A stretch of DNA of 64,000 nucleotides from Treponema sp. (GTDB lineage: Bacteria; Spirochaetota; Spirochaetia; Treponematales; Breznakiellaceae). The stretch covers positions 25,488 through 89,487 of the forward strand of contig WQYB01000003.1 of the NCBI GenBank assembly GCA_009781475.1, given 5' to 3'. This document shows positions 1 through 64,000 of the stretch, in pieces. Numbering within the stretch: position 1 is the stretch's first letter; each line of letters opens with the position of its first letter. Below the pieces are notes generated by a model. It did no database searches. It worked only from the letters and a program-made list of their open reading frames with translations, and was not told where the DNA came from. The translations under genes were made by a program, and so were the position numbers.

Positions 1-938
1 CTTAATGTAAATCTTCTGTTTTCTGTACCTGCGTTTATTTCCAGATATTGATTCATATCGGCAGCACGCACAGGATAGTTAAAGATCAAACTAATCTGCC
101 TTGCCGCTTCCGGCGGTACATTGTTATTGTCAAAACGGAAGTTTGTTCTTTCCCTGTATTCCTCGCCCGGTATTATGCTGCTGATCCTTAAAGTTTCGGT
201 ATGAAAATTAAAAACCCTGTCGCCTGTGATTCTGTTTCCGCCAAGCGACGTTGCGTTAGCTGCAATAGTGATTGTATAGGTCTGCTGTGCCTGGCAGGGC
301 TCCTCCCCTTCAAAACTTAAAAAACTGGTTCCGTACCAGCGGAATGTTCCTTTAATGGCAGGAGTAATCGTAACAAGAGGCGAAGTTGAACTTTGCTCGC
401 CAAGACTTGCAAGCGGGATCATCGGCTGTGAAAAAACTACATGTATGGAAGGACGTTGAATAGCGGAAGAATAATCTCCTCTTGGACCCCAATCGATCAC
501 TGTAAGAGGTTCGTTAATTCCCTGTAATTGCCCCTGAAGCCCCGCTTCCTGCGCGGCGCGGATTTCCTGAATCCTGGCAGCTTCTCTTGCCGGATCAAAA
601 TAAACAGTTTGGTAATCGGAAAGACGCCTAAGTCCGCCTCCTACTACTGTTCCCTGTCCCGAATTTGCTGTTGTGCCTGTCTGCGTCTGAGTTAAGGTTT
701 CAAGTTCATTTATCGGTTCTGCTCTTAAAGGACGAAAATCTAAAGTAGTAGCGGTTTCCAATGCCGCATTATTAATTAATAATCTTACTGGATTAGTGGA
801 ATTTATCTGCGGAGAGCTGGCGTTTATAAAAGTGTATACACTGGCAGGCATTTCAGGTATTTCATTTATTTCATTCTTTTTGCATCCAAAATAAAATAAT
901 AAAATAAATAACGGTAAAAAAAAGGCTATTTTTTTCAT
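1..938 (-). CDS. Putative lipoprotein, N-terminal part (runs off the window start); alpha-2-macroglobulin-family/Ig-like N-terminal domain suspected
   Basis: Reverse strand opens MKKIAFFLPLFILLFYFGCKKNE (lipobox) and reads without a stop to base 1; contains SIHVVFSQPMIPLASLG...ITPAIKGTFRWYGTSFLSFEGEE, typical of bacterial A2M N-terminal domains. Confidence 0.6.
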   Translation of the reverse strand, partial: MKKIAFFLPLFILLFYFGCKKNEINEIPEMPASVYTFINASSPQINSTNPVRLLINNAALETATTLDFRPLRAEPINELETLTQTQTGTTANSGQGTVVGGGLRRLSDYQTVYFDPAREAARIQEIRAAQEAGLQGQLQGINEPLTVIDWGPRGDYSSAIQRPSIHVVFSQPMIPLASLGEQSSTSPLVTITPAIKGTFRWYGTSFLSFEGEEPCQAQQTYTITIAANATSLGGNRITGDRVFNFHTETLRISSIIPGEEYRERTNFRFDNNNVPPEAARQISLIFNYPVRAADMNQYLEINAGTENRRFTL

Positions 939-988
939 AGTGCCCCCTATAATTGACAGTATATCAATTTTACAGTTACATTCAATAT

Positions 989-2266
989 ATGAGTGAATAT
1001 TATATTAACGGCGGCGCTGCTTTAAACGGAACAATCAAAGTCAGCGGAAATAAAAATGCCGCTCTTCCCTGTATTGCTGCGGCGCTTTTAACTGATGAAC
1101 CTGTAATTTTACGAAATATTCCCGAAATTGAAGATGTCCGTGTTATGCTTGATGTTTTTACAGCGCTTGGAGGCGAAGTTGAAACTTTGGGACCTAATGT
1201 GCGCAAGCTGTCTTTACGGGATATAAAATCATCTGAAATACCAAAAGAACAGGCAAAAAAAATAAGAGCGTCGATACTCTTTGCAGGTCCGCTTTTAGCC
1301 CGAACGGGTAAAGTAATTCTTCCTCCGCCAGGCGGTGATGTTATAGGAAGGAGAAGGCTCGATACCCACTTTCTGACGCTTACAGAGCTCGGTTCAAAGG
1401 TTAAAGTCAGTGACTCCTTTACATTTACAGCGAAAAATCTTATCGGCGCTGATATCTTTCTTGACGAAGCCTCCGTTACTGCGACAGAAAATGCAATTAT
1501 GGCGGCAGTTTTAGCAAGCGGAAAAACAATTTTAACTAACGCTGCAAGCGAACCTCATGTTCAGGATTTATGCAGAATGCTGGTTTTAATGGGTGCTAAA
1601 ATAGAAGGAATTGGCTCAAACATATTGACGATTGACGGAGTTGAAAAACTTTTCGGCTGCGATTTTGAAATTGGTCCCGATTTTATGGAAGTAGGCTCTT
1701 TTATAGGACTTGCTGCAGTTACAGGAGGCGATCTTCATATCGAAGGCGCGCGTCAGTCTGACATGCGCCCTGCGAAAATTGCCTTTGGCAAACTTGGCAT
1801 TGTCTGGGCTCACGAAGGAAACATCATCCATGTGCCTAAAAACCAGAGCATGGAAGTTAACCACGACCTTGGCGGAATGATCCCAAAAATTGATGACGCA
1901 CCCTGGCCTGGTTTCCCGCCAGACCTTTTAAGCATTGTAATTGTTGTTGCCACTCAAATAAAAGGAACAGTTTTAATTCACGAAAAAATGTACGAATCTC
2001 GCATGTTCTTTGTCGATAAACTTATCGGCATGGGAGCCAGAATCGTGTTATGCGATCCTCACCGCGCGGTTATTTCAGGTCCCGCAAAACTGCAGGGTTC
2101 CGAGCTTACAAGCCCCGATGTCCGCGCGGGAATGGCAATGCTTATTGCCACCATGTGCGCCGAAGGCAAAAGTGTTATACGCAATGTCTACCAGATAGAA
2201 AGGGGTTACGAACATTTGCCGGAAAGGCTTTCTTCGCTTGGAGCGAGTATTCAAAGGGTGGAGTAG
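989..2266 (+). CDS. murA: UDP-N-acetylglucosamine 1-carboxyvinyltransferase (MurA)
   Basis: ORF 953..2266; [33 protein letters not shown] and downstream EPSP-synthase family motifs; ATG at 989 is the likely start. Confidence 0.95.
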
Positions 2267-2272
2267 GGAATA

Positions 2273-3379
2273 ATGGACATTTTAACACTTGGCGCTTTTG
2301 CTGTACTTTTTTTATTGGTAATATTGATTCTTGTAAAATTGTACTCGGGTAAAAATGCTGATTTTACTCCGCAAATGCTAGATCTTAAAAATGAACTGCA
2401 TGAACTTAAAACAAAACAAATGGAAAGCCAGCAGGCTTCGATTATTAATCAGCAAAAACTTTTAAATGATACCCAGAATAATCTTAACAATCAGCTTCAG
2501 CAGATGATGACCATTATGAATCAAAGCCTTAATAACGCGCAGAATAATATAACAAAACAGCTTACCAGCACCAATCAAATGTTCGGTGATATTCACAATC
2601 AGCTTGGTACATTGGGAAAAACTGTAAAAAATATGGAAGATATTGGTAAAAATATTTCTTCGCTTCAGGATATTTTACAGGCTCCAAAACTTAGGGGAAA
2701 CCTCGGTGAATATTTACTGGAAGAATTATTAAAACAAATATTCCCAAGTGCAAATTACGAGATAAAATACAATTTTAAAAACGGGACTCAGGTTGATGCG
2801 GTTATTAAACTTGGCGGAAATATCGTATCTGTTGATTCTAAGTTTCCTCTGGAAAGTTTTCAAAGATTTGTAAACTCCGATAACGATGATGATAAAAAAA
2901 TATTCAGAAAAGAATTTATTACAAGCGTAAAAAAACGCATTGATGAAATTGCGACAAAATATATTAACCCCGCAGAAGGAACTTTTGATTTTGCAATAAT
3001 GTATATACCTGCGGAAAATGTTTTTTACGAAACAATCATTAACGATTCTTTTACAAGTAAAGACTTTGAGCTTTTAAACTATGCGATGGAAAAAAGAGTT
3101 ATACCTGTTTCGCCTAACAGTTTTTACGCTTATCTTATAGCGATTATTTACGGATTAAGGGGATTAAAAATTGAACAGGAAGCAAAAACCATTTTAAAAG
3201 ATATATCTTTGATACAGGATAAATTCGGAAAGTTTTTTACAGAATACAGCCTTGTCGGCAAACATCTTTCCAGCGCTGTAAACAAATACAATGATACAGA
3301 AAAAAGCGCCGAAAAACTCAATGAACAGGTAGGAAGGCTTACGGGGCAGAAAACAGAATTGATCGATTATCAGCAATAA
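2273..3379 (+). CDS. rmuC: DNA recombination protein RmuC family
   Basis: N-terminal TM plus coiled coil, then RGNLGEYLLEELLKQIFPSANYEIKY...VDAVIKLGGNIVSVDSKFPLE. Confidence 0.9.
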   Translation: MDILTLGAFAVLFLLVILILVKLYSGKNADFTPQMLDLKNELHELKTKQMESQQASIINQQKLLNDTQNNLNNQLQQMMTIMNQSLNNAQNNITKQLTSTNQMFGDIHNQLGTLGKTVKNMEDIGKNISSLQDILQAPKLRGNLGEYLLEELLKQIFPSANYEIKYNFKNGTQVDAVIKLGGNIVSVDSKFPLESFQRFVNSDNDDDKKIFRKEFITSVKKRIDEIATKYINPAEGTFDFAIMYIPAENVFYETIINDSFTSKDFELLNYAMEKRVIPVSPNSFYAYLIAIIYGLRGLKIEQEAKTILKDISLIQDKFGKFFTEYSLVGKHLSSAVNKYNDTEKSAEKLNEQVGRLTGQKTELIDYQQ

Positions 3380-3420
3380 ATATTGATTGTCAGCAATAAA
3401 TATTGAAGCTCAGCAATAAG
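3370..3420 (+). repeat. 20-bp tandem repeat (about 2.5 units) spanning the rmuC stop codon
   Basis: cagcaataaatattgattgt / cagcaataaatattgaagct / cagcaataag. Confidence 0.85.
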
Positions 3421-3429
3421 GAGATTAAC

Positions 3430-4347
3430 ATGAAAAAGATTGTTTTTTTATTAATTTTTGTTTTTATTACTCATGTATTTACAATGTATGGTGAAGGTAA
3501 TGTAAAATCATCAAACGAATTGCTTTTACAAATTTCAACTTTACCTGAAGCTAAATTAGGATATATACATAGTTTTAATTTTCCGTTTTTACAAGGCGCA
3601 AGTCCGCTTACACTTGATAATGGTATCGATCTTATATTTACCGGAGAAATTTCTCCAATTTCACTTAACGTAATAACAGAAGCTGTATGGACACCGATAG
3701 CGTTTTTTCAGTTATCAGCAGGAGGAAGAATCGGTTCAGGCTGGAATGTTGAACTTTTTGGAAATGAAATCTTCGGTATTGGATTAAATAAACCTGACAA
3801 TGCCGGCAAAGCAGACGGCAGCGCTTTTGACGGTCTTTTATGGAAAATGCAGCTTGGCGGAGTATTTCAATTTGACTTAGCGGCTATTTTCCCCGGTGAT
3901 TGGAACCATGTAGTAATGCGCAGTTACCATGAAATAAATTACAGAGGATATACAAAAGCAAAAAAAGGTGAATCATGGTTCTTTGAAGGAGACGAAGGCG
4001 AAAACATCAATGGTTTTAACTACTACGGTAATTTTTTAATAGGATACCAAATGCCGATTTTTCTTAATTTAGTTGGTTTTCTTGCAGAAATGGATCTGTA
4101 TTTATATGATATTCCAAACCGCGGTAATTGGGGAGACGATCTTATCCGCTGGACTTTTTCCGGTATTTTTAGTTTTGAAATAACAGAACAATTCGGTGTT
4201 GCTTTGCTTGCACAATTCAGAACAAAAAGAAACTTTATTGAATCAAACTGGGAAAGTTTATATTACCGCGACAGGAATATAAACAGTTCAAATCCAAAGA
4301 GCCTTGAGTTTTACCGCATTGCTGCGGCATTAACATACAGATTTTAA
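3430..4347 (+). CDS. Exported protein, probably outer-membrane beta-barrel-like, unknown function
   Basis: ORF 3403..4347; signal peptide at ATG 3430 (MKKIVFLLIFVFITHVFTMYGEG), alternating aromatic C-terminal strands ending in YRF. Confidence 0.6.
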   Translation: MKKIVFLLIFVFITHVFTMYGEGNVKSSNELLLQISTLPEAKLGYIHSFNFPFLQGASPLTLDNGIDLIFTGEISPISLNVITEAVWTPIAFFQLSAGGRIGSGWNVELFGNEIFGIGLNKPDNAGKADGSAFDGLLWKMQLGGVFQFDLAAIFPGDWNHVVMRSYHEINYRGYTKAKKGESWFFEGDEGENINGFNYYGNFLIGYQMPIFLNLVGFLAEMDLYLYDIPNRGNWGDDLIRWTFSGIFSFEITEQFGVALLAQFRTKRNFIESNWESLYYRDRNINSSNPKSLEFYRIAAALTYRF

Positions 4348-4349
4348 AA

Positions 4350-5600
4350 CTATAATGAAATCATAATAAATAAACTGTTAAACCAAACAGAAACAGTAGC
4401 AAAGAAATTACTGCCAAACTTTCCCATTAATATAAATGTTGCGATTGAACTTCCAAGACTCGATAAAAAGAAAACTAAAAGCGCTCTTGTTATCCTGTTA
4501 CGATACCAGCCTTTTAAACTGGTAGTATCTTGTGTTATATCCTGTACGTCAGAAACACGGGGTTTACTTACCGCTACCTGGACAAGACCGGAAAGAATTC
4601 CAACTCCAATAAAAGGGGTAAGCGTTGTTAAAGGTGCACCAAGAAATGAAACAAGTATTGCAAGCGGATGAGCCAGAGCTATAATCGCGCCAATTGCAGC
4701 GAGAGAGCCATTCCATAAAATATAATCGCGTATCATTTCTAAACCTAAATCTTTTCCGGAAGTAATAAAACCAGCAGCTATAAGTGAAATTATTATAATA
4801 GGAATAATAAATTTTATAGATTTTGAAAATAAACTTGGCGGCGGTATTTTATCCAGTTCGCTTACATCAGGTGTTTCTTCGCCTGAAGCAAGTTTTTCTA
4901 AATGAGCAATCATTCCCGGTTTATGCCCTGCGCCTACTACGGCGGCAACCTTAACCGGCTTTTCATTATTGGCAGAAACTTCCAACGCCGATGTCCAAAT
5001 CTTTGATGCAAGATAGCGATCTCTTTCGTCGATTAAAACTTCTTTTACACCCGGCAGATAATTTGCAAGTTCATTCATCATACCGTCTAGTTCGCTGCGG
5101 TTTTTTAAATTTTCTATTTCTTGTTCGTTTAATTTTTCGGTTGTAAAAGCACTTGCAATAAGTGAAGCCAGCAATTTTGATTTACTCCAAAAACCGCAGC
5201 TTGACCATGCGCGGCGAAGTGTTGTGTGCACCTCACGGTCGCAAAGACTGTGCGGTATTCCCATTTCTTTTGCAGTTTCTATTGCAGTTTTCATCTCTTC
5301 GCCGGGTTTTACTCCAAGTTCATTTCCAAGACGGCGCTGAAAACTTGCAAGAATCAGATTTACAATTAACAAAAATCCTTTTCTTTCTTTAAAAACTTTT
5401 GAAAGATTTAATTTTTCCCAATTATCGTTTTGCGTGATCGAATTATAACGGCCTTGATCGAGTTCTACGCAGACCATATCCGGTTTTTCTTCGTTTATAA
5501 TCTTGCGCACTTCTTCGATGCTTTCACGTGATACATGAGCAGTACCGATTAATTTAAATTCCTTGCCGTTTAATGAGAGAGTAGTAGTGTTACCGTTCAT
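4350..5600 (-). CDS. TraB/PrgY family membrane protein
   Basis: LIGTAHVSRESIEEVRKIINEEKPDMVCVELDQGRY; AAVVGAGHKPGM; C-terminal TM segments. Confidence 0.9.
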   Translation of the reverse strand: MNGNTTTLSLNGKEFKLIGTAHVSRESIEEVRKIINEEKPDMVCVELDQGRYNSITQNDNWEKLNLSKVFKERKGFLLIVNLILASFQRRLGNELGVKPGEEMKTAIETAKEMGIPHSLCDREVHTTLRRAWSSCGFWSKSKLLASLIASAFTTEKLNEQEIENLKNRSELDGMMNELANYLPGVKEVLIDERDRYLASKIWTSALEVSANNEKPVKVAAVVGAGHKPGMIAHLEKLASGEETPDVSELDKIPPPSLFSKSIKFIIPIIIISLIAAGFITSGKDLGLEMIRDYILWNGSLAAIGAIIALAHPLAILVSFLGAPLTTLTPFIGVGILSGLVQVAVSKPRVSDVQDITQDTTSLKGWYRNRITRALLVFFLSSLGSSIATFILMGKFGSNFFATVSVWFNSLFIMISL

Positions 5601-7000
5601 TATTCTATCCTTAAGCCTATTCCGCGTTCTGTTAGTACCATTTCATTTAACTGCCATTCCAATGAACCGACAGCGTCAATTTCCTGGGACATCAAATGAA
5701 ATCTGTCAGATAATGACCTGTTTCCCCTGATGTCGTAAAAAGAAGCAAGATAAAAAAGCATCTGTGATTTTTTTAATAAGTTTCTTTCGTTTTCTACCAT
5801 TATTGTTACGTTAGCATCGCCGTTAAAATCATGGAAAAGACGCAGCATAGCAAGCTCAACCGAATCTCTGGGAGCGGTTCGCATAACCTGCGCTAAAAAT
5901 TGCCTTGGATCGTTTTGTCTGCCGGCGCGTATCCAGTTAATCGCAGCCAAAAGCGCATAACTGTATTCTCTGGGTGCTTGCCTGTATGCTTCTAAAAAAG
6001 CGTCTCTTGCAAGCGCCCATTGATTATTTCTCATCCTGATAACACCCAATGCTTCAAATCCAAAATAATAATCAGGTCTAAGTTTTGTTAATTGCAGATA
6101 ATCTTGTTCCGCTCCTGCATAATCACCGAATTCATCTTTTAATGCGGCGCTGTATACATAAGCCATAAAAACATCGGGTTCAATAGTTATCGCTTTATTG
6201 AATAAAACTAAAGCCTCTTGTCTTTGATCTACATCCATCAAAGTTTGACCATAATCAACAAGTACCCAGTAATTATCAGGATCAAGTCTGAGAGCTTCGC
6301 TGAAATCTTCGATTGCATCCGCATAAAGACCTGCGCCTTTGTATAATCTTCCTCTTTCGGCAAAGGGTCTTGCCCAACTTGGGTAAAGAATAATTGCCTG
6401 GTTTAAAAGCCGTTCGGCGTTTCTGGGTTCTCTGTTATACCTGTGGACAGAAGCCCGCCCGACAAGCGCTTCGCCGTTATCGGGTTCAGCTGCCAAAGCT
6501 CTGTCAAAAAATGTTGCAGCGTTGCGAAGGTTCTGATTTCTTAAACTGATATTTCCCAAATCATTTAATGCTCTTGCATGATTGGGGTTTATACCGATAA
6601 CCCTTTCCAAAAACTGCCTTCTTTCGCGTTCCATGTTTTGTAATGATGCAGCGTCTGCAAGAACCATTAAGGCTTCTGTATTATTTCGATCTGATGCGAT
6701 AATATTTTCAGCGATACGTCTTGCATCCGCAGGTCTTCCCGCTGCGTTATAAATTGAAGCGCGCATAATTCTAACCTGAGCGCTTCTTGCATATTCCGGC
6801 GGAAATCTGTCATATAATGCCAATGCCTCGGTATATTGTCTGCGCGAAAGCCTGTCTGTTATTTCATCCCAAATAGATTCTATTAAATTGGCTTCCTGCG
6901 TATTTTCTTCGCCAAAAACCGCAAGGGGAAAGGTTAGAGTTATTAATAATAAAAGTAACTGCGGGTATTTAAGACCGCTTCCATTGAAGTTAATTTTCAT
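5600..7000 (-). CDS. Tetratricopeptide-repeat exported protein
   Basis: Signal peptide; many TPR motifs (ALNDLGNISLRNQNLRNAATFFDRALAAEPDN). Confidence 0.85.
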   Translation of the reverse strand: MKINFNGSGLKYPQLLLLLITLTFPLAVFGEENTQEANLIESIWDEITDRLSRRQYTEALALYDRFPPEYARSAQVRIMRASIYNAAGRPADARRIAENIIASDRNNTEALMVLADAASLQNMERERRQFLERVIGINPNHARALNDLGNISLRNQNLRNAATFFDRALAAEPDNGEALVGRASVHRYNREPRNAERLLNQAIILYPSWARPFAERGRLYKGAGLYADAIEDFSEALRLDPDNYWVLVDYGQTLMDVDQRQEALVLFNKAITIEPDVFMAYVYSAALKDEFGDYAGAEQDYLQLTKLRPDYYFGFEALGVIRMRNNQWALARDAFLEAYRQAPREYSYALLAAINWIRAGRQNDPRQFLAQVMRTAPRDSVELAMLRLFHDFNGDANVTIMVENERNLLKKSQMLFYLASFYDIRGNRSLSDRFHLMSQEIDAVGSLEWQLNEMVLTERGIGLRIE

Positions 7001-7045
7001 GCTACTATATAGTATATAAAAATTGATATACTGGCAAGTTACAAT

Positions 7046-8923
7046 ATGTATTGCCGGAAAATGGCTTTTTTAAAGAGGTTTGGCTTAAAAAATGGAGTTT
7101 CAGACCGGAATAAGTTTAAGGGGTTGTTGTTTGTGAGAAAATCTTTAGCGTCGCGTTTATTCGGTCTTGCCATAATTTATTGTGTAGTGTTTTGTCTTAT
7201 AGTCCTGCTTCAATTTTCCAATGTTGGAAATTTTTCCCTGTCAGCGGGAGCGATGAGTATAAGAGGGCGTTACCTTCAATCAAACACAAACGAATTACTT
7301 CCGACTATAAATGATAATTTTGAACTTGAAGGGCAGCAGGTAACAGGCGGAGTCAGAGTTTTTTACGGCGGGCTTGAATTTAGTTTAAGGGAAGAACGCG
7401 GAAAAGGTTTAATGCTGACAAGGGAAGATGGAAATATTATTCCTGTAAACCCTGATTATATGGTAATCGAAGAAAATGCAGCTCATTTTTTTCTGCCAGG
7501 CGGGACTTTACTTACATTTCATTCATTTGATTCTGCAAGGGGTTTTGAACTGCAGATAACCGCACAATTTGCGCAGGATATTTCTGATGTTACAATTCCA
7601 ATCATTCCAAGGCGTTCTTCGCTGGTACGTGATTCAGGTCAGCTAGGCATTATGTTCAGCGGTTCGCGTTATGTTTTCAGCACTCTTGGACCGGAACTTG
7701 AAAACGGTTATTTATCCCTTTCAAAAGATAACGCATTTATTTCATACCGCTCAAGAGGTAACAGGCAAATTGCTTTTGATCCGGTTCATTATAGAATTGA
7801 TCGGGAGCAAAATTATGATAATGTTCTTAGAAGCTGGCTGGATACCAGCTTTGTCCAATGGAACCAAAATCCATCAGCTTTACAAAATGAAGATGACATT
7901 GTTGCTTATCTTTCACAAACTCTTATGCGCGGCAATTATCAAACAGCAACGCAGAGTATTCCCGGTGATTTTTTAAACAGTTCAAGACAAAGCCACAGAT
8001 CATCGGCTTATATCGGCGGAATGACAGGCGCTTACCGTTCTTTTCTGGCTTTTGAAAATGAAAAATTAAATTCGATTACACGTCTTGTAAGACAAAGATC
8101 TCTTGATGTTTTAATGGAAGAGCATGTATTGGATTTTCTGTTTTCCAGAAGCAATACAGTGTTAGCCAATGATATTATTAATATAATTAATAACGCTCAG
8201 GGTGATATGATGATTTTGGATTATTGTCTTGGGTTACTTGAGTATTTTAATGATGTAAGCCGCTGGCGTCCTGAATTAAATAATTCCATTGATCATCTGA
8301 CAGAAAGTATGCTTGCGCTTATATCTGAAAGTTTGGTTCGTGACACTGAAAATGACGCTGTATTCGCTTCAAATTCCGAAGGTGTAAGTCTTGAATACAG
8401 TGTTAAACTTGGAATGGCTTTGACTTTTTGGGCGGAAGTTAATCAAATTACCGAATGGGCTGCTATAGGAAGATCGCTTGTTTTATCTTCTATTACAGAT
8501 ACAGCTATTGGCGGCAATGCGGGGAAATTACATAATATTATTAATCCAACCGAATTTCATCCCAAAGCACTATTGATAACAAATGACGGACATTGGGCAT
8601 GGACAGTTTCTCAATCGATTAGAGCGGCAACTGCGGACGGTAATATAAATCTTTCGGTAACATTTCCTGTTAACATGACGCATCATGTAATTATAAGGGG
8701 AGTTCAGCCGTTTTTAGGTATACAGATTCATAATATGGCATGGAGAACTGACAGTCAGTTTGAACGCTACGATTCATCCGGCTGGGTATATTACCCTGAA
8801 GAACAAATACTTATATTAAAATTAAGGCATCGCGCTAACGTGGAAAATGTCAGAATAATTTACAGAGCAGCTCCGCCTCCTCCTCCGCCTGCGGCAGTTG
8901 AAACCGGCGAAGCAGAATCATAA
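7046..8923 (+). CDS. Conserved hypothetical membrane-anchored/exported protein with poly-Pro C-terminus
   Basis: Long ORF, N-terminal TM, C-term APPPPPPAAVETGEAES. Confidence 0.6.
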   Translation: MYCRKMAFLKRFGLKNGVSDRNKFKGLLFVRKSLASRLFGLAIIYCVVFCLIVLLQFSNVGNFSLSAGAMSIRGRYLQSNTNELLPTINDNFELEGQQVTGGVRVFYGGLEFSLREERGKGLMLTREDGNIIPVNPDYMVIEENAAHFFLPGGTLLTFHSFDSARGFELQITAQFAQDISDVTIPIIPRRSSLVRDSGQLGIMFSGSRYVFSTLGPELENGYLSLSKDNAFISYRSRGNRQIAFDPVHYRIDREQNYDNVLRSWLDTSFVQWNQNPSALQNEDDIVAYLSQTLMRGNYQTATQSIPGDFLNSSRQSHRSSAYIGGMTGAYRSFLAFENEKLNSITRLVRQRSLDVLMEEHVLDFLFSRSNTVLANDIINIINNAQGDMMILDYCLGLLEYFNDVSRWRPELNNSIDHLTESMLALISESLVRDTENDAVFASNSEGVSLEYSVKLGMALTFWAEVNQITEWAAIGRSLVLSSITDTAIGGNAGKLHNIINPTEFHPKALLITNDGHWAWTVSQSIRAATADGNINLSVTFPVNMTHHVIIRGVQPFLGIQIHNMAWRTDSQFERYDSSGWVYYPEEQILILKLRHRANVENVRIIYRAAPPPPPPAAVETGEAES

Positions 8924-8936
8924 ACAGGAGTTATTC

Positions 8937-9920
8937 TTGACAAGACGGGAATTATTCCTTTTAACACCGGTTGTTTTAATAGTTTTATTTTTAATTATAT
9001 TCTGCACTGTTCTTTTTACATGTAAAAGTAAAACTTATAATGAGCGCGGGCAGGAACAAGAATTAATTGCAGACGATGAAGAAACTGAACCGCAGGAAGA
9101 ACAAACCATTGCAGAACATGACAGTGAACAGCCTGTTAATGAAAGTATTGTTTCGCATCAAATACAGCGTCCGCTTTCTTCATTATCCGGCATCAATAAT
9201 AGGGTTCGCGGAATGGGAGTTTATGTTGCCGAATTAGATCCTGTTAATTTTGAAAATCCTGATCTTGATGTTTTAAGACAGATGGGAGTAGATCAATATT
9301 TAATTTCATATTTCACGGGCGAACAGCTTTACCGCGAAGGTAATTATGACAGAGCGCTGACAGAATACACCGCTTCTATTAACAGAAATACTGATTTTAT
9401 TGAAGCGTATATCTCGCGCGGCAATGTATATATGAGAAGGCGTGATTATAACAGGGCAATTGATGATTATTCCCGCGCAATCAGACTCGATGGAAACAGA
9501 GCGGAATTATATAACTACCGCGGCTTTGCAAGGTTTGAACGCGCGGCAAGAAACCTTAGCGAAATAAATCTTGCAATCGAAGATTTCTCACGAGCAATAT
9601 CACTTAACAGAAATTATGTTGACGCGCTGATTAACCGGTCGTACGCTTATTATCAAATTGGAAATTACGACAGGGTAATAGAAGACTGCGATCATATAAT
9701 CCGATTGGAACCTTCAAACGCCGTAATTTGGAACAGGCGCGGCACTGCATGGTATGCCAAAGAAGATGACGACAGAGCTATAAGGGATTTTACAGAAGCG
9801 ATAAAATTAAACCCAAATTATGCCGTCGCCTACCGCAACCGTGCAAGCGCATGGTTTAACAAAAGCGAATATGATAATGCCGAAGCGGATTTGGCAGCAG
9901 CGCAGAGATTGCAAAGATAG
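8937..9920 (+). CDS. TPR-repeat membrane protein
   Basis: ORF 8898..9920; TTG at 8937 is preceded by caggag; TM then TPRs (AIDDYSRAIRLDGNRAELYNYRGFARFE). Confidence 0.8.
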   Translation: MTRRELFLLTPVVLIVLFLIIFCTVLFTCKSKTYNERGQEQELIADDEETEPQEEQTIAEHDSEQPVNESIVSHQIQRPLSSLSGINNRVRGMGVYVAELDPVNFENPDLDVLRQMGVDQYLISYFTGEQLYREGNYDRALTEYTASINRNTDFIEAYISRGNVYMRRRDYNRAIDDYSRAIRLDGNRAELYNYRGFARFERAARNLSEINLAIEDFSRAISLNRNYVDALINRSYAYYQIGNYDRVIEDCDHIIRLEPSNAVIWNRRGTAWYAKEDDDRAIRDFTEAIKLNPNYAVAYRNRASAWFNKSEYDNAEADLAAAQRLQR

Positions 9921-9965
9921 CGTTTTTTCCTTGCCGGAACATTTTGTTTTTCTTATTTTTATAGT

Positions 9966-10139
9966 ATGAAATACGAAAGCGGTATATTAAAGATGATACA
10001 TGAAAATGCGGTAAAACATTACAAGTATGGTATTATTTCTGAGGAAAAAATGCGTGAATACGATGAACTTTGCCTTGCTCAGGAGAAAGATACTTCAACA
10101 AAAAGAAAAAAACTGATAAGGAAAAGGATTGGTCACTAG
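9966..10139 (+). CDS. Small ORF resembling the N-terminus of HTH antitoxin (addiction-module) proteins; truncated orphan
   Basis: MKYESGILKMIHENAVKHYKYGIISEEKMREYDELCLAQEKDTSTKRKKLIRKRIGH*; pattern IHExA..xxxxGxIxxxxMREYDELCL. Confidence 0.5.
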   Translation: MKYESGILKMIHENAVKHYKYGIISEEKMREYDELCLAQEKDTSTKRKKLIRKRIGH

Positions 10140-10152
10140 GCATATCGGTAAA

Positions 10153-11424
10153 TTAATCAATTTTTGTAATCAGCAGTTTGTCGATTCTGTTTCCTTCCAT
10201 TTTTTTTACTTTAAATCTGTAGTTCTGATAATCTATATTATCGCCGGTACGGGGCAGTTCACCAGCCAGATGAAGTATAAAACCTGCCAATGTGTGGAAA
10301 TCACCTTCTTCGCCAAGACCCGGTAAGAAAAGCGCTTTTGCAGCATCATCAATATTTAATGATCCGTCTGCAAGCCAAGTGCCGTCTTCCTGTTTAACAA
10401 GCGGCTCCTCGCTTGCAGCAGGAGTAGAAAGTTCGCCGACAATTTCTTCGACTAATGCAGTAATGGAAATAATACCCGACATTCCACCGTATTCATCCAT
10501 GACAAAAAGAAAATCAGATTGCCCCTGTTTAAAAGATTCAAATGCTTTTAAAGCGGACATAGTTTCCGGTACAAAAAGGGCTTTTTTCATAATCGAGCGT
10601 ATTCCTTGCGGATTTGGCTGGCTGTAATCAAGTATTATATCTTCAAGATATACAGCTCCGACAATTTCATCCTGGTTGGCGTTTATTACAGGAAAACATT
10701 TTTGCACACGGTGTTCAACCGCTTTATTTCGTATTTCTTCGTACGATTCGTTAATGTCGATCCATTGAATTTCAGAACGATGAGTCATAAAAGCGCCGAC
10801 AGGGCGGTCACCAAGATAGAAAACACCTTCTACCATAGTGCGTTCCTTGCTTTCTACAATGCCGGATTTTTCTCCTTCTATTAACGCATCACGCAGTTCA
10901 TCTTCTGTAATACTGTCATCAATTTCAGCTTTAAAAGAGGAATTGAAAAAAGAAGCAAGTTTTAAAGCCGGCATCGTAAACGGCAGCATGGGGATCGAAA
11001 AAATTTTCATAACAGGTAAAAGAAAAGCGGCTGTTTTTTCCGGTCTTAAACGTGCAAGGAGTTTTGGAAGAGCATCGCAAATTAATGTGATGATAATACC
11101 AAGAATTATTAATACAATTATATGTATTGTTATTAATATTAAAGGTTTAGCATTATAAAAGAAAGCAGGAACGAATATAATCGATATAAAAGTAATAACA
11201 AAAATTGTAAATACCTTGAATATATTACCCCACAAACGGCATGAAAGTTTTAATTTATCAGGGTTTTCCAGAATTTTTAGAACAGCTCTATATCGTTTTT
11301 TTTGTTCTTTTTCAAGGCGTGATTTTCTGCATAAGTTCAGCGAAAAATAAAATAATGAAAATACCGCATTTAATAATAAAAATGTAAGAATTAATGAAAT
11401 TGTAATCGAAAAAAAAGGTTCCAT
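10153..11424 (-). CDS. CNNM/CBS-domain/CorC_HlyC transporter-associated protein (hemolysin C-like)
   Basis: EDELRDALIEGEKSGIVESKERTMVEGVFYLGDRPVGAFMTHRSEIQWID; CBS pair; MDEYGGMSGIISITALVEEIVGEL. Confidence 0.93.
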   Translation of the reverse strand: MEPFFSITISLILTFLLLNAVFSLFYFSLNLCRKSRLEKEQKKRYRAVLKILENPDKLKLSCRLWGNIFKVFTIFVITFISIIFVPAFFYNAKPLILITIHIIVLIILGIIITLICDALPKLLARLRPEKTAAFLLPVMKIFSIPMLPFTMPALKLASFFNSSFKAEIDDSITEDELRDALIEGEKSGIVESKERTMVEGVFYLGDRPVGAFMTHRSEIQWIDINESYEEIRNKAVEHRVQKCFPVINANQDEIVGAVYLEDIILDYSQPNPQGIRSIMKKALFVPETMSALKAFESFKQGQSDFLFVMDEYGGMSGIISITALVEEIVGELSTPAASEEPLVKQEDGTWLADGSLNIDDAAKALFLPGLGEEGDFHTLAGFILHLAGELPRTGDNIDYQNYRFKVKKMEGNRIDKLLITKID

Positions 11425-11425
11425 T

Positions 11426-12580
11426 TTAAGTGTCTATCTCATTGCGGTTTAAAGGTCTTGTAATTGTAAGAGCTCCCTGCGCTGTTTGCATCATTTTAAT
11501 TTTTCCATCAGGGGTAAATTCACCAAAAACCTGTACAATCGGGAAACGGGGATTTTCAGGGTTAACATCAACAACCTGTCCTTTTTTCCCGTTTGATAAA
11601 AGTACATAAAGACCGATTGGGTAAATCGAAAGTGATAAAACAAGCGCTTTTACAACAGTATCATCGTATGCTTTGCCTTCGTTTTTTAAAAGTTCCAGCA
11701 TACCTGTATAACCGTCTTTTGCTTCCTTATGAGGTCGTTTTGAACTGAGCGCTTCATAAGAACAGGCAACAGCGATTATTTTTGAATATAAGCTGATTTT
11801 TTCACTTACCAACCTGCGCGGATAACCTGTTCCATTTTCCCGTTCATGGTGTTCAAGCGCGGCAAGGCATACAGGGATAGGGAAATCAAAAGATTTAAGC
11901 ATTGTGTATCCAAGTACAGGATGGGTCATTATCATTTTCTGTTCCTGAGGAGTAAGCTGGCGCTGGCTTAAATAAGTCTGTGACGGCAGTTTTAACATGC
12001 CTACTTCATGTAAAATAGCCGCAACTCCCAGTTCAATCATGCGGTAGGGAGGCAGTTTAAGATATGAACCTATTATAATAGAAAGTATTGTAGAACGTAC
12101 CGAATGAGTAGCAAGGTAATTCTTTCCTTGAGCGGGTTCAATATTTTTTAAAACTCTCATTATAAAACGGCGATCTTCTTTTATATATTCAACAATATCT
12201 TTAATTTTTTCTGTAACGGCTTTTTGATCCAGTTCATCCGATACTGTTGCCCTTACAAACATATTTTCTACAAAGAAAAGAAAAGAGGAATAAAATTCTT
12301 CCGCTTTTGTAAGTTTTTCTCCGTCTGATTGCTGGGAAAGTCCTATAGAGCTTGTATTTGTAACATCACCGTCTGCATTGGCGGCAGAATATTCACTGTT
12401 GGCATCACCTTCACTGAAAACTTTCTTGAAACTCCATTTTTCAAGGATTGTGACTAAATCACTGGAAAACGGCATTTCCGGAGCAGTCAAGACAAAAGCA
12501 TTGTCAAGATATGTGTTTTTTGTAAAATAACTGTTGGGTTGTATATCCTGTATAACAAAATCTTTCATCAAATCCCCCAA
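11426..12580 (-). CDS. HD-GYP domain phosphodiesterase
   Basis: HSVRSTILSIIIGSYL...AAILHEVGMLKLP...HPVLGYTMLK...ALEHHERENGTGYPR; start may be ATG at 12568. Confidence 0.9.
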   Translation of the reverse strand: MGDLMKDFVIQDIQPNSYFTKNTYLDNAFVLTAPEMPFSSDLVTILEKWSFKKVFSEGDANSEYSAANADGDVTNTSSIGLSQQSDGEKLTKAEEFYSSFLFFVENMFVRATVSDELDQKAVTEKIKDIVEYIKEDRRFIMRVLKNIEPAQGKNYLATHSVRSTILSIIIGSYLKLPPYRMIELGVAAILHEVGMLKLPSQTYLSQRQLTPQEQKMIMTHPVLGYTMLKSFDFPIPVCLAALEHHERENGTGYPRRLVSEKISLYSKIIAVACSYEALSSKRPHKEAKDGYTGMLELLKNEGKAYDDTVVKALVLSLSIYPIGLYVLLSNGKKGQVVDVNPENPRFPIVQVFGEFTPDGKIKMMQTAQGALTITRPLNRNEIDT

Positions 12581-12667
12581 GCCTTAAATAAACCTGCCGT
12601 CCATCGTTGACGTAATAAAATCTTTATCTTATCATTTCTACAATTAGTTATTTTAGGAGAGTTCAAG

Positions 12668-13528
12668 TTGAAGTTCAAATATTTAATAATTGCATTTAGT
12701 ATTATAGTCATTATTATTATATTAGTCACTGTCTTTTTGTCTGTTTTATTAACGGTTCCTGTAACCGGTTTTGAATCCGAGCTTTTGCAATTGTCAGGAC
12801 CCATGTTATTTACAGTAAATTTTCGATTAATAATCCTGCCGTTTTTATTAATCATGATTCTGCTCCTTGCCTGCATGAGTATATTTTTCTTCCTTAATTA
12901 TCGGCTTCTTTCGCTTCTTGAAAGAGAAGATTGGCCTGCATTAGCGTATTATTTGGAACAAAAAATATACGTAAAAGGAAGATATAATTTACGTTATATT
13001 CGGCTTTTAGCCAGCTCATATCTTGTAATTTCTGATTATCTTTCGGTGTTAAAACTGGAAAGCAAAGCGCAATTGGTAAAACCATCATTAATTACCAAAA
13101 ATGTCCTTATTTTCGGCGCTGCAAGAGTTTTAAACAGCAATCCTGCCGAAGCGGTAGTTTTTTTTAAAACACACATGGAAAAGTGCAATCCAAAGGATAA
13201 ACAATGGGTACAATGGTTTTATGGTTTTTCTTTGCTGCTGGCTGGCGCTTTTGATGAAGTAGAACCTGTTTTTTCATTATTATCCGTTTCTTCCAGTGAT
13301 GCCTTGATTACCGGTCTTTCGGCTTACTTTTTAACCAGTTCACTGGAAAAAAGGTCGAAAACCCCCGAAAAATGCACTCAATTGGCAGAAAACGGTAAAA
13401 AACGTGTTGTAAAAACTATAAAAAACCTGAGCGGCTGGAAAAAAGAAATAGAAAAGTTCGGATCTGATATACATATTGCCATTGTAAAAAAATATATTGA
13501 TGAAACCGGAACCTGGCTTTTTGGTTAA
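12668..13528 (+). CDS. Hypothetical membrane protein
   Basis: 286 aa ORF with two N-terminal TM segments. Confidence 0.6.
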   Translation: MKFKYLIIAFSIIVIIIILVTVFLSVLLTVPVTGFESELLQLSGPMLFTVNFRLIILPFLLIMILLLACMSIFFFLNYRLLSLLEREDWPALAYYLEQKIYVKGRYNLRYIRLLASSYLVISDYLSVLKLESKAQLVKPSLITKNVLIFGAARVLNSNPAEAVVFFKTHMEKCNPKDKQWVQWFYGFSLLLAGAFDEVEPVFSLLSVSSSDALITGLSAYFLTSSLEKRSKTPEKCTQLAENGKKRVVKTIKNLSGWKKEIEKFGSDIHIAIVKKYIDETGTWLFG

Positions 13529-13547
13529 ATTCAAACAGGAATAGTTA

Positions 13548-13645
13548 AAAATTTATCACACAAAGGCACAAAGGCACGGAGTTTTTATTCTATATCTTAC
13601 CTCTGTGTGGTTCGTGAACCCCGTGTCTCCGTGTGAAATTCTTAT
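13548..13645. repeat. Degenerate dispersed intergenic repeat (caaaggcacaaaggcacggag ... ccgtgtctccgtgtgaaa)
   Basis: Same word family (CACGGAG / CTCCGTG) as the element inside rnhB at 38720. Confidence 0.5.
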
Positions 13646-13659
13646 ATGGTTTTTTATGG

Positions 13660-13788
13660 TAGTTTGGTCTAAAGTCTTTTATGCACAAAGCCGATAATGT
13701 AAATACCGGGAGGGTCAACCTCTCTAATTACAGACGGTGTGCATAGGGTGTAAAAGCCCTGACGTCCAGGCACATCGTCTTTTTTTTA
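13660..13788 (+). ncRNA. Candidate structured ncRNA or 5' leader ending in a terminator-like hairpin
   Basis: tgtaa/ttaca closing an inner gggagg-gtcaa-cctctc hairpin, then gacggtgtgc...gcacatcgtc (10 bp, one G.U) followed by an 8-T run. Confidence 0.4.
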
Positions 13789-13874
13789 TGCCAATGTATA
13801 CCTTAAATTACCGCAAATACCTAAGAGCCCCCGTCTCTTAGGTTTAACTATGTTTACAGCATACATTGGCATAA
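13786..13874. repeat. Nested inverted-repeat element: 13-bp perfect outer arms and 8-9-bp inner hairpin
   Basis: ttatgccaatgta (13786-13798) / tacattggcataa (13862-13874); cctaagag (13820-13827) / ctcttagg (13835-13842). Confidence 0.75.
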
Positions 13875-13894
13875 TCACTGATAAAAATTAATCG

Positions 13895-13924
13895 TTGACA
13901 AAAACCCCCATTTCAAGCTAAAAT
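13895..13924 (+). promoter_or_regulatory. Sigma-70-type promoter upstream of the ABC ATPase gene
   Basis: TTGACA 13895-13900, 18-nt spacer, TAAAAT 13919-13924. Confidence 0.55.
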
Positions 13925-13942
13925 AAACTCATAAAATAACCC

Positions 13943-13964
13943 CTGACCACTCTAGAGTGGTCAG
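13943..13964. promoter_or_regulatory. 22-bp perfect palindrome, candidate operator or 5'UTR stem
   Basis: ctgaccactct/agagtggtcag between the predicted promoter and RBS. Confidence 0.6.
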
Positions 13965-13986
13965 ACAAACAATGGGAGGCCAGCAG

Positions 13987-15093
13987 ATGGCAAAAGTAGA
14001 AATTAAAAGTGTTTCTAAGGTGTATGATGGCGGTGTCCGCGCTGTAGACAATGCCAACATCGTAGTCGAAGACAAGGAATTTGTCGTTTTAGTAGGACCT
14101 TCGGGTTGTGGTAAATCAACCACTCTCCGCATGGTCGCAGGTCTTGAGGATATCACCGAAGGTGAACTCCTTATTGACGGCGAAAAAATGAACGACATTC
14201 CGCCAAAAGACAGGAATATTGCGATGGTATTCCAAAACTACGCTCTTTATCCCCACATGTCAGTTTATGAAAACATGGCATTTGGTCTTAGGATCAAGAA
14301 AGTACCTAAAGCCGAAATTGACAAACGTGTTAACGAAGCTGCCCGTATTCTTGATATCGAAAAGTTCCTCGATCGCAAACCTAAAGCTCTTTCAGGCGGT
14401 CAGAGACAGCGTGTCGCGGTAGGCCGCGCTATCGTTCGTAACCCAAAGGTCTTCCTTTTTGACGAACCACTGTCCAACCTTGACGCCAAATTGCGCGTAC
14501 AGATGAGAGCGGAACTTTCAGACCTTCACCTTCGCCTTAATGCAACAATGATTTATGTTACCCACGACCAGGTAGAAGCTATGACAATGGCGAACAAAAT
14601 CGTCGTTATGAAAGACGGTAAAGTTCAGCAGATTGGAGCGCCGCTTTTCTTATACAACCACCCGGTTAACAAATTTGTCGCCGGATTTATCGGTTCACCT
14701 CCGATGAACTTCCTTACAGTAAGAGTAAGAGAAGAAGGAGCCAACATAATACTGGAAGAAGGTTCATTTAAAATTAAAGCCGATCCTTCACATTATGAAT
14801 ATCTTAAAAAGCACATTAACAAGGAAGTATACTTTGGTATCCGCCCGGAAGATATGCTTTATACAGACAAAGGCGGCGACAACAGCATTACTGTAAAGGT
14901 AACTGTAGTTGAACCATTAGGCGCAGACATTCACCTTTGGCTCACAACTGAAACACAGCCATTGGTAGCCAGAACAGAGCCTAACCATGTTTTCAAAGTC
15001 GGCGATACAGCAATATTTATCCCCAGAATGGATAAAGCACGCTACTTCGACAAAGAAACCGAATTGGCAATTGTTCCGTCACCTGACCTATAG
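13987..15093 (+). CDS. Sugar ABC transporter ATP-binding protein (UgpC/MsmK/MalK type)
   Basis: ORF 13957..15093; Walker A GPSGCGKST, signature LSGGQRQRVAVGRA, Walker B VFLFDEPLSNLDAKLR; RBS gggagg, ATG 13987. Confidence 0.95.
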   Translation: MAKVEIKSVSKVYDGGVRAVDNANIVVEDKEFVVLVGPSGCGKSTTLRMVAGLEDITEGELLIDGEKMNDIPPKDRNIAMVFQNYALYPHMSVYENMAFGLRIKKVPKAEIDKRVNEAARILDIEKFLDRKPKALSGGQRQRVAVGRAIVRNPKVFLFDEPLSNLDAKLRVQMRAELSDLHLRLNATMIYVTHDQVEAMTMANKIVVMKDGKVQQIGAPLFLYNHPVNKFVAGFIGSPPMNFLTVRVREEGANIILEEGSFKIKADPSHYEYLKKHINKEVYFGIRPEDMLYTDKGGDNSITVKVTVVEPLGADIHLWLTTETQPLVARTEPNHVFKVGDTAIFIPRMDKARYFDKETELAIVPSPDL

Positions 15094-15130
15094 GATTGAA
15101 ATCCTTAGGATTTACTTTTATTAATTTTGA

Positions 15131-15162
15131 AGGCTGTCTTTTATAAAGGCAGCCTTTTTTAT
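15131..15162 (+). terminator. Rho-independent terminator
   Basis: aggctgtcttttataaaggcagcct followed by TTTTTT. Confidence 0.8.
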
Positions 15163-15198
15163 TGAATAAAATGTGTTATATTATAAAAGAGAGAAATT

Positions 15199-16497
15199 AT
15201 GAAAAAATTTATTGGTTTAATTGTATTTTGTTTAATTTTTAACAACTTTGTTTATGCACAAAGAGCAGAAACTGTTTTAACAGTATTGTATTATCTGGAT
15301 GCTTTAAATCCAACTGCAGTTGCTGATGCAAATTTATGGTTTAGAACTTTTGAACGTAATAACCCTGGTGTCAGGATAATAAGAGAAAACCTTTTTGGTG
15401 AAGTTTATCATGACAAACTTAGAGTTTATGCTGCTGCCGGAAACTTACCCGATGTAATATATGTTTGGCCGTCCGGCAGGCACGATTATTTGCATGAACA
15501 TAGACTTTTAAAGGATCTAACTCCTTTTATTGAAAGGGATGGTATTCGAAACCAGTTTATACCGATGGCTATGGATACATCACAACAACATGCCGGTTAT
15601 ATGGCAATGATTCCGTTAGGTGTTACATCATCACATGCTTTTTATACAAACATGGAAGTATTAAATGCAGTAGGACTTCAGCCTGCAAGATCTTATGCAG
15701 AACTTGTAGCACAAGTACCTGTATTAACAGCGGCTGGTTATGAAACTATAATTATTCCTGCTGAAAGTACATGGGTAATGCAAAGTTGTTTATTTTCCAT
15801 GATTGCAGGACGTTTTTGCGGACCGGATTGGCAGGAAAGAATATTAACAGGTAAAGCCAAATTTACAGATAACGACTTTGTTGCTGCATTTGATTTCATC
15901 AGACGAATGTATGCTGATCGTGTAATTTCTCTTGCTAATATTGGTGTTAGCTATGGCGATGGTCCCGGTATGTTTGCAGGAAACCGCAGCGCATATTATA
16001 TTGACGGTGACTGGCGTGTAAGTGATTTAATTACAGCAATGGATACTTCACGTCAGGAAAACTTTAGAATAGGTGTTTTTCCCGATATTCCCGGAGCAAG
16101 AATTAATTCATCAACTTCTGCTGTTATAAGTTCAGGTTTCGCAATGAACGCATCTATTCCATCGGGCTCTGAAAGAGAAAGACTTGCATGGGAACTAATC
16201 AAATGGATGGTGAGCAATGAAGTATCAACATTAAGAACCGAAAGAGGCAATACACCAACTCCGTCAAGAAGAGATTTAAATTTTGAGGCTATGAACCTTT
16301 CGCCTTTGCAAAGAGCTGCCGCAAATCTTGGCAATGAAATTCAGGCGGCAACAGTTATATTTGACGTTGTATTTCCATCTGAAGTTTTTGAAAGAGTTCA
16401 TGATGGTTTAATCGATCTTGCGGTTGGAAGAAGAACGGCAATGCAGGTGGCGGCTGATATTCAAAGAACGTTTGACAATTATAACAGGCGGCGGTAA
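15199..16497 (+). CDS. Extracellular solute-binding protein (family 1, sugar ABC transporter)
   Basis: Signal peptide; PDVIYVWPSGRHDYLHEHRLLKDLTPFIERDG; AWELIKWMVSNE. Confidence 0.88.
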   Translation: MKKFIGLIVFCLIFNNFVYAQRAETVLTVLYYLDALNPTAVADANLWFRTFERNNPGVRIIRENLFGEVYHDKLRVYAAAGNLPDVIYVWPSGRHDYLHEHRLLKDLTPFIERDGIRNQFIPMAMDTSQQHAGYMAMIPLGVTSSHAFYTNMEVLNAVGLQPARSYAELVAQVPVLTAAGYETIIIPAESTWVMQSCLFSMIAGRFCGPDWQERILTGKAKFTDNDFVAAFDFIRRMYADRVISLANIGVSYGDGPGMFAGNRSAYYIDGDWRVSDLITAMDTSRQENFRIGVFPDIPGARINSSTSAVISSGFAMNASIPSGSERERLAWELIKWMVSNEVSTLRTERGNTPTPSRRDLNFEAMNLSPLQRAAANLGNEIQAATVIFDVVFPSEVFERVHDGLIDLAVGRRTAMQVAADIQRTFDNYNRRR

Positions 16498-16542
16498 TTT
16501 TTTTCTTGTTTCATAATCAGCTTCGTGTTATATTTATATCAA

Positions 16543-17598
16543 ATGTTAGAAAACAAACAGACTATATTAGCTGTCGATGATTCATTTGTTAATATTAATA
16601 TTCTCAATGAAATATTAAAAGATGAGTATAATGTTGTTACTGCGGGTAACGGTAAAGAAGCGCTTGAAATATTAGGTGACATTTATCCTCTTCCAAAACT
16701 TATTCTTTTGGACTTTATTATGCCTGTAATGACAGGCAGAGAAATGTACAATTTAATGAAAACTAATGATAAACTCAAGCGTATTCCTGTAATATTTATT
16801 ACAGCCAAAAATGATTCGGAATGTGAATTATTGGAAGCAGGTGCTGTCGATTTTATTAACAAACCTTTTAAACCGGAAATTGTAAAACTTCGTGTAAAAA
16901 ACCAAATTTCATTAAAAAACTACAGTGACAGCCTGGAAGTGTTGGTTGCGGAAAAATCGGCTGAAGTTACGCAAACATTAAATAATTCGCTTTTAGGTCT
17001 TGCCGGCGTCATTGAAGACAGGGATTTGGAATCCAGCGAGCATATAAAACGAACACAGTTATATGTAAAGGCGATCATCGATTTTCTAATAGGAAGCGAT
17101 TCAATTTATGCGCAGCAGCTGCTCGATCTTCAGCCTGACATTATCATAAAAGCATCGTCACTCCATGATGTAGGAAAACTTGCCATCCCCGATAAAATAC
17201 TTTTAAAACCCGGTATACTTACCCTCGAAGAATTTGAAATAATGAAGACTCATACCACAAGGGGTAAAAAAATAATTAACAGATTTGACGACATATCTTT
17301 ATCTATTTATTTAAAACATTGCGAAGATATTTGTTATTATCATCATGAAAGATGGGATGGAAAAGGATATCCTTGCCAAATAAGCGGAACAGCAATTCCT
17401 TTGACTGCGCGTATTCTTTCTGTGGCTGATGTTTACGACGCAATTACATCAAAACGAGTTTACAAAGATGCAATATCGCACGAACAGGCAATGGAAATAA
17501 TCGCACAGGGACGAGGCACGCAGTTCGATCCGATTATCACAGATGTCATGATGTTAATCAGCAGCCAGATTGAAACAATTGCAAAGACATACAGGTAG
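16543..17598 (+). CDS. Response regulator with HD-GYP output domain
   Basis: ILAVDDSFVNINILNEIL...LILLDFIMPVMTGREMY...VIFITAK; SSLHDVGKLAIPDKIL, HHERWDGKGYP. Confidence 0.93.
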   Translation: MLENKQTILAVDDSFVNINILNEILKDEYNVVTAGNGKEALEILGDIYPLPKLILLDFIMPVMTGREMYNLMKTNDKLKRIPVIFITAKNDSECELLEAGAVDFINKPFKPEIVKLRVKNQISLKNYSDSLEVLVAEKSAEVTQTLNNSLLGLAGVIEDRDLESSEHIKRTQLYVKAIIDFLIGSDSIYAQQLLDLQPDIIIKASSLHDVGKLAIPDKILLKPGILTLEEFEIMKTHTTRGKKIINRFDDISLSIYLKHCEDICYYHHERWDGKGYPCQISGTAIPLTARILSVADVYDAITSKRVYKDAISHEQAMEIIAQGRGTQFDPIITDVMMLISSQIETIAKTYR

Positions 17599-17615
17599 AG
17601 AAAGCAGCAATAAAA

Positions 17616-17680
17616 ATTCTCTTTATTTTCATATTTTTTGATGGACTCTAAAATTGAAACTGCCATTTTCCGGTTTTTTA
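17616..17680 (-). repeat. Relic of the 3' end of an XRE-family gene (copy A)
   Basis: About 65 bp matching the 3' end of the XRE ORF at 20245-20607; encodes MAVSILESIKKYENKE versus MAVSIIESIKKHEDKE. Confidence 0.7.
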
Positions 17681-17747
17681 GTACGAAAATTGATTTTTAT
17701 TATTTACAAATTCTTAAAAAATGATTATTATATAAATATAAAGAATA

Positions 17748-17761
17748 TCAAGAATTCTTGA
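17748..17761. promoter_or_regulatory. 14-bp perfect palindrome upstream of an antitoxin gene, candidate autoregulatory operator
   Basis: tcaagaattcttga, immediately before the ATG at 17771. Confidence 0.5.
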
Positions 17762-17770
17762 GGAGTATAT

Positions 17771-18022
17771 ATGAATTTGGCGAGAGTTTCTGCAAATGGA
17801 CAAGTAACTGTTCCAGTTGAAATTCGAAGGAAACTTGATTTAAAAGAAGGCGACAAAATACTATTCTTTGAACGTAAAAACGGTGAAGTAATAATTAATA
17901 ATGCATCAGCTACGGCAATTTTTAATGCTCAAAAAGCATTTGAAGGAGCAGCAAAGGATTTTGGTGTTAATTCTGAAGATGATGTCCAACTATTAATTAA
18001 TGATGTTAGATATGGCAAATAA
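17771..18022 (+). CDS. AbrB/MazE-type (SpoVT-AbrB) antitoxin
   Basis: MNLARVSANGQVTVPVEIRRKLDLKEGDKILFFERKNGEVII. Confidence 0.9.
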   Translation: MNLARVSANGQVTVPVEIRRKLDLKEGDKILFFERKNGEVIINNASATAIFNAQKAFEGAAKDFGVNSEDDVQLLINDVRYGK

Positions 18023-18030
18023 AAAAAACC

Positions 18031-18420
18031 ATGAAAATTTTAGTTGATACAAATATACTTTTTTCCGCATTACTATTTCCAGAATCACGCCCCGCAAAAG
18101 CTCTTTTTCATATTGTTAATAATCATAACCTTGTTTTATGTGATTATATAATTTCTGAACTTAGAGATGTTATTTTACGAAAAAGATCAGACTTGTTAGC
18201 CGATATTGACGAGTTCTTGGTTAAATTGCCATTTGAATTGATTCCAGCACCTTTACAGCCATGTAAATTAATATCAGATCCTAAAGATCATCCTATATTA
18301 AATGCTGCAATTATCGCTGATGTTGATATTATTATAAGTGGAGATAAACATTTTTTAAGTCTAGAAATGGAACATCCAAAGACAATGTCTGTTGCTCAAT
18401 ATTTAGATACAGAAACATAA
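18031..18420 (+). CDS. PIN-domain toxin (COG1569/PIN_3-like)
   Basis: MKILVDTNILFSALLFPESRPAKALFHIV...DPKDHPILNAAIIADVDIIISGDKHFL. Confidence 0.9.
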   Translation: MKILVDTNILFSALLFPESRPAKALFHIVNNHNLVLCDYIISELRDVILRKRSDLLADIDEFLVKLPFELIPAPLQPCKLISDPKDHPILNAAIIADVDIIISGDKHFLSLEMEHPKTMSVAQYLDTET

Positions 18421-18430
18421 AAACATATCC

Positions 18431-18505
18431 AGCTTTCATTTTTTCTTTATCTTCATGTTTTTTGATGGATTCTCTGATTGAAACAGCCATTTTCCGGTTT
18501 TTTTC
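18431..18505 (-). repeat. Relic of the 3' end of an XRE-family gene (copy B)
   Basis: About 75 bp with few mismatches to 20251-20325; encodes ENRKMAVSIRESIKKHEDKEKMKAG. Confidence 0.8.
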
Positions 18506-18588
18506 TATAGTACCTTATATTTTGCCAGTATTATTTGATTGCTTTTTTTACTGCTAATCAGTATATTAGTAATTAAGGAGAAAATAAT

Positions 18589-18852
18589 ATGTTAAATCAA
18601 ACGATAAAATATACTGCTGTTCTTCCGCAGGATCATGTAAAAGAATTACGAAATATGGCAAATAAAAAGATTATACCATCGGTAAATCAAGGTATTAGGG
18701 TTGCTATTGAAGATTTTTTAAAAACGCGAAACGAAAGTGAATTTAAGTATAATATGGCTGAAGCTTCCAAAGATGAAGCTTTTAATAGAAGAATGACAGA
18801 AACCATGACAGCATTTGAATATTCAGATGCGAAGGTAGATGGTGAATGGTAA
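18589..18852 (+). CDS. Ribbon-helix-helix-type antitoxin of a MazF-like module (orphan)
   Basis: MLNQTIKYTAVLPQDHVKELRNMANKKIIPSVNQGIRVAIEDFLK...FEYSDAKVDGEW; no intact toxin ORF follows. Confidence 0.65.
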   Translation: MLNQTIKYTAVLPQDHVKELRNMANKKIIPSVNQGIRVAIEDFLKTRNESEFKYNMAEASKDEAFNRRMTETMTAFEYSDAKVDGEW

Positions 18853-18987
18853 ATAATATGTAAGGTAATAAGAATTTATTTTAATGTATAAATACCAAAG
18901 GTGATAGTTTCACAACAATTGTGAAAGGCAGCCATATGCCGCTGTCAAGTCTTTTCGCTGTTCACCTTATGTAATTATAAAAGAGTA

Positions 18988-19347
18988 TCAATCAGTTTTA
19001 GTGTCATTATCTACTAGTATTTGCGGAATGTCTCTTTTCGAATAAATAACCCTGTGGATTTCTATTTTTTGTTTATCTATTACATAAAAAATGGAATAAT
19101 TATTTACGTGTAAAACCCGATATTCATACTTTAGATTTTCTGTCGAAGTGTAAATACGGCAACGGAAAGGGTTCTCTGATATTTTCTTGATTTCTTTATC
19201 AATTTTAAAAATCAGGTTTTCCGCTGCACGAGGAGCTTCCAGTTTGTGAGCAATATATTTTATAATTTCTTTTAAGTCATCCAGTGCTAAAGGAAGATAA
19301 TTTGGTTTATACACCTGGCTTTTATTTTGATTTATTTTTGATTTCAT
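18988..19347 (-). CDS. RelE/ParE-family toxin
   Basis: YLPLALDDLKEIIKYIAHKLEAPRAAENLIFKIDKEIKKISENPFRC...YEYRVLHVNNYSIFYVID. Confidence 0.9.
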   Translation of the reverse strand: MKSKINQNKSQVYKPNYLPLALDDLKEIIKYIAHKLEAPRAAENLIFKIDKEIKKISENPFRCRIYTSTENLKYEYRVLHVNNYSIFYVIDKQKIEIHRVIYSKRDIPQILVDNDTKTD

Positions 19348-19618
19348 TATTTAATTCCAGCATTACTTCATTATGCGTATAACGTTTTTTTGTGGATGCC
19401 GCTTGATATTCAGCTTCTTTAAGTTTATTGTATACTTCGAATTGAAAAAGGTTTTGTTCATATGCTTCTAAACTCATTACTACCATATCACCGCGTCCGT
19501 TTTTTGTTAAATAAACAGGTTCTTTCGTTTCATGAACTGCTTTTGAAATTTCCCTGAATTTATTTCTAAGGTCAGAAACGGGGCGAATTTTTGGTATTAC
19601 AGGCATAAATACCTCCAA
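19322..19618 (-). CDS. Phd/YefM-family antitoxin
   Basis: IRPVSDLRNKFREISKAVHETKEPVYLTKNGRGDMVVMSLEAYEQ. Confidence 0.93.
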   Translation of the reverse strand: MEVFMPVIPKIRPVSDLRNKFREISKAVHETKEPVYLTKNGRGDMVVMSLEAYEQNLFQFEVYNKLKEAEYQAASTKKRYTHNEVMLELNNEIKNKSK

Positions 19619-19682
19619 GAATTATCTATCATAATAATAGCACATATAATGATAAAAAACAAGACATGATTAAGGTATTTAC

Positions 19683-19705
19683 CCTGCCTTCATTTTCTCT
19701 TTATC
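19683..19705 (-). repeat. Short relic of the extreme 3' end of the XRE gene (copy D)
   Basis: ctgccttcattttctctttatc versus cagccttcattttctctttatc at 20250. Confidence 0.5.
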
Positions 19706-19765
19706 AATTTAGCTTTGATGATTGGTAAAACTTGAAGTGTTATTATTATACTTCAAGCTGATGTT

Positions 19766-20138
19766 TTAAATCATAGCAACTTCTTTTAGTTTTTCACCGA
19801 TTGCTTCATCAATTAATGCATTAATGCTTTTGCCAAATAATTTTGCTTGTTTTGCAAGTATGTAATGACGCTCTCTGCTTGTGCGATAAGTGATACTTCC
19901 TTTGAAATCCTTTACTTTTAACGGTTCTGGAATATTTAAATTTTGTTCAAGACTTGTTGTTATATATGAATGTAAAGCCTCTTTTAAATTTTTTAATACT
20001 TCTTCACGAGTTTGTCCGCATGTCATATTACGTTCAAGTTCAATAATGCTGCCTAAAAAACATTCATCAACATCAGACCATTCAATAATATAGGTATATG
20101 GTAAGTTTAAGTAATAATCCAAATTTTTTTTTACTCAT
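19766..20138 (-). CDS. HicB-family antitoxin with apparent frameshift in an A9 run just after the ATG
   Basis: ORF 19766..20122 opens at TTG; ATGAGTAAAAAAAAATTTGG at 20138 is in another frame, and one fewer A would give MSKKNLDYYLNLPYTYIIEW...; C-terminal RHH (AKQAKLFGKSINALIDEAI). Confidence 0.75.
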
Positions 20139-20143
20139 ATTAA

Positions 20144-20167
20144 TATGATAGCAAATATGCTATCATA
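20144..20167. promoter_or_regulatory. Inverted repeat (10-bp arms, 4-nt spacer) upstream of the HicB gene, candidate operator
   Basis: tatgatagca aata tgctatcata. Confidence 0.6.
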
Positions 20168-20244
20168 AGTCAAGGTTTATATACTGTATAGAAGTATTAA
20201 CTACGAATTGTAACAAAAGAAGGAAAAAGTGGAATAAAATCCCC

Positions 20245-20607
20245 CTACCCAGCCTTCATTTTCTCTTTATCTTCATGTTTTTTGATGGATTCTATGATTG
20301 AAACAGCCATTTTCCGGTTTTTTTCGCTTAATTTTGCAGCAATACTTGCAATCTGAAGAGCTTCTAAAGGGTATTCTTGGGGATATACTTTACTTTTTTG
20401 TTTATTTTCTAAGCCAGTTACTAGGTATTCAACAGATACTCCTAATGCTCGGGCAATATTAACCGCATTTTCGACAGATGGGGTATAACTATCTTCTCTT
20501 AAATAACTGTCTATTGTTTGTTTTTTTACTCCTGATAATTTTGCTAAATCTTTTACACGCATATCTACATAAGACAGTTCTGCCTTCAGATTTTCCTTAA
20601 ATCCCAT
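20245..20607 (-). CDS. XRE-family HTH transcriptional regulator
   Basis: VKDLAKLSGVKKQTIDSYLREDSYTPSVENAVNIARALGVSVEYLVTG. Confidence 0.92.
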   Translation of the reverse strand: MGFKENLKAELSYVDMRVKDLAKLSGVKKQTIDSYLREDSYTPSVENAVNIARALGVSVEYLVTGLENKQKSKVYPQEYPLEALQIASIAAKLSEKNRKMAVSIIESIKKHEDKEKMKAG

Positions 20608-20613
20608 ATCTTA

Positions 20614-20630
20614 ATTATTATGATAATAAT
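20614..20630. promoter_or_regulatory. 17-bp palindrome upstream of the XRE gene, candidate operator
   Basis: attattat g ataataat. Confidence 0.4.
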
Positions 20631-20732
20631 CATATTTTGTGCTTGACAATATTGGTATTCTGATAAATAGTAGTATATTACTATAATAAATGCGTTTTGT
20701 AGAAAATTACTAATTATAGTCCTGGAGGATAT

Positions 20733-23086
20733 ATGTTTAGGAATAAGCTGTTTGGATTTGTAAACCTGTTGATTGGGATTATACTGGTTTTTGGACTGGT
20801 AGGATGTGATGACGGTGGTGGTAGCTTTAATCCGGGTGGAGGGTCTAACCCTGCAGCAACAGTGATTCCTAGTGTTGCTATAAACGTAACAAGTCCTTTA
20901 AAAGGAGAGGTTCCTAATTTAACAGCAACAGGTACTGGTAACTTTACCATTGGTGCTGTTTCATGGAATCCGGGTCATAATCCATTCCAAAGTAGTACAG
21001 TTTATACAGCTTCAGTAACCCTTATAGCAGCAGCTAACCATACATTTACAGGGATTAGCTCGGCAACAATTAATGGAAATACGGCAGTAAGAATCAATAA
21101 CACAGGAAATGCTGTTACTCTTTCTTTTACATTTGCTCCAACTTTAGCAAAAGATATTACAGGAATATCAATTTTATCACAGCCGACTAATTTAACATCA
21201 TATACGCATGGAGATTCACTTAACTTATCAGGACTATTTGTAACAATTAACTACAGTGACAGTACATCAGAAAATGTGGCTTTTGCGAATTTTGGTTCAT
21301 TAGTATCAGCAAGTCCTTCTAATGGTTCACAATTAGTTCGTTCAACTCATAATAGCCAGCCGGTTGTAGTTTCGGTTGGTTCATTTACAGCGAATACGAA
21401 TAATTTAAGTATAAGTCGTAAAAACATTAACAATCAGTGGTTTTAATATTACAAAACCATTTAATAATTCAAACGCTGTTGCAGGTTTTGGTTTTCTTGT
21501 ATTTAACGGATTTGCAAACGGTGAAACTGCTAATGTAAGCTCAATTGGTGTAACGGCTACATACGCCGGAATATTAGTTGGAACGAATAATATAACATTT
21601 GGCGGTGGTGGGTTTACCATGACAGGTGGTAATGCAAACCCAGTTAACTACAATATAACTCAACCAACCGAGATAACAGGTTCAATTACACTTTTAACAC
21701 CATCAGCGCCGAACGCACCTACAGTAACAACAGGAAATATTACAACTAATTCTGTTACATTGAATACTCCTAGCGGAACTCTTTCCTATCTTGCTTTAGA
21801 ATACGCTCGAAGCGCACCTAATGGAACAACAGTTGATAATTCTACATGGCAGCCAGGTTTGACATTTACAGGTTTAAATGCAGGTACTAATTATAGATTT
21901 TTTGCAAGGTATATAGCTGATGCACAAAGAAATAATATGTCGATTACAAGTGATTGGTTACATGAAGTAATTGGACATCCAACAGTAATCTGGGCAAGAA
22001 CCAATGCTACAGGAAATGCTGGTATTATTTCTGTAGCTGTTGATAATAATGGAGATGTGTATATTGTAGGGTGGCAAAGAACAGGAATTTATAACTACGG
22101 AGACGGAATAACTTTGACAGGGACTTCATCGTCAAATCCGGTGCTTGTTAAATATAATTCGTCTGGAATAACTCAATGGGCAAAAACTGGTTCAGGAACA
22201 GGAATTGTAGAATTTAATTCTGTAACTGTTGATAATAATGGAGATGTGTATATTGCAGGGTGGCAAGGTGGGGGAATAATAGCAGGAGTTTATAACTACG
22301 GAGATGGAATAACTGCGGAAGTACCAGCAGGAAAAAGAAGTGCAATATTAATTAAATATAATTCGTCTGGAATAACTCAATGGGCAAAACTGGTTCAGGA
22401 ACAAACAGGAATTGAAGGTTCAGAATTTAATTCTGTAGCTGTTGATAATAATGGAAATGTGTATGCTGTAGGGGTTCAAATACATGATGGTTTATTAGTT
22501 AAATTTAATTCTTTTGGAACAGTTCAGTGGGTAAAAACTGTTTCAGGAGAATATTATAATGAATCTATATTTTATTCTGTAGCTGTTGATAATAATGGAA
22601 ATGTGTATGCTGTAGGTCGTTATAGAACAGGAATTGTTAACTTTGGAGACGGAGTAATTTCAACAGGAGATGTTTCAAGACTATCTGCAAATTATTAAAT
22701 ACTCTTCGCTTGGAATAGCTCAATGGGTAAAAAATATCCCAGCACTTACCTGGTCTATATCTATTGATAATAATGGAAATGTATATGCTGCTGGGTATAC
22801 AGGATCAGGAGTTGTTAATTTCGGAGATGGAGTAATTGGTATAGGAACATATATATTTGAAAATCCAATATTTATTAAATATAATTCGTCTGGAACAACT
22901 CAGTGGGCAAGAAGTACTACATCAGGGAACATTGGTGCAGGTTTCAATTCTGTAGCTATTGATACTAATGGAAATGTGTATGCAGTGGGAGGAGGGGGAG
23001 GGGATGTACTAAGAGGAACTTTTAGTTTTGGAAATGGAGTAACTGTGACCAGTAGCGGTTTATTGCTTGTTAAGTATGGGGAGTAA
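20733..23086 (+). pseudogene. Frameshifted lipoprotein with Big_3-like/YDG-like domains and SBBP-type beta-propeller repeats
   Basis: Three ORFs (20733-21446, 21619-22698, 22670-23086) in different frames form one continuous protein; lipobox FGLVGCDD; repeats of FNSVAVDNNGNVYAVG...NFGDGV....IKYNSSGxxQW. Confidence 0.8.
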
Positions 23087-23174
23087 GAATTTATAGTAGT
23101 TTTTGCCGCAGGCGCGTATTTAACAGGTTCCAATTTCTTGTAGTGCCGTAACGGTGACTGACACCATTGAAAGT

Positions 23175-24500
23175 TTACAGAAAAGATGCAGCGTAAAGAG
23201 GTATCGTTTTTTTATTGTTTTCATATCCGAAATTTTTATCCGCTATTTTAATGGCATAGGAAGGTTTATATAGTTGAATATAACGATTTAAACTTTTTGC
23301 CTGAGTATTGTCTGAAGATTTAACTTCTATGGGAATAATTCCGTTTTCGTTTTGTATTATAAAATCAACTTCAGCAATTGCACCGGATATCCAACAATAT
23401 TTTTCGTAGCCGTTTGCTCTTAATTGCTGCCCAACATAGTTTTCTATCATACCGCCTTTAAAATCGTTTAAAGACGGTGCGTTATAAATTATATCCTCGG
23501 GATTTAAAGTTTTTTGAGCACACAACAAACCAATGTCTGACATATAAACTTTGAAGGCATCAGGATTTTTATAATTATTTAATGGCAGCATTATTTTTTC
23601 TGTTAAGTAACATCTGTCAATTAAGCCTGCAAATTCCAGCCATTCCAATGCTCCCTCAAATTCGCTTGAGCGTCCGCCTGATTTAATTAATTTGTATTGA
23701 AATCGTGTATTTGCTTTAAATAACTGCACTGTAAGGTTGTTATAAATACTGCGTGTTTTTCTTGTTTCTATCGGTGTATTGTACTTGCTCATATCGTCAA
23801 GGTAATCAGCAATTATATTGTTTTGGGTTAATCTTATCAATTTAAAATCTTTTGTATCCGTATACTTTGATACAACTTCCGGCATACCTCCTACTACAAG
23901 GTATTGTCTGTAATATTCATTTGCAAGTTTATGATGTACTGCATCCAAAGGTTTATTTTCTGAAAAACAAATTTTAATTTTTTCTACAAGTTCTCTTTCC
24001 TCGAAAGCAAGTAAAAATTCCCGGAAATTCATTGGAAACATATTAAGCCTGTCAACTTTGCCTACGGGGAATGAATATTTTTCCCGATTAACAGAGATGC
24101 CAAGCAAACTGCCGGATGCAACTACATGATATTCAGGAGCAAATTCGCAAAAATATTTTAAGCTTGATAAAGCTCTTTGGCAAAGTTGAACTTCATCAAA
24201 AATTATTAATGTTTTTTCTTTTACTATTTTTTCTCCAGTTAAAATGCCAAGTTTTGGAATAAGTATATCAGGCATAATATCTTCATCAAATAATTTATTT
24301 GCAATTGTACTTGTATCAAAATTTATATGTGCAATATTTTCATAAAATCGCCTGCCAAAATCAAATAATGTATATGTCTTTCCTGTTTGACGCGCTCCCT
24401 GTAAAAGCAGAGGTTTTCTGTATTTATTATTTTTCCATTCAATTAATTGATTGGTTATTGTTCTTTCCACATTAAAAGTCCTTTGATTTAATAAGGACAT
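23175..24500 (-). CDS. AAA ATPase with C-terminal DUF4143
   Basis: LLQGARQTGKTYTLFDFGRRF; LIIFDEVQLCQRALSSLKYF; VDFIIQNENGIIPIEVKSSDN. Confidence 0.93.
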   Translation of the reverse strand: MSLLNQRTFNVERTITNQLIEWKNNKYRKPLLLQGARQTGKTYTLFDFGRRFYENIAHINFDTSTIANKLFDEDIMPDILIPKLGILTGEKIVKEKTLIIFDEVQLCQRALSSLKYFCEFAPEYHVVASGSLLGISVNREKYSFPVGKVDRLNMFPMNFREFLLAFEERELVEKIKICFSENKPLDAVHHKLANEYYRQYLVVGGMPEVVSKYTDTKDFKLIRLTQNNIIADYLDDMSKYNTPIETRKTRSIYNNLTVQLFKANTRFQYKLIKSGGRSSEFEGALEWLEFAGLIDRCYLTEKIMLPLNNYKNPDAFKVYMSDIGLLCAQKTLNPEDIIYNAPSLNDFKGGMIENYVGQQLRANGYEKYCWISGAIAEVDFIIQNENGIIPIEVKSSDNTQAKSLNRYIQLYKPSYAIKIADKNFGYENNKKTIPLYAASFL

Positions 24501-24546
24501 TATGGCATAAAATCACATTAAAGTCAAGGAGTTGTGACCGACACCC

Positions 24547-24951
24547 TCATTCACCCATTACACGCACATGAACCTTCCGCGTTCGAGGTCCGTCGTATTC
24601 TGTAAACCAGATTCCCTGCCATGTACCCAATAATAATTTGCCGCCTGTTACAATCAATGTAAGTGAAGGACCTACAAGGCTTGTTTTGGTGTGCGCTGCG
24701 GAATTACCTTCGCCATGACGGAATTCACGGCGGTCAGGTGAAATTAAATCCAGGGCAAAACTTACATCACGCGGAACATCCGGGTCGGCGTTTTCATTTA
24801 TTGTTACCGCAGCGGTTGTGTGAGGAATGAAAACAACGCATATTCCTTCACGCACACTGCTGTTGCTGACCGCTTTTTGTACCTGGTTTGTAATATTAAT
24901 CCAGTCGTTTTGACTGTTTGTTCGGATATTAAATTCTGAAAGCGCTGTCAT
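24547..24951 (-). CDS. YjbQ/UPF0047 family protein (secondary thiamine-phosphate synthase-like)
   Basis: GICVVFIPHTTAAVTINENADPDVPRD...EGNSAAHTKTSLVGPSLTL...LLGTWQGIWFTEYDGPR. Confidence 0.93.
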   Translation of the reverse strand: MTALSEFNIRTNSQNDWINITNQVQKAVSNSSVREGICVVFIPHTTAAVTINENADPDVPRDVSFALDLISPDRREFRHGEGNSAAHTKTSLVGPSLTLIVTGGKLLLGTWQGIWFTEYDGPRTRKVHVRVMGE

Positions 24952-24960
24952 AATTATTCC

Positions 24961-26436
24961 TTAAAACGGACCATAATCAATATTAACTGCAATTGCAAGA
25001 AATATTGAAGTAATAGCCAGAATAGCCAGTTGTAATTTCCATGTCCAGCGTATCCATTTTGCATAATTTACTACTGTAAAAGAAAGTGCGATAAGAAGCA
25101 GCGCATTGGTAGGATATATAACATTGGAAAAACCATCACCGAAGTTAAAAGCAAGAACGGCTGTCTGCCGTGTAATACCTACAAGATCTGCAAGCGGAGT
25201 AAGAATAGGCATCAATAAAAATGCTTTAGCGCTTGCTGAACCTATAAAAAATTCCATTACAAGCGTAGCAGCGTATACCATAAAAGCTGCGATAACAGAA
25301 GATGAATGGCTGATAACTTCCGCCGATCTATAAAGAATTGTATCCATGATCATTCCGGTTGTGATTATATGTTTGACACTATACGCCATAAGAACAAGCA
25401 GAATGCCGGGCAGGAAATTTACAACTCCTTTACCGAAAGATTTGCCTATTTTTGCAATATTAAATCCCGAAAAAACTCCTCCTCCTATTCCTCCGATTAA
25501 AAACATTATGATTAACATGAGGAAAGCAAGGTCTGTTATCTGCGGTATGCGGGAAGAAATAACCGCAAAAATCATTGCTAAAGCGATACAGAAAGCAAAA
25601 AAGAAAAGAGCCCGCCATTGACCTTTACTGATAGTATACTCACTTTCAATATGAGCGCTGCCTGTTTTTAATCTTTGCCTTAATACTTCATCTTCCTTGT
25701 AGCAAATTGAACTTTGCGGATTACGTTCTACCTTTTTTGCGTGTCGTATAACAAACAGACAAACAACAATAAATATGACAAAAAAGAATACAAGTCTTAA
25801 AAGAGCGCCGGAAAAAAGCGGCAATCCCGCGATTCTTTGAGCTACTGCAATTGTAAAAGGATTTGTAACAGCAGCTGCAAACCCGAATGCCATCGGCAGC
25901 AGACTCATTCCAAGTCCTGTAAGGGAATCCCATCCCAATGATATTGCTATTGGAACAATAAATATAATTAATGGAACCATTTCTTCAAACATTCCGACAA
26001 AACCTGCCGCTGCCATAAAGAAAAAGATCATTACAACAATCAACAAGTATTTTCTTTTTGCAAACCGGGATACAAGGAAATGTACCAGCGCTTTCATTAC
26101 TCCTGCATTATCTAAAATGGTTATTGAACCGCCAACAACCATAAAAAATATTATTAATACAATAGGAGTAAGATTATCAGGTCCGAATAAAACTTCTATG
26201 GGAGCTGTAAACCACCGCCAAAACGGATAATCAGGGCGTTCAATTTCCTGATAACTGCCATTTACTACAAGTGTGCGCCCTTCGCTTTCTACACGGTCAT
26301 AAGCGCCTGCCGGTAAAACTTTTGTAAGAATGCCAGATACGATCATAAGCGAAAGAATAATAATTACGGCAAGATAAAATGATTTAGCTTCGATTTTTAC
26401 ATTGGATTCTTCTGAAAAAGTTTGTTCGCTTTTCAT
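24961..26436 (-). CDS. YfcC/ArcD-type (DcuC superfamily) membrane transporter
   Basis: KVLPAGAYDRVESEGRTLVVNGSYQEI; multi-TM; LPMAFGFAAAVTNPFTIAVAQ. Confidence 0.88.
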   Translation of the reverse strand: MKSEQTFSEESNVKIEAKSFYLAVIIILSLMIVSGILTKVLPAGAYDRVESEGRTLVVNGSYQEIERPDYPFWRWFTAPIEVLFGPDNLTPIVLIIFFMVVGGSITILDNAGVMKALVHFLVSRFAKRKYLLIVVMIFFFMAAAGFVGMFEEMVPLIIFIVPIAISLGWDSLTGLGMSLLPMAFGFAAAVTNPFTIAVAQRIAGLPLFSGALLRLVFFFVIFIVVCLFVIRHAKKVERNPQSSICYKEDEVLRQRLKTGSAHIESEYTISKGQWRALFFFAFCIALAMIFAVISSRIPQITDLAFLMLIIMFLIGGIGGGVFSGFNIAKIGKSFGKGVVNFLPGILLVLMAYSVKHIITTGMIMDTILYRSAEVISHSSSVIAAFMVYAATLVMEFFIGSASAKAFLLMPILTPLADLVGITRQTAVLAFNFGDGFSNVIYPTNALLLIALSFTVVNYAKWIRWTWKLQLAILAITSIFLAIAVNIDYGPF

Positions 26437-27773
26437 AATACCCTCAATAAGTTTGTATAAAATAAAAGTTCCCGGTTTAGATTTTCTATTGAAATACGCT
26501 CATCGTGACCGTGTACTCTGTCTAGTTCTTCAGGAGTAAGTTTCTGCGGATTAAAACGTATAATTGAATCTGTTAATTCTTTGTAATGGCGTGAGTCTGT
26601 AATGGCAACCATGATAAATGGCAGAAGCGGAATACCTGGATATACTTCGTTTAAAGCATTCTCTATTTCCTGCCAGCCATGCCGGCGGAATTTGTTTGCG
26701 GTATAATTTGCAGTAACAGGGTTTGCTCCGTGTTCATACATGCTAATTTGAACCCGTTTATCGTTAATTATTTTTTTTATATAAGCAGTTGCGCTTTCAA
26801 TTGTCCAGGGCGGCAATAAACGCATATTTATAACTGCACGGACTTTAGACGGCATTACATTATCTGCAGCGCTTCCTTCGAGCATGGTCATTGCGACTGT
26901 AGTTTTTAACATAGATTGTACTGTCGCACTGGTTGCCACAAGTTTAAAAAATAAAGGACCTAATAAACGCGTGTGTGATAAAACAAACCCTTTAATTCCC
27001 GGTATCATTTTTGAAATTTCTTTAAAAAAAACTTCGACAGTTGGGCGGAGCTTGTATGGAAATGATTTATTTCCGATTTTGATTAATGCCTTGCCAAGTA
27101 TTGCCGCCGCCTGGATTTTAGGAGGTCTTGAAGCGTGACCCGGCTGCTGTTCTACAGTTAAATAAAGACTTAAGTTTCCTTTTTCTTCGATGCTGATAAG
27201 AGCTAAAGGAGTATCAATTCCTTCAATTTGATTTTCTGCTATAGGCGATCCTTCATCCATTATCCAGTCAAATTTTTGTTTGCGCTCTTTAAACCAATTA
27301 GCAGCTTCTTTAGCACCCAAAGCTCCGCCTCTCTCTTCGTCTCCGCCGAATGCAAACCAGATATCTTTTTCCGGCTTCCATCCTTGTGCGCAAAGATTTT
27401 CTGCCGCTTCCATGATGCACACCAATGTACTTTTCATGTCGATAGTGCCTCTGCCGTAAATGAAACCTTCATTTATCTCCGCGCCAAAAGGATCAAAATT
27501 CCATTTTTCTTTTTCGGCAGGAACAACATCATAATGAGAAAGAAATAATACAGCTCCTTTTTTACTTTTCCCGGGTAAATGATATATAACAGAGTAAGGA
27601 TTTAATACCCAACGCTGCGCGGAATTATGAAAAGCGGAAAAATTATCTTTTAGGAATCCCTGAAACCGAACTAAAGGCTCTAAAGCTGTTTCATCTTCAT
27701 CATTAACATCCTTTTGCCGCCAGGTCGGGATTTTTATGGCTTCCTGAAACTTTTCTATAAAGTTCATTGTCAA
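26433..27773 (-). CDS. M20 family peptidase (carboxypeptidase PM20D1-like)
   Basis: LFLSHYDVVPAEKEKWNFDPFGAEINEGFIYGRGTIDMKS; FGGDEERGG. Confidence 0.93.
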   Translation of the reverse strand: MTMNFIEKFQEAIKIPTWRQKDVNDEDETALEPLVRFQGFLKDNFSAFHNSAQRWVLNPYSVIYHLPGKSKKGAVLFLSHYDVVPAEKEKWNFDPFGAEINEGFIYGRGTIDMKSTLVCIMEAAENLCAQGWKPEKDIWFAFGGDEERGGALGAKEAANWFKERKQKFDWIMDEGSPIAENQIEGIDTPLALISIEEKGNLSLYLTVEQQPGHASRPPKIQAAAILGKALIKIGNKSFPYKLRPTVEVFFKEISKMIPGIKGFVLSHTRLLGPLFFKLVATSATVQSMLKTTVAMTMLEGSAADNVMPSKVRAVINMRLLPPWTIESATAYIKKIINDKRVQISMYEHGANPVTANYTANKFRRHGWQEIENALNEVYPGIPLLPFIMVAITDSRHYKELTDSIIRFNPQKLTPEELDRVHGHDERISIENLNRELLFYTNLLRVL

Positions 27774-27779
27774 AAAACA

Positions 27780-28706
27780 CTACCTTTGTTCATTTATTGT
27801 TTGCAGTAATATATCTAAATTATTTTTGGCAAGTTCATTGGAAGGGTCAAGAATTAAAGCCAGGTTGTATAATTCCAAAGAGCGGTCATATTCTTCCAAA
27901 TTTTTATATATAATACCTAAGTTAATATAATTGTCTATAAAGCCGGGATTTAATTCATTTGATTTTGTAAAATCAGTAATTGCATGTTCAAATTCTTCCA
28001 TATAAGCATAACATAAACCGCGGTCAAAGTACGAACAGTATTCATTAGGATACATTTCAATAATTTTAGTAAAATATATTATGGCTTGACTGTAATTTTC
28101 TATAGTAATATAAATATGACCTAACAATGAATACGCATTAGTATCTTCCGGTTCTGCTTGAATATATTTTTGTAAATCATCCAAAGCCTCGTTAAAATTA
28201 CCTAATCTATAATATATTACACTTCTATTAAAAAGTGCGGGAGATAAATCCGGCTCCAGATATATAGCCTGAGTATAATCATCAATCGCAAGGTTATATT
28301 CATTTTTTAATGAATATGCGATTCCACGATTAAGATACGGCACGGGATCACGAGGATCAAGTCTAATTGCTTTGCTAAAATCTAAAATCGCGCGGTTTAA
28401 TATTAATATATGTTCTTCTGTAATATTTTCATCTGTCGCAACTAATTTATCATCAAAATATTGTGATGATACAGAATTTGTTAATGAAAATCCACGCATG
28501 GCGTATGCAGTACCCCAGCTTGGGTTTAATCTTATAACTTCTGTAAAAGCCAAAATAGCGTTTTCAAATTCACCCCGGTTAACAAATTCATAACCGCGGT
28601 CAAAATATTCCTGCGCTGTTACGGAAGGGTTGTTTTGTGCTATTACCGGAAAAGAGATTTTTAAACATAATATAAAAATGAGTAAAAAACTCCTTAAATA
28701 AATCAT
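27780..28706 (-). CDS. TPR-repeat exported protein
   Basis: Signal peptide; repeated AIxDFTKxIxLxP TPRs. Confidence 0.85.
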   Translation of the reverse strand: MIYLRSFLLIFILCLKISFPVIAQNNPSVTAQEYFDRGYEFVNRGEFENAILAFTEVIRLNPSWGTAYAMRGFSLTNSVSSQYFDDKLVATDENITEEHILILNRAILDFSKAIRLDPRDPVPYLNRGIAYSLKNEYNLAIDDYTQAIYLEPDLSPALFNRSVIYYRLGNFNEALDDLQKYIQAEPEDTNAYSLLGHIYITIENYSQAIIYFTKIIEMYPNEYCSYFDRGLCYAYMEEFEHAITDFTKSNELNPGFIDNYINLGIIYKNLEEYDRSLELYNLALILDPSNELAKNNLDILLQTINEQR

Positions 28707-28911
28707 GTTGATATTATATATTTAACTACTCTTTTTTTCTAGTACTGCTTTTATTTAACAAAATAACCGTAGCCGCAAAATCTTAAAATATTTTAAAATA
28801 TTTCAATTTATCATTTTTAAAAAGTGCGGCATTGTTAAATTTGCTTTCAGGCATTGTGAGTTTCGGCTTAACGAAAATCCTGGTTCAAACCTCGCGGCTT
28901 TTATCCAAAAA

Positions 28912-30312
28912 CTACTTAAGCGTCTTGCGGAAACCCTCTGACAAATTGTTGTCGCTGATATTCCTTATAGTTCCGCCGCCCTGGTTTCTGAATTTTCCCG
29001 GGCTTATACCTGTGTATGCTTTGAATATCTTTGAAAACCAGCTTTGGTCTTCAAAACAGCAGCACGCTGCTATTTCACTAAGCGACATATCTGTGTCTAC
29101 AAGAAGCCGGCTTGCTTTTTCTACCCGCAGTCTATTTAAGTATTTTGACAGGTTTTCACCCATTTCTTCCTTAAATATGGTGCTAAAATAGGGCGGAGAA
29201 AGACCGGCTATGTTGGAAATTTCTTTCAAACTAATCTTTCTGGTAAAATTTTCCATAATAAAATTTTCCGCTTTTCTTAAGGCTGCTGCATGAGGAATTC
29301 CCCTGAAAGAAGAAATAGCGCCTGATACACGGTCAACAATGTTGCTTATAATGTCTGTAAGCTCTTCAATCGTTTTGGCTTCCTGTACCATTTTCAGGTT
29401 ATGGCTGTTTATTTCCATGGAAAGATTTCCGCTCTTTGCAGGACTAATTTCCAGCCTGGAAATAAGTACAACCAGTTCGATAACCCTTAATTGCACATAC
29501 TTAAACTGCCCGGGATTGGTAAAAAATAACATAGCTAAAAGCTCATTTAATGCTTTTTTCGCTTCGTGGTTTTCACCTTTTCTAAGGGCGGACATCAGCG
29601 TTTTTTCCTTGTCTAGCGGATAACCGAGTTTATCGGCGTTTGCAGGATTTTGCTGTTTTAACTCCTCGATTATTTTTGATATTGTCTCTTGCTGTTGGGC
29701 TCTTCGTCTGATTGTCTCGTGATGGTCTTCACTTCCGGAAGAAAGTGATTCCGCGCATAGCTGCATCATCTCTGCCAGGGATTGTACCTTATCCCCGTCC
29801 GCTTCCGGGAGAGATTTGACGCGCTCTTTAAACTCTTCATTCGATATTTCACTATTGCACATAACAGAAGTATCATTGGCATTTAAAAAAATGTCAACAG
29901 TTTTTTTATTTTCTGTTAAAAAACCTGATCCCCTGATAGCTCCTGAAAAATAGCCTTCAGTGTATATGGGGCTGGTCCAGAAAAGCAAACCCATGCTGCA
30001 TTTATAAATATGACAGTTGCCTTTCTTGTTTGCTTCTTTTATTGCAGTTATATGCATATCATGGCAAGGGTAGGAATTTTGATTGTTCCCGTTTTTACAA
30101 TAACGGCAGATCCTGCTTTCCGGAGCGGAATCTGTTTCATTACGGTTAATGAACTGCGGTTTATATGAGCTGTCATACAAACAGATATTACTTCCCGTAG
30201 CTTGATTGTAATCATACATGATCCTGGTGGCTCTATCTGTTAATGATTCATCATTAAGCCACTTTTCTGACTGACCATTTATTTGGTCAGGGTATACCTT
30301 GTTTTTACTCAT
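28912..30312 (-). CDS. AraC-family regulator with PocR sensory domain
   Basis: CRYCKNGNNQNSYPCHDMHITAIKEA...YKCSMGLLFWTSPIY; C-term KISLKEISNIAGLSPPYFSTIFKEEMGENLSKYLNRLRVEKA. Confidence 0.88.
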   Translation of the reverse strand: MSKNKVYPDQINGQSEKWLNDESLTDRATRIMYDYNQATGSNICLYDSSYKPQFINRNETDSAPESRICRYCKNGNNQNSYPCHDMHITAIKEANKKGNCHIYKCSMGLLFWTSPIYTEGYFSGAIRGSGFLTENKKTVDIFLNANDTSVMCNSEISNEEFKERVKSLPEADGDKVQSLAEMMQLCAESLSSGSEDHHETIRRRAQQQETISKIIEELKQQNPANADKLGYPLDKEKTLMSALRKGENHEAKKALNELLAMLFFTNPGQFKYVQLRVIELVVLISRLEISPAKSGNLSMEINSHNLKMVQEAKTIEELTDIISNIVDRVSGAISSFRGIPHAAALRKAENFIMENFTRKISLKEISNIAGLSPPYFSTIFKEEMGENLSKYLNRLRVEKASRLLVDTDMSLSEIAACCCFEDQSWFSKIFKAYTGISPGKFRNQGGGTIRNISDNNLSEGFRKTLK

Positions 30313-30332
30313 AGAAGTACCCCTTTTTAGGA

Positions 30333-31538
30333 CTAACCCAGGTAATTACCTTCAACAGCTACGCCGTATTCACGGTACTTTCCGGGTGTAAATCCCGTAT
30401 TATTTCTAAATATTTTTGAGAACCAGCTTTGATCCTCAAAACCACAAGTAACCGCTATTTCGCTTATTGGCAAACTTGTTGTTACCAATAAGGAAGCCGC
30501 TTTTTCTACCCTCAATCTGTTCAGGTAATTAGAAAGATTTTCTCCCATTTCTTCCTTAAAAACCGTACTGAAATAAGGTGCTGAAAGCCCGGAAGCAGTA
30601 GCGATTTCCTTTAAGCTCAGTTTCCTTGTGTAATGCGACCAAATGTACCGTTCCGCCTTTCTTAAAGCGGAGTAATGACGTACACCGTGAAAGGAAAAAA
30701 TCATTCCTGACATCCTTTCTGTTATGCCGCTAAAGAACTCAATTACTTCTTCCAGGCTGGAACTATCTTCGATCTTTTTCAAACACCGGTTTGTTGTTTC
30801 TAAAGATGTGTTATCCATAATATTTTTCGGATCAGCTACAGCTCTAGAAAGTAAAACCGCAAGTTCCAATGCTTTCAAACGAAAAGCCGAAAAATTGTTC
30901 CTTACTTCAAGATAATAAATCTTGAGCAGGTTGACCAGGATTTTTTGTCCTTCGGCTTTATCACCGCGGCGCAGACTAGCAAGAAGCATGCGTTCCATAT
31001 CAATAGGTGAAATTGTATTATTTTCTTTATTTTGTTTATTAATTACAGTTTCTTCAGGAGCCGGTGTGGGATTTATATTCCATGTCAGAGTTGGATTTTT
31101 CTTTACATAACTCATACCGGTAATTTGAGCTGCGCATAATAACATGATTTGAGCAAGAGATTTTACCTTGTCATAATTATTGTCTGACTTTTTTACTCCG
31201 CCCGATAAAAGAGCTCCTGCAAACCTTTCTCCCGAATAAAACGGGCTTGTCCAAAAAATAAAATCATTCAAACAAAGGTAGATATAAGATCCACCCAGTT
31301 TCCTTGATTTTTCTACAGCTTCTTTATGCAAATTAACGCATTTTTTCTTTGTTCTCGATGATGCTCCTGAATTGCAGCGGCTGCATAATAATTTAATATT
31401 ATTTTCCTGCGAGTTTATATCCGCTCCCATCACAGAAGCAATGCAATTTGATGCTTTTTCGTAATGTTTAGCCAGCCTGGAAGCTCTTTTCATCAATGGT
31501 TCAAGCTCTCTCTTTTGAATAATGTTTAGTTTTGTCAT
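30333..31538 (-). CDS. AraC-family regulator with PocR sensory domain (paralogue)
   Basis: CSRCNSGASSRTKKKCVNLHKEAVEKS...LCLNDFIFWTSPFYSG; near-identical AraC HTH to the neighbouring gene. Confidence 0.88.
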   Translation of the reverse strand: MTKLNIIQKRELEPLMKRASRLAKHYEKASNCIASVMGADINSQENNIKLLCSRCNSGASSRTKKKCVNLHKEAVEKSRKLGGSYIYLCLNDFIFWTSPFYSGERFAGALLSGGVKKSDNNYDKVKSLAQIMLLCAAQITGMSYVKKNPTLTWNINPTPAPEETVINKQNKENNTISPIDMERMLLASLRRGDKAEGQKILVNLLKIYYLEVRNNFSAFRLKALELAVLLSRAVADPKNIMDNTSLETTNRCLKKIEDSSSLEEVIEFFSGITERMSGMIFSFHGVRHYSALRKAERYIWSHYTRKLSLKEIATASGLSAPYFSTVFKEEMGENLSNYLNRLRVEKAASLLVTTSLPISEIAVTCGFEDQSWFSKIFRNNTGFTPGKYREYGVAVEGNYLG

Positions 31539-31701
31539 TGCATTCTCCTATTAATTACTGTTATTTTTTTGTTGTTGGTAGTTAATTTAAAGGGAATGAA
31601 GTGAACAAAATACACCCTATTTGAAAAAAATATCGAACCAAAATGTACTCTTTTTTGCTTAAGGTAGTATTTTTATTATGGAAAAGTTATAATGATGTCT
31701 G

Positions 31702-33630
31702 ATGACAATTGAATTTGATATAGAAGAAACTCTGGAAAGATTGATTCTTTCCGCTTCAGGTTGGAGAGGGGTTTTTGCTTTAAATGGTGATGAAGAAAGT
31801 GTTTTAGAGCAGATTTCAGCATCTCATCGAATAATTGCAGGCGCTGCAGCATTTATTTTTTCGCAATATCTTAAAAAAAATACCGGCGATACTGAAAATA
31901 AACCTTCAATATTGATTGGTAATGATACCCGTCCTACAGGTAAAGCTATTATCGAAGCGATGATACCTGTTTTGCTGTCCGAAGGCTGTAATGTTTTTTA
32001 TACAGGAGTTGTCGCAGCGCCGGAAATAATGGCATGGGCTCGTTTTTTTAATGAAAAAAATAAAAATGGTTTAAATAAAACAGGATTTATATATGTTTCT
32101 GCAAGCCACAACCCAATAGGTCACAATGGGCTTAAGTTCGGTCTTACTGACGGCGGAGTGTTGGCAGCAGATGAAGCGGTAAAATTGATAGCTGATTTTC
32201 GTAAATTGATGGAAAATGGTGATTTTGCCGCTAAATTTGAATCATTATTAACTAGTGCCGAACCAAACCGGATAAAAAATATATATGACAATGAAAATGA
32301 AGCAAAAAAGCAGGCTTATAAAGCATATTTTGATTTTTGCGGTAATGTGGTTAGCGGCGGCTGTTCAAACTTAGAGCAAGTTATGAAAGAAGGTCTTGAA
32401 AAAAAGCCTCTTGGAATTGTATGTGATTTTAACGGCAGCGCCCGCACAGTATCCATAGACAAAGAGTTTTTTGATTCGCTTGGTTTTAAATTTAAATATA
32501 TCAATGATAAACCCGGGCAAATAGTCCATCGGATTGTACCTGAAGGTGAATCTCTTGATCCATGCGCAAGATTGCTTGAAGAAATTCATAAAAAAGATTC
32601 TTCTTTTGTACTTGGTTATGTACCTGATTGTGACGGGGATCGCGGTAACCTTGTTATATATGATACAAAAATTAACAAAACCCGATCTTTAGAAGCGCAG
32701 GAAGTTTTTGCTCTTGCCTGTGTAGCAGAACTTTCACATCTTGTGTGGACAGGAGAAATTTCGTACAACGATAAAAACGAAGCTCTTTGTAAAGCCGCTG
32801 TTGCAATAAATGACCCTACTTCGATGCGTATAGACAGAATTGCTGACGCTTTTAGTGTGTCGGTATTCCGGGCAGAAGTCGGAGAAGCCAATGTTGTCTC
32901 TCTTGCACGGATGTTACGTGAAGGTTTGTATGATAATAATAAATATATCGTACGTATTTTAGGAGAAGGCTCTGCAGGCGGAAATATAACGCATCCGTCC
33001 GCCGTCCGTGATCCTATTAATACAGTTTTAGCAATTGCAAAAATGCTTTCTGTGCGAAGTAATAGTGAATTTTCTGCAGGATACAAGCCGGGACTTTTTG
33101 AAATCTGGTGTAAATTTTCCGGTCAAACAGAAAAATATCATGAAGATTTTTCTCTTGCAGATATAATCGATAGTTTACCGCCTTTTTTAAGTACACCTGC
33201 ATATTCGCCGGATGCGATTATGTCTGTTAAAACGCAGGATCATGCCTTATTAAAAGATAAATATCAGCAAATATTCATAAAAGAATGGGAAGAGCGCAAA
33301 GAAGAGTTGAAAAAACGTTTTGATATTTGCAATTGGGAAGCCATTGCGTATAACGGAACTATAGAAAAACGCGGTTTAAACCGGTTTGGAGATGCAGGTA
33401 AGGGAGGGTTAAAAATATTATTTTTTGACCGCGATAACAGAGAAATTGCCTATATTTGGATGAGGGGTTCTGCCACCGAACCTGTTTTCAGGATTATGGC
33501 TGATGTGAAAACTGCACACACGCCGACCGAAGGGAGGTCTGTGAAAGCTGCCGGGGCTGGTATGGATGTTCAAACTGAAAAATATTTGCTAGAATGGCAG
33601 CGTAGTATGATTATAAAAGCTGATATATAG
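31702..33630 (+). CDS. Phosphohexomutase (phosphoglucomutase/phosphomannomutase family)
   Basis: ILIGNDTRPTGKAI; VSASHNPIGHNGLKFGLTDGG; VPDCDGDRGNLV; MRGSATEPVFRIMADV. Confidence 0.9.
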   Translation: MTIEFDIEETLERLILSASGWRGVFALNGDEESVLEQISASHRIIAGAAAFIFSQYLKKNTGDTENKPSILIGNDTRPTGKAIIEAMIPVLLSEGCNVFYTGVVAAPEIMAWARFFNEKNKNGLNKTGFIYVSASHNPIGHNGLKFGLTDGGVLAADEAVKLIADFRKLMENGDFAAKFESLLTSAEPNRIKNIYDNENEAKKQAYKAYFDFCGNVVSGGCSNLEQVMKEGLEKKPLGIVCDFNGSARTVSIDKEFFDSLGFKFKYINDKPGQIVHRIVPEGESLDPCARLLEEIHKKDSSFVLGYVPDCDGDRGNLVIYDTKINKTRSLEAQEVFALACVAELSHLVWTGEISYNDKNEALCKAAVAINDPTSMRIDRIADAFSVSVFRAEVGEANVVSLARMLREGLYDNNKYIVRILGEGSAGGNITHPSAVRDPINTVLAIAKMLSVRSNSEFSAGYKPGLFEIWCKFSGQTEKYHEDFSLADIIDSLPPFLSTPAYSPDAIMSVKTQDHALLKDKYQQIFIKEWEERKEELKKRFDICNWEAIAYNGTIEKRGLNRFGDAGKGGLKILFFDRDNREIAYIWMRGSATEPVFRIMADVKTAHTPTEGRSVKAAGAGMDVQTEKYLLEWQRSMIIKADI

Positions 33631-33639
33631 GAGTAAATT

Positions 33640-34287
33640 ATGGGAATTAGAGGCGAAATTTTTTCTAATAAGGTAATGCTTCCCAACAGAACATATTTTT
33701 TTAATGTAAAAGAGAACAGAAACGGAGATCTTTATCTTAATATTGTTGAAAGCAAAAACCGTGATAACGGCGGTTTTGATCGCCAGTCTGTAATTTTATT
33801 CGCCGATGATTTACAGGAATTTTTAAAGGGCTTTGATGAATCACTTAAAGTAATGGAAAAAGCGATGCGTGAAAAACGCCAGTCAGGAAAAGTTTCAAGT
33901 AAAAAATCAAGCGATGATTCAAAAGCGAGCAGTACGCCGCGGCGCAGTTCAGGTGAAAGTTTTAATAAGGGTGAACGCAAGTTTGTTAAACGAAAAGAAG
34001 GCGGCGGCGATAAAAGTTTAGACAGGGGATTTAAAAAAAGAGAACGTGATGGACAAGAACGCAGAGGCGGACGGGAACGAAGCGGGAACTTTTCAGATCG
34101 CCCAAGAGAACGAGATAATAACCGCAGCAGTAACCGCGGCGCAAGCCGTGAACGAGGCGGCGAATACAGAGCAGGCAGCGATCGCAGACCTGGCAGTGAT
34201 CGAAGACCTGGCAGCGAACGCAAGCCTGGCAGCGAGCGCAAGCCTGGCGGAAACAAGCGGGTTGTGGTTAGAAAAAAAGAACGGTAA
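33640..34287 (+). CDS. PUR-alpha-like nucleic-acid-binding protein (DUF3276/BpuR-like) with long basic Arg/Gly/Ser-rich tail
   Basis: RGEIFSNKVMLPNRTYFFNVKENRNGDLYLNIVESK; tail GSDRRPGSDRRPGSERKPGSERKPGGNKRVVVRKK. Confidence 0.75.
   Translation: MGIRGEIFSNKVMLPNRTYFFNVKENRNGDLYLNIVESKNRDNGGFDRQSVILFADDLQEFLKGFDESLKVMEKAMREKRQSGKVSSKKSSDDSKASSTPRRSSGESFNKGERKFVKRKEGGGDKSLDRGFKKRERDGQERRGGRERSGNFSDRPRERDNNRSSNRGASRERGGEYRAGSDRRPGSDRRPGSERKPGSERKPGGNKRVVVRKKER
34174..34245 (+). repeat. 18-bp coding tandem repeat, 4 units (GSxRxP)
   Basis: ggcagcgatcgcagacct / ggcagtgatcgaagacct / ggcagcgaacgcaagcct / ggcagcgagcgcaagcct. Confidence 0.9.
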
Positions 34288-34299
34288 ATTAACTGATAT

Positions 34300-34869
34300 A
34301 TGAAAAAAATTATTTTAATTTTATTAATTTTTACTTTCACTTTTTGTAAACAGACACAGGAGCTGACATGGGAAGTAAAATTTCAAAAAGGACAGACACA
34401 GGAATCTGTTCCCATAAATCAAATAATACAAATGGTAAATGGCGAAACATTTTTGTTTGCCGTTCATCCTGATAAAGATGCGTATTGTTATATTATCTGT
34501 TATGATTCTTCCCGCGAAATTATGGTTTTACATGATCAATTAATTCCTGGCGGACAGGAAAAAATATTCGGCGCTTTTCAAATTGAAGATCCGCCGGGTA
34601 CTGAAACAATTTATCTGATAATGAGTCTTGAAAGACAAAATAATCTTGAAAGTCTTATACAAAATTTTCACAATAATCTGGAATCAAGGCAAGCGTCTAA
34701 TAATCTATATCGTGAGATTTTAAGCCTTCAAAATAGTGTTTCAAGACTGGGAGAACCTGCAAGTTCGTATGTTCCGGGTGCAGGAACTGCAAGAGGAGCT
34801 TCGCAGCAGCATGTCACAAGATTTTCAGGAAGTAATTTATATGTCAGAGCTATTACAATCCGCCACTAA
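34300..34869 (+). CDS. DUF4384-like lipoprotein
   Basis: Lipobox IFTFTFCKQ; FLFAVHPDKDAYCYIICYDSSREIMVLHD..IPGGQEKIFGAFQIEDPPGTETIYLIMS. Confidence 0.65.
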   Translation: MKKIILILLIFTFTFCKQTQELTWEVKFQKGQTQESVPINQIIQMVNGETFLFAVHPDKDAYCYIICYDSSREIMVLHDQLIPGGQEKIFGAFQIEDPPGTETIYLIMSLERQNNLESLIQNFHNNLESRQASNNLYREILSLQNSVSRLGEPASSYVPGAGTARGASQQHVTRFSGSNLYVRAITIRH

Positions 34870-36790
34870 AAGATTTACTTTTTTCGGCGTAATTTTATCA
34901 ATCTCAATTTTAATTTCATGTCTGTTGCTTGTAACCGGAATTATCGGAATGTGGGATACTTTTTTTTACGATAAATGTATTAATACCCGCGTAACTTCTG
35001 TTTCAATTGATAAAAGCCCCATTATTGCAACTGTCGATCTTAACGATGCGAGTATTGATATACTGGGTGAACAACTTGACAGCAGAATGGCTTTTGCTGA
35101 CATCATGGAAGTTTTAAATGACTCCAATGCATCTGCTATTTATGATTTTTTATTCATTCAGGAAAAAAGTCATGATACTTCTTTTATTGACGCTATAAAA
35201 TTATCTAATAATACTGTTATTGCGGCGTTGGCGATTGACGCGGATATTCAAAATAATTCCGGCATGTTATACAGAGGAATTACAGATGAACAGCGTTTAT
35301 TGCTGGAAAGGCATGTGTGGAATATTAATGTTGTAAAAGAAGGTAAAATACCGCGGGCGCAGACTTTTATACTTCCAAATACTTCAATAATGGATGCGGC
35401 AGCGCAAATAGCTTTAATTAATGCCGAACCGGATCGTGACGGTATATACAGGCGCATTCCGCTCCTTTATAAATGGGAAGATGGATTTCTGCCGTCATTG
35501 TCATTGGCAGCCGGTGTTCTTTACTGGAATATTCAAATTGAAAAAATTGAACTTAAAGCAGGAGAATATTTATCGATCCCGTTTTCTGACAACGAATTAT
35601 TTTTAATCCCAATAGATGAAATGGGGCGGGTACTTGTTCCTTTTACCGAAAACTGGATTGATCAGCAAAATAGAATTCCTTTTCATAAAATGGCTGAAGC
35701 AAAACATAATGATTCGGTTTTTGATGATGTATTTTCTGATCTTAACGGAAAAATAGCATTGTTAGCTGAAATTAGCACCAGTCAAAAAGATTTTGGTCCT
35801 ACATCTTTCGAAAGGCTCTATCCGCTGTCAGGGCTTCATGCGGAAGTTTTGGGCGGGATTCTGGATTGGTCAAAGAATAGATCGTTTATCGGTAAATGTA
35901 CTTTAATGTACAAAATACTTGTAATATTTATTTTAATAGGATTGTCTTTTTTTATTGTTGGTATTAAAAGAGATATTGTTTTTCATCTTGGGTTTTCGTT
36001 TATTTTTCTTGGTTTTTCATTAATAACCGTATTACGCTGGGAAATTTTAGCTATAAAACCATGGTTTTTCTTTCCTGCAGTTTTATTGTTTTTATTTTGG
36101 CTGTGCACATTTGTAAACCGTCTTTTTTTACGTTACCGGCGGCAATTACTTTTACATAATGCGCTTTCAAGATATTTTCCTCATGCTCTTGCACAGCGTA
36201 TAATACGTGAAAATAAAACAGAATTAAAACCTTCGTACAAGGAATTAACAATACTTTTTTCTGATATTGCAGGTTTTACCAAATGGAGCTCCGATAAAAA
36301 TCCCGAGGATGTACATAATTTTTTAAATGATTATCTTGAGAATATGGCACAGATAATTTTTGCTCACGGCGGAACAGTAGATAAATTTATGGGTGATGGA
36401 ATTCTGGCTTTCTTCGGCGATCCTTTTGATATGCACAATCATACAGAACAGTGCGTAAAAGCCGCAATTGCAATGCAGAAAAAAGTAATCGGTTTGGCGG
36501 AAAAATGGAAATCGAAAGTTGATATTGATTTGAATGTACGTGTAGGAATTAATACAGGAAAAGTGATTGTAGGAAACCTTGGCAGCAAAACAAGAATTGA
36601 ATATACTGTAATAGGAGCTGCGGTTAATCTTGCCCAGCGGATGGAAAGCAATGCTCCCCTTGGCGGTATTCTTGTTACAGCAGATGTAAAAAACAGGGTA
36701 GAAGCAAAATTTGATTTTCCGGAAAGAAAGGATGTTACAGTAAAAGGTTATTCACAGGTTATAGAAGCGTATATTGTGGGGGTTATATGA
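34841..36790 (+). CDS. CHASE2-domain class III adenylate/guanylate cyclase
   Basis: ORF 34736..36790, likely ATG 34841; periplasmic CHASE2-like region, TMs, FSDIAGFTKWSSDKNPEDVHNFLNDYLENMAQIIFAHGGTVDKFMGDGILAFFG, VRVGINTGKVIVGNLGSKTRIEYTVIGAAVNLAQRME. Confidence 0.92.
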   Translation: MSELLQSATKRFTFFGVILSISILISCLLLVTGIIGMWDTFFYDKCINTRVTSVSIDKSPIIATVDLNDASIDILGEQLDSRMAFADIMEVLNDSNASAIYDFLFIQEKSHDTSFIDAIKLSNNTVIAALAIDADIQNNSGMLYRGITDEQRLLLERHVWNINVVKEGKIPRAQTFILPNTSIMDAAAQIALINAEPDRDGIYRRIPLLYKWEDGFLPSLSLAAGVLYWNIQIEKIELKAGEYLSIPFSDNELFLIPIDEMGRVLVPFTENWIDQQNRIPFHKMAEAKHNDSVFDDVFSDLNGKIALLAEISTSQKDFGPTSFERLYPLSGLHAEVLGGILDWSKNRSFIGKCTLMYKILVIFILIGLSFFIVGIKRDIVFHLGFSFIFLGFSLITVLRWEILAIKPWFFFPAVLLFLFWLCTFVNRLFLRYRRQLLLHNALSRYFPHALAQRIIRENKTELKPSYKELTILFSDIAGFTKWSSDKNPEDVHNFLNDYLENMAQIIFAHGGTVDKFMGDGILAFFGDPFDMHNHTEQCVKAAIAMQKKVIGLAEKWKSKVDIDLNVRVGINTGKVIVGNLGSKTRIEYTVIGAAVNLAQRMESNAPLGGILVTADVKNRVEAKFDFPERKDVTVKGYSQVIEAYIVGVI

Positions 36791-38409
36791 AAAAGTTATT
36801 GGTATTCTTTTTATTTGCGTTTATTATATTTTCCTGCAACAAACAGGATAATTCTTCTCAGCGCAGTATAACAGGCAGGCTGAATAATAGTCAGTATGCC
36901 GCCGCTCCGGGAGATGATTCAAATATACAAAAGTTCGCTCTTGTAATAGGCAACTCAAATTACACAGGAATATCAAAACTTAACAATCCTGTTAATGATG
37001 CCAATGATATGGAAAAAGCGTTAAATGAACTTGGTTTTACTGTAGAAAAAGTTTTAAACGGCTCTCTTGAACAAATGGAAAACGCAATATTAAATCTGGA
37101 ACGAAGATTAGGCGCTGCCCGTAATTCATACGGTTTTTTCTTTTATGCAGGTCATGGAGTTCAGGCAAATGGAGAAAATTATCTTATACCGGTAGCAGCT
37201 AACAATATCCGAAGCGAAGCTCAATTACGTGACAGAGCAGTTTCCCTTCAATTTGTATTGGATACTCTAAGTGATGCCGGAAATGAACTTAATATGATTG
37301 TTTTGGATGCATGCCGAGATAACCCGTTCGGCTGGGCACGTAGCGGAAGCCGCGGGCTTACAGTGGTAAACCGCGCTCCAGCCGGCAGTATTGTAATGTA
37401 TGCAACAAGTGCAAATTCAACAGCGGATGACGGAGCAGGAAGAAACGGGCTTTTTACAAATCATCTTTTGAATAATCTTACAACTCCAGAACTTAGCGTA
37501 TTTGATGTATTTGACAGGACAATGGCAAATGTAATTAATGCAACTAACGGGATGCAGCATCCGGAATTATCACTTAGATTTGCAGGAGCAACTTCCGCTT
37601 TTCTCGGTTCTCGTCCGGCTCCGGTTTTAACTACGGCTGCAACTTCCGCTCCTGCTCAAAGTGAAAATATTGCAGTTGTACCGGTTTTAGCAGATATTCC
37701 TGAAAATATGGTGTTAATTAACGGCGGAAATTTTTTAATGGGTAGCCGTATGAGTGAATGGGGACGTCAAAGTAATGAAGGTATACAACGTCAGGTAACA
37801 ATTAGTTCTTTTTATATAAATAAATATTTAGTAACACAAAAAGAATACCAGGAAATTATGGGAGAAAATCCCAGTGTTTTTAAAGGAGATAATCTTCCTG
37901 TTGAACGAGTATCATGGTTTCAAGCAATTGAATATTGCAACAAAAAAAGTTTAAAGGAGGGACTAACTCCTGTATATACAATAAACGGAAGCCAGGTAAG
38001 CTGGGATCGAAATGCAAATGGTTATCGTTTACCTACAGAAGCGGAATGGGAATATGCCTGCCGTGCGGGTACTACTACACCGTATAATTTAGGTTCTTTC
38101 ATTAATGATATTGCTTGGTATGCAGATAACAGCGGAAGAAAAACAAATCCTGTCGGATTAAAGCAAGCAAATGCCTGGGGTTTATTTGATATGCATGGAA
38201 ATGTAGCGGAATGGTGCTGGGATTGGTTTGCTGATTATACTACAGTTGTAATTGATCCTTCAGGACCGGCAAGCGGACAAAATCGTGTTCACCGCGGAAG
38301 AAGCTGGAATGATACAGCTGAATCACTACGTTCAGCAAATAGAGGTTACGCTCATCCGCAGAATACAAGCAGTTTTACAGGTTTTCGGATTGTTCGTAAT
38401 GTTTTATAG
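36787..38409 (+). CDS. Lipoprotein with caspase-like (peptidase C14) domain and formylglycine-generating-enzyme/sulfatase-modifying domain
   Basis: Lipobox FIIFSCNKQ; FALVIGNSNYTGISKLNNPVNDANDM, FFYAGHGVQ, LDACRDNPF; MVLINGGNFLMGS...RLPTEAEWEYACRAG...GLFDMHGNVAEWCWDWF...RVHRGRSWN. Confidence 0.93.
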   Translation: MKKLLVFFLFAFIIFSCNKQDNSSQRSITGRLNNSQYAAAPGDDSNIQKFALVIGNSNYTGISKLNNPVNDANDMEKALNELGFTVEKVLNGSLEQMENAILNLERRLGAARNSYGFFFYAGHGVQANGENYLIPVAANNIRSEAQLRDRAVSLQFVLDTLSDAGNELNMIVLDACRDNPFGWARSGSRGLTVVNRAPAGSIVMYATSANSTADDGAGRNGLFTNHLLNNLTTPELSVFDVFDRTMANVINATNGMQHPELSLRFAGATSAFLGSRPAPVLTTAATSAPAQSENIAVVPVLADIPENMVLINGGNFLMGSRMSEWGRQSNEGIQRQVTISSFYINKYLVTQKEYQEIMGENPSVFKGDNLPVERVSWFQAIEYCNKKSLKEGLTPVYTINGSQVSWDRNANGYRLPTEAEWEYACRAGTTTPYNLGSFINDIAWYADNSGRKTNPVGLKQANAWGLFDMHGNVAEWCWDWFADYTTVVIDPSGPASGQNRVHRGRSWNDTAESLRSANRGYAHPQNTSSFTGFRIVRNVL

Positions 38410-38417
38410 GTCTTTAT

Positions 38418-39032
38418 TTAATATTTAAAACTTAATCTCTGTATCGGCGAAGCTCCATATAATTTCACAGCTTCTTTGTGCGCTTTTGTCGGGTAACCCT
38501 TGTGTTTTTCGTAGCCGTATTTGGGATATAATTTTGCCATTTGTTCCATGTAAGTATCACGCTCTGTTTTGGCAAGAATCGAAGCTGCCATTACCTGCGG
38601 CACTTGCGCATCTGCTTTTACCATTGGTGTGCAGGGAAAATTAATATTAGGGACAAATTTTCCATCTACTATAACAGTTGTTAATGATGATAACAGAGAT
38701 TTTGATATAATAATCTTATCTTCTCCGTGTTCCTCCGTGTCCTCCGTGGTAAAATTCTTTTTTTTTATCATTTCTTCAAACGAACGTTTCATTGCCAATA
38801 GACTTGCCTGTAAAATATTTATTTCATCAATTTCTGTATGCGTTGCCCAGCCGATACCAAAAGCAAATGCTTTTTCTAAAATAATATTTCGGATTTCCAT
38901 ACGCTGTACATGATTAAGTTTTTTTGAATCGTTAAGGATTTCAAAAGGAAAATCGTCTTTTAAAATAACCGAAGCGGCGCAGACAGGTCCTGCAAGAGGT
39001 CCCCGTCCTGCTTCGTCAATTCCGCAAAGCAT
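38418..39032 (-). CDS. rnhB: Ribonuclease HII with internal repeat-derived insertion
   Basis: MLCGIDEAGRGPLAGPVCAASVIL; NDSKKL; VDGKFVP; KADAQVPQVMAASILAKTERD. Confidence 0.93.
   Translation of the reverse strand: MLCGIDEAGRGPLAGPVCAASVILKDDFPFEILNDSKKLNHVQRMEIRNIILEKAFAFGIGWATHTEIDEINILQASLLAMKRSFEEMIKKKNFTTEDTEEHGEDKIIISKSLLSSLTTVIVDGKFVPNINFPCTPMVKADAQVPQVMAASILAKTERDTYMEQMAKLYPKYGYEKHKGYPTKAHKEAVKLYGASPIQRLSFKY
38720..38757 (-). repeat. Dispersed repeat inserted in frame in rnhB (translates as NFTTEDTEEHGE)
   Basis: accacggaggacacggaggaacacggagaa on the gene strand; related CACGGAG words also at 13548-13645. Confidence 0.7.
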
Positions 39033-39048
39033 TGTTATATTCCTTTTG

Positions 39049-39657
39049 TCATTTTCCTGTTAATACATTTAAAACATTTTTTAGTTCAGGATCACGTTTG
39101 TAATAATTTTCTTCCAGTTCTTTTTCGGTAAGACCTATCAATTCATGGCTCATGTAGTGTATCCAGGAACTCTCATCATTTAGTGTTGTTTCGTGTTTCC
39201 GACACCAGTAATCCGGCTGGAAAGGAAGCTGAACTTCCTTGTCCGTAAAATATTTATAATCGTGAACAGCGATTTTTAAATCTTTTCGCGGGATTCCCTT
39301 GTCTAAAATTATCTGCGCAAGATGGTTGATAGTTCTGCCTGTATCAAAAATGTCATCGATTAAAAGTACTTTATCTCCCACCCGAAGATAATCAGGCGAA
39401 TATGTCCAGCCGTCAACTTTTACCTGATCCGCTTTTGCGACATCAGTGTAAGAGCGGGCGACAACTGCTGCATAATACACAGGACGCGCTCCTTTATGAA
39501 CGATTTTATAATATTCGCTTATAATATTGCCAAGATACGCTCCGCCGCGAAGGGAAACATAAATCACGTCGGGAATAAATCCCTCATTGTATATACGATG
39601 CGCCAGTTTTAATGCGTTATCACGAACCGTATCAAATTGTAAAAATTCTTTTATCAT
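39049..39657 (-). CDS. Phosphoribosyltransferase-domain protein
   Basis: DVIYVSLRGGAYLGNIISEYY; VLLIDDIFDTGRTINHLAQII. Confidence 0.88.
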   Translation of the reverse strand: MIKEFLQFDTVRDNALKLAHRIYNEGFIPDVIYVSLRGGAYLGNIISEYYKIVHKGARPVYYAAVVARSYTDVAKADQVKVDGWTYSPDYLRVGDKVLLIDDIFDTGRTINHLAQIILDKGIPRKDLKIAVHDYKYFTDKEVQLPFQPDYWCRKHETTLNDESSWIHYMSHELIGLTEKELEENYYKRDPELKNVLNVLTGK

Positions 39658-39658
39658 A

Positions 39659-40285
39659 TTAACCTCCGTTTCTCCTTGAACTATTTTTTAAACCTGTGTT
39701 GAAAAAACCAAAAAAACTGCCGCATAATCCGCCGACAATATGCGCAAAATATGAAATATTGCTGTTTTCTGAACTTAATATCCTGATGATTTGTTCTCCC
39801 ATAAATAAAATTAAAACAAATATGAATGTTAACGGGATCTCTCCTCTTGTAAAATTTGTAAATGACGAAAGAAGAATCATCATAAATACAACACCGGAAG
39901 CGCCCATTAGGGGATTTGGAAAAAATAAAATATTTAATACTCCGGTTACAAGCGCTGTAATAATAATCATAATAAATAAAGAAACAGAGCCGTAATTTTC
40001 TTCCAGCATGGGACCAATTACAAGAATAAAAATCATGTTACTGATCAGATGAGTCCAGCTTCCATGCCCTAAGGTATGGGTTAAAATAGAAATCCAATGA
40101 CTGAAATTCCCGGCATTAAAGGTGCTTCTTCCTTGAACCATAAACCAAAAAATCAATTTTGGAAGAATGGTTTGTGATAAATATAAAACCAGTACACATA
40201 AAAGAGAAAAAGTTAAAACAGCCGGCGCATTATATTTTATTCTCATTATTTTAAACTCACTGTTAATTCGATTTCCACAGGACAA
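39659..40285 (-). CDS. Rhomboid-family intramembrane serine protease
   Basis: HGSWTHLISNMIFILVIGPMLEENYG; LMGASGVVFMM; YFAHIVGGLCGSFFG; start probably an internal ATG (MRIKYNAPAVL). Confidence 0.88.
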   Translation of the reverse strand: MSCGNRINSEFKIMRIKYNAPAVLTFSLLCVLVLYLSQTILPKLIFWFMVQGRSTFNAGNFSHWISILTHTLGHGSWTHLISNMIFILVIGPMLEENYGSVSLFIMIIITALVTGVLNILFFPNPLMGASGVVFMMILLSSFTNFTRGEIPLTFIFVLILFMGEQIIRILSSENSNISYFAHIVGGLCGSFFGFFNTGLKNSSRRNGG

Positions 40286-41025
40286 TGATCGGAACCTTTA
40301 ATTTCGGGTCTTATTATAGAAGATTTTACCTTGGGTAAAAATTCTTTGTTCACACAATTATAATCGATTCTCCATCCGATATTTTTTTCCCGTGCCTGAG
40401 CCATATATGACCACCAGGTATAATGATTAGGCTCGCCGGGATGAAAATGGCGGAATGTATCGACATTACCGGATGCTAAAAATGAATCCATCCAGGCTCG
40501 CTCTTCGGGCAGGTAACCTGCGCTGTTTTCATTGTTTTTTGGGCGCGCTAAATCTATTGGAGTGTGCGCTACATTATAATCGCCGCACAATAAAAAGTGC
40601 TGTCCCTTTTTTACGATTGATTTGCAAAGTTTTAATATCGCATCATTAAAAGCAAGTTTATAACCCAAGCGTTTTCCTTCATCCTGCGAATTGGGAAAGT
40701 ATGCGGCTATCAATGTGAAATTTTTGTATTCAGCGACAAGAACACGCCCTTCTTCGTCAAATTCCGGCTTGCCAAGAAAGCGGACATTTTCAGGTTTTAT
40801 TTTTGTATAAATCGCTACACCCGAATAACCTTTTTTTTTCGCGCTTGCCCAGTACGAAGTGTAAGAAGTATCAGGCGGATTAATAAATTTCGGCGAAAGC
40901 TGCCCGGGTTCGGCTTTTGTTTCGTTAAGGCATAAAATGTCCGGGTTTTCTTCTTTTAGCCATTCAAAAAACCCGCGCTTTTCTACTGCTCGGATACCGT
41001 TAACATTCCAGGTTATAATTCGCAT
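40246..41025 (-). CDS. xth: Exodeoxyribonuclease III
   Basis: MRIITWNVNGIRAVEKRGFFEWL; DILCLNETKA; CGDYNVAHTPIDLA; GWRIDYNCVNKEF; GSDHCPVEIEL. Confidence 0.95.
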   Translation of the reverse strand: MRIITWNVNGIRAVEKRGFFEWLKEENPDILCLNETKAEPGQLSPKFINPPDTSYTSYWASAKKKGYSGVAIYTKIKPENVRFLGKPEFDEEGRVLVAEYKNFTLIAAYFPNSQDEGKRLGYKLAFNDAILKLCKSIVKKGQHFLLCGDYNVAHTPIDLARPKNNENSAGYLPEERAWMDSFLASGNVDTFRHFHPGEPNHYTWWSYMAQAREKNIGWRIDYNCVNKEFLPKVKSSIIRPEIKGSDHCPVEIELTVSLK

Positions 41026-41077
41026 GGTTTATTATATATTGAAAAAATGTTTTTTATAATATCCTATAAAAAGGGAG

Positions 41078-41122
41078 AGGTGACAGCTTTAAGTTGTCAC
41101 CTTTTTTTGGTGTCAGTCACCT
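41078..41122. repeat. REP-like double hairpin (possible terminator) between xth and the DUF4143 ATPase
   Basis: aggtgaca-gctttaagt-tgtcacct + T7 + ggtgtcagtcacc. Confidence 0.7.
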
Positions 41123-41192
41123 TTAGTATTGACAAATTATGGTATTTCGTTTAATATGGAATTAGATTCCAGATTAAACGGAGTAAAAAATA

Positions 41193-42404
41193 ATGCTTGA
41201 AAGGACAATAACAAGGGTTGTAAGGGAGTTTTCAAAAAATTTCAGGGTTTTACTTTTAACAGGACAACGGCAGGTGGGTAAAACCACTTTACTTGAAAAT
41301 CTGGAAAAAGGAAAACGTAAATATGTTACTTTGGATAATCCAAAATTCCGTATGTTGGCCAAAAATGATCCTGAGTTATTTTTGACAGAAAATCCGCCTC
41401 CTGTACTAATTGATGAAGTCCAATATGCGCCTGAACTTTTTCCTTACATCAAGATGTATGTTGACACACATAAAAACCAAAAAGGCGCTTTTTGGCTGAC
41501 GGGTTCGCAAAAATTCAGTTTAATGAAAGGGGTCAGTGAATCATTGGCAGGACGCATTGTCATACTTGAACTTTTGGGATTTTCTTATCGTGAAAAAAAC
41601 AAACTTCCTTACAGCGGCAAGCCTTTCATTCCGGAACTAAAAACCGATGGCAGTTTAAAAAAAATAAATGCAAAAGAAGTATACAAGCATATTTGGCAAG
41701 GGTCTTTGCCGGAACCAATTACTGATAAAAAAATAAATCGTGAAGCTTTTTATTCTTCATATATTCAATCATACATTGAAAGAGATGTCAGGGATTTTTA
41801 TAATATTGAAAAACCTGTTCAATTTTATAATTTCATATCTGCTGTTGCGGCAAGAACCGGAAGTCTTGTTAACTACAGTAATCTTGCGCGTGATATTGGA
41901 ATTGACTTAAAAACCGCGCAAACCTGGATGGGTATTCTTGAACGTTCCGGTTTAGTATATCTTTTACATCCATATTCACCGAATATAACCAATCGGATTA
42001 TTAAAACGCCGAAAGTTTATTTTTTAGATACCGGTTTATGTGCCTATTTATGCCGCTGGGAAACACCGGAAACATTATACTCAGGAGCAATGGATGGAGC
42101 GATTTTAGAAACATGGTGTTTTGCGGAAATAATAAAAAGCTATTGGCATAATGGAGTTGATCCGTTGATATACTTTTACCGTGACACAGATCAAAAAGAA
42201 ATTGATTTTGTAATAGAAAAGAATATGACTTTATATCCAATCGAAGTAAAAAAAACGACAATGCCGTCTCTAAATGATATAAAACATTTTAACATTCTTG
42301 AAAAAATGGGAAAAAAAGTAGGTACTGGAGCCGTTTTATGTCTTGGAAAAGAACGCATGTCAATAAATCGAGATGTAATTTCCATTCCTGTTTTTGATAT
42401 TTAA
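41193..42404 (+). CDS. AAA ATPase with C-terminal DUF4143
   Basis: LLLTGQRQVGKTTLLENLEKGKRKYVTLDNPKFRMLAKNDPELFL; VLIDEVQYAPELFPYIK; IDFVIEKNMTLYPIEVKKT. Confidence 0.95.
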   Translation: MLERTITRVVREFSKNFRVLLLTGQRQVGKTTLLENLEKGKRKYVTLDNPKFRMLAKNDPELFLTENPPPVLIDEVQYAPELFPYIKMYVDTHKNQKGAFWLTGSQKFSLMKGVSESLAGRIVILELLGFSYREKNKLPYSGKPFIPELKTDGSLKKINAKEVYKHIWQGSLPEPITDKKINREAFYSSYIQSYIERDVRDFYNIEKPVQFYNFISAVAARTGSLVNYSNLARDIGIDLKTAQTWMGILERSGLVYLLHPYSPNITNRIIKTPKVYFLDTGLCAYLCRWETPETLYSGAMDGAILETWCFAEIIKSYWHNGVDPLIYFYRDTDQKEIDFVIEKNMTLYPIEVKKTTMPSLNDIKHFNILEKMGKKVGTGAVLCLGKERMSINRDVISIPVFDI

Positions 42405-42470
42405 AGATAATCATGTTTGATGTATGACTGTTTTCTGTTAGCTGTAAAATTATTTTTGTAAAAAACATTT

Positions 42471-43877
42471 TTAAATCACCTTCTTCTCCATCCACTTATT
42501 GCTTAACCAGCGTTTTGTAAAAAAGATACCTCTAAAAAGAAAGTCCGCACCCATTGCAACATATACGGCTACAGGTCCCAATCCAAATGTAAAAGCCAAT
42601 AAAAACGCGGCGCATACCCTTACAAGCCACATTGTGCATGCAGCTACAATCATAACATAATTAGCGTCCCCTGCGGCTTTTAATGCGTTAGGAAGTACAA
42701 ATGACGGACACCAGAATAAAGTTGACGTGATACAGTGGACAGTTAAAAATAGTACGCACATTTTAAACGCTTCTTCGGATAAATTAAAAATACTGACAAT
42801 CGGGTTCATAAAAATAAAAATATTTATATTTATAAAAAGGTACGTTAAATAAGAAAGCAGCATTATCTTTTTTGTGTACCGTTTTGCGGCTGAATAATCT
42901 CCCGCTCCGATACATTGCCCTGCTACAATTAAAAGCCCCATGCCAAAACCGCTGCCAGGCATAAATGCGATAGAATTTATTGTCGCGCTTACAGCGTTAG
43001 CCGCAATTGCGGCGGTTCCGAATATTGTAAAAATTCTTGTAATTAATATTTTACCAATCTGGAACATGGATGATTCAAGACTGCTAGGAATGCCGATTTT
43101 TAAAATACGTTTAATCATGTCCTTATCAAGTTTGATCTTCATTATACCGCTAAGATTTATAATTCTTGTTTTATCCTTCATTAAAAGGTAAATTAATAAA
43201 ACTGCGAGTATTACACGCCCGATAAATGTTGATAATGCGGCTCCAGCCACACCCAGTTTTAAAAGGTAAATAAAAAGCGCGTTCGCTCCAATGTTAAAAA
43301 TGTTTAAAAGGATGACGGCACGCATAGGAACTTTTGAATTTCCCATACTGCGAAACATTGCGGCGGCAGCGGTGTAGATAGCCAAAAAAGGATACGAAAG
43401 AGCAATAAATAAAAAATAAACATCCGCCGATTGCATTACATCTTCTGCGATATTGCCGTAAATAATGGAAAGCATCGGGCGGCGTGTGAATAATGTAAGA
43501 ACCATCAGTATTAACGAAATTATTAAACTTATATAAACAAGCTGCTTTGCGGAGCCGCACGCGTTTTTTTCTTCCTTACGTCCTAAGTACTGGCTTATTA
43601 CGACTGAACCTCCTGTGGCTATTGCATTAAACGCGGTAATAATTAAAAAGTTGATAGTTTCAACAAGTGAAATTCCGGACATCGCATGTTCGCCAACGTA
43701 ACTTACCATTACCATGTTAACGATACTTATCATAACAATAAGGAGTTGTTCGATTATAAGCGGCAAAAATAAAGCAAAGAGCCGTTTATTACTCCAATCT
43801 ACAGGTGTGGGATTTAATGGAGTATCCAGAGGAGAGCTGTGTATCGCTGAAGCGGGATTTACCGGTTGTTCGTTCAA
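42471..43877 (-). CDS. MATE family efflux transporter
   Basis: FALFLPLIIEQLLIVMISIVNMVMVSYVGEHAMSGISLVETIN; AIATGGSVVISQYLG; LIVAGQCIGAGDYSAAKRY. Confidence 0.93.
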   Translation of the reverse strand: MNEQPVNPASAIHSSPLDTPLNPTPVDWSNKRLFALFLPLIIEQLLIVMISIVNMVMVSYVGEHAMSGISLVETINFLIITAFNAIATGGSVVISQYLGRKEEKNACGSAKQLVYISLIISLILMVLTLFTRRPMLSIIYGNIAEDVMQSADVYFLFIALSYPFLAIYTAAAAMFRSMGNSKVPMRAVILLNIFNIGANALFIYLLKLGVAGAALSTFIGRVILAVLLIYLLMKDKTRIINLSGIMKIKLDKDMIKRILKIGIPSSLESSMFQIGKILITRIFTIFGTAAIAANAVSATINSIAFMPGSGFGMGLLIVAGQCIGAGDYSAAKRYTKKIMLLSYLTYLFININIFIFMNPIVSIFNLSEEAFKMCVLFLTVHCITSTLFWCPSFVLPNALKAAGDANYVMIVAACTMWLVRVCAAFLLAFTFGLGPVAVYVAMGADFLFRGIFFTKRWLSNKWMEKKVI

Positions 43878-43939
43878 AATGTCTCCATAGGATAATTATT
43901 TGCTTATCTATGTACTAAATTTGTGTTATATTTAATAGT

Positions 43940-45052
43940 ATGGCAGATTTGTTTGATTATATTAAGTGGAGGGGTGATATTTGTTTTTCAGCTTCTCCGT
44001 TTAACCCTGTAGACAATATAATTCTCTCCCAGCTTTCATACCTTACCTTAGACGGTATTGTTCCAAGCCCAGAAGATAAAACCGGTATAAGTATTGCTTT
44101 AGCCGTCAGGGTTTACAATGAAAGATTAAACAGCAGAGAAGGAATAAAAGTAACTTCGATTTTCAAAGAAGATCCGCAGTTAATAAGCTCCTTAGCTTCT
44201 TCCAGAAGGTTTGGAGACTGCCAGCTTTTCGGTTATGTAAACCAAATTGACACAAATCTTGAAATTCAATTTTCCGCTTTGAGCGTAAATACAAATGATG
44301 GTTTTTGTTTTATAGCTTTTAGGGGAACTGATACTTCATTGGTAGGATGGAAGGAAGACTTTAACATGTGTTTTAAAGATGTTGTTCCTTCTCAGCTTGA
44401 AGCGGTAAAGTATCTTGATAAAATGGCTCCTATGATTAAAGAGGATTTGCGTGTTGGAGGTCATTCAAAAGGCGGCAATCTTGCTATTTATTCCGCTTCA
44501 AATTGCAGTAAAAAAAATCAAAAACGAATTAAAGTAATTTATAATAACGACGCTCCCGGTTTTAACGAAAAATTTATTTCCAGTACAGGTTATTTAGCGG
44601 TAAAAGACAGGATTCAATCCTATGTGCCGCAATCATCGGTTATTGGAATGTTTATGGAACATGGAAAAAGCAACATTATAATAAAAAGCACTGAAAGCGG
44701 TATTATGCAGCATTGCCTTTATTCTTGGGAAGTAACACATAACGATTTGGTTCGCGCGGAAAAATCTACAGTAAGCAGCCGTTTTATTAACAAAACAATC
44801 CGTGAATGGATTAATAGTCATGATAATGCACAGCGTGAACATTTTATTGAAGCTCTCTACCATATATTTAATGAAGCGGATGTTAAATCTACTGTTGATT
44901 TTGAAAATTCATGGTTTTCTTCGGCAGGACGTGTTTTAAAATCTTTAAGCCATGTTGATGAATCGACAAGAAAATTTATAAGAAAAACAATAGCCGGACT
45001 TTTTGTAACAGCAGGGCGTAATTTTGATTCGCTTTTTAAAAATGACGAATAG
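43940..45052 (+). CDS. DUF2974/Mbeg1-like alpha/beta-hydrolase
   Basis: FIAFRGTDTSLVGWKEDFNMCF; RVGGHSKGGNLAIYSA; YNNDAPGFNEKF. Confidence 0.9.
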   Translation: MADLFDYIKWRGDICFSASPFNPVDNIILSQLSYLTLDGIVPSPEDKTGISIALAVRVYNERLNSREGIKVTSIFKEDPQLISSLASSRRFGDCQLFGYVNQIDTNLEIQFSALSVNTNDGFCFIAFRGTDTSLVGWKEDFNMCFKDVVPSQLEAVKYLDKMAPMIKEDLRVGGHSKGGNLAIYSASNCSKKNQKRIKVIYNNDAPGFNEKFISSTGYLAVKDRIQSYVPQSSVIGMFMEHGKSNIIIKSTESGIMQHCLYSWEVTHNDLVRAEKSTVSSRFINKTIREWINSHDNAQREHFIEALYHIFNEADVKSTVDFENSWFSSAGRVLKSLSHVDESTRKFIRKTIAGLFVTAGRNFDSLFKNDE

Positions 45053-45066
45053 GTTTTACATCGATT

Positions 45067-46641
45067 TTACATTAATGGAGCAAATATCCGAAGAACATCC
45101 TGAATAATCCGCTGCAATGCATTGCGGGCGCAGTCTTTTATGGTAATTTCATGAGAACGCGGAAGGGTATTTAAAAAATCTTTTTTAATTTCTGTTACAG
45201 TATCGCTTGCATAGATTAATACACCGCATTCAAAGTGAAGGTACAGGCTTCTGAAATCAAGGTTTGTAGTTCCTACTGTCGCTACTTTATCATCGGAAAT
45301 AAATGTTTTTCCGTGATTAAATCCCGATGTGTATTCATAAACTTTTACTCCGGCTTGAATTAAACGGCGGTAATATGAACGTGATGTAATCGCTACTATC
45401 CATTTATCCCATCTGTGAGGTGTAATTATGCGGACATCAACTCCGCTTTTAGCTGCAAGGGTAAGCGCGGATAAAAGATTATCATCTACAATCAGATAAG
45501 GCGTATTAATATATACATAATTTCTTGCCTGATTTATTATCTGGATATATACATGTTCTCCGACATTTTCAGGATCTACAGGGCTGTCTGCATAAGGCTG
45601 AACATATCCCCATGATTCATAACCTTCGATTACGCCGCTTGCTGTATGTTCAATAATATTATCCCGCCACGGAAAAAATGAAGTATAATCGTCTTTAATT
45701 TTAAAACCAAGGTTCCACATTTGCAGAAAAATTAAAGTTAAAGACCATGCTCCGTCTCCTTCGATCATTATAGCTGCATCTTTCCAGTGGCCAAATCTTT
45801 CTACTACATTAATATATTCATCGGCGATGTTTAATCCGCCTGTGAAAGCTACTTTGCCGTCTATTGAAATAATTTTTCTGTGGTCTCTGTTATTTTGCAA
45901 TGAAGAAATAATCGGTTTAAACCTGTTAAAGACATAACTTTTTATCCCTTTTTTTCTTAATTGTTTTTGAAAATCTGAAGGTAGAGTGAGAAAGCAGCCA
46001 AGATCATCATACATAATTCTTATATCCAAACCAGCTGCGGCTTTTTTCTCCAGTGTCTTTAATATAAAATCGAGCATGTGCCCTTCTTTTATAATAAAAA
46101 ATTCCAGAAAAATATATTTCTTTGCTTTTTCCAGTTCTTCTAAAACATTATAAAAAAAAGATTCGCCTGACGGAAAATAAACTTGTCTTGTATTGCCGTA
46201 AACGGGAAAACCTGCATATTCCTGTAAATAATGTGCCTGTGTTTTAAATTCAGGATGAATATTTATTAATTCATCAAGACGGTTGCCGGGCATAAAAAAC
46301 GCTTTCTGAGTGTCTCTTATGTTGCGGTTCAAAGCACGTCTGAGTTTTTTTGGATTAGACCAGAAGTTCAGCATTATATAAAGTATTCCGCCGAAGAAGG
46401 GAAATAATAAAATTAAAAATATCCATGTAAGTTTGTAACCTGGTTTTTCATGTTTATTAATTATTGAAATACAAACAATGGTACTTATAAAACCAAGAAC
46501 AAGATATGAGTATCTTAAATAAATCCCGGTTCCTGCTATTAAAGAAATTATAATTGCAATTTGTATCAGTAAAGATATTATTACCAGCGCTTTTCTTCTA
46601 AGGAGTACATTCAGCCACTTTTTGGTTTTTTTTACCGGCAT
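45067..46641 (-). CDS. cls: Cardiolipin synthase
   Basis: Two PLD motifs: NRDHRKIISIDGKVAFTGGLN and FNHGKTFISDDKVATVGTTNLD; N-terminal TMs. Confidence 0.93.
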   Translation of the reverse strand: MPVKKTKKWLNVLLRRKALVIISLLIQIAIIISLIAGTGIYLRYSYLVLGFISTIVCISIINKHEKPGYKLTWIFLILLFPFFGGILYIMLNFWSNPKKLRRALNRNIRDTQKAFFMPGNRLDELINIHPEFKTQAHYLQEYAGFPVYGNTRQVYFPSGESFFYNVLEELEKAKKYIFLEFFIIKEGHMLDFILKTLEKKAAAGLDIRIMYDDLGCFLTLPSDFQKQLRKKGIKSYVFNRFKPIISSLQNNRDHRKIISIDGKVAFTGGLNIADEYINVVERFGHWKDAAIMIEGDGAWSLTLIFLQMWNLGFKIKDDYTSFFPWRDNIIEHTASGVIEGYESWGYVQPYADSPVDPENVGEHVYIQIINQARNYVYINTPYLIVDDNLLSALTLAAKSGVDVRIITPHRWDKWIVAITSRSYYRRLIQAGVKVYEYTSGFNHGKTFISDDKVATVGTTNLDFRSLYLHFECGVLIYASDTVTEIKKDFLNTLPRSHEITIKDCARNALQRIIQDVLRIFAPLM

Positions 46642-46660
46642 TTATTATTGTCCTAATAAA

Positions 46661-47329
46661 TTAAATTGGCCATTTTCCTGCACCTTGCCGCAAGACTTTT
46701 ATTTCATCTGCGCACATGTCTAAAATTGTAGAAAAAATGCGCTCTCTTTCTTCGCCGCTGTCAAGAATTAAGTCCAGTCCTTCTATGTCATCAAGTTCCC
46801 AGCCGCTTTCAAAGAGCTGGTCTTCCGGTATCGGCGGCAGTTCTGTTTCTGCATCTTCGCTGTCTTCCATTTCATTGTCGGCGCTTTTTATCATACTTCT
46901 TTTTGCGGTTATCGAATAAAGAGGATGTTTAAGAGTTTCTATCAATTTTACCGGAACAGGATAATCGGGGATACGAACGCCAAGTTCCTGACGGCGGATA
47001 TCAAGAAATTTTTCAGTTCCTGAAAGTGTTTTTAAAATAAAAACATAAGGTCCTGGCGTAAGGCGGTTTATCAATCGAAAGCGCGTATTATCCAATTTAC
47101 AAACTTCTACAAATTGCGAAATGCTTGAACACAATAAAGTAAAATGGCGTTCATCTCTTTCACCTGAAATGCTTCTTAATTTTTTTATTGCGGCAGGAGA
47201 TTTGATCGAACAGACAATACTCCAGCTTGTGTCAGTAGGAAGAGCTAGAAGACCTCCGTCCTGCAGTATCCGTGCTGCGCGGTTTAAAACTCTGTCATCA
47301 ATATTTGACGGGACAATGTATTCAAGCAT
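46661..47329 (-). CDS. L-threonylcarbamoyladenylate synthase-type (Sua5/YciO/YrdC) protein
   Basis: ILQDGGLLALPTDTSWSIVCSIKSPAAIKKLRSISGERDERHFTLLC; GPYVFILK; LGVRIPDYPVPVKLIE. Confidence 0.9.
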   Translation of the reverse strand: MLEYIVPSNIDDRVLNRAARILQDGGLLALPTDTSWSIVCSIKSPAAIKKLRSISGERDERHFTLLCSSISQFVEVCKLDNTRFRLINRLTPGPYVFILKTLSGTEKFLDIRRQELGVRIPDYPVPVKLIETLKHPLYSITAKRSMIKSADNEMEDSEDAETELPPIPEDQLFESGWELDDIEGLDLILDSGEERERIFSTILDMCADEIKVLRQGAGKWPI

Positions 47330-47335
47330 ATCACC

Positions 47336-47782
47336 TCACGGAACCCACATTAATTTATCGGGAGCGGATTCTTTTAAAAAAATATTTTCATATCGCCCGG
47401 AATGTTTTATAGAAGTTTTTTCAGGATTATATGTTTGCATTAAACACCAAATAATATCTTCCATTATATTGGAAGAATGAGTAGTGACATACCGGAACCA
47501 TATTTCTTTTTCTTCCAGTATTTTCCGCACCTGTTCATTGTCTTTGCATAATTCCGGATCTGTTACCCGCCGTATTTCGCTTCGCAGTCCTCCGTAAATT
47601 GTTTTTTCTACAAAGAAAAGGCGCAAACGGTTTTTTTCATCCATCCAGTATATTTCAAAAATTCCTGCGACTGCCGGGACTTTTGTGATTATTGAATAAC
47701 GGTCAGCTTTGGATAACGGAGACCAATTAACAAAATAATAAATATCCCCATTTTTTTCTGTTGCTTTAATATCATAATTCAT
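47336..47782 (-). CDS. Conserved hypothetical protein
   Basis: 148 aa ORF, adjacent and co-oriented with the Sua5-like gene. Confidence 0.6.
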   Translation of the reverse strand: MNYDIKATEKNGDIYYFVNWSPLSKADRYSIITKVPAVAGIFEIYWMDEKNRLRLFFVEKTIYGGLRSEIRRVTDPELCKDNEQVRKILEEKEIWFRYVTTHSSNIMEDIIWCLMQTYNPEKTSIKHSGRYENIFLKESAPDKLMWVP

Positions 47783-47809
47783 AATTCAATTTAGCATAAA
47801 AATAATACA

Positions 47810-47844
47810 TTTTCCATACATAAATAATAATAGATGTATGAAAA
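47810..47844. promoter_or_regulatory. Imperfect inverted repeat, candidate activator-binding site
   Basis: ttttccatacat ... atgtatgaaaa (one bulge, about 11-bp arms), about 105 bp upstream of the -24 element. Confidence 0.4.
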
Positions 47845-47947
47845 TAGATACACTATCGTAATTTAAAGGGTTTTGCATATCTTGTAAAAATAATGTAATT
47901 CCTTATGTAACATAGAGTTATAATTATTGTTATAGATTATATATGAC

Positions 47948-47964
47948 TTGGCACGTTTATTGCT
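47948..47964 (+). promoter_or_regulatory. Sigma-54 (-24/-12) promoter
   Basis: TTGGCACGTTTATTGCT: TGGCAC-N5-TTGCT with 12-nt GG-to-GC spacing; 35 bp upstream of the ATG at 47999. Confidence 0.75.
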
Positions 47965-47998
47965 ATAAAATAATAACCTATATAGGGCGGAGGGCTAT

Positions 47999-48886
47999 AT
48001 GCAGAAGAAGCAGTTAAAATCCAATGATAATTTGCTTGATGTGTATTACAAGCAGATTAAAGCATTTCCTCTTTTATCATTTGAAGAAGAATTGGAATTA
48101 TCCAGGCAAATTCAGGAAACCCTGCGCAATCAGGGCGATGTTTCAGAATTTGACGGGAATTGTCCTGCTTTGCATAAATTGGTCAACTCCAATTTAAGGC
48201 TGGTAATTAAAATTGCCGGATTATTTAATGTACCCGGCATTTCCATTATGGATATGATTCAGGAAGGCAATATAGGATTGATTCACGCGGCGAAAAAATT
48301 CGATTACCGCAAAAATGTTCGTTTTTGTTCTTATGCAAGCTGGTGGATCCGCCAATTTATAAGCAGATATATTATCAATAAAAGGCGCATGGTTCGTTTG
48401 CCGGAACGCAAAGAAGAAACACTGCGTAAAATCCAGCAAACATATCATGTTCTCTGCCAATCCTTGATGCATCAGCCGAATTCAGTTGATATTGCCAATG
48501 AACTTGGTATTTCTGTTCAGGATGTTGATTCGTATGTAAATATGTCCGCTGATTCATTATCATTTGAACGAAATATGAATGATGATGAAAATATAAGCGC
48601 TGTAGATTTCCATGAAGATTATACTTACAACCCTGAACGATCTTTAATGAAGCAGGCATCTGTTGACGGTACTATGCGTGTACTTAATAATTTAATGGAT
48701 AAAGAAAAACGAATAATAAGTTATCGTTATCAATTAAACGGCTGCGAGCGCCATACATTACGGGAAATCGGAGACAAACTTGATATATCTCCCGAAACTG
48801 TCCGCCAGATTGAACAAAGAGCGCTTAAAAAAATTCGAAGTCATGCAAATGAACTGCGCGAATGTATCTACGAAGAAGCGATGTAA
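47999..48886 (+). CDS. RNA polymerase sigma-70-family factor (RpoD/RpoS-like, 295 aa)
   Basis: NLLDVYYKQIKAFPLLSFEEELELSRQIQ; NLRLVIKIA...DMIQEGNIGLIHAAKKFDYRKNVRFCSYASWWIRQFISRYI; TLREIGDKLDISPETVRQIEQRALKKIR. Confidence 0.93.
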   Translation: MQKKQLKSNDNLLDVYYKQIKAFPLLSFEEELELSRQIQETLRNQGDVSEFDGNCPALHKLVNSNLRLVIKIAGLFNVPGISIMDMIQEGNIGLIHAAKKFDYRKNVRFCSYASWWIRQFISRYIINKRRMVRLPERKEETLRKIQQTYHVLCQSLMHQPNSVDIANELGISVQDVDSYVNMSADSLSFERNMNDDENISAVDFHEDYTYNPERSLMKQASVDGTMRVLNNLMDKEKRIISYRYQLNGCERHTLREIGDKLDISPETVRQIEQRALKKIRSHANELRECIYEEAM

Positions 48887-48907
48887 GACAAGTTAATAAA
48901 TTAAGAA

Positions 48908-49012
48908 TTTTTACCACGAACCACACGAACCATCACGAAAGAAGAAAAGATATCGAAGTATAAGTTCGTGGTCGTGCCTGTAGGCACGATTTTGTGTTTT
49001 TTGTGGTTAAGT
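48908..49012. repeat. Degenerate intergenic repeat (accacgaaccacacgaacc ... ggttcgtg/gtggttaag type)
   Basis: taccacgaaccacacgaaccatcacgaaag ... gttcgtggtcgtgcctgtaggcacg ... tgtggttaa. Confidence 0.5.
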
Positions 49013-49062
49013 ATTTTTTATAGTACTATTAAAATTATAGTAATTTATTTACAATCATTTTA

Positions 49063-50950
49063 TGATAAATGAAAATGCTCTTGTTATATATAAAAATAAA
49101 CCTGCGATTGTAAAGAGCGCGCTGAAGGAAAATATACAATTACTCTAGCAGACAGCGAACAGATAAAAGTGCGGGATAAAGATATAGAATTAATCCATCC
49201 CGGACCTGTAAAAAACTTCAGCGAAATTAATATTAATAACCTTTCAGACTCTTCAATCAAGGAAACATGGGAATTATTACTGGAAGAAAATGAACCCATG
49301 TCTTTAAAAGATCTTACCAATTTAATATATAACGAATATAAACCATCAACAGCTTTTGCGGTTTATTCCCTGTTAAAAGACGGGCTTTATTTTAATGGAA
49401 CAATCGATGCGATTACTCCCCGTAAAAAAGAAGATGTTGAAAGCGAAGAATCAAAACGCGGCGGTAAATTAAAAGAAACAGAGGAACGCTGCGCTTTTAT
49501 CGAACGTTTAAAATTATGTGTAAAAAACCCTTCAGGTAATGTTTTACTGCCTGATGATAAACGTTTCATGCAGGATATAGAAGCGCTGGCTTTCGGTAAA
49601 TCAATAAAGAGCCGTACGTTAAAAGATTTAGGTATTAGTGAAACGCCGGAAGACGCGCATAGTCTTCTTTTAAAAACAAGTTTTTGGACAAAGATGGTAA
49701 ATCCGCATCCAAGCCGTTTTGGTCTTTCTTTAAATAATGCTGTTGTTTGCCCCGACGCGCCTTTAGCCAATGAACAAAGAAAGGATCTATGTCACCTAAA
49801 AGCATTTGCCATTGATAATAGCTGGAGTAATGATCCCGACGATGCTATTTCTGTAACCGAAGAATCGGGAAATACTGTACTTTATGTGCATATCGCAGAT
49901 CCAGCTTCCAGTATTACTTTTGACAGTCCTTGCGAAAAAGAAGCAAGAGATCGCGGAGCCACTCTTTATATTCCGGAAGGTACTTTCCGTATGTTAGCTG
50001 AAGATACTATACCTTTATTTGCTCTTGGGTTATGTGAAAAATCACCTGCGCTTACTTTTAAAATGACAATAGATACACAAGGTAATGTTATTGATACTGA
50101 AATATTTCCTTCGATTATTAATGTGCGCCGTTTAACATACGAACAAGCCGACAGGGAAATGGAAGAAGATTCTGATGATGGTGTTATATTTCGTTCTCTT
50201 TTTAATTTAACGCAAAAAATTTGCAATCGCCGTATTAAACAAGGCGCTATCAATATTGAATATTATGATGTTCATATATTTATAGAAAATGAAACTGTAA
50301 AAATAGAACAGGAAATACATTGTAAATCCGCATCTATCGTAAAAGAATGTATGATAACAGCAGGAGAGGGAGCCGGAACATGGGCAGCTTCAAAAGGACT
50401 TGCATTTCCGTATATAAGTCAGGAAATTGAAACACAGCCCGATAACAAACAAAAAGATTTAGGCGGTATCGCAGGATCATTTCAGCTTAGGCGCTGTATG
50501 AGACCTCGTGTTCTTTCTGTAAAACCGGGTCGTCATCAGGGGTTGGGATTGGAAACTTACACACAGGTTACAAGCCCTCTTCGCAGGTACACAGACCTTT
50601 TATCGCACATTCAGATACGCAAAGTGCTGCGCGGCGAAAAACCGCTTTCTGCTGATGATATGTCAATGTGTCTCGGTTACGGCGAAGCTGCATCTTCTGC
50701 GGTAATTCACGCCGAAAGAGCTTCAAATAATCACTGGATTATGGTTTACCTTGCTGAAAAAATAGATTCAATATGGGATGCTATTGCAATCGAAAATAAA
50801 GGAAACCGCTGGCTTGTATTAATACCTTCAGTCGCGCTTGAAATCCAAATACCGCTGCAAAAGAAAGTATCACCTAACGAAACGATTAAACTGGTTTTAA
50901 AATCCGTTAACATTTCCAAAGGTGAAGCTATTTTTATACACGCGGTTTAG
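49063..50950 (+). CDS. RNB-domain exoribonuclease (RNase II/R family), with apparent frameshift near its 5' end
   Basis: ORF 49169..50950 has FAIDNSWSNDPDDAISV...VHIADPASSI; upstream ATG 49063 encodes MINENALVIYKNKPAIVKS, then shifts into AEGKYTITLADSEQIKVRDKDIELIHPGP at a GCGCGC run. Confidence 0.85.
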
Positions 50951-50961
50951 AACATTATAAA

Positions 50962-51005
50962 TAATGTCCGCGGATTAATGCGGATTTTCACGGATTAATA
51001 TAATT
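50962..51005. repeat. Degenerate dispersed repeat (tccgcggattaatgcggattttcacggattaat)
   Basis: Internal repetition of CGGATT(AAT) words in the short convergent intergenic gap. Confidence 0.5.
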
Positions 51006-51041
51006 ATCTGCGAACAGAAGAATTTAAGTGTTTAAATTTCT

Positions 51042-54000
51042 TCACCAGCAAATTAGTTTTTCTCTGTCGTTTACAAATCCATAATTTGTAAAATATTTTG
51101 CATACTCGCTTTTTGCTGCATCTTGACCGTTAATTTTTTCCAATACAATTTTATTTTGCGGCATTATCATTCTTGTTCGCGGTATTTTTAACATTTCAAT
51201 TAACCGTGGAATATCGTGATCATCTGTTTTTATTAAAATTTGGAGTTCCTTGCCTGTTTTTGCAGACATGGCAAGAAGGTTTGAGCCTTTATAATAAAGC
51301 CTGTTACCGGAGCTTCTGGCGCATAACTTGTATTTAATATTGGAAAAATCTATTTCCAAACCTGCCGGGCTTGCCGGGTCTGCGGCGTTCATCCAGAAAA
51401 ATTCATTAAAACTTTCTGCTTTTTCAAGCTCGGAAGCAATCGAAGGAGACGCAAATTGCAAAGAATTAACACCTGCAAAAAAACGGCCTGTTACAAGTTC
51501 GCCTGCAAGTTCCATCCGCCGCATGGTAGGAAGCAGTTTTGACCATGATAAAACAGAAGATTCGTATTCCAAAAACGGACGGCATAAAATTCCCCAGCGG
51601 CTTAGTAAAAGACGCACACGATCGCGGTTAAGAGCATCTTCTTCGATAGGATCGATATCTGATAATGAACTATTTGTATAATAATCATTTGTTAAAAGCG
51701 AAAACCAGTTACCGTGTACAGGCGCTCCGCCTTTCCAGCGGTTTTTTAAAGCGCTCGGAATTTTCGGCTTGCGTCCAAACGAATAATTGTTATTCGAAAT
51801 TTGCGGTATCTCAATTTCTTTTGGAATAAAGCCGTGTTCTATACCTCTTCTTACAGGATCATAAGAATCTGCGGTTAAATTACCTTTCCAAACTTCATCC
51901 CATAAAGATTCTGTGCAGGTACGGCTGTCTGTATTTAATTCGTTTTTTATTTCCCAAAAATCTCGCGGACGGTTAAAAAAAGCCGATGTTATTAATTTTT
52001 CCATCATGTTATTTGTTTCTGTATTTTTTTGGTTTTCAAAAGCCAATTCCAAATCTTCCGGATGACAAAAACTAATTTTTTCTTTTCCGCCTGTTCCGTA
52101 CCATACAAGATTCCCTTCGCGTATCTGTTTATTTAATTTTTCAGGATCATACATTGAGTTTCTTGCATAAAATATTTCTGTTTCCCATAACTTAGCGGTT
52201 GCACTCCAAGCCTGAAGATTATTTTTAAAAATCGAATCATCATTTCCGCCCAATCCGTGTTTAAGTGCAAGAAATGGAACAATTAACGAAGCCGCTCTTT
52301 CTTTTATTTCTGCTCTTGCTTTTTTGCGTGAGAGACGTAAAAGCAATTCTAGATTTTCTCTATCGCAAATTAAAGGAGTTTGCGTTGTTTCAGATTCTGC
52401 GTCTTCACAAATAATGTCATTAAAAACTTCATCAACTTCTGCAAGGGCGTTAATAGCGTCTTCTGTTTCACTTATTGCCGTGCCGAATATTTTGCTTATT
52501 TGTTCTGCAGAAATTGGTCCTTCATAACGCAGCCATTGACCAAGAATACTTAAAGGTTCTTTTTCCCAAGTTTCTTCCCATTCACTGTGAACAATTGATG
52601 CTATTTTTGCGCCGTTTCGTTTAATTGTTTTTATTTTCTGTGTATCGATTGTATTTATAATTTCCTGCGGTATAAATGAACATAAAGATTCCCATTCATT
52701 TAAAGGTATGGCGATTCTTTCTTTTACCCATTCAACTAAAGAGCGTTCGTTATCAGGAGCGTATCCGTATTTTTCTCTTCTCAGCCTTGAAACAAAATCT
52801 TCTATTATTAATTTTTTTAAGACAGGACGCAATGATGCGTTGTTTATTGCTTCTTCAATAATTTTGTCGGAAAGGGTTGCGGATTTTGAACCTATTAAAT
52901 CTTTTCGATCGTCATATTCATATACGAAATTGTCTGTTTCGGCTCTTACAACATCATTGGAAAAAGGACTTGGTGTATTTGTTTGAAAAAACGATAAAGT
53001 TATTTCACCATTATTTATGGAAGAAATTAAATCGTTAAACCCCGTCATGTCGAATGTGTCGATAAGGCAGCTTCGCCATGCTTCAGTTGTTACGGGAAAA
53101 CCATCTTCTTCCATTACGGCGTCAAAAAGGCGTTTTGATCTTTGGCGCATGAGCCAAAGCGGAGTGCGTTTGCCAAACGGCGCTTTTGGAAGTAAAAGAC
53201 TGCGTTCTGCTGCTTCGCGGAACGCTGCGCCGAAAATACCGGAGCTTTCCAGGCGGTTTCTGAAAAACCTCTGCGCTCTTGTAATTCCGCCTGTATCACA
53301 ATTTTCAAGAGATAAAAGCGCTTTTCTGAATATTTCTTCTATGTGATGCCCTGTTTCTTCGATGCCAAGATTAGGCAGTAAAAATAAAATATTGTCATCG
53401 GTAGAAAAAGAAGCTACACGCAGTTTAATTGTTTCTTCAAGTTCTGTGCTTAAAGCAAGTGAAAGCGGATAATTAATTTGTCCGCCTCTGAAACTGTGAA
53501 CTACTACGGAGCAAAAATCCCTGTTTTGTTCGTTACCTTTTATTATTTCAATAATAATGTTTTTATTGTCAGATAACGGAAGACCTCTTTGCGATATGCC
53601 TTGCTGTTTTAAAAAATTATTAAGAGAATTATATGCACATGCGGGAAGGTCTGATGGAATACTGGCGCTTTTATTAAATTCTTCCAGTATTAAAAGTAAT
53701 TTTTTGGTCAGGTTAACGCTTCTGAATTGTATATCCGCTTTCCAGAACGGAATATAATCAGACCTTTTTTCCAGCGGAGTAACTTCTACAGATTCATCGC
53801 TGATGCTGTCTATCCGCCAGCCTCTCGCTCCAAAATCAAAATGATCGCCGACTCGTCTTTCCCAGACAAACTCTTCGTCAAGCTCTCCTATTTTTGTTCT
53901 GTCAGGAAGCCTTATCGAATAATGTCCGCGGTTTGTTATAACACCGCTTGATGTATAGAGCAGGGTAGTGGTTCCGTCCATTATACCGATTGTTCCTTCT

Positions 54001-55502
54001 GTATTTTCAAGCCAAAGACGCTGTTTTACATCACGCAGTCTGGATTTACTGTTAAGGTTTTCCTTTGACGAAAGCCCTGCAAGCATTCGTATAACACGTT
54101 TATATGAATCGTAATTAAGATTTTTAAAAATATAAAAAGTTTTTATAAGTTCATAAAGTTCTTCGATGTTTCTGTCTTTTTCCGAACAAAGAGCGAGCAC
54201 CAATTGCGCAAGAATGTCCTGCGGATTTTCTATAGGAAAAATTTCTTCTATATCTCTTTCTTCAACGGCGTTTTTTATAGCGGCTGCTATTAAAAGGTCT
54301 TTGCCATGAAAGGCAAAAAGTTTTCCCTTGCTTGTCTGTCCTACACTGTGACCTGCTCTTCCTATCCGCTGTAAAACCTGCGACACATTACCCGGGCTTC
54401 CTGCAAGAATAACTTCATCTATGTCACCGATGTCGATACCAAGTTCCAAAGAAGCAGTTGCAACAACACATGGAAGTATTCCTTGCGCTAGTCCTTTTTC
54501 TACGCTGCGTCTTAGTTCTTTTGCAAGAGATCCGTGGTGTGGAAAAGCGATTGCTCCTTTAAGATCCCGTCCTGTTGGGTTTCCGTTATGCGCAAAAAAG
54601 ATGGCTCCTTCCTGATTGATCAAGTGACAAAGACGTTCCGCTCTTTTTCGTGATTCCGCGAATACAAGTAAAGTCGCTCCTTCCCAAATTCGTTTTAAAA
54701 CATAATTGATTAACGGAGTATAACGGCTTGCAAAATTAGCATTATTATTAAATATATATGTGTCTGTATCTTCTGTTTGTTCCAAAGAAGTAATATCCGG
54801 AAACTCAACACTAAACTCAATTTTCTTTTGTGCGGGAGGAGAGACAATATGAACATTTTTCCCGACAAATTCTGCGGTTACTTGAGGATTACGGACAGTA
54901 GCAGAAAGACTTATTCGCTGAAAATCCCCCGCAATTAATTTTAGCCTTTCTATTTGGCACGAAAGATACGCGCCTCTTTTATTTCCGATTATCGCGTGTA
55001 CTTCGTCTATAATTAAACATTTAACATTCGATAAAACTATCCTGCCTTTTGGATTTAATAAAATAATCGCAAGGCTTTCCGGAGTAAGAACAAGTATCGA
55101 AGGAGGTTTAATAAAAAACTTTCTGCGCGCGGATTGCGGAGTGTCGCCAGACCTTGTTTCTACACGAACAGGCGGAAATGCAAGACCTTCTTTTTCAAAT
55201 TGTGTTTTTATTGCCGCTAAAGGTAAAAGTAAATTTCGTTTTATATCTTCGTTTAATGCTTTAAGAGGAGAAACATAAATAACAGATAATTTTTCCGCAG
55301 GATATTCATTTCTGCAAAAGCTGGAAATAGCCGAAAGAAAAGCTGTGAGAGTTTTACCGCTGCCTGTAGGAGCCAGTGCCAAAACATTTTCGCCTCTTTC
55401 AATTAAAGGCCACGCCTGTATTTGTACAGGCGTGGGTTTTTCGAAAGTTTCTGCAAACCAGGTGCGGATTATCGGATGAAAAGTTTCCGGTAATTTACCC
55501 AA
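51042..55502 (-). CDS. lhr: Large DEAD/DEAH helicase, Lhr family
   Basis: PTPVQIQAWPLIERGENVLALAPTGSGKTLTAFLSAI; IIDEVHAIIGNKRGAYLSCQIERL; VVATASLELGIDIGDIDEVILAGSPGNVSQVLQRIGRAGHSVG. Confidence 0.95.
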   Translation of the reverse strand: MGKLPETFHPIIRTWFAETFEKPTPVQIQAWPLIERGENVLALAPTGSGKTLTAFLSAISSFCRNEYPAEKLSVIYVSPLKALNEDIKRNLLLPLAAIKTQFEKEGLAFPPVRVETRSGDTPQSARRKFFIKPPSILVLTPESLAIILLNPKGRIVLSNVKCLIIDEVHAIIGNKRGAYLSCQIERLKLIAGDFQRISLSATVRNPQVTAEFVGKNVHIVSPPAQKKIEFSVEFPDITSLEQTEDTDTYIFNNNANFASRYTPLINYVLKRIWEGATLLVFAESRKRAERLCHLINQEGAIFFAHNGNPTGRDLKGAIAFPHHGSLAKELRRSVEKGLAQGILPCVVATASLELGIDIGDIDEVILAGSPGNVSQVLQRIGRAGHSVGQTSKGKLFAFHGKDLLIAAAIKNAVEERDIEEIFPIENPQDILAQLVLALCSEKDRNIEELYELIKTFYIFKNLNYDSYKRVIRMLAGLSSKENLNSKSRLRDVKQRLWLENTEGTIGIMDGTTTLLYTSSGVITNRGHYSIRLPDRTKIGELDEEFVWERRVGDHFDFGARGWRIDSISDESVEVTPLEKRSDYIPFWKADIQFRSVNLTKKLLLILEEFNKSASIPSDLPACAYNSLNNFLKQQGISQRGLPLSDNKNIIIEIIKGNEQNRDFCSVVVHSFRGGQINYPLSLALSTELEETIKLRVASFSTDDNILFLLPNLGIEETGHHIEEIFRKALLSLENCDTGGITRAQRFFRNRLESSGIFGAAFREAAERSLLLPKAPFGKRTPLWLMRQRSKRLFDAVMEEDGFPVTTEAWRSCLIDTFDMTGFNDLISSINNGEITLSFFQTNTPSPFSNDVVRAETDNFVYEYDDRKDLIGSKSATLSDKIIEEAINNASLRPVLKKLIIEDFVSRLRREKYGYAPDNERSLVEWVKERIAIPLNEWESLCSFIPQEIINTIDTQKIKTIKRNGAKIASIVHSEWEETWEKEPLSILGQWLRYEGPISAEQISKIFGTAISETEDAINALAEVDEVFNDIICEDAESETTQTPLICDRENLELLLRLSRKKARAEIKERAASLIVPFLALKHGLGGNDDSIFKNNLQAWSATAKLWETEIFYARNSMYDPEKLNKQIREGNLVWYGTGGKEKISFCHPEDLELAFENQKNTETNNMMEKLITSAFFNRPRDFWEIKNELNTDSRTCTESLWDEVWKGNLTADSYDPVRRGIEHGFIPKEIEIPQISNNNYSFGRKPKIPSALKNRWKGGAPVHGNWFSLLTNDYYTNSSLSDIDPIEEDALNRDRVRLLLSRWGILCRPFLEYESSVLSWSKLLPTMRRMELAGELVTGRFFAGVNSLQFASPSIASELEKAESFNEFFWMNAADPASPAGLEIDFSNIKYKLCARSSGNRLYYKGSNLLAMSAKTGKELQILIKTDDHDIPRLIEMLKIPRTRMIMPQNKIVLEKINGQDAAKSEYAKYFTNYGFVNDREKLICW

Positions 55503-57264
55503 TTTTTGCTATTGGCTGTTTTGACGCGGCTTGTGTTCCAGTCGGGACAAGGAAGTGTACTTTACCTGCCACGTTTGTTTTTATTTCAAGTTCCATCTTC
55601 ATGGATTCTAAAATTAAAATAGTTTCGCCGGGTTTTACATCCTGACCTTCAGACGCTACATAACGAAGAACAGTTCCCGCAACAGGAGCTACAATAGTAT
55701 CACCGCCTGCAGTTGTCGTTGATGGAGCTGCCGGTGCTGCCGCTGCGCCAGCCGGAGCTACGGCTACAGTTCCAGCAGGAGCTACAACAACATCGTAATT
55801 TGCGCCGTTTACATTTATCGAGTAACGCGCAGCTTGTGAAGCAGCTTGCCCTGCAGGTGCGGATGCGGGAGCGGCTGAAACTTCAGCTTCAGGTTTAAAT
55901 ACAACAGGTCCTTCTGCGCGTTTTTTAAAGAAGTCCGGAGCAACTTTTGGGAACATGGCTAGTGTAAGAACATCTTCTGTAGATACATTATTACCAAGTA
56001 TTTTTTTTGCTTCTTCTTCAAGTTTTGAATATTCCGCGGGGATTTCGTCTGCAGGGCGGCATGTCATTTCTTTTTCCATCTTTAAAGCATCAAGCGCTTT
56101 TTTTACAAGGTCTGAATTTTTTGGAGCAGGACAGGCTCCGTATTTACCTGCGACAAGATCCTGGAACTCGCCTGAAAGTTTGTTATAACGTCCGAAAAGT
56201 ACGTTAAAAACTGCCTGAGTTCCGACGATTTGGCTTGTAGGTGTTACAAGCGGCGGATAACCTGCGTCTTTTTGTACAACTGCGATTTCTTTAAGAACAT
56301 CGTCCATCTTGTCGGCGGCTCCTTGTTCTTTAAGCTGGCTTTCCATATTGCTTAACATTCCGCCTGGAACCTGGCTGACTAAAAGACGTGTATCTGCTCC
56401 GAGGAAGCTCGATTCAAATTTTTTATAATTTTTGCGGACTTCGCGGAAGTATGCTGCGATTTCAAGTAACAGGTTTATATCCAATCCTGTGTCGTATTCG
56501 GTTCCTTTAAAAATTTCTACCATTGTTTCTGTCGGGCTGTGGCTTGTTCCCATCGACATCGAAGAAATTGTCGTATCAAGAATTTCCGCTCCGGCTTCGG
56601 CGCACTTTGTTAAAGTCGCTACCGACATACCTGTAGTGGCATGAGTGTGGATTTCGACAGGAAGGGTTGTTACTTTTTTTATTGCCTTTACAAGATCGTA
56701 GCCTTCGTAAGGTTTTAAAAGTCCTGCCATGTCTTTTATACAAATTGAATCCGCGCCGATATCAACAAGCTGTTTTGCAAATTCGGCGTATTTTTCTATT
56801 GTGTGGAATGGTGTTACAGCGTAAGAAATAGTCGCTTGAATATGCTTACCTGTTTTTTTTGCGGCTTCTGTTGCGGTTTTAAAATTGCGGGGATCGTTAC
56901 ATGCGTCAAAAATACGGAAAATATCGACGCCGTTTTTTGCGGCATATTCTACGAATTTGGCGACAACATCATCGCCGTAATGGCGGTAGCCTAAAAGATT
57001 TTGACCGCGAAGAAGCATCATTATAGGAGTTTTGGGAAGAGCTTTTTTTAATTTCTTTAATCTTTCCCACGGATCTTCATTAAGAAATCTGATACATGCG
57101 TCGAAAGTAGCTCCGCCCCATGCTTCCAGTGCGTAAAAACCTGCTTTATCAAGTTTGTCGCAGATCGGCAGCATATCCGCAGTTACCATGCGGGTAGCAA
57201 ACAATGACTGATGCGCATCACGCAATACTAAATCGGTTAATTTTACTTTTGGCATTTTTCCCAT
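55495..57264 (-). CDS. oadA: Oxaloacetate decarboxylase alpha subunit / biotin-containing carboxyltransferase
   Basis: KLTDLVLRDAHQSLFATRMVTADMLPICDKLDKAGFYALEAWGGATFDACIRFLNEDPWERL; biotinyl ESMKMELEI. Confidence 0.95.
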   Translation of the reverse strand: MGKMPKVKLTDLVLRDAHQSLFATRMVTADMLPICDKLDKAGFYALEAWGGATFDACIRFLNEDPWERLKKLKKALPKTPIMMLLRGQNLLGYRHYGDDVVAKFVEYAAKNGVDIFRIFDACNDPRNFKTATEAAKKTGKHIQATISYAVTPFHTIEKYAEFAKQLVDIGADSICIKDMAGLLKPYEGYDLVKAIKKVTTLPVEIHTHATTGMSVATLTKCAEAGAEILDTTISSMSMGTSHSPTETMVEIFKGTEYDTGLDINLLLEIAAYFREVRKNYKKFESSFLGADTRLLVSQVPGGMLSNMESQLKEQGAADKMDDVLKEIAVVQKDAGYPPLVTPTSQIVGTQAVFNVLFGRYNKLSGEFQDLVAGKYGACPAPKNSDLVKKALDALKMEKEMTCRPADEIPAEYSKLEEEAKKILGNNVSTEDVLTLAMFPKVAPDFFKKRAEGPVVFKPEAEVSAAPASAPAGQAASQAARYSINVNGANYDVVVAPAGTVAVAPAGAAAAPAAPSTTTAGGDTIVAPVAGTVLRYVASEGQDVKPGETILILESMKMELEIKTNVAGKVHFLVPTGTQAASKQPIAKIG

Positions 57265-57282
57265 CCTTTTTAAAAATTTATA

Positions 57283-57507
57283 TTAGTTATTTGTTTTTCT
57301 GTATTCTGTAACAGCGGCGGTAATGGCTGCGATTACGCCATCGTTTGATTTTTCGCCGGCAAAAGCGCTTCCTTCTTTTTGTATGTTAAATTTGGCTTCT
57401 ATGCCTCTGCCAAGTTTTGTTAATAAAGCAATCATTAATGTGAAAATAATACCCATACCAATAAGATGTAAAATACTGCCCTGATTGATCATTTCTATTA
57501 AGGTCAT
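57283..57507 (-). CDS. Sodium-pump decarboxylase gamma-subunit-like small membrane protein
   Basis: Single N-terminal TM, 74 aa, immediately upstream of oadA. Confidence 0.7.
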   Translation of the reverse strand: MTLIEMINQGSILHLIGMGIIFTLMIALLTKLGRGIEAKFNIQKEGSAFAGEKSNDGVIAAITAAVTEYRKTNN

Positions 57508-57561
57508 AGATCCTCCAAATTGATTTTATATTACAGGAAAATTCAAGCGGTTACAAGGGTA

Positions 57562-58611
57562 CTATTTAAGTTTTTTCCGCAATTTGCGGCGGCGGTTTCT
57601 TTCTGCGGCTTCTTCAGCGCTTTCAGTTTCTGATTTACCGTTTTCTTCATTGTTGTAAATACGGATTACTTCCTTGTCAGGAAGGCGTGACGCAATTATG
57701 AGCCAAATTGCTCCGAACAGCATCATAAAAAAGCATAAAACCTGTCCTGTAGAAAAACTAAGAAGCGGGTGCGCGTATGCTGTCGGAAGAGTAGTTTTTA
57801 CAATTTCGAACCGATAGCCAAGATGCGAATCCGGTTCGCGGAAATACTCGATTATGAAACGGAAAAAACCATAACCTATAAAATATAAACCGATTAAAAA
57901 CCCTTTAAATGGTTTTCGATTACGGAAAATCCAGATAATCGCCCAAAGAACAATACCTTCAAATAAGGCTTCGTATAATTGAGAAGGGTGGCGGGGAAGG
58001 TTAACATACAAAAGACCTGTTATATCGATACCGGTTTTTGCCGCTATTTCCTGCACCCACGGTTCGTATGCAGGAAGCAATTCTGTTCTTGTTATATCAT
58101 TATATGGAAAAATTATTCCTAACGGACCTGATGTTACCCTGCCGTAAAGTTCGGCATTGATAAAATTGCCAAGCCGTCCGAATGTATAACCAAGCGGGAT
58201 CGCCGCAGCAAACATATCGCCTATTTCACGGAAACTGTATTTTTTAACCTTTGCATAAAGTATTACTGCAAGAAGTCCGCCTATTGCGCCACCGTGATAA
58301 CTCATGCCCTGAAGCCCTGTGAACTTTCCGCGTCCGTCGAATGGCCAGAAAATCAGCCAGGGTTTTAACCAATATGTGTTGTCGCCGTAGTAAAATAAAG
58401 TTGAAAAAAGTCTTGCACCTAAAAGCAGTCCCAGTATTCCCCAGACAAACAAACTGGAAAGCGCGTCTTCTGACATCGGAAAGTTTCGCTCTCTAACTTG
58501 TCTTCGGTATATATAATAGGCGGTCGCAAATGCAAATATAAACATTAGCCCGTACCAGCGAAACGGTAAACCGGGAATTATTACAGGGTTAAGCCATGAT
58601 GGAAAATCCAT
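57562..58611 (-). CDS. lgt: Prolipoprotein diacylglyceryl transferase
   Basis: FRWYGLMFIFAFATAYY; GMSYHGGAIGG; GRLGNFINAELYGR; PSQLYEALFEG. Confidence 0.95.
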   Translation of the reverse strand: MDFPSWLNPVIIPGLPFRWYGLMFIFAFATAYYIYRRQVRERNFPMSEDALSSLFVWGILGLLLGARLFSTLFYYGDNTYWLKPWLIFWPFDGRGKFTGLQGMSYHGGAIGGLLAVILYAKVKKYSFREIGDMFAAAIPLGYTFGRLGNFINAELYGRVTSGPLGIIFPYNDITRTELLPAYEPWVQEIAAKTGIDITGLLYVNLPRHPSQLYEALFEGIVLWAIIWIFRNRKPFKGFLIGLYFIGYGFFRFIIEYFREPDSHLGYRFEIVKTTLPTAYAHPLLSFSTGQVLCFFMMLFGAIWLIIASRLPDKEVIRIYNNEENGKSETESAEEAAERNRRRKLRKKLK

Positions 58612-58612
58612 T

Positions 58613-59767
58613 TTAAACCTTATAACCTTGCTGAATAGCTTTAGTCAGTTTCAATTTAATAAAATTATTTTCTTTTTTTAATTTAGAAATTTCCAATTGT
58701 TGTGTTTTTACCGTTTCGATTAAATCACCCTGGCTCATAGCGCCCGAATGCAGTAAATCTTCGATATATTCCATCTTTGTATCAAAATCAATTTCTGCTT
58801 CCAGTTCTGCTTCCTGAAAACTGTCTTCAATTTGCTTGTCATCCGGCGTGTAATTATCTTCAGGGCTTTCAAGGATTTTATCGGCGATGCGGTAAACTGC
58901 CTGTGATAAAACCGATTGAGGTTTATAAAGTAAAATCGGCAATCTTGAAGCAAGTGCTGTATCCTGAAGCGTATCGCGGTAAATAATTCCCATGTGTTCG
59001 ATTTTTAAATCAAGATATTCTTCGCACGAACGGCGGATCTTCATAGCGACATCGGCGTTTTTAGGCTCGTCTACCATGTTCATGATAAGACGCGGGCGAA
59101 GGTTATCAAGACGTTTAACAAATTTTTCGTGAGAGACAGGATCGATTTTTTGAATTTCGGGCAGTAATTTTGGAATGTAAATATGACCCGCTCCGTCTTT
59201 GCGCATCTTTTCCAAATGAGCGCGTGCTTTTGATCCTCTTGTGCATGAGCTGAACATCAATCTGAATACTGTATTTTTCAAAAAAACATAAGCGTTTAAA
59301 ACTGCTGTTACAGCAGGAGCAGAAACGACAATACCTTGATTGGAAAGCAGAAAAAAATCCAGAATGGATTGATGAGTTCCCGCTCCTAAATCCAGAATTA
59401 AAATATCAGTATCATCTTTTAAAGCTAATAATTGTTTGACAAGAGCTTTACGCTGGGTAGCTGTAAGATTGGCAGTTCCCGGTATTTCGTTGTCTCCCGG
59501 TATAAAGCGAAGCCCGCGTACATCAGTTTCAGCGATTACATCAGAGAAATTTGATTTGACATTATTCAGATATGTCCCGATTCCCGCTTTTGGCGCATGA
59601 TGCCCCAATACAAGATGCAGGTTGGAAGCTCCAAGGTCAAGGTCGGCAAGAACAACACTTTTTCCTGCCTGCGCAAACGACACCGCCAAATTTGCGGAAA
59701 CTAAAGATTTGCCGACACCGCCTTTTCCGCTTGCTATTGGAATAACACGCATTTTATCCTCCGCCAA
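58613..59767 (-). CDS. MinD/ParA-family P-loop ATPase
   Basis: VIPIASGKGGVGKSLVSANLAVSFAQAGKSVVLADLDLGASNLHLVLG. Confidence 0.95.
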   Translation of the reverse strand: MAEDKMRVIPIASGKGGVGKSLVSANLAVSFAQAGKSVVLADLDLGASNLHLVLGHHAPKAGIGTYLNNVKSNFSDVIAETDVRGLRFIPGDNEIPGTANLTATQRKALVKQLLALKDDTDILILDLGAGTHQSILDFFLLSNQGIVVSAPAVTAVLNAYVFLKNTVFRLMFSSCTRGSKARAHLEKMRKDGAGHIYIPKLLPEIQKIDPVSHEKFVKRLDNLRPRLIMNMVDEPKNADVAMKIRRSCEEYLDLKIEHMGIIYRDTLQDTALASRLPILLYKPQSVLSQAVYRIADKILESPEDNYTPDDKQIEDSFQEAELEAEIDFDTKMEYIEDLLHSGAMSQGDLIETVKTQQLEISKLKKENNFIKLKLTKAIQQGYKV

Positions 59768-60152
59768 CTTCGTCTGTAATTGATTGAGGTTCTGCTGTTT
59801 TCCGTAAATCCTTGATAATCAGCAGAACAGCGGCAAAGGAAAGCAAATCGCCGCATAATATATTACTTTGTACAATTATATCCTGTTTGGAAATTATAGA
59901 CCAGATCAATAGAATAATAATACCAATGCATTTTCCTGCCAGGAAAAGCGGCAGATATGCTCTAAAACGGTCTGTATCAAGCCATAAAAACAGCGCCATT
60001 AATGGAAATAAAGCTAATGGAACGGCAAAAATCACCACTATGAAAAGACCGGGATTGTTTCTTAAAATGAGCAGCAAAAAAAACGTAAGGGTTATAAATC
60101 TGACACATTCATATACAAAAAGACCCGGTTTTACAATCTGTACCAATTTCAT
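59754..60152 (-). CDS. Small hypothetical membrane protein
   Basis: 132 aa, 4 predicted TM stretches, overlaps the ATPase start. Confidence 0.6.
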   Translation of the reverse strand: MKLVQIVKPGLFVYECVRFITLTFFLLLILRNNPGLFIVVIFAVPLALFPLMALFLWLDTDRFRAYLPLFLAGKCIGIIILLIWSIISKQDIIVQSNILCGDLLSFAAVLLIIKDLRKTAEPQSITDEVGGG

Positions 60153-60322
60153 ATTAATAAAAAATAGTACGCAAAACGATATTAATCAAGGGTGGTTTAA
60201 TTGAAAATTCCTCACGCAAAGACACATTGAACCTATTGTTCGCAGGTGACAGTCACTTTTCTCATTAATTCCTCTGTAGATAAATCATTTTAAATGTATT
60301 AAAATGATAAAAGGAGTATATA

Positions 60323-60925
60323 ATGAAATTTAAGTTAATTTATATCCTTTTTATTGTTTTAATTACCCTTTTGGGTTGCGATAATCCGCCTTTGGAAGAA
60401 ATGGAAAATGCCCGTGAAGCTGTTTTTAGAGCGGCAAGTGACCCGAATGTCACTGCTTACGCCGCTGATACTTTGGCTCGTGCCCGTGACAGCCTAAGGC
60501 GTATGGAAACCGAAGCAGATTCCAAAAGTTATGACGCTGCCAGAAATCACGCTGCAGAAGCTATATCGGCTGCTAATAGAGCTATAGAAGAAGGAAGGCT
60601 TCGTGCAGATACTGCGGTAAGGGAAGTAATAGTAAATGATTCCGGTCTTTCAAGGCAGGCAAGTATTGATGCCAATGCTGTAGTACAGGAAGAAATTGAA
60701 GAAACTTTAAGAAATATTAACGGCGCTCGTTATGCGCTTTTGGATCTTGATTATGATTCACTGGATTTAAGAATAGCCCGTGTTTTTAATATACTTGATC
60801 AGGCAGAAGCTGATATTCTTGCAGGAAGGTATCAGGATGCTTTGGATAAGATAAGAGAAATACGTGAAGAACTTGTCAGGATTAATCAGCTTATCGCAAG
60901 CACTGTTACATTAAGAAAAAAATAA
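60323..60925 (+). CDS. Lipoprotein, DUF4398-like helical domain
   Basis: ITLLGCDNPPLEEMENAREAVFRAASDPNVTAYAADTLARARDSLRRMETEAD. Confidence 0.7.
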   Translation: MKFKLIYILFIVLITLLGCDNPPLEEMENAREAVFRAASDPNVTAYAADTLARARDSLRRMETEADSKSYDAARNHAAEAISAANRAIEEGRLRADTAVREVIVNDSGLSRQASIDANAVVQEEIEETLRNINGARYALLDLDYDSLDLRIARVFNILDQAEADILAGRYQDALDKIREIREELVRINQLIASTVTLRKK

Positions 60926-60937
60926 CGCGGGTTTATA

Positions 60938-61471
60938 ATGAACAGCGAGCAAAAGCCGAAAGGCAAAGGTAAATTAATTAAACAGCATGTAGTTTCTGTA
61001 CTTGTGGAAAACAGAGCCGGAACCTTAAGCAGAGTATCAGGACTTTTCAGCCGGCGCGGTTTTAACATTGACAGTTTGACAGTGGGGGAAACAGAAGATC
61101 CTTCCATTTCCAGAATGACAATTGCAGTAACCGGCGAAGAGCGTATACTCGACCAAATAATTAAACAACTTGAAAAACTTGTTGATGTTATCGCTGTAAA
61201 AGGTCTTGATGCTTCAACATGCCTTCGCCGCGAGATCATGCTTGTTAAAATCGGCGCAGACGAAAAAAATCGCCCTGCTGTTTTGGAAATTGCCGGCATT
61301 TTCCGCGCCCGTATTGTCGATGTTTCTCAATCTACAATCACAATAGAAGCCACAGGCAATTTGGAAAAACTAAACGGTTTACTTTTACTTTTACGCCCCC
61401 ACGGCATACTTGAACTTGCCCGCACAGGAATGGTCGCGCTTGAACGCGGAGCAGATGTATTGTCGGTGTGA
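60938..61471 (+). CDS. ilvN: Acetolactate synthase small subunit
   Basis: HVVSVLVENRAGTLSRVSGLFSRRGFNIDSLTVGETEDPSISRMTIAV. Confidence 0.95.
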   Translation: MNSEQKPKGKGKLIKQHVVSVLVENRAGTLSRVSGLFSRRGFNIDSLTVGETEDPSISRMTIAVTGEERILDQIIKQLEKLVDVIAVKGLDASTCLRREIMLVKIGADEKNRPAVLEIAGIFRARIVDVSQSTITIEATGNLEKLNGLLLLLRPHGILELARTGMVALERGADVLSV

Positions 61472-61485
61472 CGAAGAAGTGAATA

Positions 61486-62028
61486 GTGAAAAAAATATGC
61501 GGTTATATATGTCTATGTTTTTTGATTTTATTTATTATTTCATGTGATTATGGGTCTTCTCTTATTATTAAGAATAATTCTAACATTAAATTATTAATAG
61601 AAATAAATACAACTTTTGACACTAATATTAAATATTTAACAACCTATGAAAATGGTGAAACATATGGTCGTATTGATTGGAAATCCATATATCCAGAACG
61701 AGTCGGTGGTTTTACGTTATTAATAACTCCATTTGAATTAGATATAGATAATGATATTAAAATCATAAGTTTACTAGGACAGATAATAAACGAATTTGAA
61801 TATGGTTCTGTAAAATCAAAAGATGATATAAAAAAAACAATTGATGAAATATTTTTAGAAATAAATATTTATTATGAAGACGAAAATGAAAAAATATTAT
61901 TGTATGATAAATCTTATTTTTTAAATGAAGATATTATTGAAATAAGAGAACAAAGATTTCCTACAGGAAAAAAAGGATTATATGATATCATTTTACATAT
62001 TAATAATCATGAAGTGTTGGAAAACTGA
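61486..62028 (+). CDS. Small lipoprotein, unknown
   Basis: MKKICGYICLCFLILFIISCDYGSSLIIKNNSNIKLLIEI. Confidence 0.65.
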   Translation: MKKICGYICLCFLILFIISCDYGSSLIIKNNSNIKLLIEINTTFDTNIKYLTTYENGETYGRIDWKSIYPERVGGFTLLITPFELDIDNDIKIISLLGQIINEFEYGSVKSKDDIKKTIDEIFLEINIYYEDENEKILLYDKSYFLNEDIIEIREQRFPTGKKGLYDIILHINNHEVLEN

Positions 62029-62173
62029 AAGATTGATAAAATATCAGAAAAGTATGCTGTTATACTCTTACAGGCGTGAGCGAAAATCCACTTCGGCGAC
62101 ATATGGCTGCGTCATAAAAAGTTAATAACAATTTTGATCGCGAAAGCGATCCGTCGTAGATTAGCCGAATGTT

Positions 62174-62290
62174 ACAGCCATCCGGAGCCGGAGGGGAGGT
62201 TTCGCGCAAGCCTGTGAAAAATATTAAAAATGTGTTATATTATATATAATGGAGTTATTATGAAAAATGTTTTTGTGCTTATCCTTTGTT
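62174..62290 (+). repeat. Repeated promoter/leader/signal-peptide segment, copy 1
   Basis: cagccatc...gcgcaagcctgtgaaaaatattaaaaatgtgttatattatatataatggagttattATGAAAAATGTTTTTGTGCTTAT, closely matched at 63769-63880. Confidence 0.85.
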
Positions 62291-62781
62291 TATTTATATG
62301 TTCTATAGCAGTTTCGCAGGAAAATGCTGTCGTCAGTAGTAATGGCGTATCATCATTTTCGTATAATAATTATACATTTATTATATGTTTATACAATGAT
62401 TATGAACGTGCAATGGAAATATGGGATACCTCAAAAAGCCCGCCTGTGATGCCGCCTGTTTCAACAAGAGTAACAAGAACGAGTTTTATTATGCCTTTTG
62501 TAATATTTGGAACAGACAGGAATGGAACTGTTAACTTAACATATGATGTAAAAGTACTGCAGCCTGATAATACATTTTCATCAAAAGATGAAATAGATAA
62601 GATAAGAATTGCTCAAAGAGCAGTTAATGGAATGGTATTATACAGAGCAGATGAATTATTGGCTTTTTATTTTCCAGGTAGTGAATACAGGACAGGAAAG
62701 TATCAATTTCACATTAATATAAGAGAAAACGGGGAAGTAATATATACATGTATTATGGAATTTGAGCTTTCGGAAAGATAA
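62260..62781 (+). CDS. Small exported protein, unknown
   Basis: ORF 62230..62781; ATG 62260 after ggag: MKNVFVLILCLFICSIAVSQENAV. Confidence 0.65.
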   Translation: MKNVFVLILCLFICSIAVSQENAVVSSNGVSSFSYNNYTFIICLYNDYERAMEIWDTSKSPPVMPPVSTRVTRTSFIMPFVIFGTDRNGTVNLTYDVKVLQPDNTFSSKDEIDKIRIAQRAVNGMVLYRADELLAFYFPGSEYRTGKYQFHINIRENGEVIYTCIMEFELSER

Positions 62782-62788
62782 AGTTTTT

Positions 62789-62829
62789 CCAGCATTTTTC
62801 TGAACAGCGGCAAACACCGCCTGTACTAT
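62789..62829 (+). repeat. Structured 41-nt repeat, copy 1
   Basis: ccagcatttttctgaacagcggcaaacaccgcctgtactat. Confidence 0.75.
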
Positions 62830-62969
62830 GTAAATTTTATTTGTATATATGTTTCCTCATAAAATTATCTATTGACAAAACAGGCTTTACGACCAGAGAT
62901 TGAAGCGGATCTACTTGATAGAGTTAATGTTATATGGGAGAATAGGAAAATAAAGAGTAGGACATATTT

Positions 62970-63374
62970 TTGAATAGATTTTTAATAATTTCTGTATCTT
63001 TTCTCTGTTTTTTATTAATGAGTTGTACGCCAGGGTTTTTCTTTATAATTGAAAATAGATTGGGAGAATCAATAGACTTGAATTTTTCTATTATTGACGA
63101 TCTTTTAGATTCTAGTATTGAAAAAACATATCAAGGAAGACTAGAAAATAAGGAGCATTTAGTTGTTGATTTCTCATCACAAGCATTTTTTAATATAGGT
63201 ATTGATAGAGAAGATTATGTAAATACTGAAATATTTTTATCGATATTTGAAAATATAATTATTAAAACTACAGATACTGATACTACGTTTAATAAAAATG
63301 AGTTGTCTTTTTTTAAAGTTAAGCATTATAGAAAGAATAACGCAAATTTTTATATTCTAGTGATAGAAAATTAG
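62970..63374 (+). CDS. Small lipoprotein, unknown
   Basis: MNRFLIISVSFLCFLLMSCTPGFFFIIENRLGESIDLNFSI; lipobox. Confidence 0.6.
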   Translation: MNRFLIISVSFLCFLLMSCTPGFFFIIENRLGESIDLNFSIIDDLLDSSIEKTYQGRLENKEHLVVDFSSQAFFNIGIDREDYVNTEIFLSIFENIIIKTTDTDTTFNKNELSFFKVKHYRKNNANFYILVIEN

Positions 63375-63604
63375 ATCATCGAAGTGTCAAGAAACCAAAA
63401 GATTGATAGAAAGTGACAGATACGCAAATGTATCAGACACCAAATCTTTATAGTGTCGTTAGCTGTCATGGTACAATATATCTAACATAAGTAATTGTAA
63501 ATTTCATTGTACAGGCGGAGCAGGGGCTGGGCAGAAAAATATTTCTGGAGCTCCCTGCGACAGGAGACATGTATACAAGCAACGAAAATTAGAGAGAATA
63601 AATG

Positions 63605-63669
63605 TTCTGCGTCAAAAATGCATATAGCTTTCTAGGTAAATAAATTCATTTTTCATTTTTGATGCAGAA
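63605..63669. repeat. Long inverted repeat (16-bp arms, 1 mismatch)
   Basis: ttctgcgtcaaaaatg ... catttttgatgcagaa. Confidence 0.75.
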
Positions 63670-63684
63670 TGGCTCCGAAAGCAG

Positions 63685-63748
63685 GTTCATCCAGTGTTTT
63701 TCTGAACAGCGGAATGTTTCGCCTGTACTATACTAGCGCTGGATGAAC
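63685..63748 (+). repeat. Structured repeat, copy 2 (63691-63731), enclosed by 10-bp perfect inverted repeat
   Basis: gttcatccag (63685-63694) / ctggatgaac (63739-63748) enclosing tctgaacagcggaatgtttcgcctgtactat. Confidence 0.75.
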
Positions 63749-63768
63749 TATAAAGGATTGTCGAATTT

Positions 63769-63880
63769 TCAGCCATCTCTAGCCTGCGGGGGTTTTTGCG
63801 CAAGCCTGTGAAAAATGATAAAAATATGTTATATTATATATAATGGAGTTAAAATGAAAAATGTTTTTGTGCTTATTCTT
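63769..63880 (+). repeat. Repeated promoter/leader/signal-peptide segment, copy 2
   Basis: cagccatc...gcgcaagcctgtgaaaaatgataaaaatatgttatattatatataatggagttaaaATGAAAAATGTTTTTGTGCTTAT. Confidence 0.85.
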
Positions 63881-64000
63881 ATATTTTTTATTTTTATACA
63901 AGCGTGCACATCAATAAAAACTGAAAAGCTGGAAACTGAAGCAAAAACTAAATCATATACGCTTGATGATTTTTCAAAAGTTGTTATTGGAATGACTTAC
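63854..64000 (+). CDS. Lipoprotein, partial at window end (possible BamE/SmpA-like domain start)
   Basis: MKNVFVLILIFFIFIQACTSIKTEKLETEAKTKSYTLDDFSKVVIGMTY... Confidence 0.6.
   Translation, partial: MKNVFVLILIFFIFIQACTSIKTEKLETEAKTKSYTLDDFSKVVIGMTY

Follow-up and report, generated by a model that had tools for sequence, protein, structure and literature searches.

A dispersed hairpin repeat with a conserved two-loop core in one Treponema-related family

Near one end of the 64,000 nt stretch of Treponema sp. DNA analysed here (the window) are two copies of a short intergenic repeat, which an earlier note, made from the sequence alone, described as a 41 nt unit whose hairpin keeps its structure while its sequence varies. 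The locus raises the question of what kind of element these copies belong to. Both copies are present: the pattern CTGAACAGCGG-N7-CGCCTGTACTAT occurs twice in the window, at 62800-62829 and 63702-63731, where shuffled sequence gave an expectation of 0. Neither copy lies within a plausible gene, and copy 1 starts 2 nt past the stop codon of an ORF ending at 62781. The match between them extends over 47 nt with 79% identity. Folded alone, the 41 nt pieces barely beat shuffled sequence (z -1.8 and -1.1), and the bases assigned to a local CGG..CCG hairpin pair instead with the 5' arm of a much longer element.

The full-length element

When the sequence around the repeats was used to search G000, the 3.29 Mb genome (216 contigs) from which the window comes, full-length or near-full-length relatives of approximately 210-235 nt were found on contigs C144, C9, C74, C99 and C115. 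Comparison with these revealed that 41 nt is not the size of the repeat unit. Copy 2 (63691-63731) forms the 3' arm of an element of approximately 222 nt, and copy 1 is a 5'-truncated remnant that retains only the 3' arm, as do similar fragments on contigs C118 and C4. The element ends in the inverted repeats GTACAGGCG ... CGCCTGTAC and, folded as RNA, forms from end to end a single imperfect hairpin (-87.2 kcal/mol, z -6.58). The earlier observation is partly confirmed and its interpretation partly supported; what had been seen was only the tail of the element. The coordinates of its parts are listed in Table 1.

Table 1. Features of the element and of its truncated relative in the window
Feature	Position	Strand	Basis
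Full-length element, long (~222 nt) form	63509-63731	+ (folded strand)	Fold; R1 match 63504-63733, 259 bits; full-length copies
5' outer arm, pairs with 63699-63728	63509-63538	+	Lineage-variable sequence, pairing kept
Core 5' half: CTGGA, loop RYTC, CYCTGC helix, loop GNA, GGAGAC	63545-63568	+	Column conservation
Conserved unpaired stretch of the long form, ATGTAnACAAGCAACGAAAATTAGAGAGAATAAA	63569-63603	+	A1 alignment, invariant columns
Apical hairpin, 17 bp, stem 63604-63620 / 63654-63670	63604-63670	+	Missing from the short (~125-145 nt) form
Core 3' half: GGCTCC, loop GNA, GCAGG helix, loop RYTC, TCCAG	63671-63694	+	Column conservation
3' outer arm, most of copy 2	63699-63731	+	Repeat match, fold, alignment
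5'-truncated fragment (copy 1)	62783-62829	+	79% identity to 63685-63731; like fragments on C118 and C4

The + strand of each copy can fold as a long hairpin made up of a fast-changing outer stem, a conserved two-loop core and an optional apical domain, in which pairing is kept by compensatory changes. In 83 copies from 34 genomes, the consensus of the core is 5' AAAACATYTCTGGA-RYTC-YCYGCYG-GNA-GGAGAC ... GGCTCC-GNA-GGCGG-RYTC-YCCAGAGTTTT 3'. Each of its two internal loops reads alike on either strand: one is RYTC/RYTC, with TC at 100% on both sides, and the other is GNA/GNA, with G at 91/90% and A at 97/92%. The G..A columns stand at 91/97% in the 5' half and 90/92% in the 3' half, AGAC is conserved at 95-98% and GGCT at 95-100%, and the core GG and AGAC are almost invariant. 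The outer stem (25-40 bp) is near-perfectly paired and its sequence is unrelated between lineages; that of the apical stem is also lineage-specific, yet paired. In the short form, the apical part is a short loop, while in the long form (approximately 220-255 nt) it comprises the conserved unpaired stretch and a second, sequence-variable hairpin.

Within 63569-63670 of the window, the unpaired stretch AACGAAAATTAGAGAGAATAAAAG and the apical loop CTTTCTTGG of the long form have diverged less between G000 and G008 than have the outer stems, which suggests a second recognition site. A remnant at approximately 430-480 of L128 (G037, contig C27) keeps the outer stem (CAGCCGGAGGGGGCG/..GCGCCCCCTCCGGCTG) without the core, and looks as though the palindrome had lost its tip by deletion. 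Many of the copies whose flanks were compared (the G004 copies L145-L158, together with L102, L116 and L133) carry extra short inverted repeats outside the hairpin: one group has CTAAACTTGACCCRCA..TGYGGGTCAAGTTTAG and another has CAGAAATGTATG..CATACATTTCTG. These may be either a separate nested repeat or the true ends of the element.

Pairing and functional strand

The covariation that the earlier note proposed to look for in further copies was found. An alignment of 14 full-length copies from three genomes (A1; G000, G010 and G008) contained 56 pairs by RNAalifold, 19 of which had at least one both-sided compensatory change. Examples are TACAGG/CCTGTA in the outer arm, which is TTCAGG/CCTGAA in the C99 copy, and CCTGCG/CGCAGG versus CCAGCG/CGCTGG in the apical stem. 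The covariation score was 0.208 against a shuffle mean of 0.115, and sliding the register reduced pairing from 96% to approximately 40%. In 26 core sequences of the short form (A5), both-sided changes affected 18/20 core pairs, and the score was 0.521 against 0.249 in shuffles. Neither score was attained in any of 500 shuffles, though kinship alone can lift related sequences above shuffles, and the slid controls and effect size weigh more than the 0/500. At two pairs of orthologous intergenic sites (L110/L195 and L113/L202), the outer stems differ and are still paired. The element therefore shows the covariation expected of a conserved structured RNA, beyond both shuffled and slid controls, and conservation of structure rather than sequence holds for the family, though not for the small hairpin originally drawn.

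Which strand folds was examined in the outer stems, aligned by a strand-symmetric score. G.U exceeded A.C by 205 to 61 (3.4-fold), with more G.U than A.C in 76 copies and the reverse in 16, a comparison with a mild bias, since the models used to find the copies treat G.U as a pair. The + strand gave the better RNA fold in 112/130 copies, a count to which the homologous core contributes and which is therefore not independent. GNA/GNA loops are able to form sheared G.A pairs on the + strand only. Because of the G.U excess, the fold preference and the strand-limited G.A pairs, the form that functions is probably the + strand, either as RNA or as ssDNA. It is possible that strand-biased C-to-T mutation is a partial cause of the G.U excess.

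Distribution and genomic context

Covariance models were built from A1 (R1) and A5 (R2), with E-values that are rough, as they come from short calibrations. R1 matched 28/40 genomes of the genus and 40/200 of the family; the numbers of copies it gives are upper bounds because they include weak reverse-strand echoes of the palindrome. With R2, copies were detected in 44/394 genomes of the order and 5/393 of a phylum sample. All matches were confined to one bacterial family (f1), and as genomes outside it gave no match the models appear specific. In a deeper search with R2, copy numbers were 73 in G009, 47 in G183, 45 in G013, 40 in G015, 33 in G041 and 15 in G008; copies per genome thus reach at least 73, and range from 0 to approximately 73 within one genus. 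No match to the element was found in phage and plasmid collections, nor an exact match to the core in viral contigs, and an origin in phages or plasmids was rejected on the lack of matches there. Against Rfam, whose families include HEARO, 6S and the group II intron, none of the elements tested gave a match that attained a family's gathering score, only weak generic hairpin (miRNA) matches, and searches of the open-access literature returned no account of such an element in Treponema. The family is previously unlisted. Dispersed palindromic repeats are already known as a kind, and what is new is a conserved core within freely changing paired stems.

In G009, near-identical copies, falling into two subfamilies, lie on different contigs in different surroundings. 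Among 40 copies examined, most were intergenic, with orientation to the flanking genes unbiased (10/8/6/6); the few overlaps with predicted ORFs include several that are apparently 5' over-extensions of the ORF. No recurrent neighbour gene that might be a partner was found among the copies, and a cis-acting leader or riboswitch of one gene class was rejected because neighbours and orientation vary. The lipoprotein genes that had been remarked on beside both repeats do adjoin them in the window, but other copies adjoin unrelated genes in every orientation, and the association is incidental. Copies less than 500 nt apart, among those listed, form approximately 25 divergent, two tandem and no convergent pairs, many of which are copies of composite units and so are not independent. 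Any replication-strand bias among the listed copies in G183, judged by eye against an assumed origin, is suggestive at most, the copies being too few.

No target-site duplication was recognised by eye in the flanks of aligned G009 and G004 copies. A clean empty site was not found when the G010 copy L091:3511-3739 was compared with the window; the downstream gene is common to both (59754-60152 in the window, where there is no copy), and synteny breaks beyond it, making the boundary unreadable. As neither signature was found, we infer movement from dispersal only. Copies of one subfamily have their inverted ends in common, these ends differ between species, and no autonomous partner was found. 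The element does occupy an orthologous position in two species each at two places, one between TonB-dependent-receptor-like and periplasmic-binding-protein genes and the other between transglutaminase-like and PQQ/BamB-like genes. As the stems at orthologous sites differ, either the stems of some copies changed without the copies moving or one site was struck twice.

The window holds other sequences of interest around the element. After it, at 63736-63815, is a second repeat (GATGAACTATAAAGGATT..CAGCCATCC..GCGCAAGCCTGTGAAAA) that recurs with 95-97% identity beside Rhs/YD-repeat genes on C148, C172, C177 and C126, and more weakly, several times, on C182. A second duplication, of approximately 100 nt (62194-62297 and 63788-63891), spans the promoter region of two lipoprotein genes. 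From 61486 to 64000 and on into C144 (L054:1-2486) small lipoprotein-like genes that change fast and have no Pfam match form an array, flanked by ilvN on one side and an ABC-transporter/secA-like region on the other; no viral relatives were found when one lipoprotein gene was searched for them. On C148 and C172, relatives of the array are the immediate downstream neighbours of Rhs-type genes, so that the array may be one of orphan Rhs immunity genes. The last base of the window is also that of contig C3, and C144 starts with the same 123 bases (63878-64000 = L054:1-123), so that C144 appears to continue C3.

Alternatives and known systems

We consider it probable that this is a family of dispersed, structured, non-coding repeats that multiplies within the genomes of one Treponema-related family, non-autonomously mobile and with selection on the folded + strand through which it acts. 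Copies would spread with factors supplied in trans, the part recognised being the core and not the ends, and the folded + strand would act as RNA (or ssDNA). Once transcribed, the hairpin would probably be a binding site for a protein or a substrate for an RNase III-type enzyme; by analogy with Correia/NEMIS, this could affect the processing or stability of mRNA. A more specific version, which seems rather unlikely, is that of a new kind of mobile structured RNA, with a core on the folded + strand recognised by a trans-acting protein and any outer stem serving as long as it pairs. If so, the 5'-truncated copies in the window's genome would hint at copying through RNA, like that of SINE-like retroelements.

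The strongest rival is palindrome repair, in which DNA mechanics (quasi-palindrome template switching or gene conversion between arms) makes the paired variation and the element is a MITE with long inverted ends. Template switching can yield compensatory change in a long palindrome, the outer stems are near-perfect, and between very similar copies in G009 several pairs have changed together (CACTCAC/GTGAGTG versus CGCTCGC/GCGAGCG). However, the same processes should have corrected the mismatched internal loops, whose TC and G..A positions are instead kept at 90-100% across 34 genomes, and template switching should not give 3.4 times as many G.U as A.C pairs. In a MITE, moreover, the conserved part should be the ends and not the middle. 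Weakened by the conserved loops and the G.U excess, this explanation is unlikely. We rate lower still the prospect of a multi-copy small RNA gene or cis-acting mRNA element kept for a regulatory role, with mobility secondary or ancient. The strong covariation, the strand asymmetry and the retention of two orthologous operon positions across species (L110/L195 and L113/L202) would all suit it, but a copy number that varies so widely among relatives in one genus would not, nor would the inconsistent position and orientation relative to genes, and no promoter or terminator pattern was recognised by eye around copies.

Two further systems share features with the element. Hairpins mobilised as ssDNA by a Y1 (IS200-like) transposase, as in REPIN/RAYT, would likewise be numerous and often in divergent pairs, and Y1_Tnp genes do occur in some carriers. 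Yet the carriers G000, G004, G008, G025, G026 and G028 have no Y1_Tnp match, a core match was near only 1 of the 25 Y1_Tnp loci searched, and REPs are 20-40 nt long, whereas this element is a far longer hairpin that is conserved in its middle. As the Y1 transposase/RAYT does not track with the element, a RAYT system was rejected, and we hold this origin to be very improbable. The attC-like role that the earlier note raised, that of an integron site in a cassette array of small lipoproteins, draws on the intervening repeats in the lipoprotein gene arrays of the window and C144, and recognition of a folded strand would fit the strand asymmetry. It is refuted by two findings: the best integrase in G000, an assembly that is 93% complete, scored 75 bits against an integron integrase cut-off of 265, and copies are spread over many contigs in either orientation beside unrelated genes. 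The arms are also long and conserved, and no RYYYAAC/GTTRRRY boxes were seen at the ends, leaving attC membership with next to no credibility.

The preferred reading, of a mobile, structured repeat family, has wider implications. A high-copy element with free-evolving ends, a kept and paired middle and strong covariation is the reverse of a normal MITE. With it one can test directly whether bacterial palindromic repeats are under selection as RNA, under selection as ssDNA or are by-products of palindrome repair, and it points to a large component of termite-gut Treponema genomes that has gone unannotated. With 47 matches in the complete 4.06 Mb genome G183, experiments look feasible if that is a cultured strain.

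In being short (125-255 nt), non-coding, mostly intergenic and dispersed in up to 73 copies per genome, the element resembles MITEs. ERIC/IRU of enterobacteria and Correia/NEMIS of Neisseria are dispersed, intergenic, RNA-foldable imperfect palindromes of approximately 100-250 nt, with optional insertions and truncated copies. The element shares their size, dispersal, intergenic imperfect palindromes, optional internal insertions and truncated copies; they are defined by conserved sequence, whereas it keeps only pairing and a small core, across many genera of one family. Stand-alone HEARO/omega RNAs of IscB-type elements are structured RNAs of similar size that are also dispersed non-autonomously, but the element has no Rfam match and is a single long hairpin where theirs is a multi-branched fold. 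Reviews treat ERIC/IRU and Correia/NEMIS as small mobile sequences or MITEs (PMC2229807, PMC10969869). BIME/REPIN are paired REP palindromes, mobilised by RAYT, often in opposite orientation with a spacer and present in many copies (PMC2817692, PMC3116915). Here too palindromic units are often opposed across a spacer and numerous in each genome, but they are 125-255 nt long, have a structured core and show no correlation with RAYT/Y1. BOX of Streptococcus pneumoniae consists of modular, dispersed, intergenic hairpin repeats (PMC3049150), a description that also fits the element, which lacks the boxA/B/C modularity and has as its conserved part the two-loop core in the middle. By these comparisons, the element may best be read as comparable to ERIC, Correia and BIME, but with an RNA-like core.
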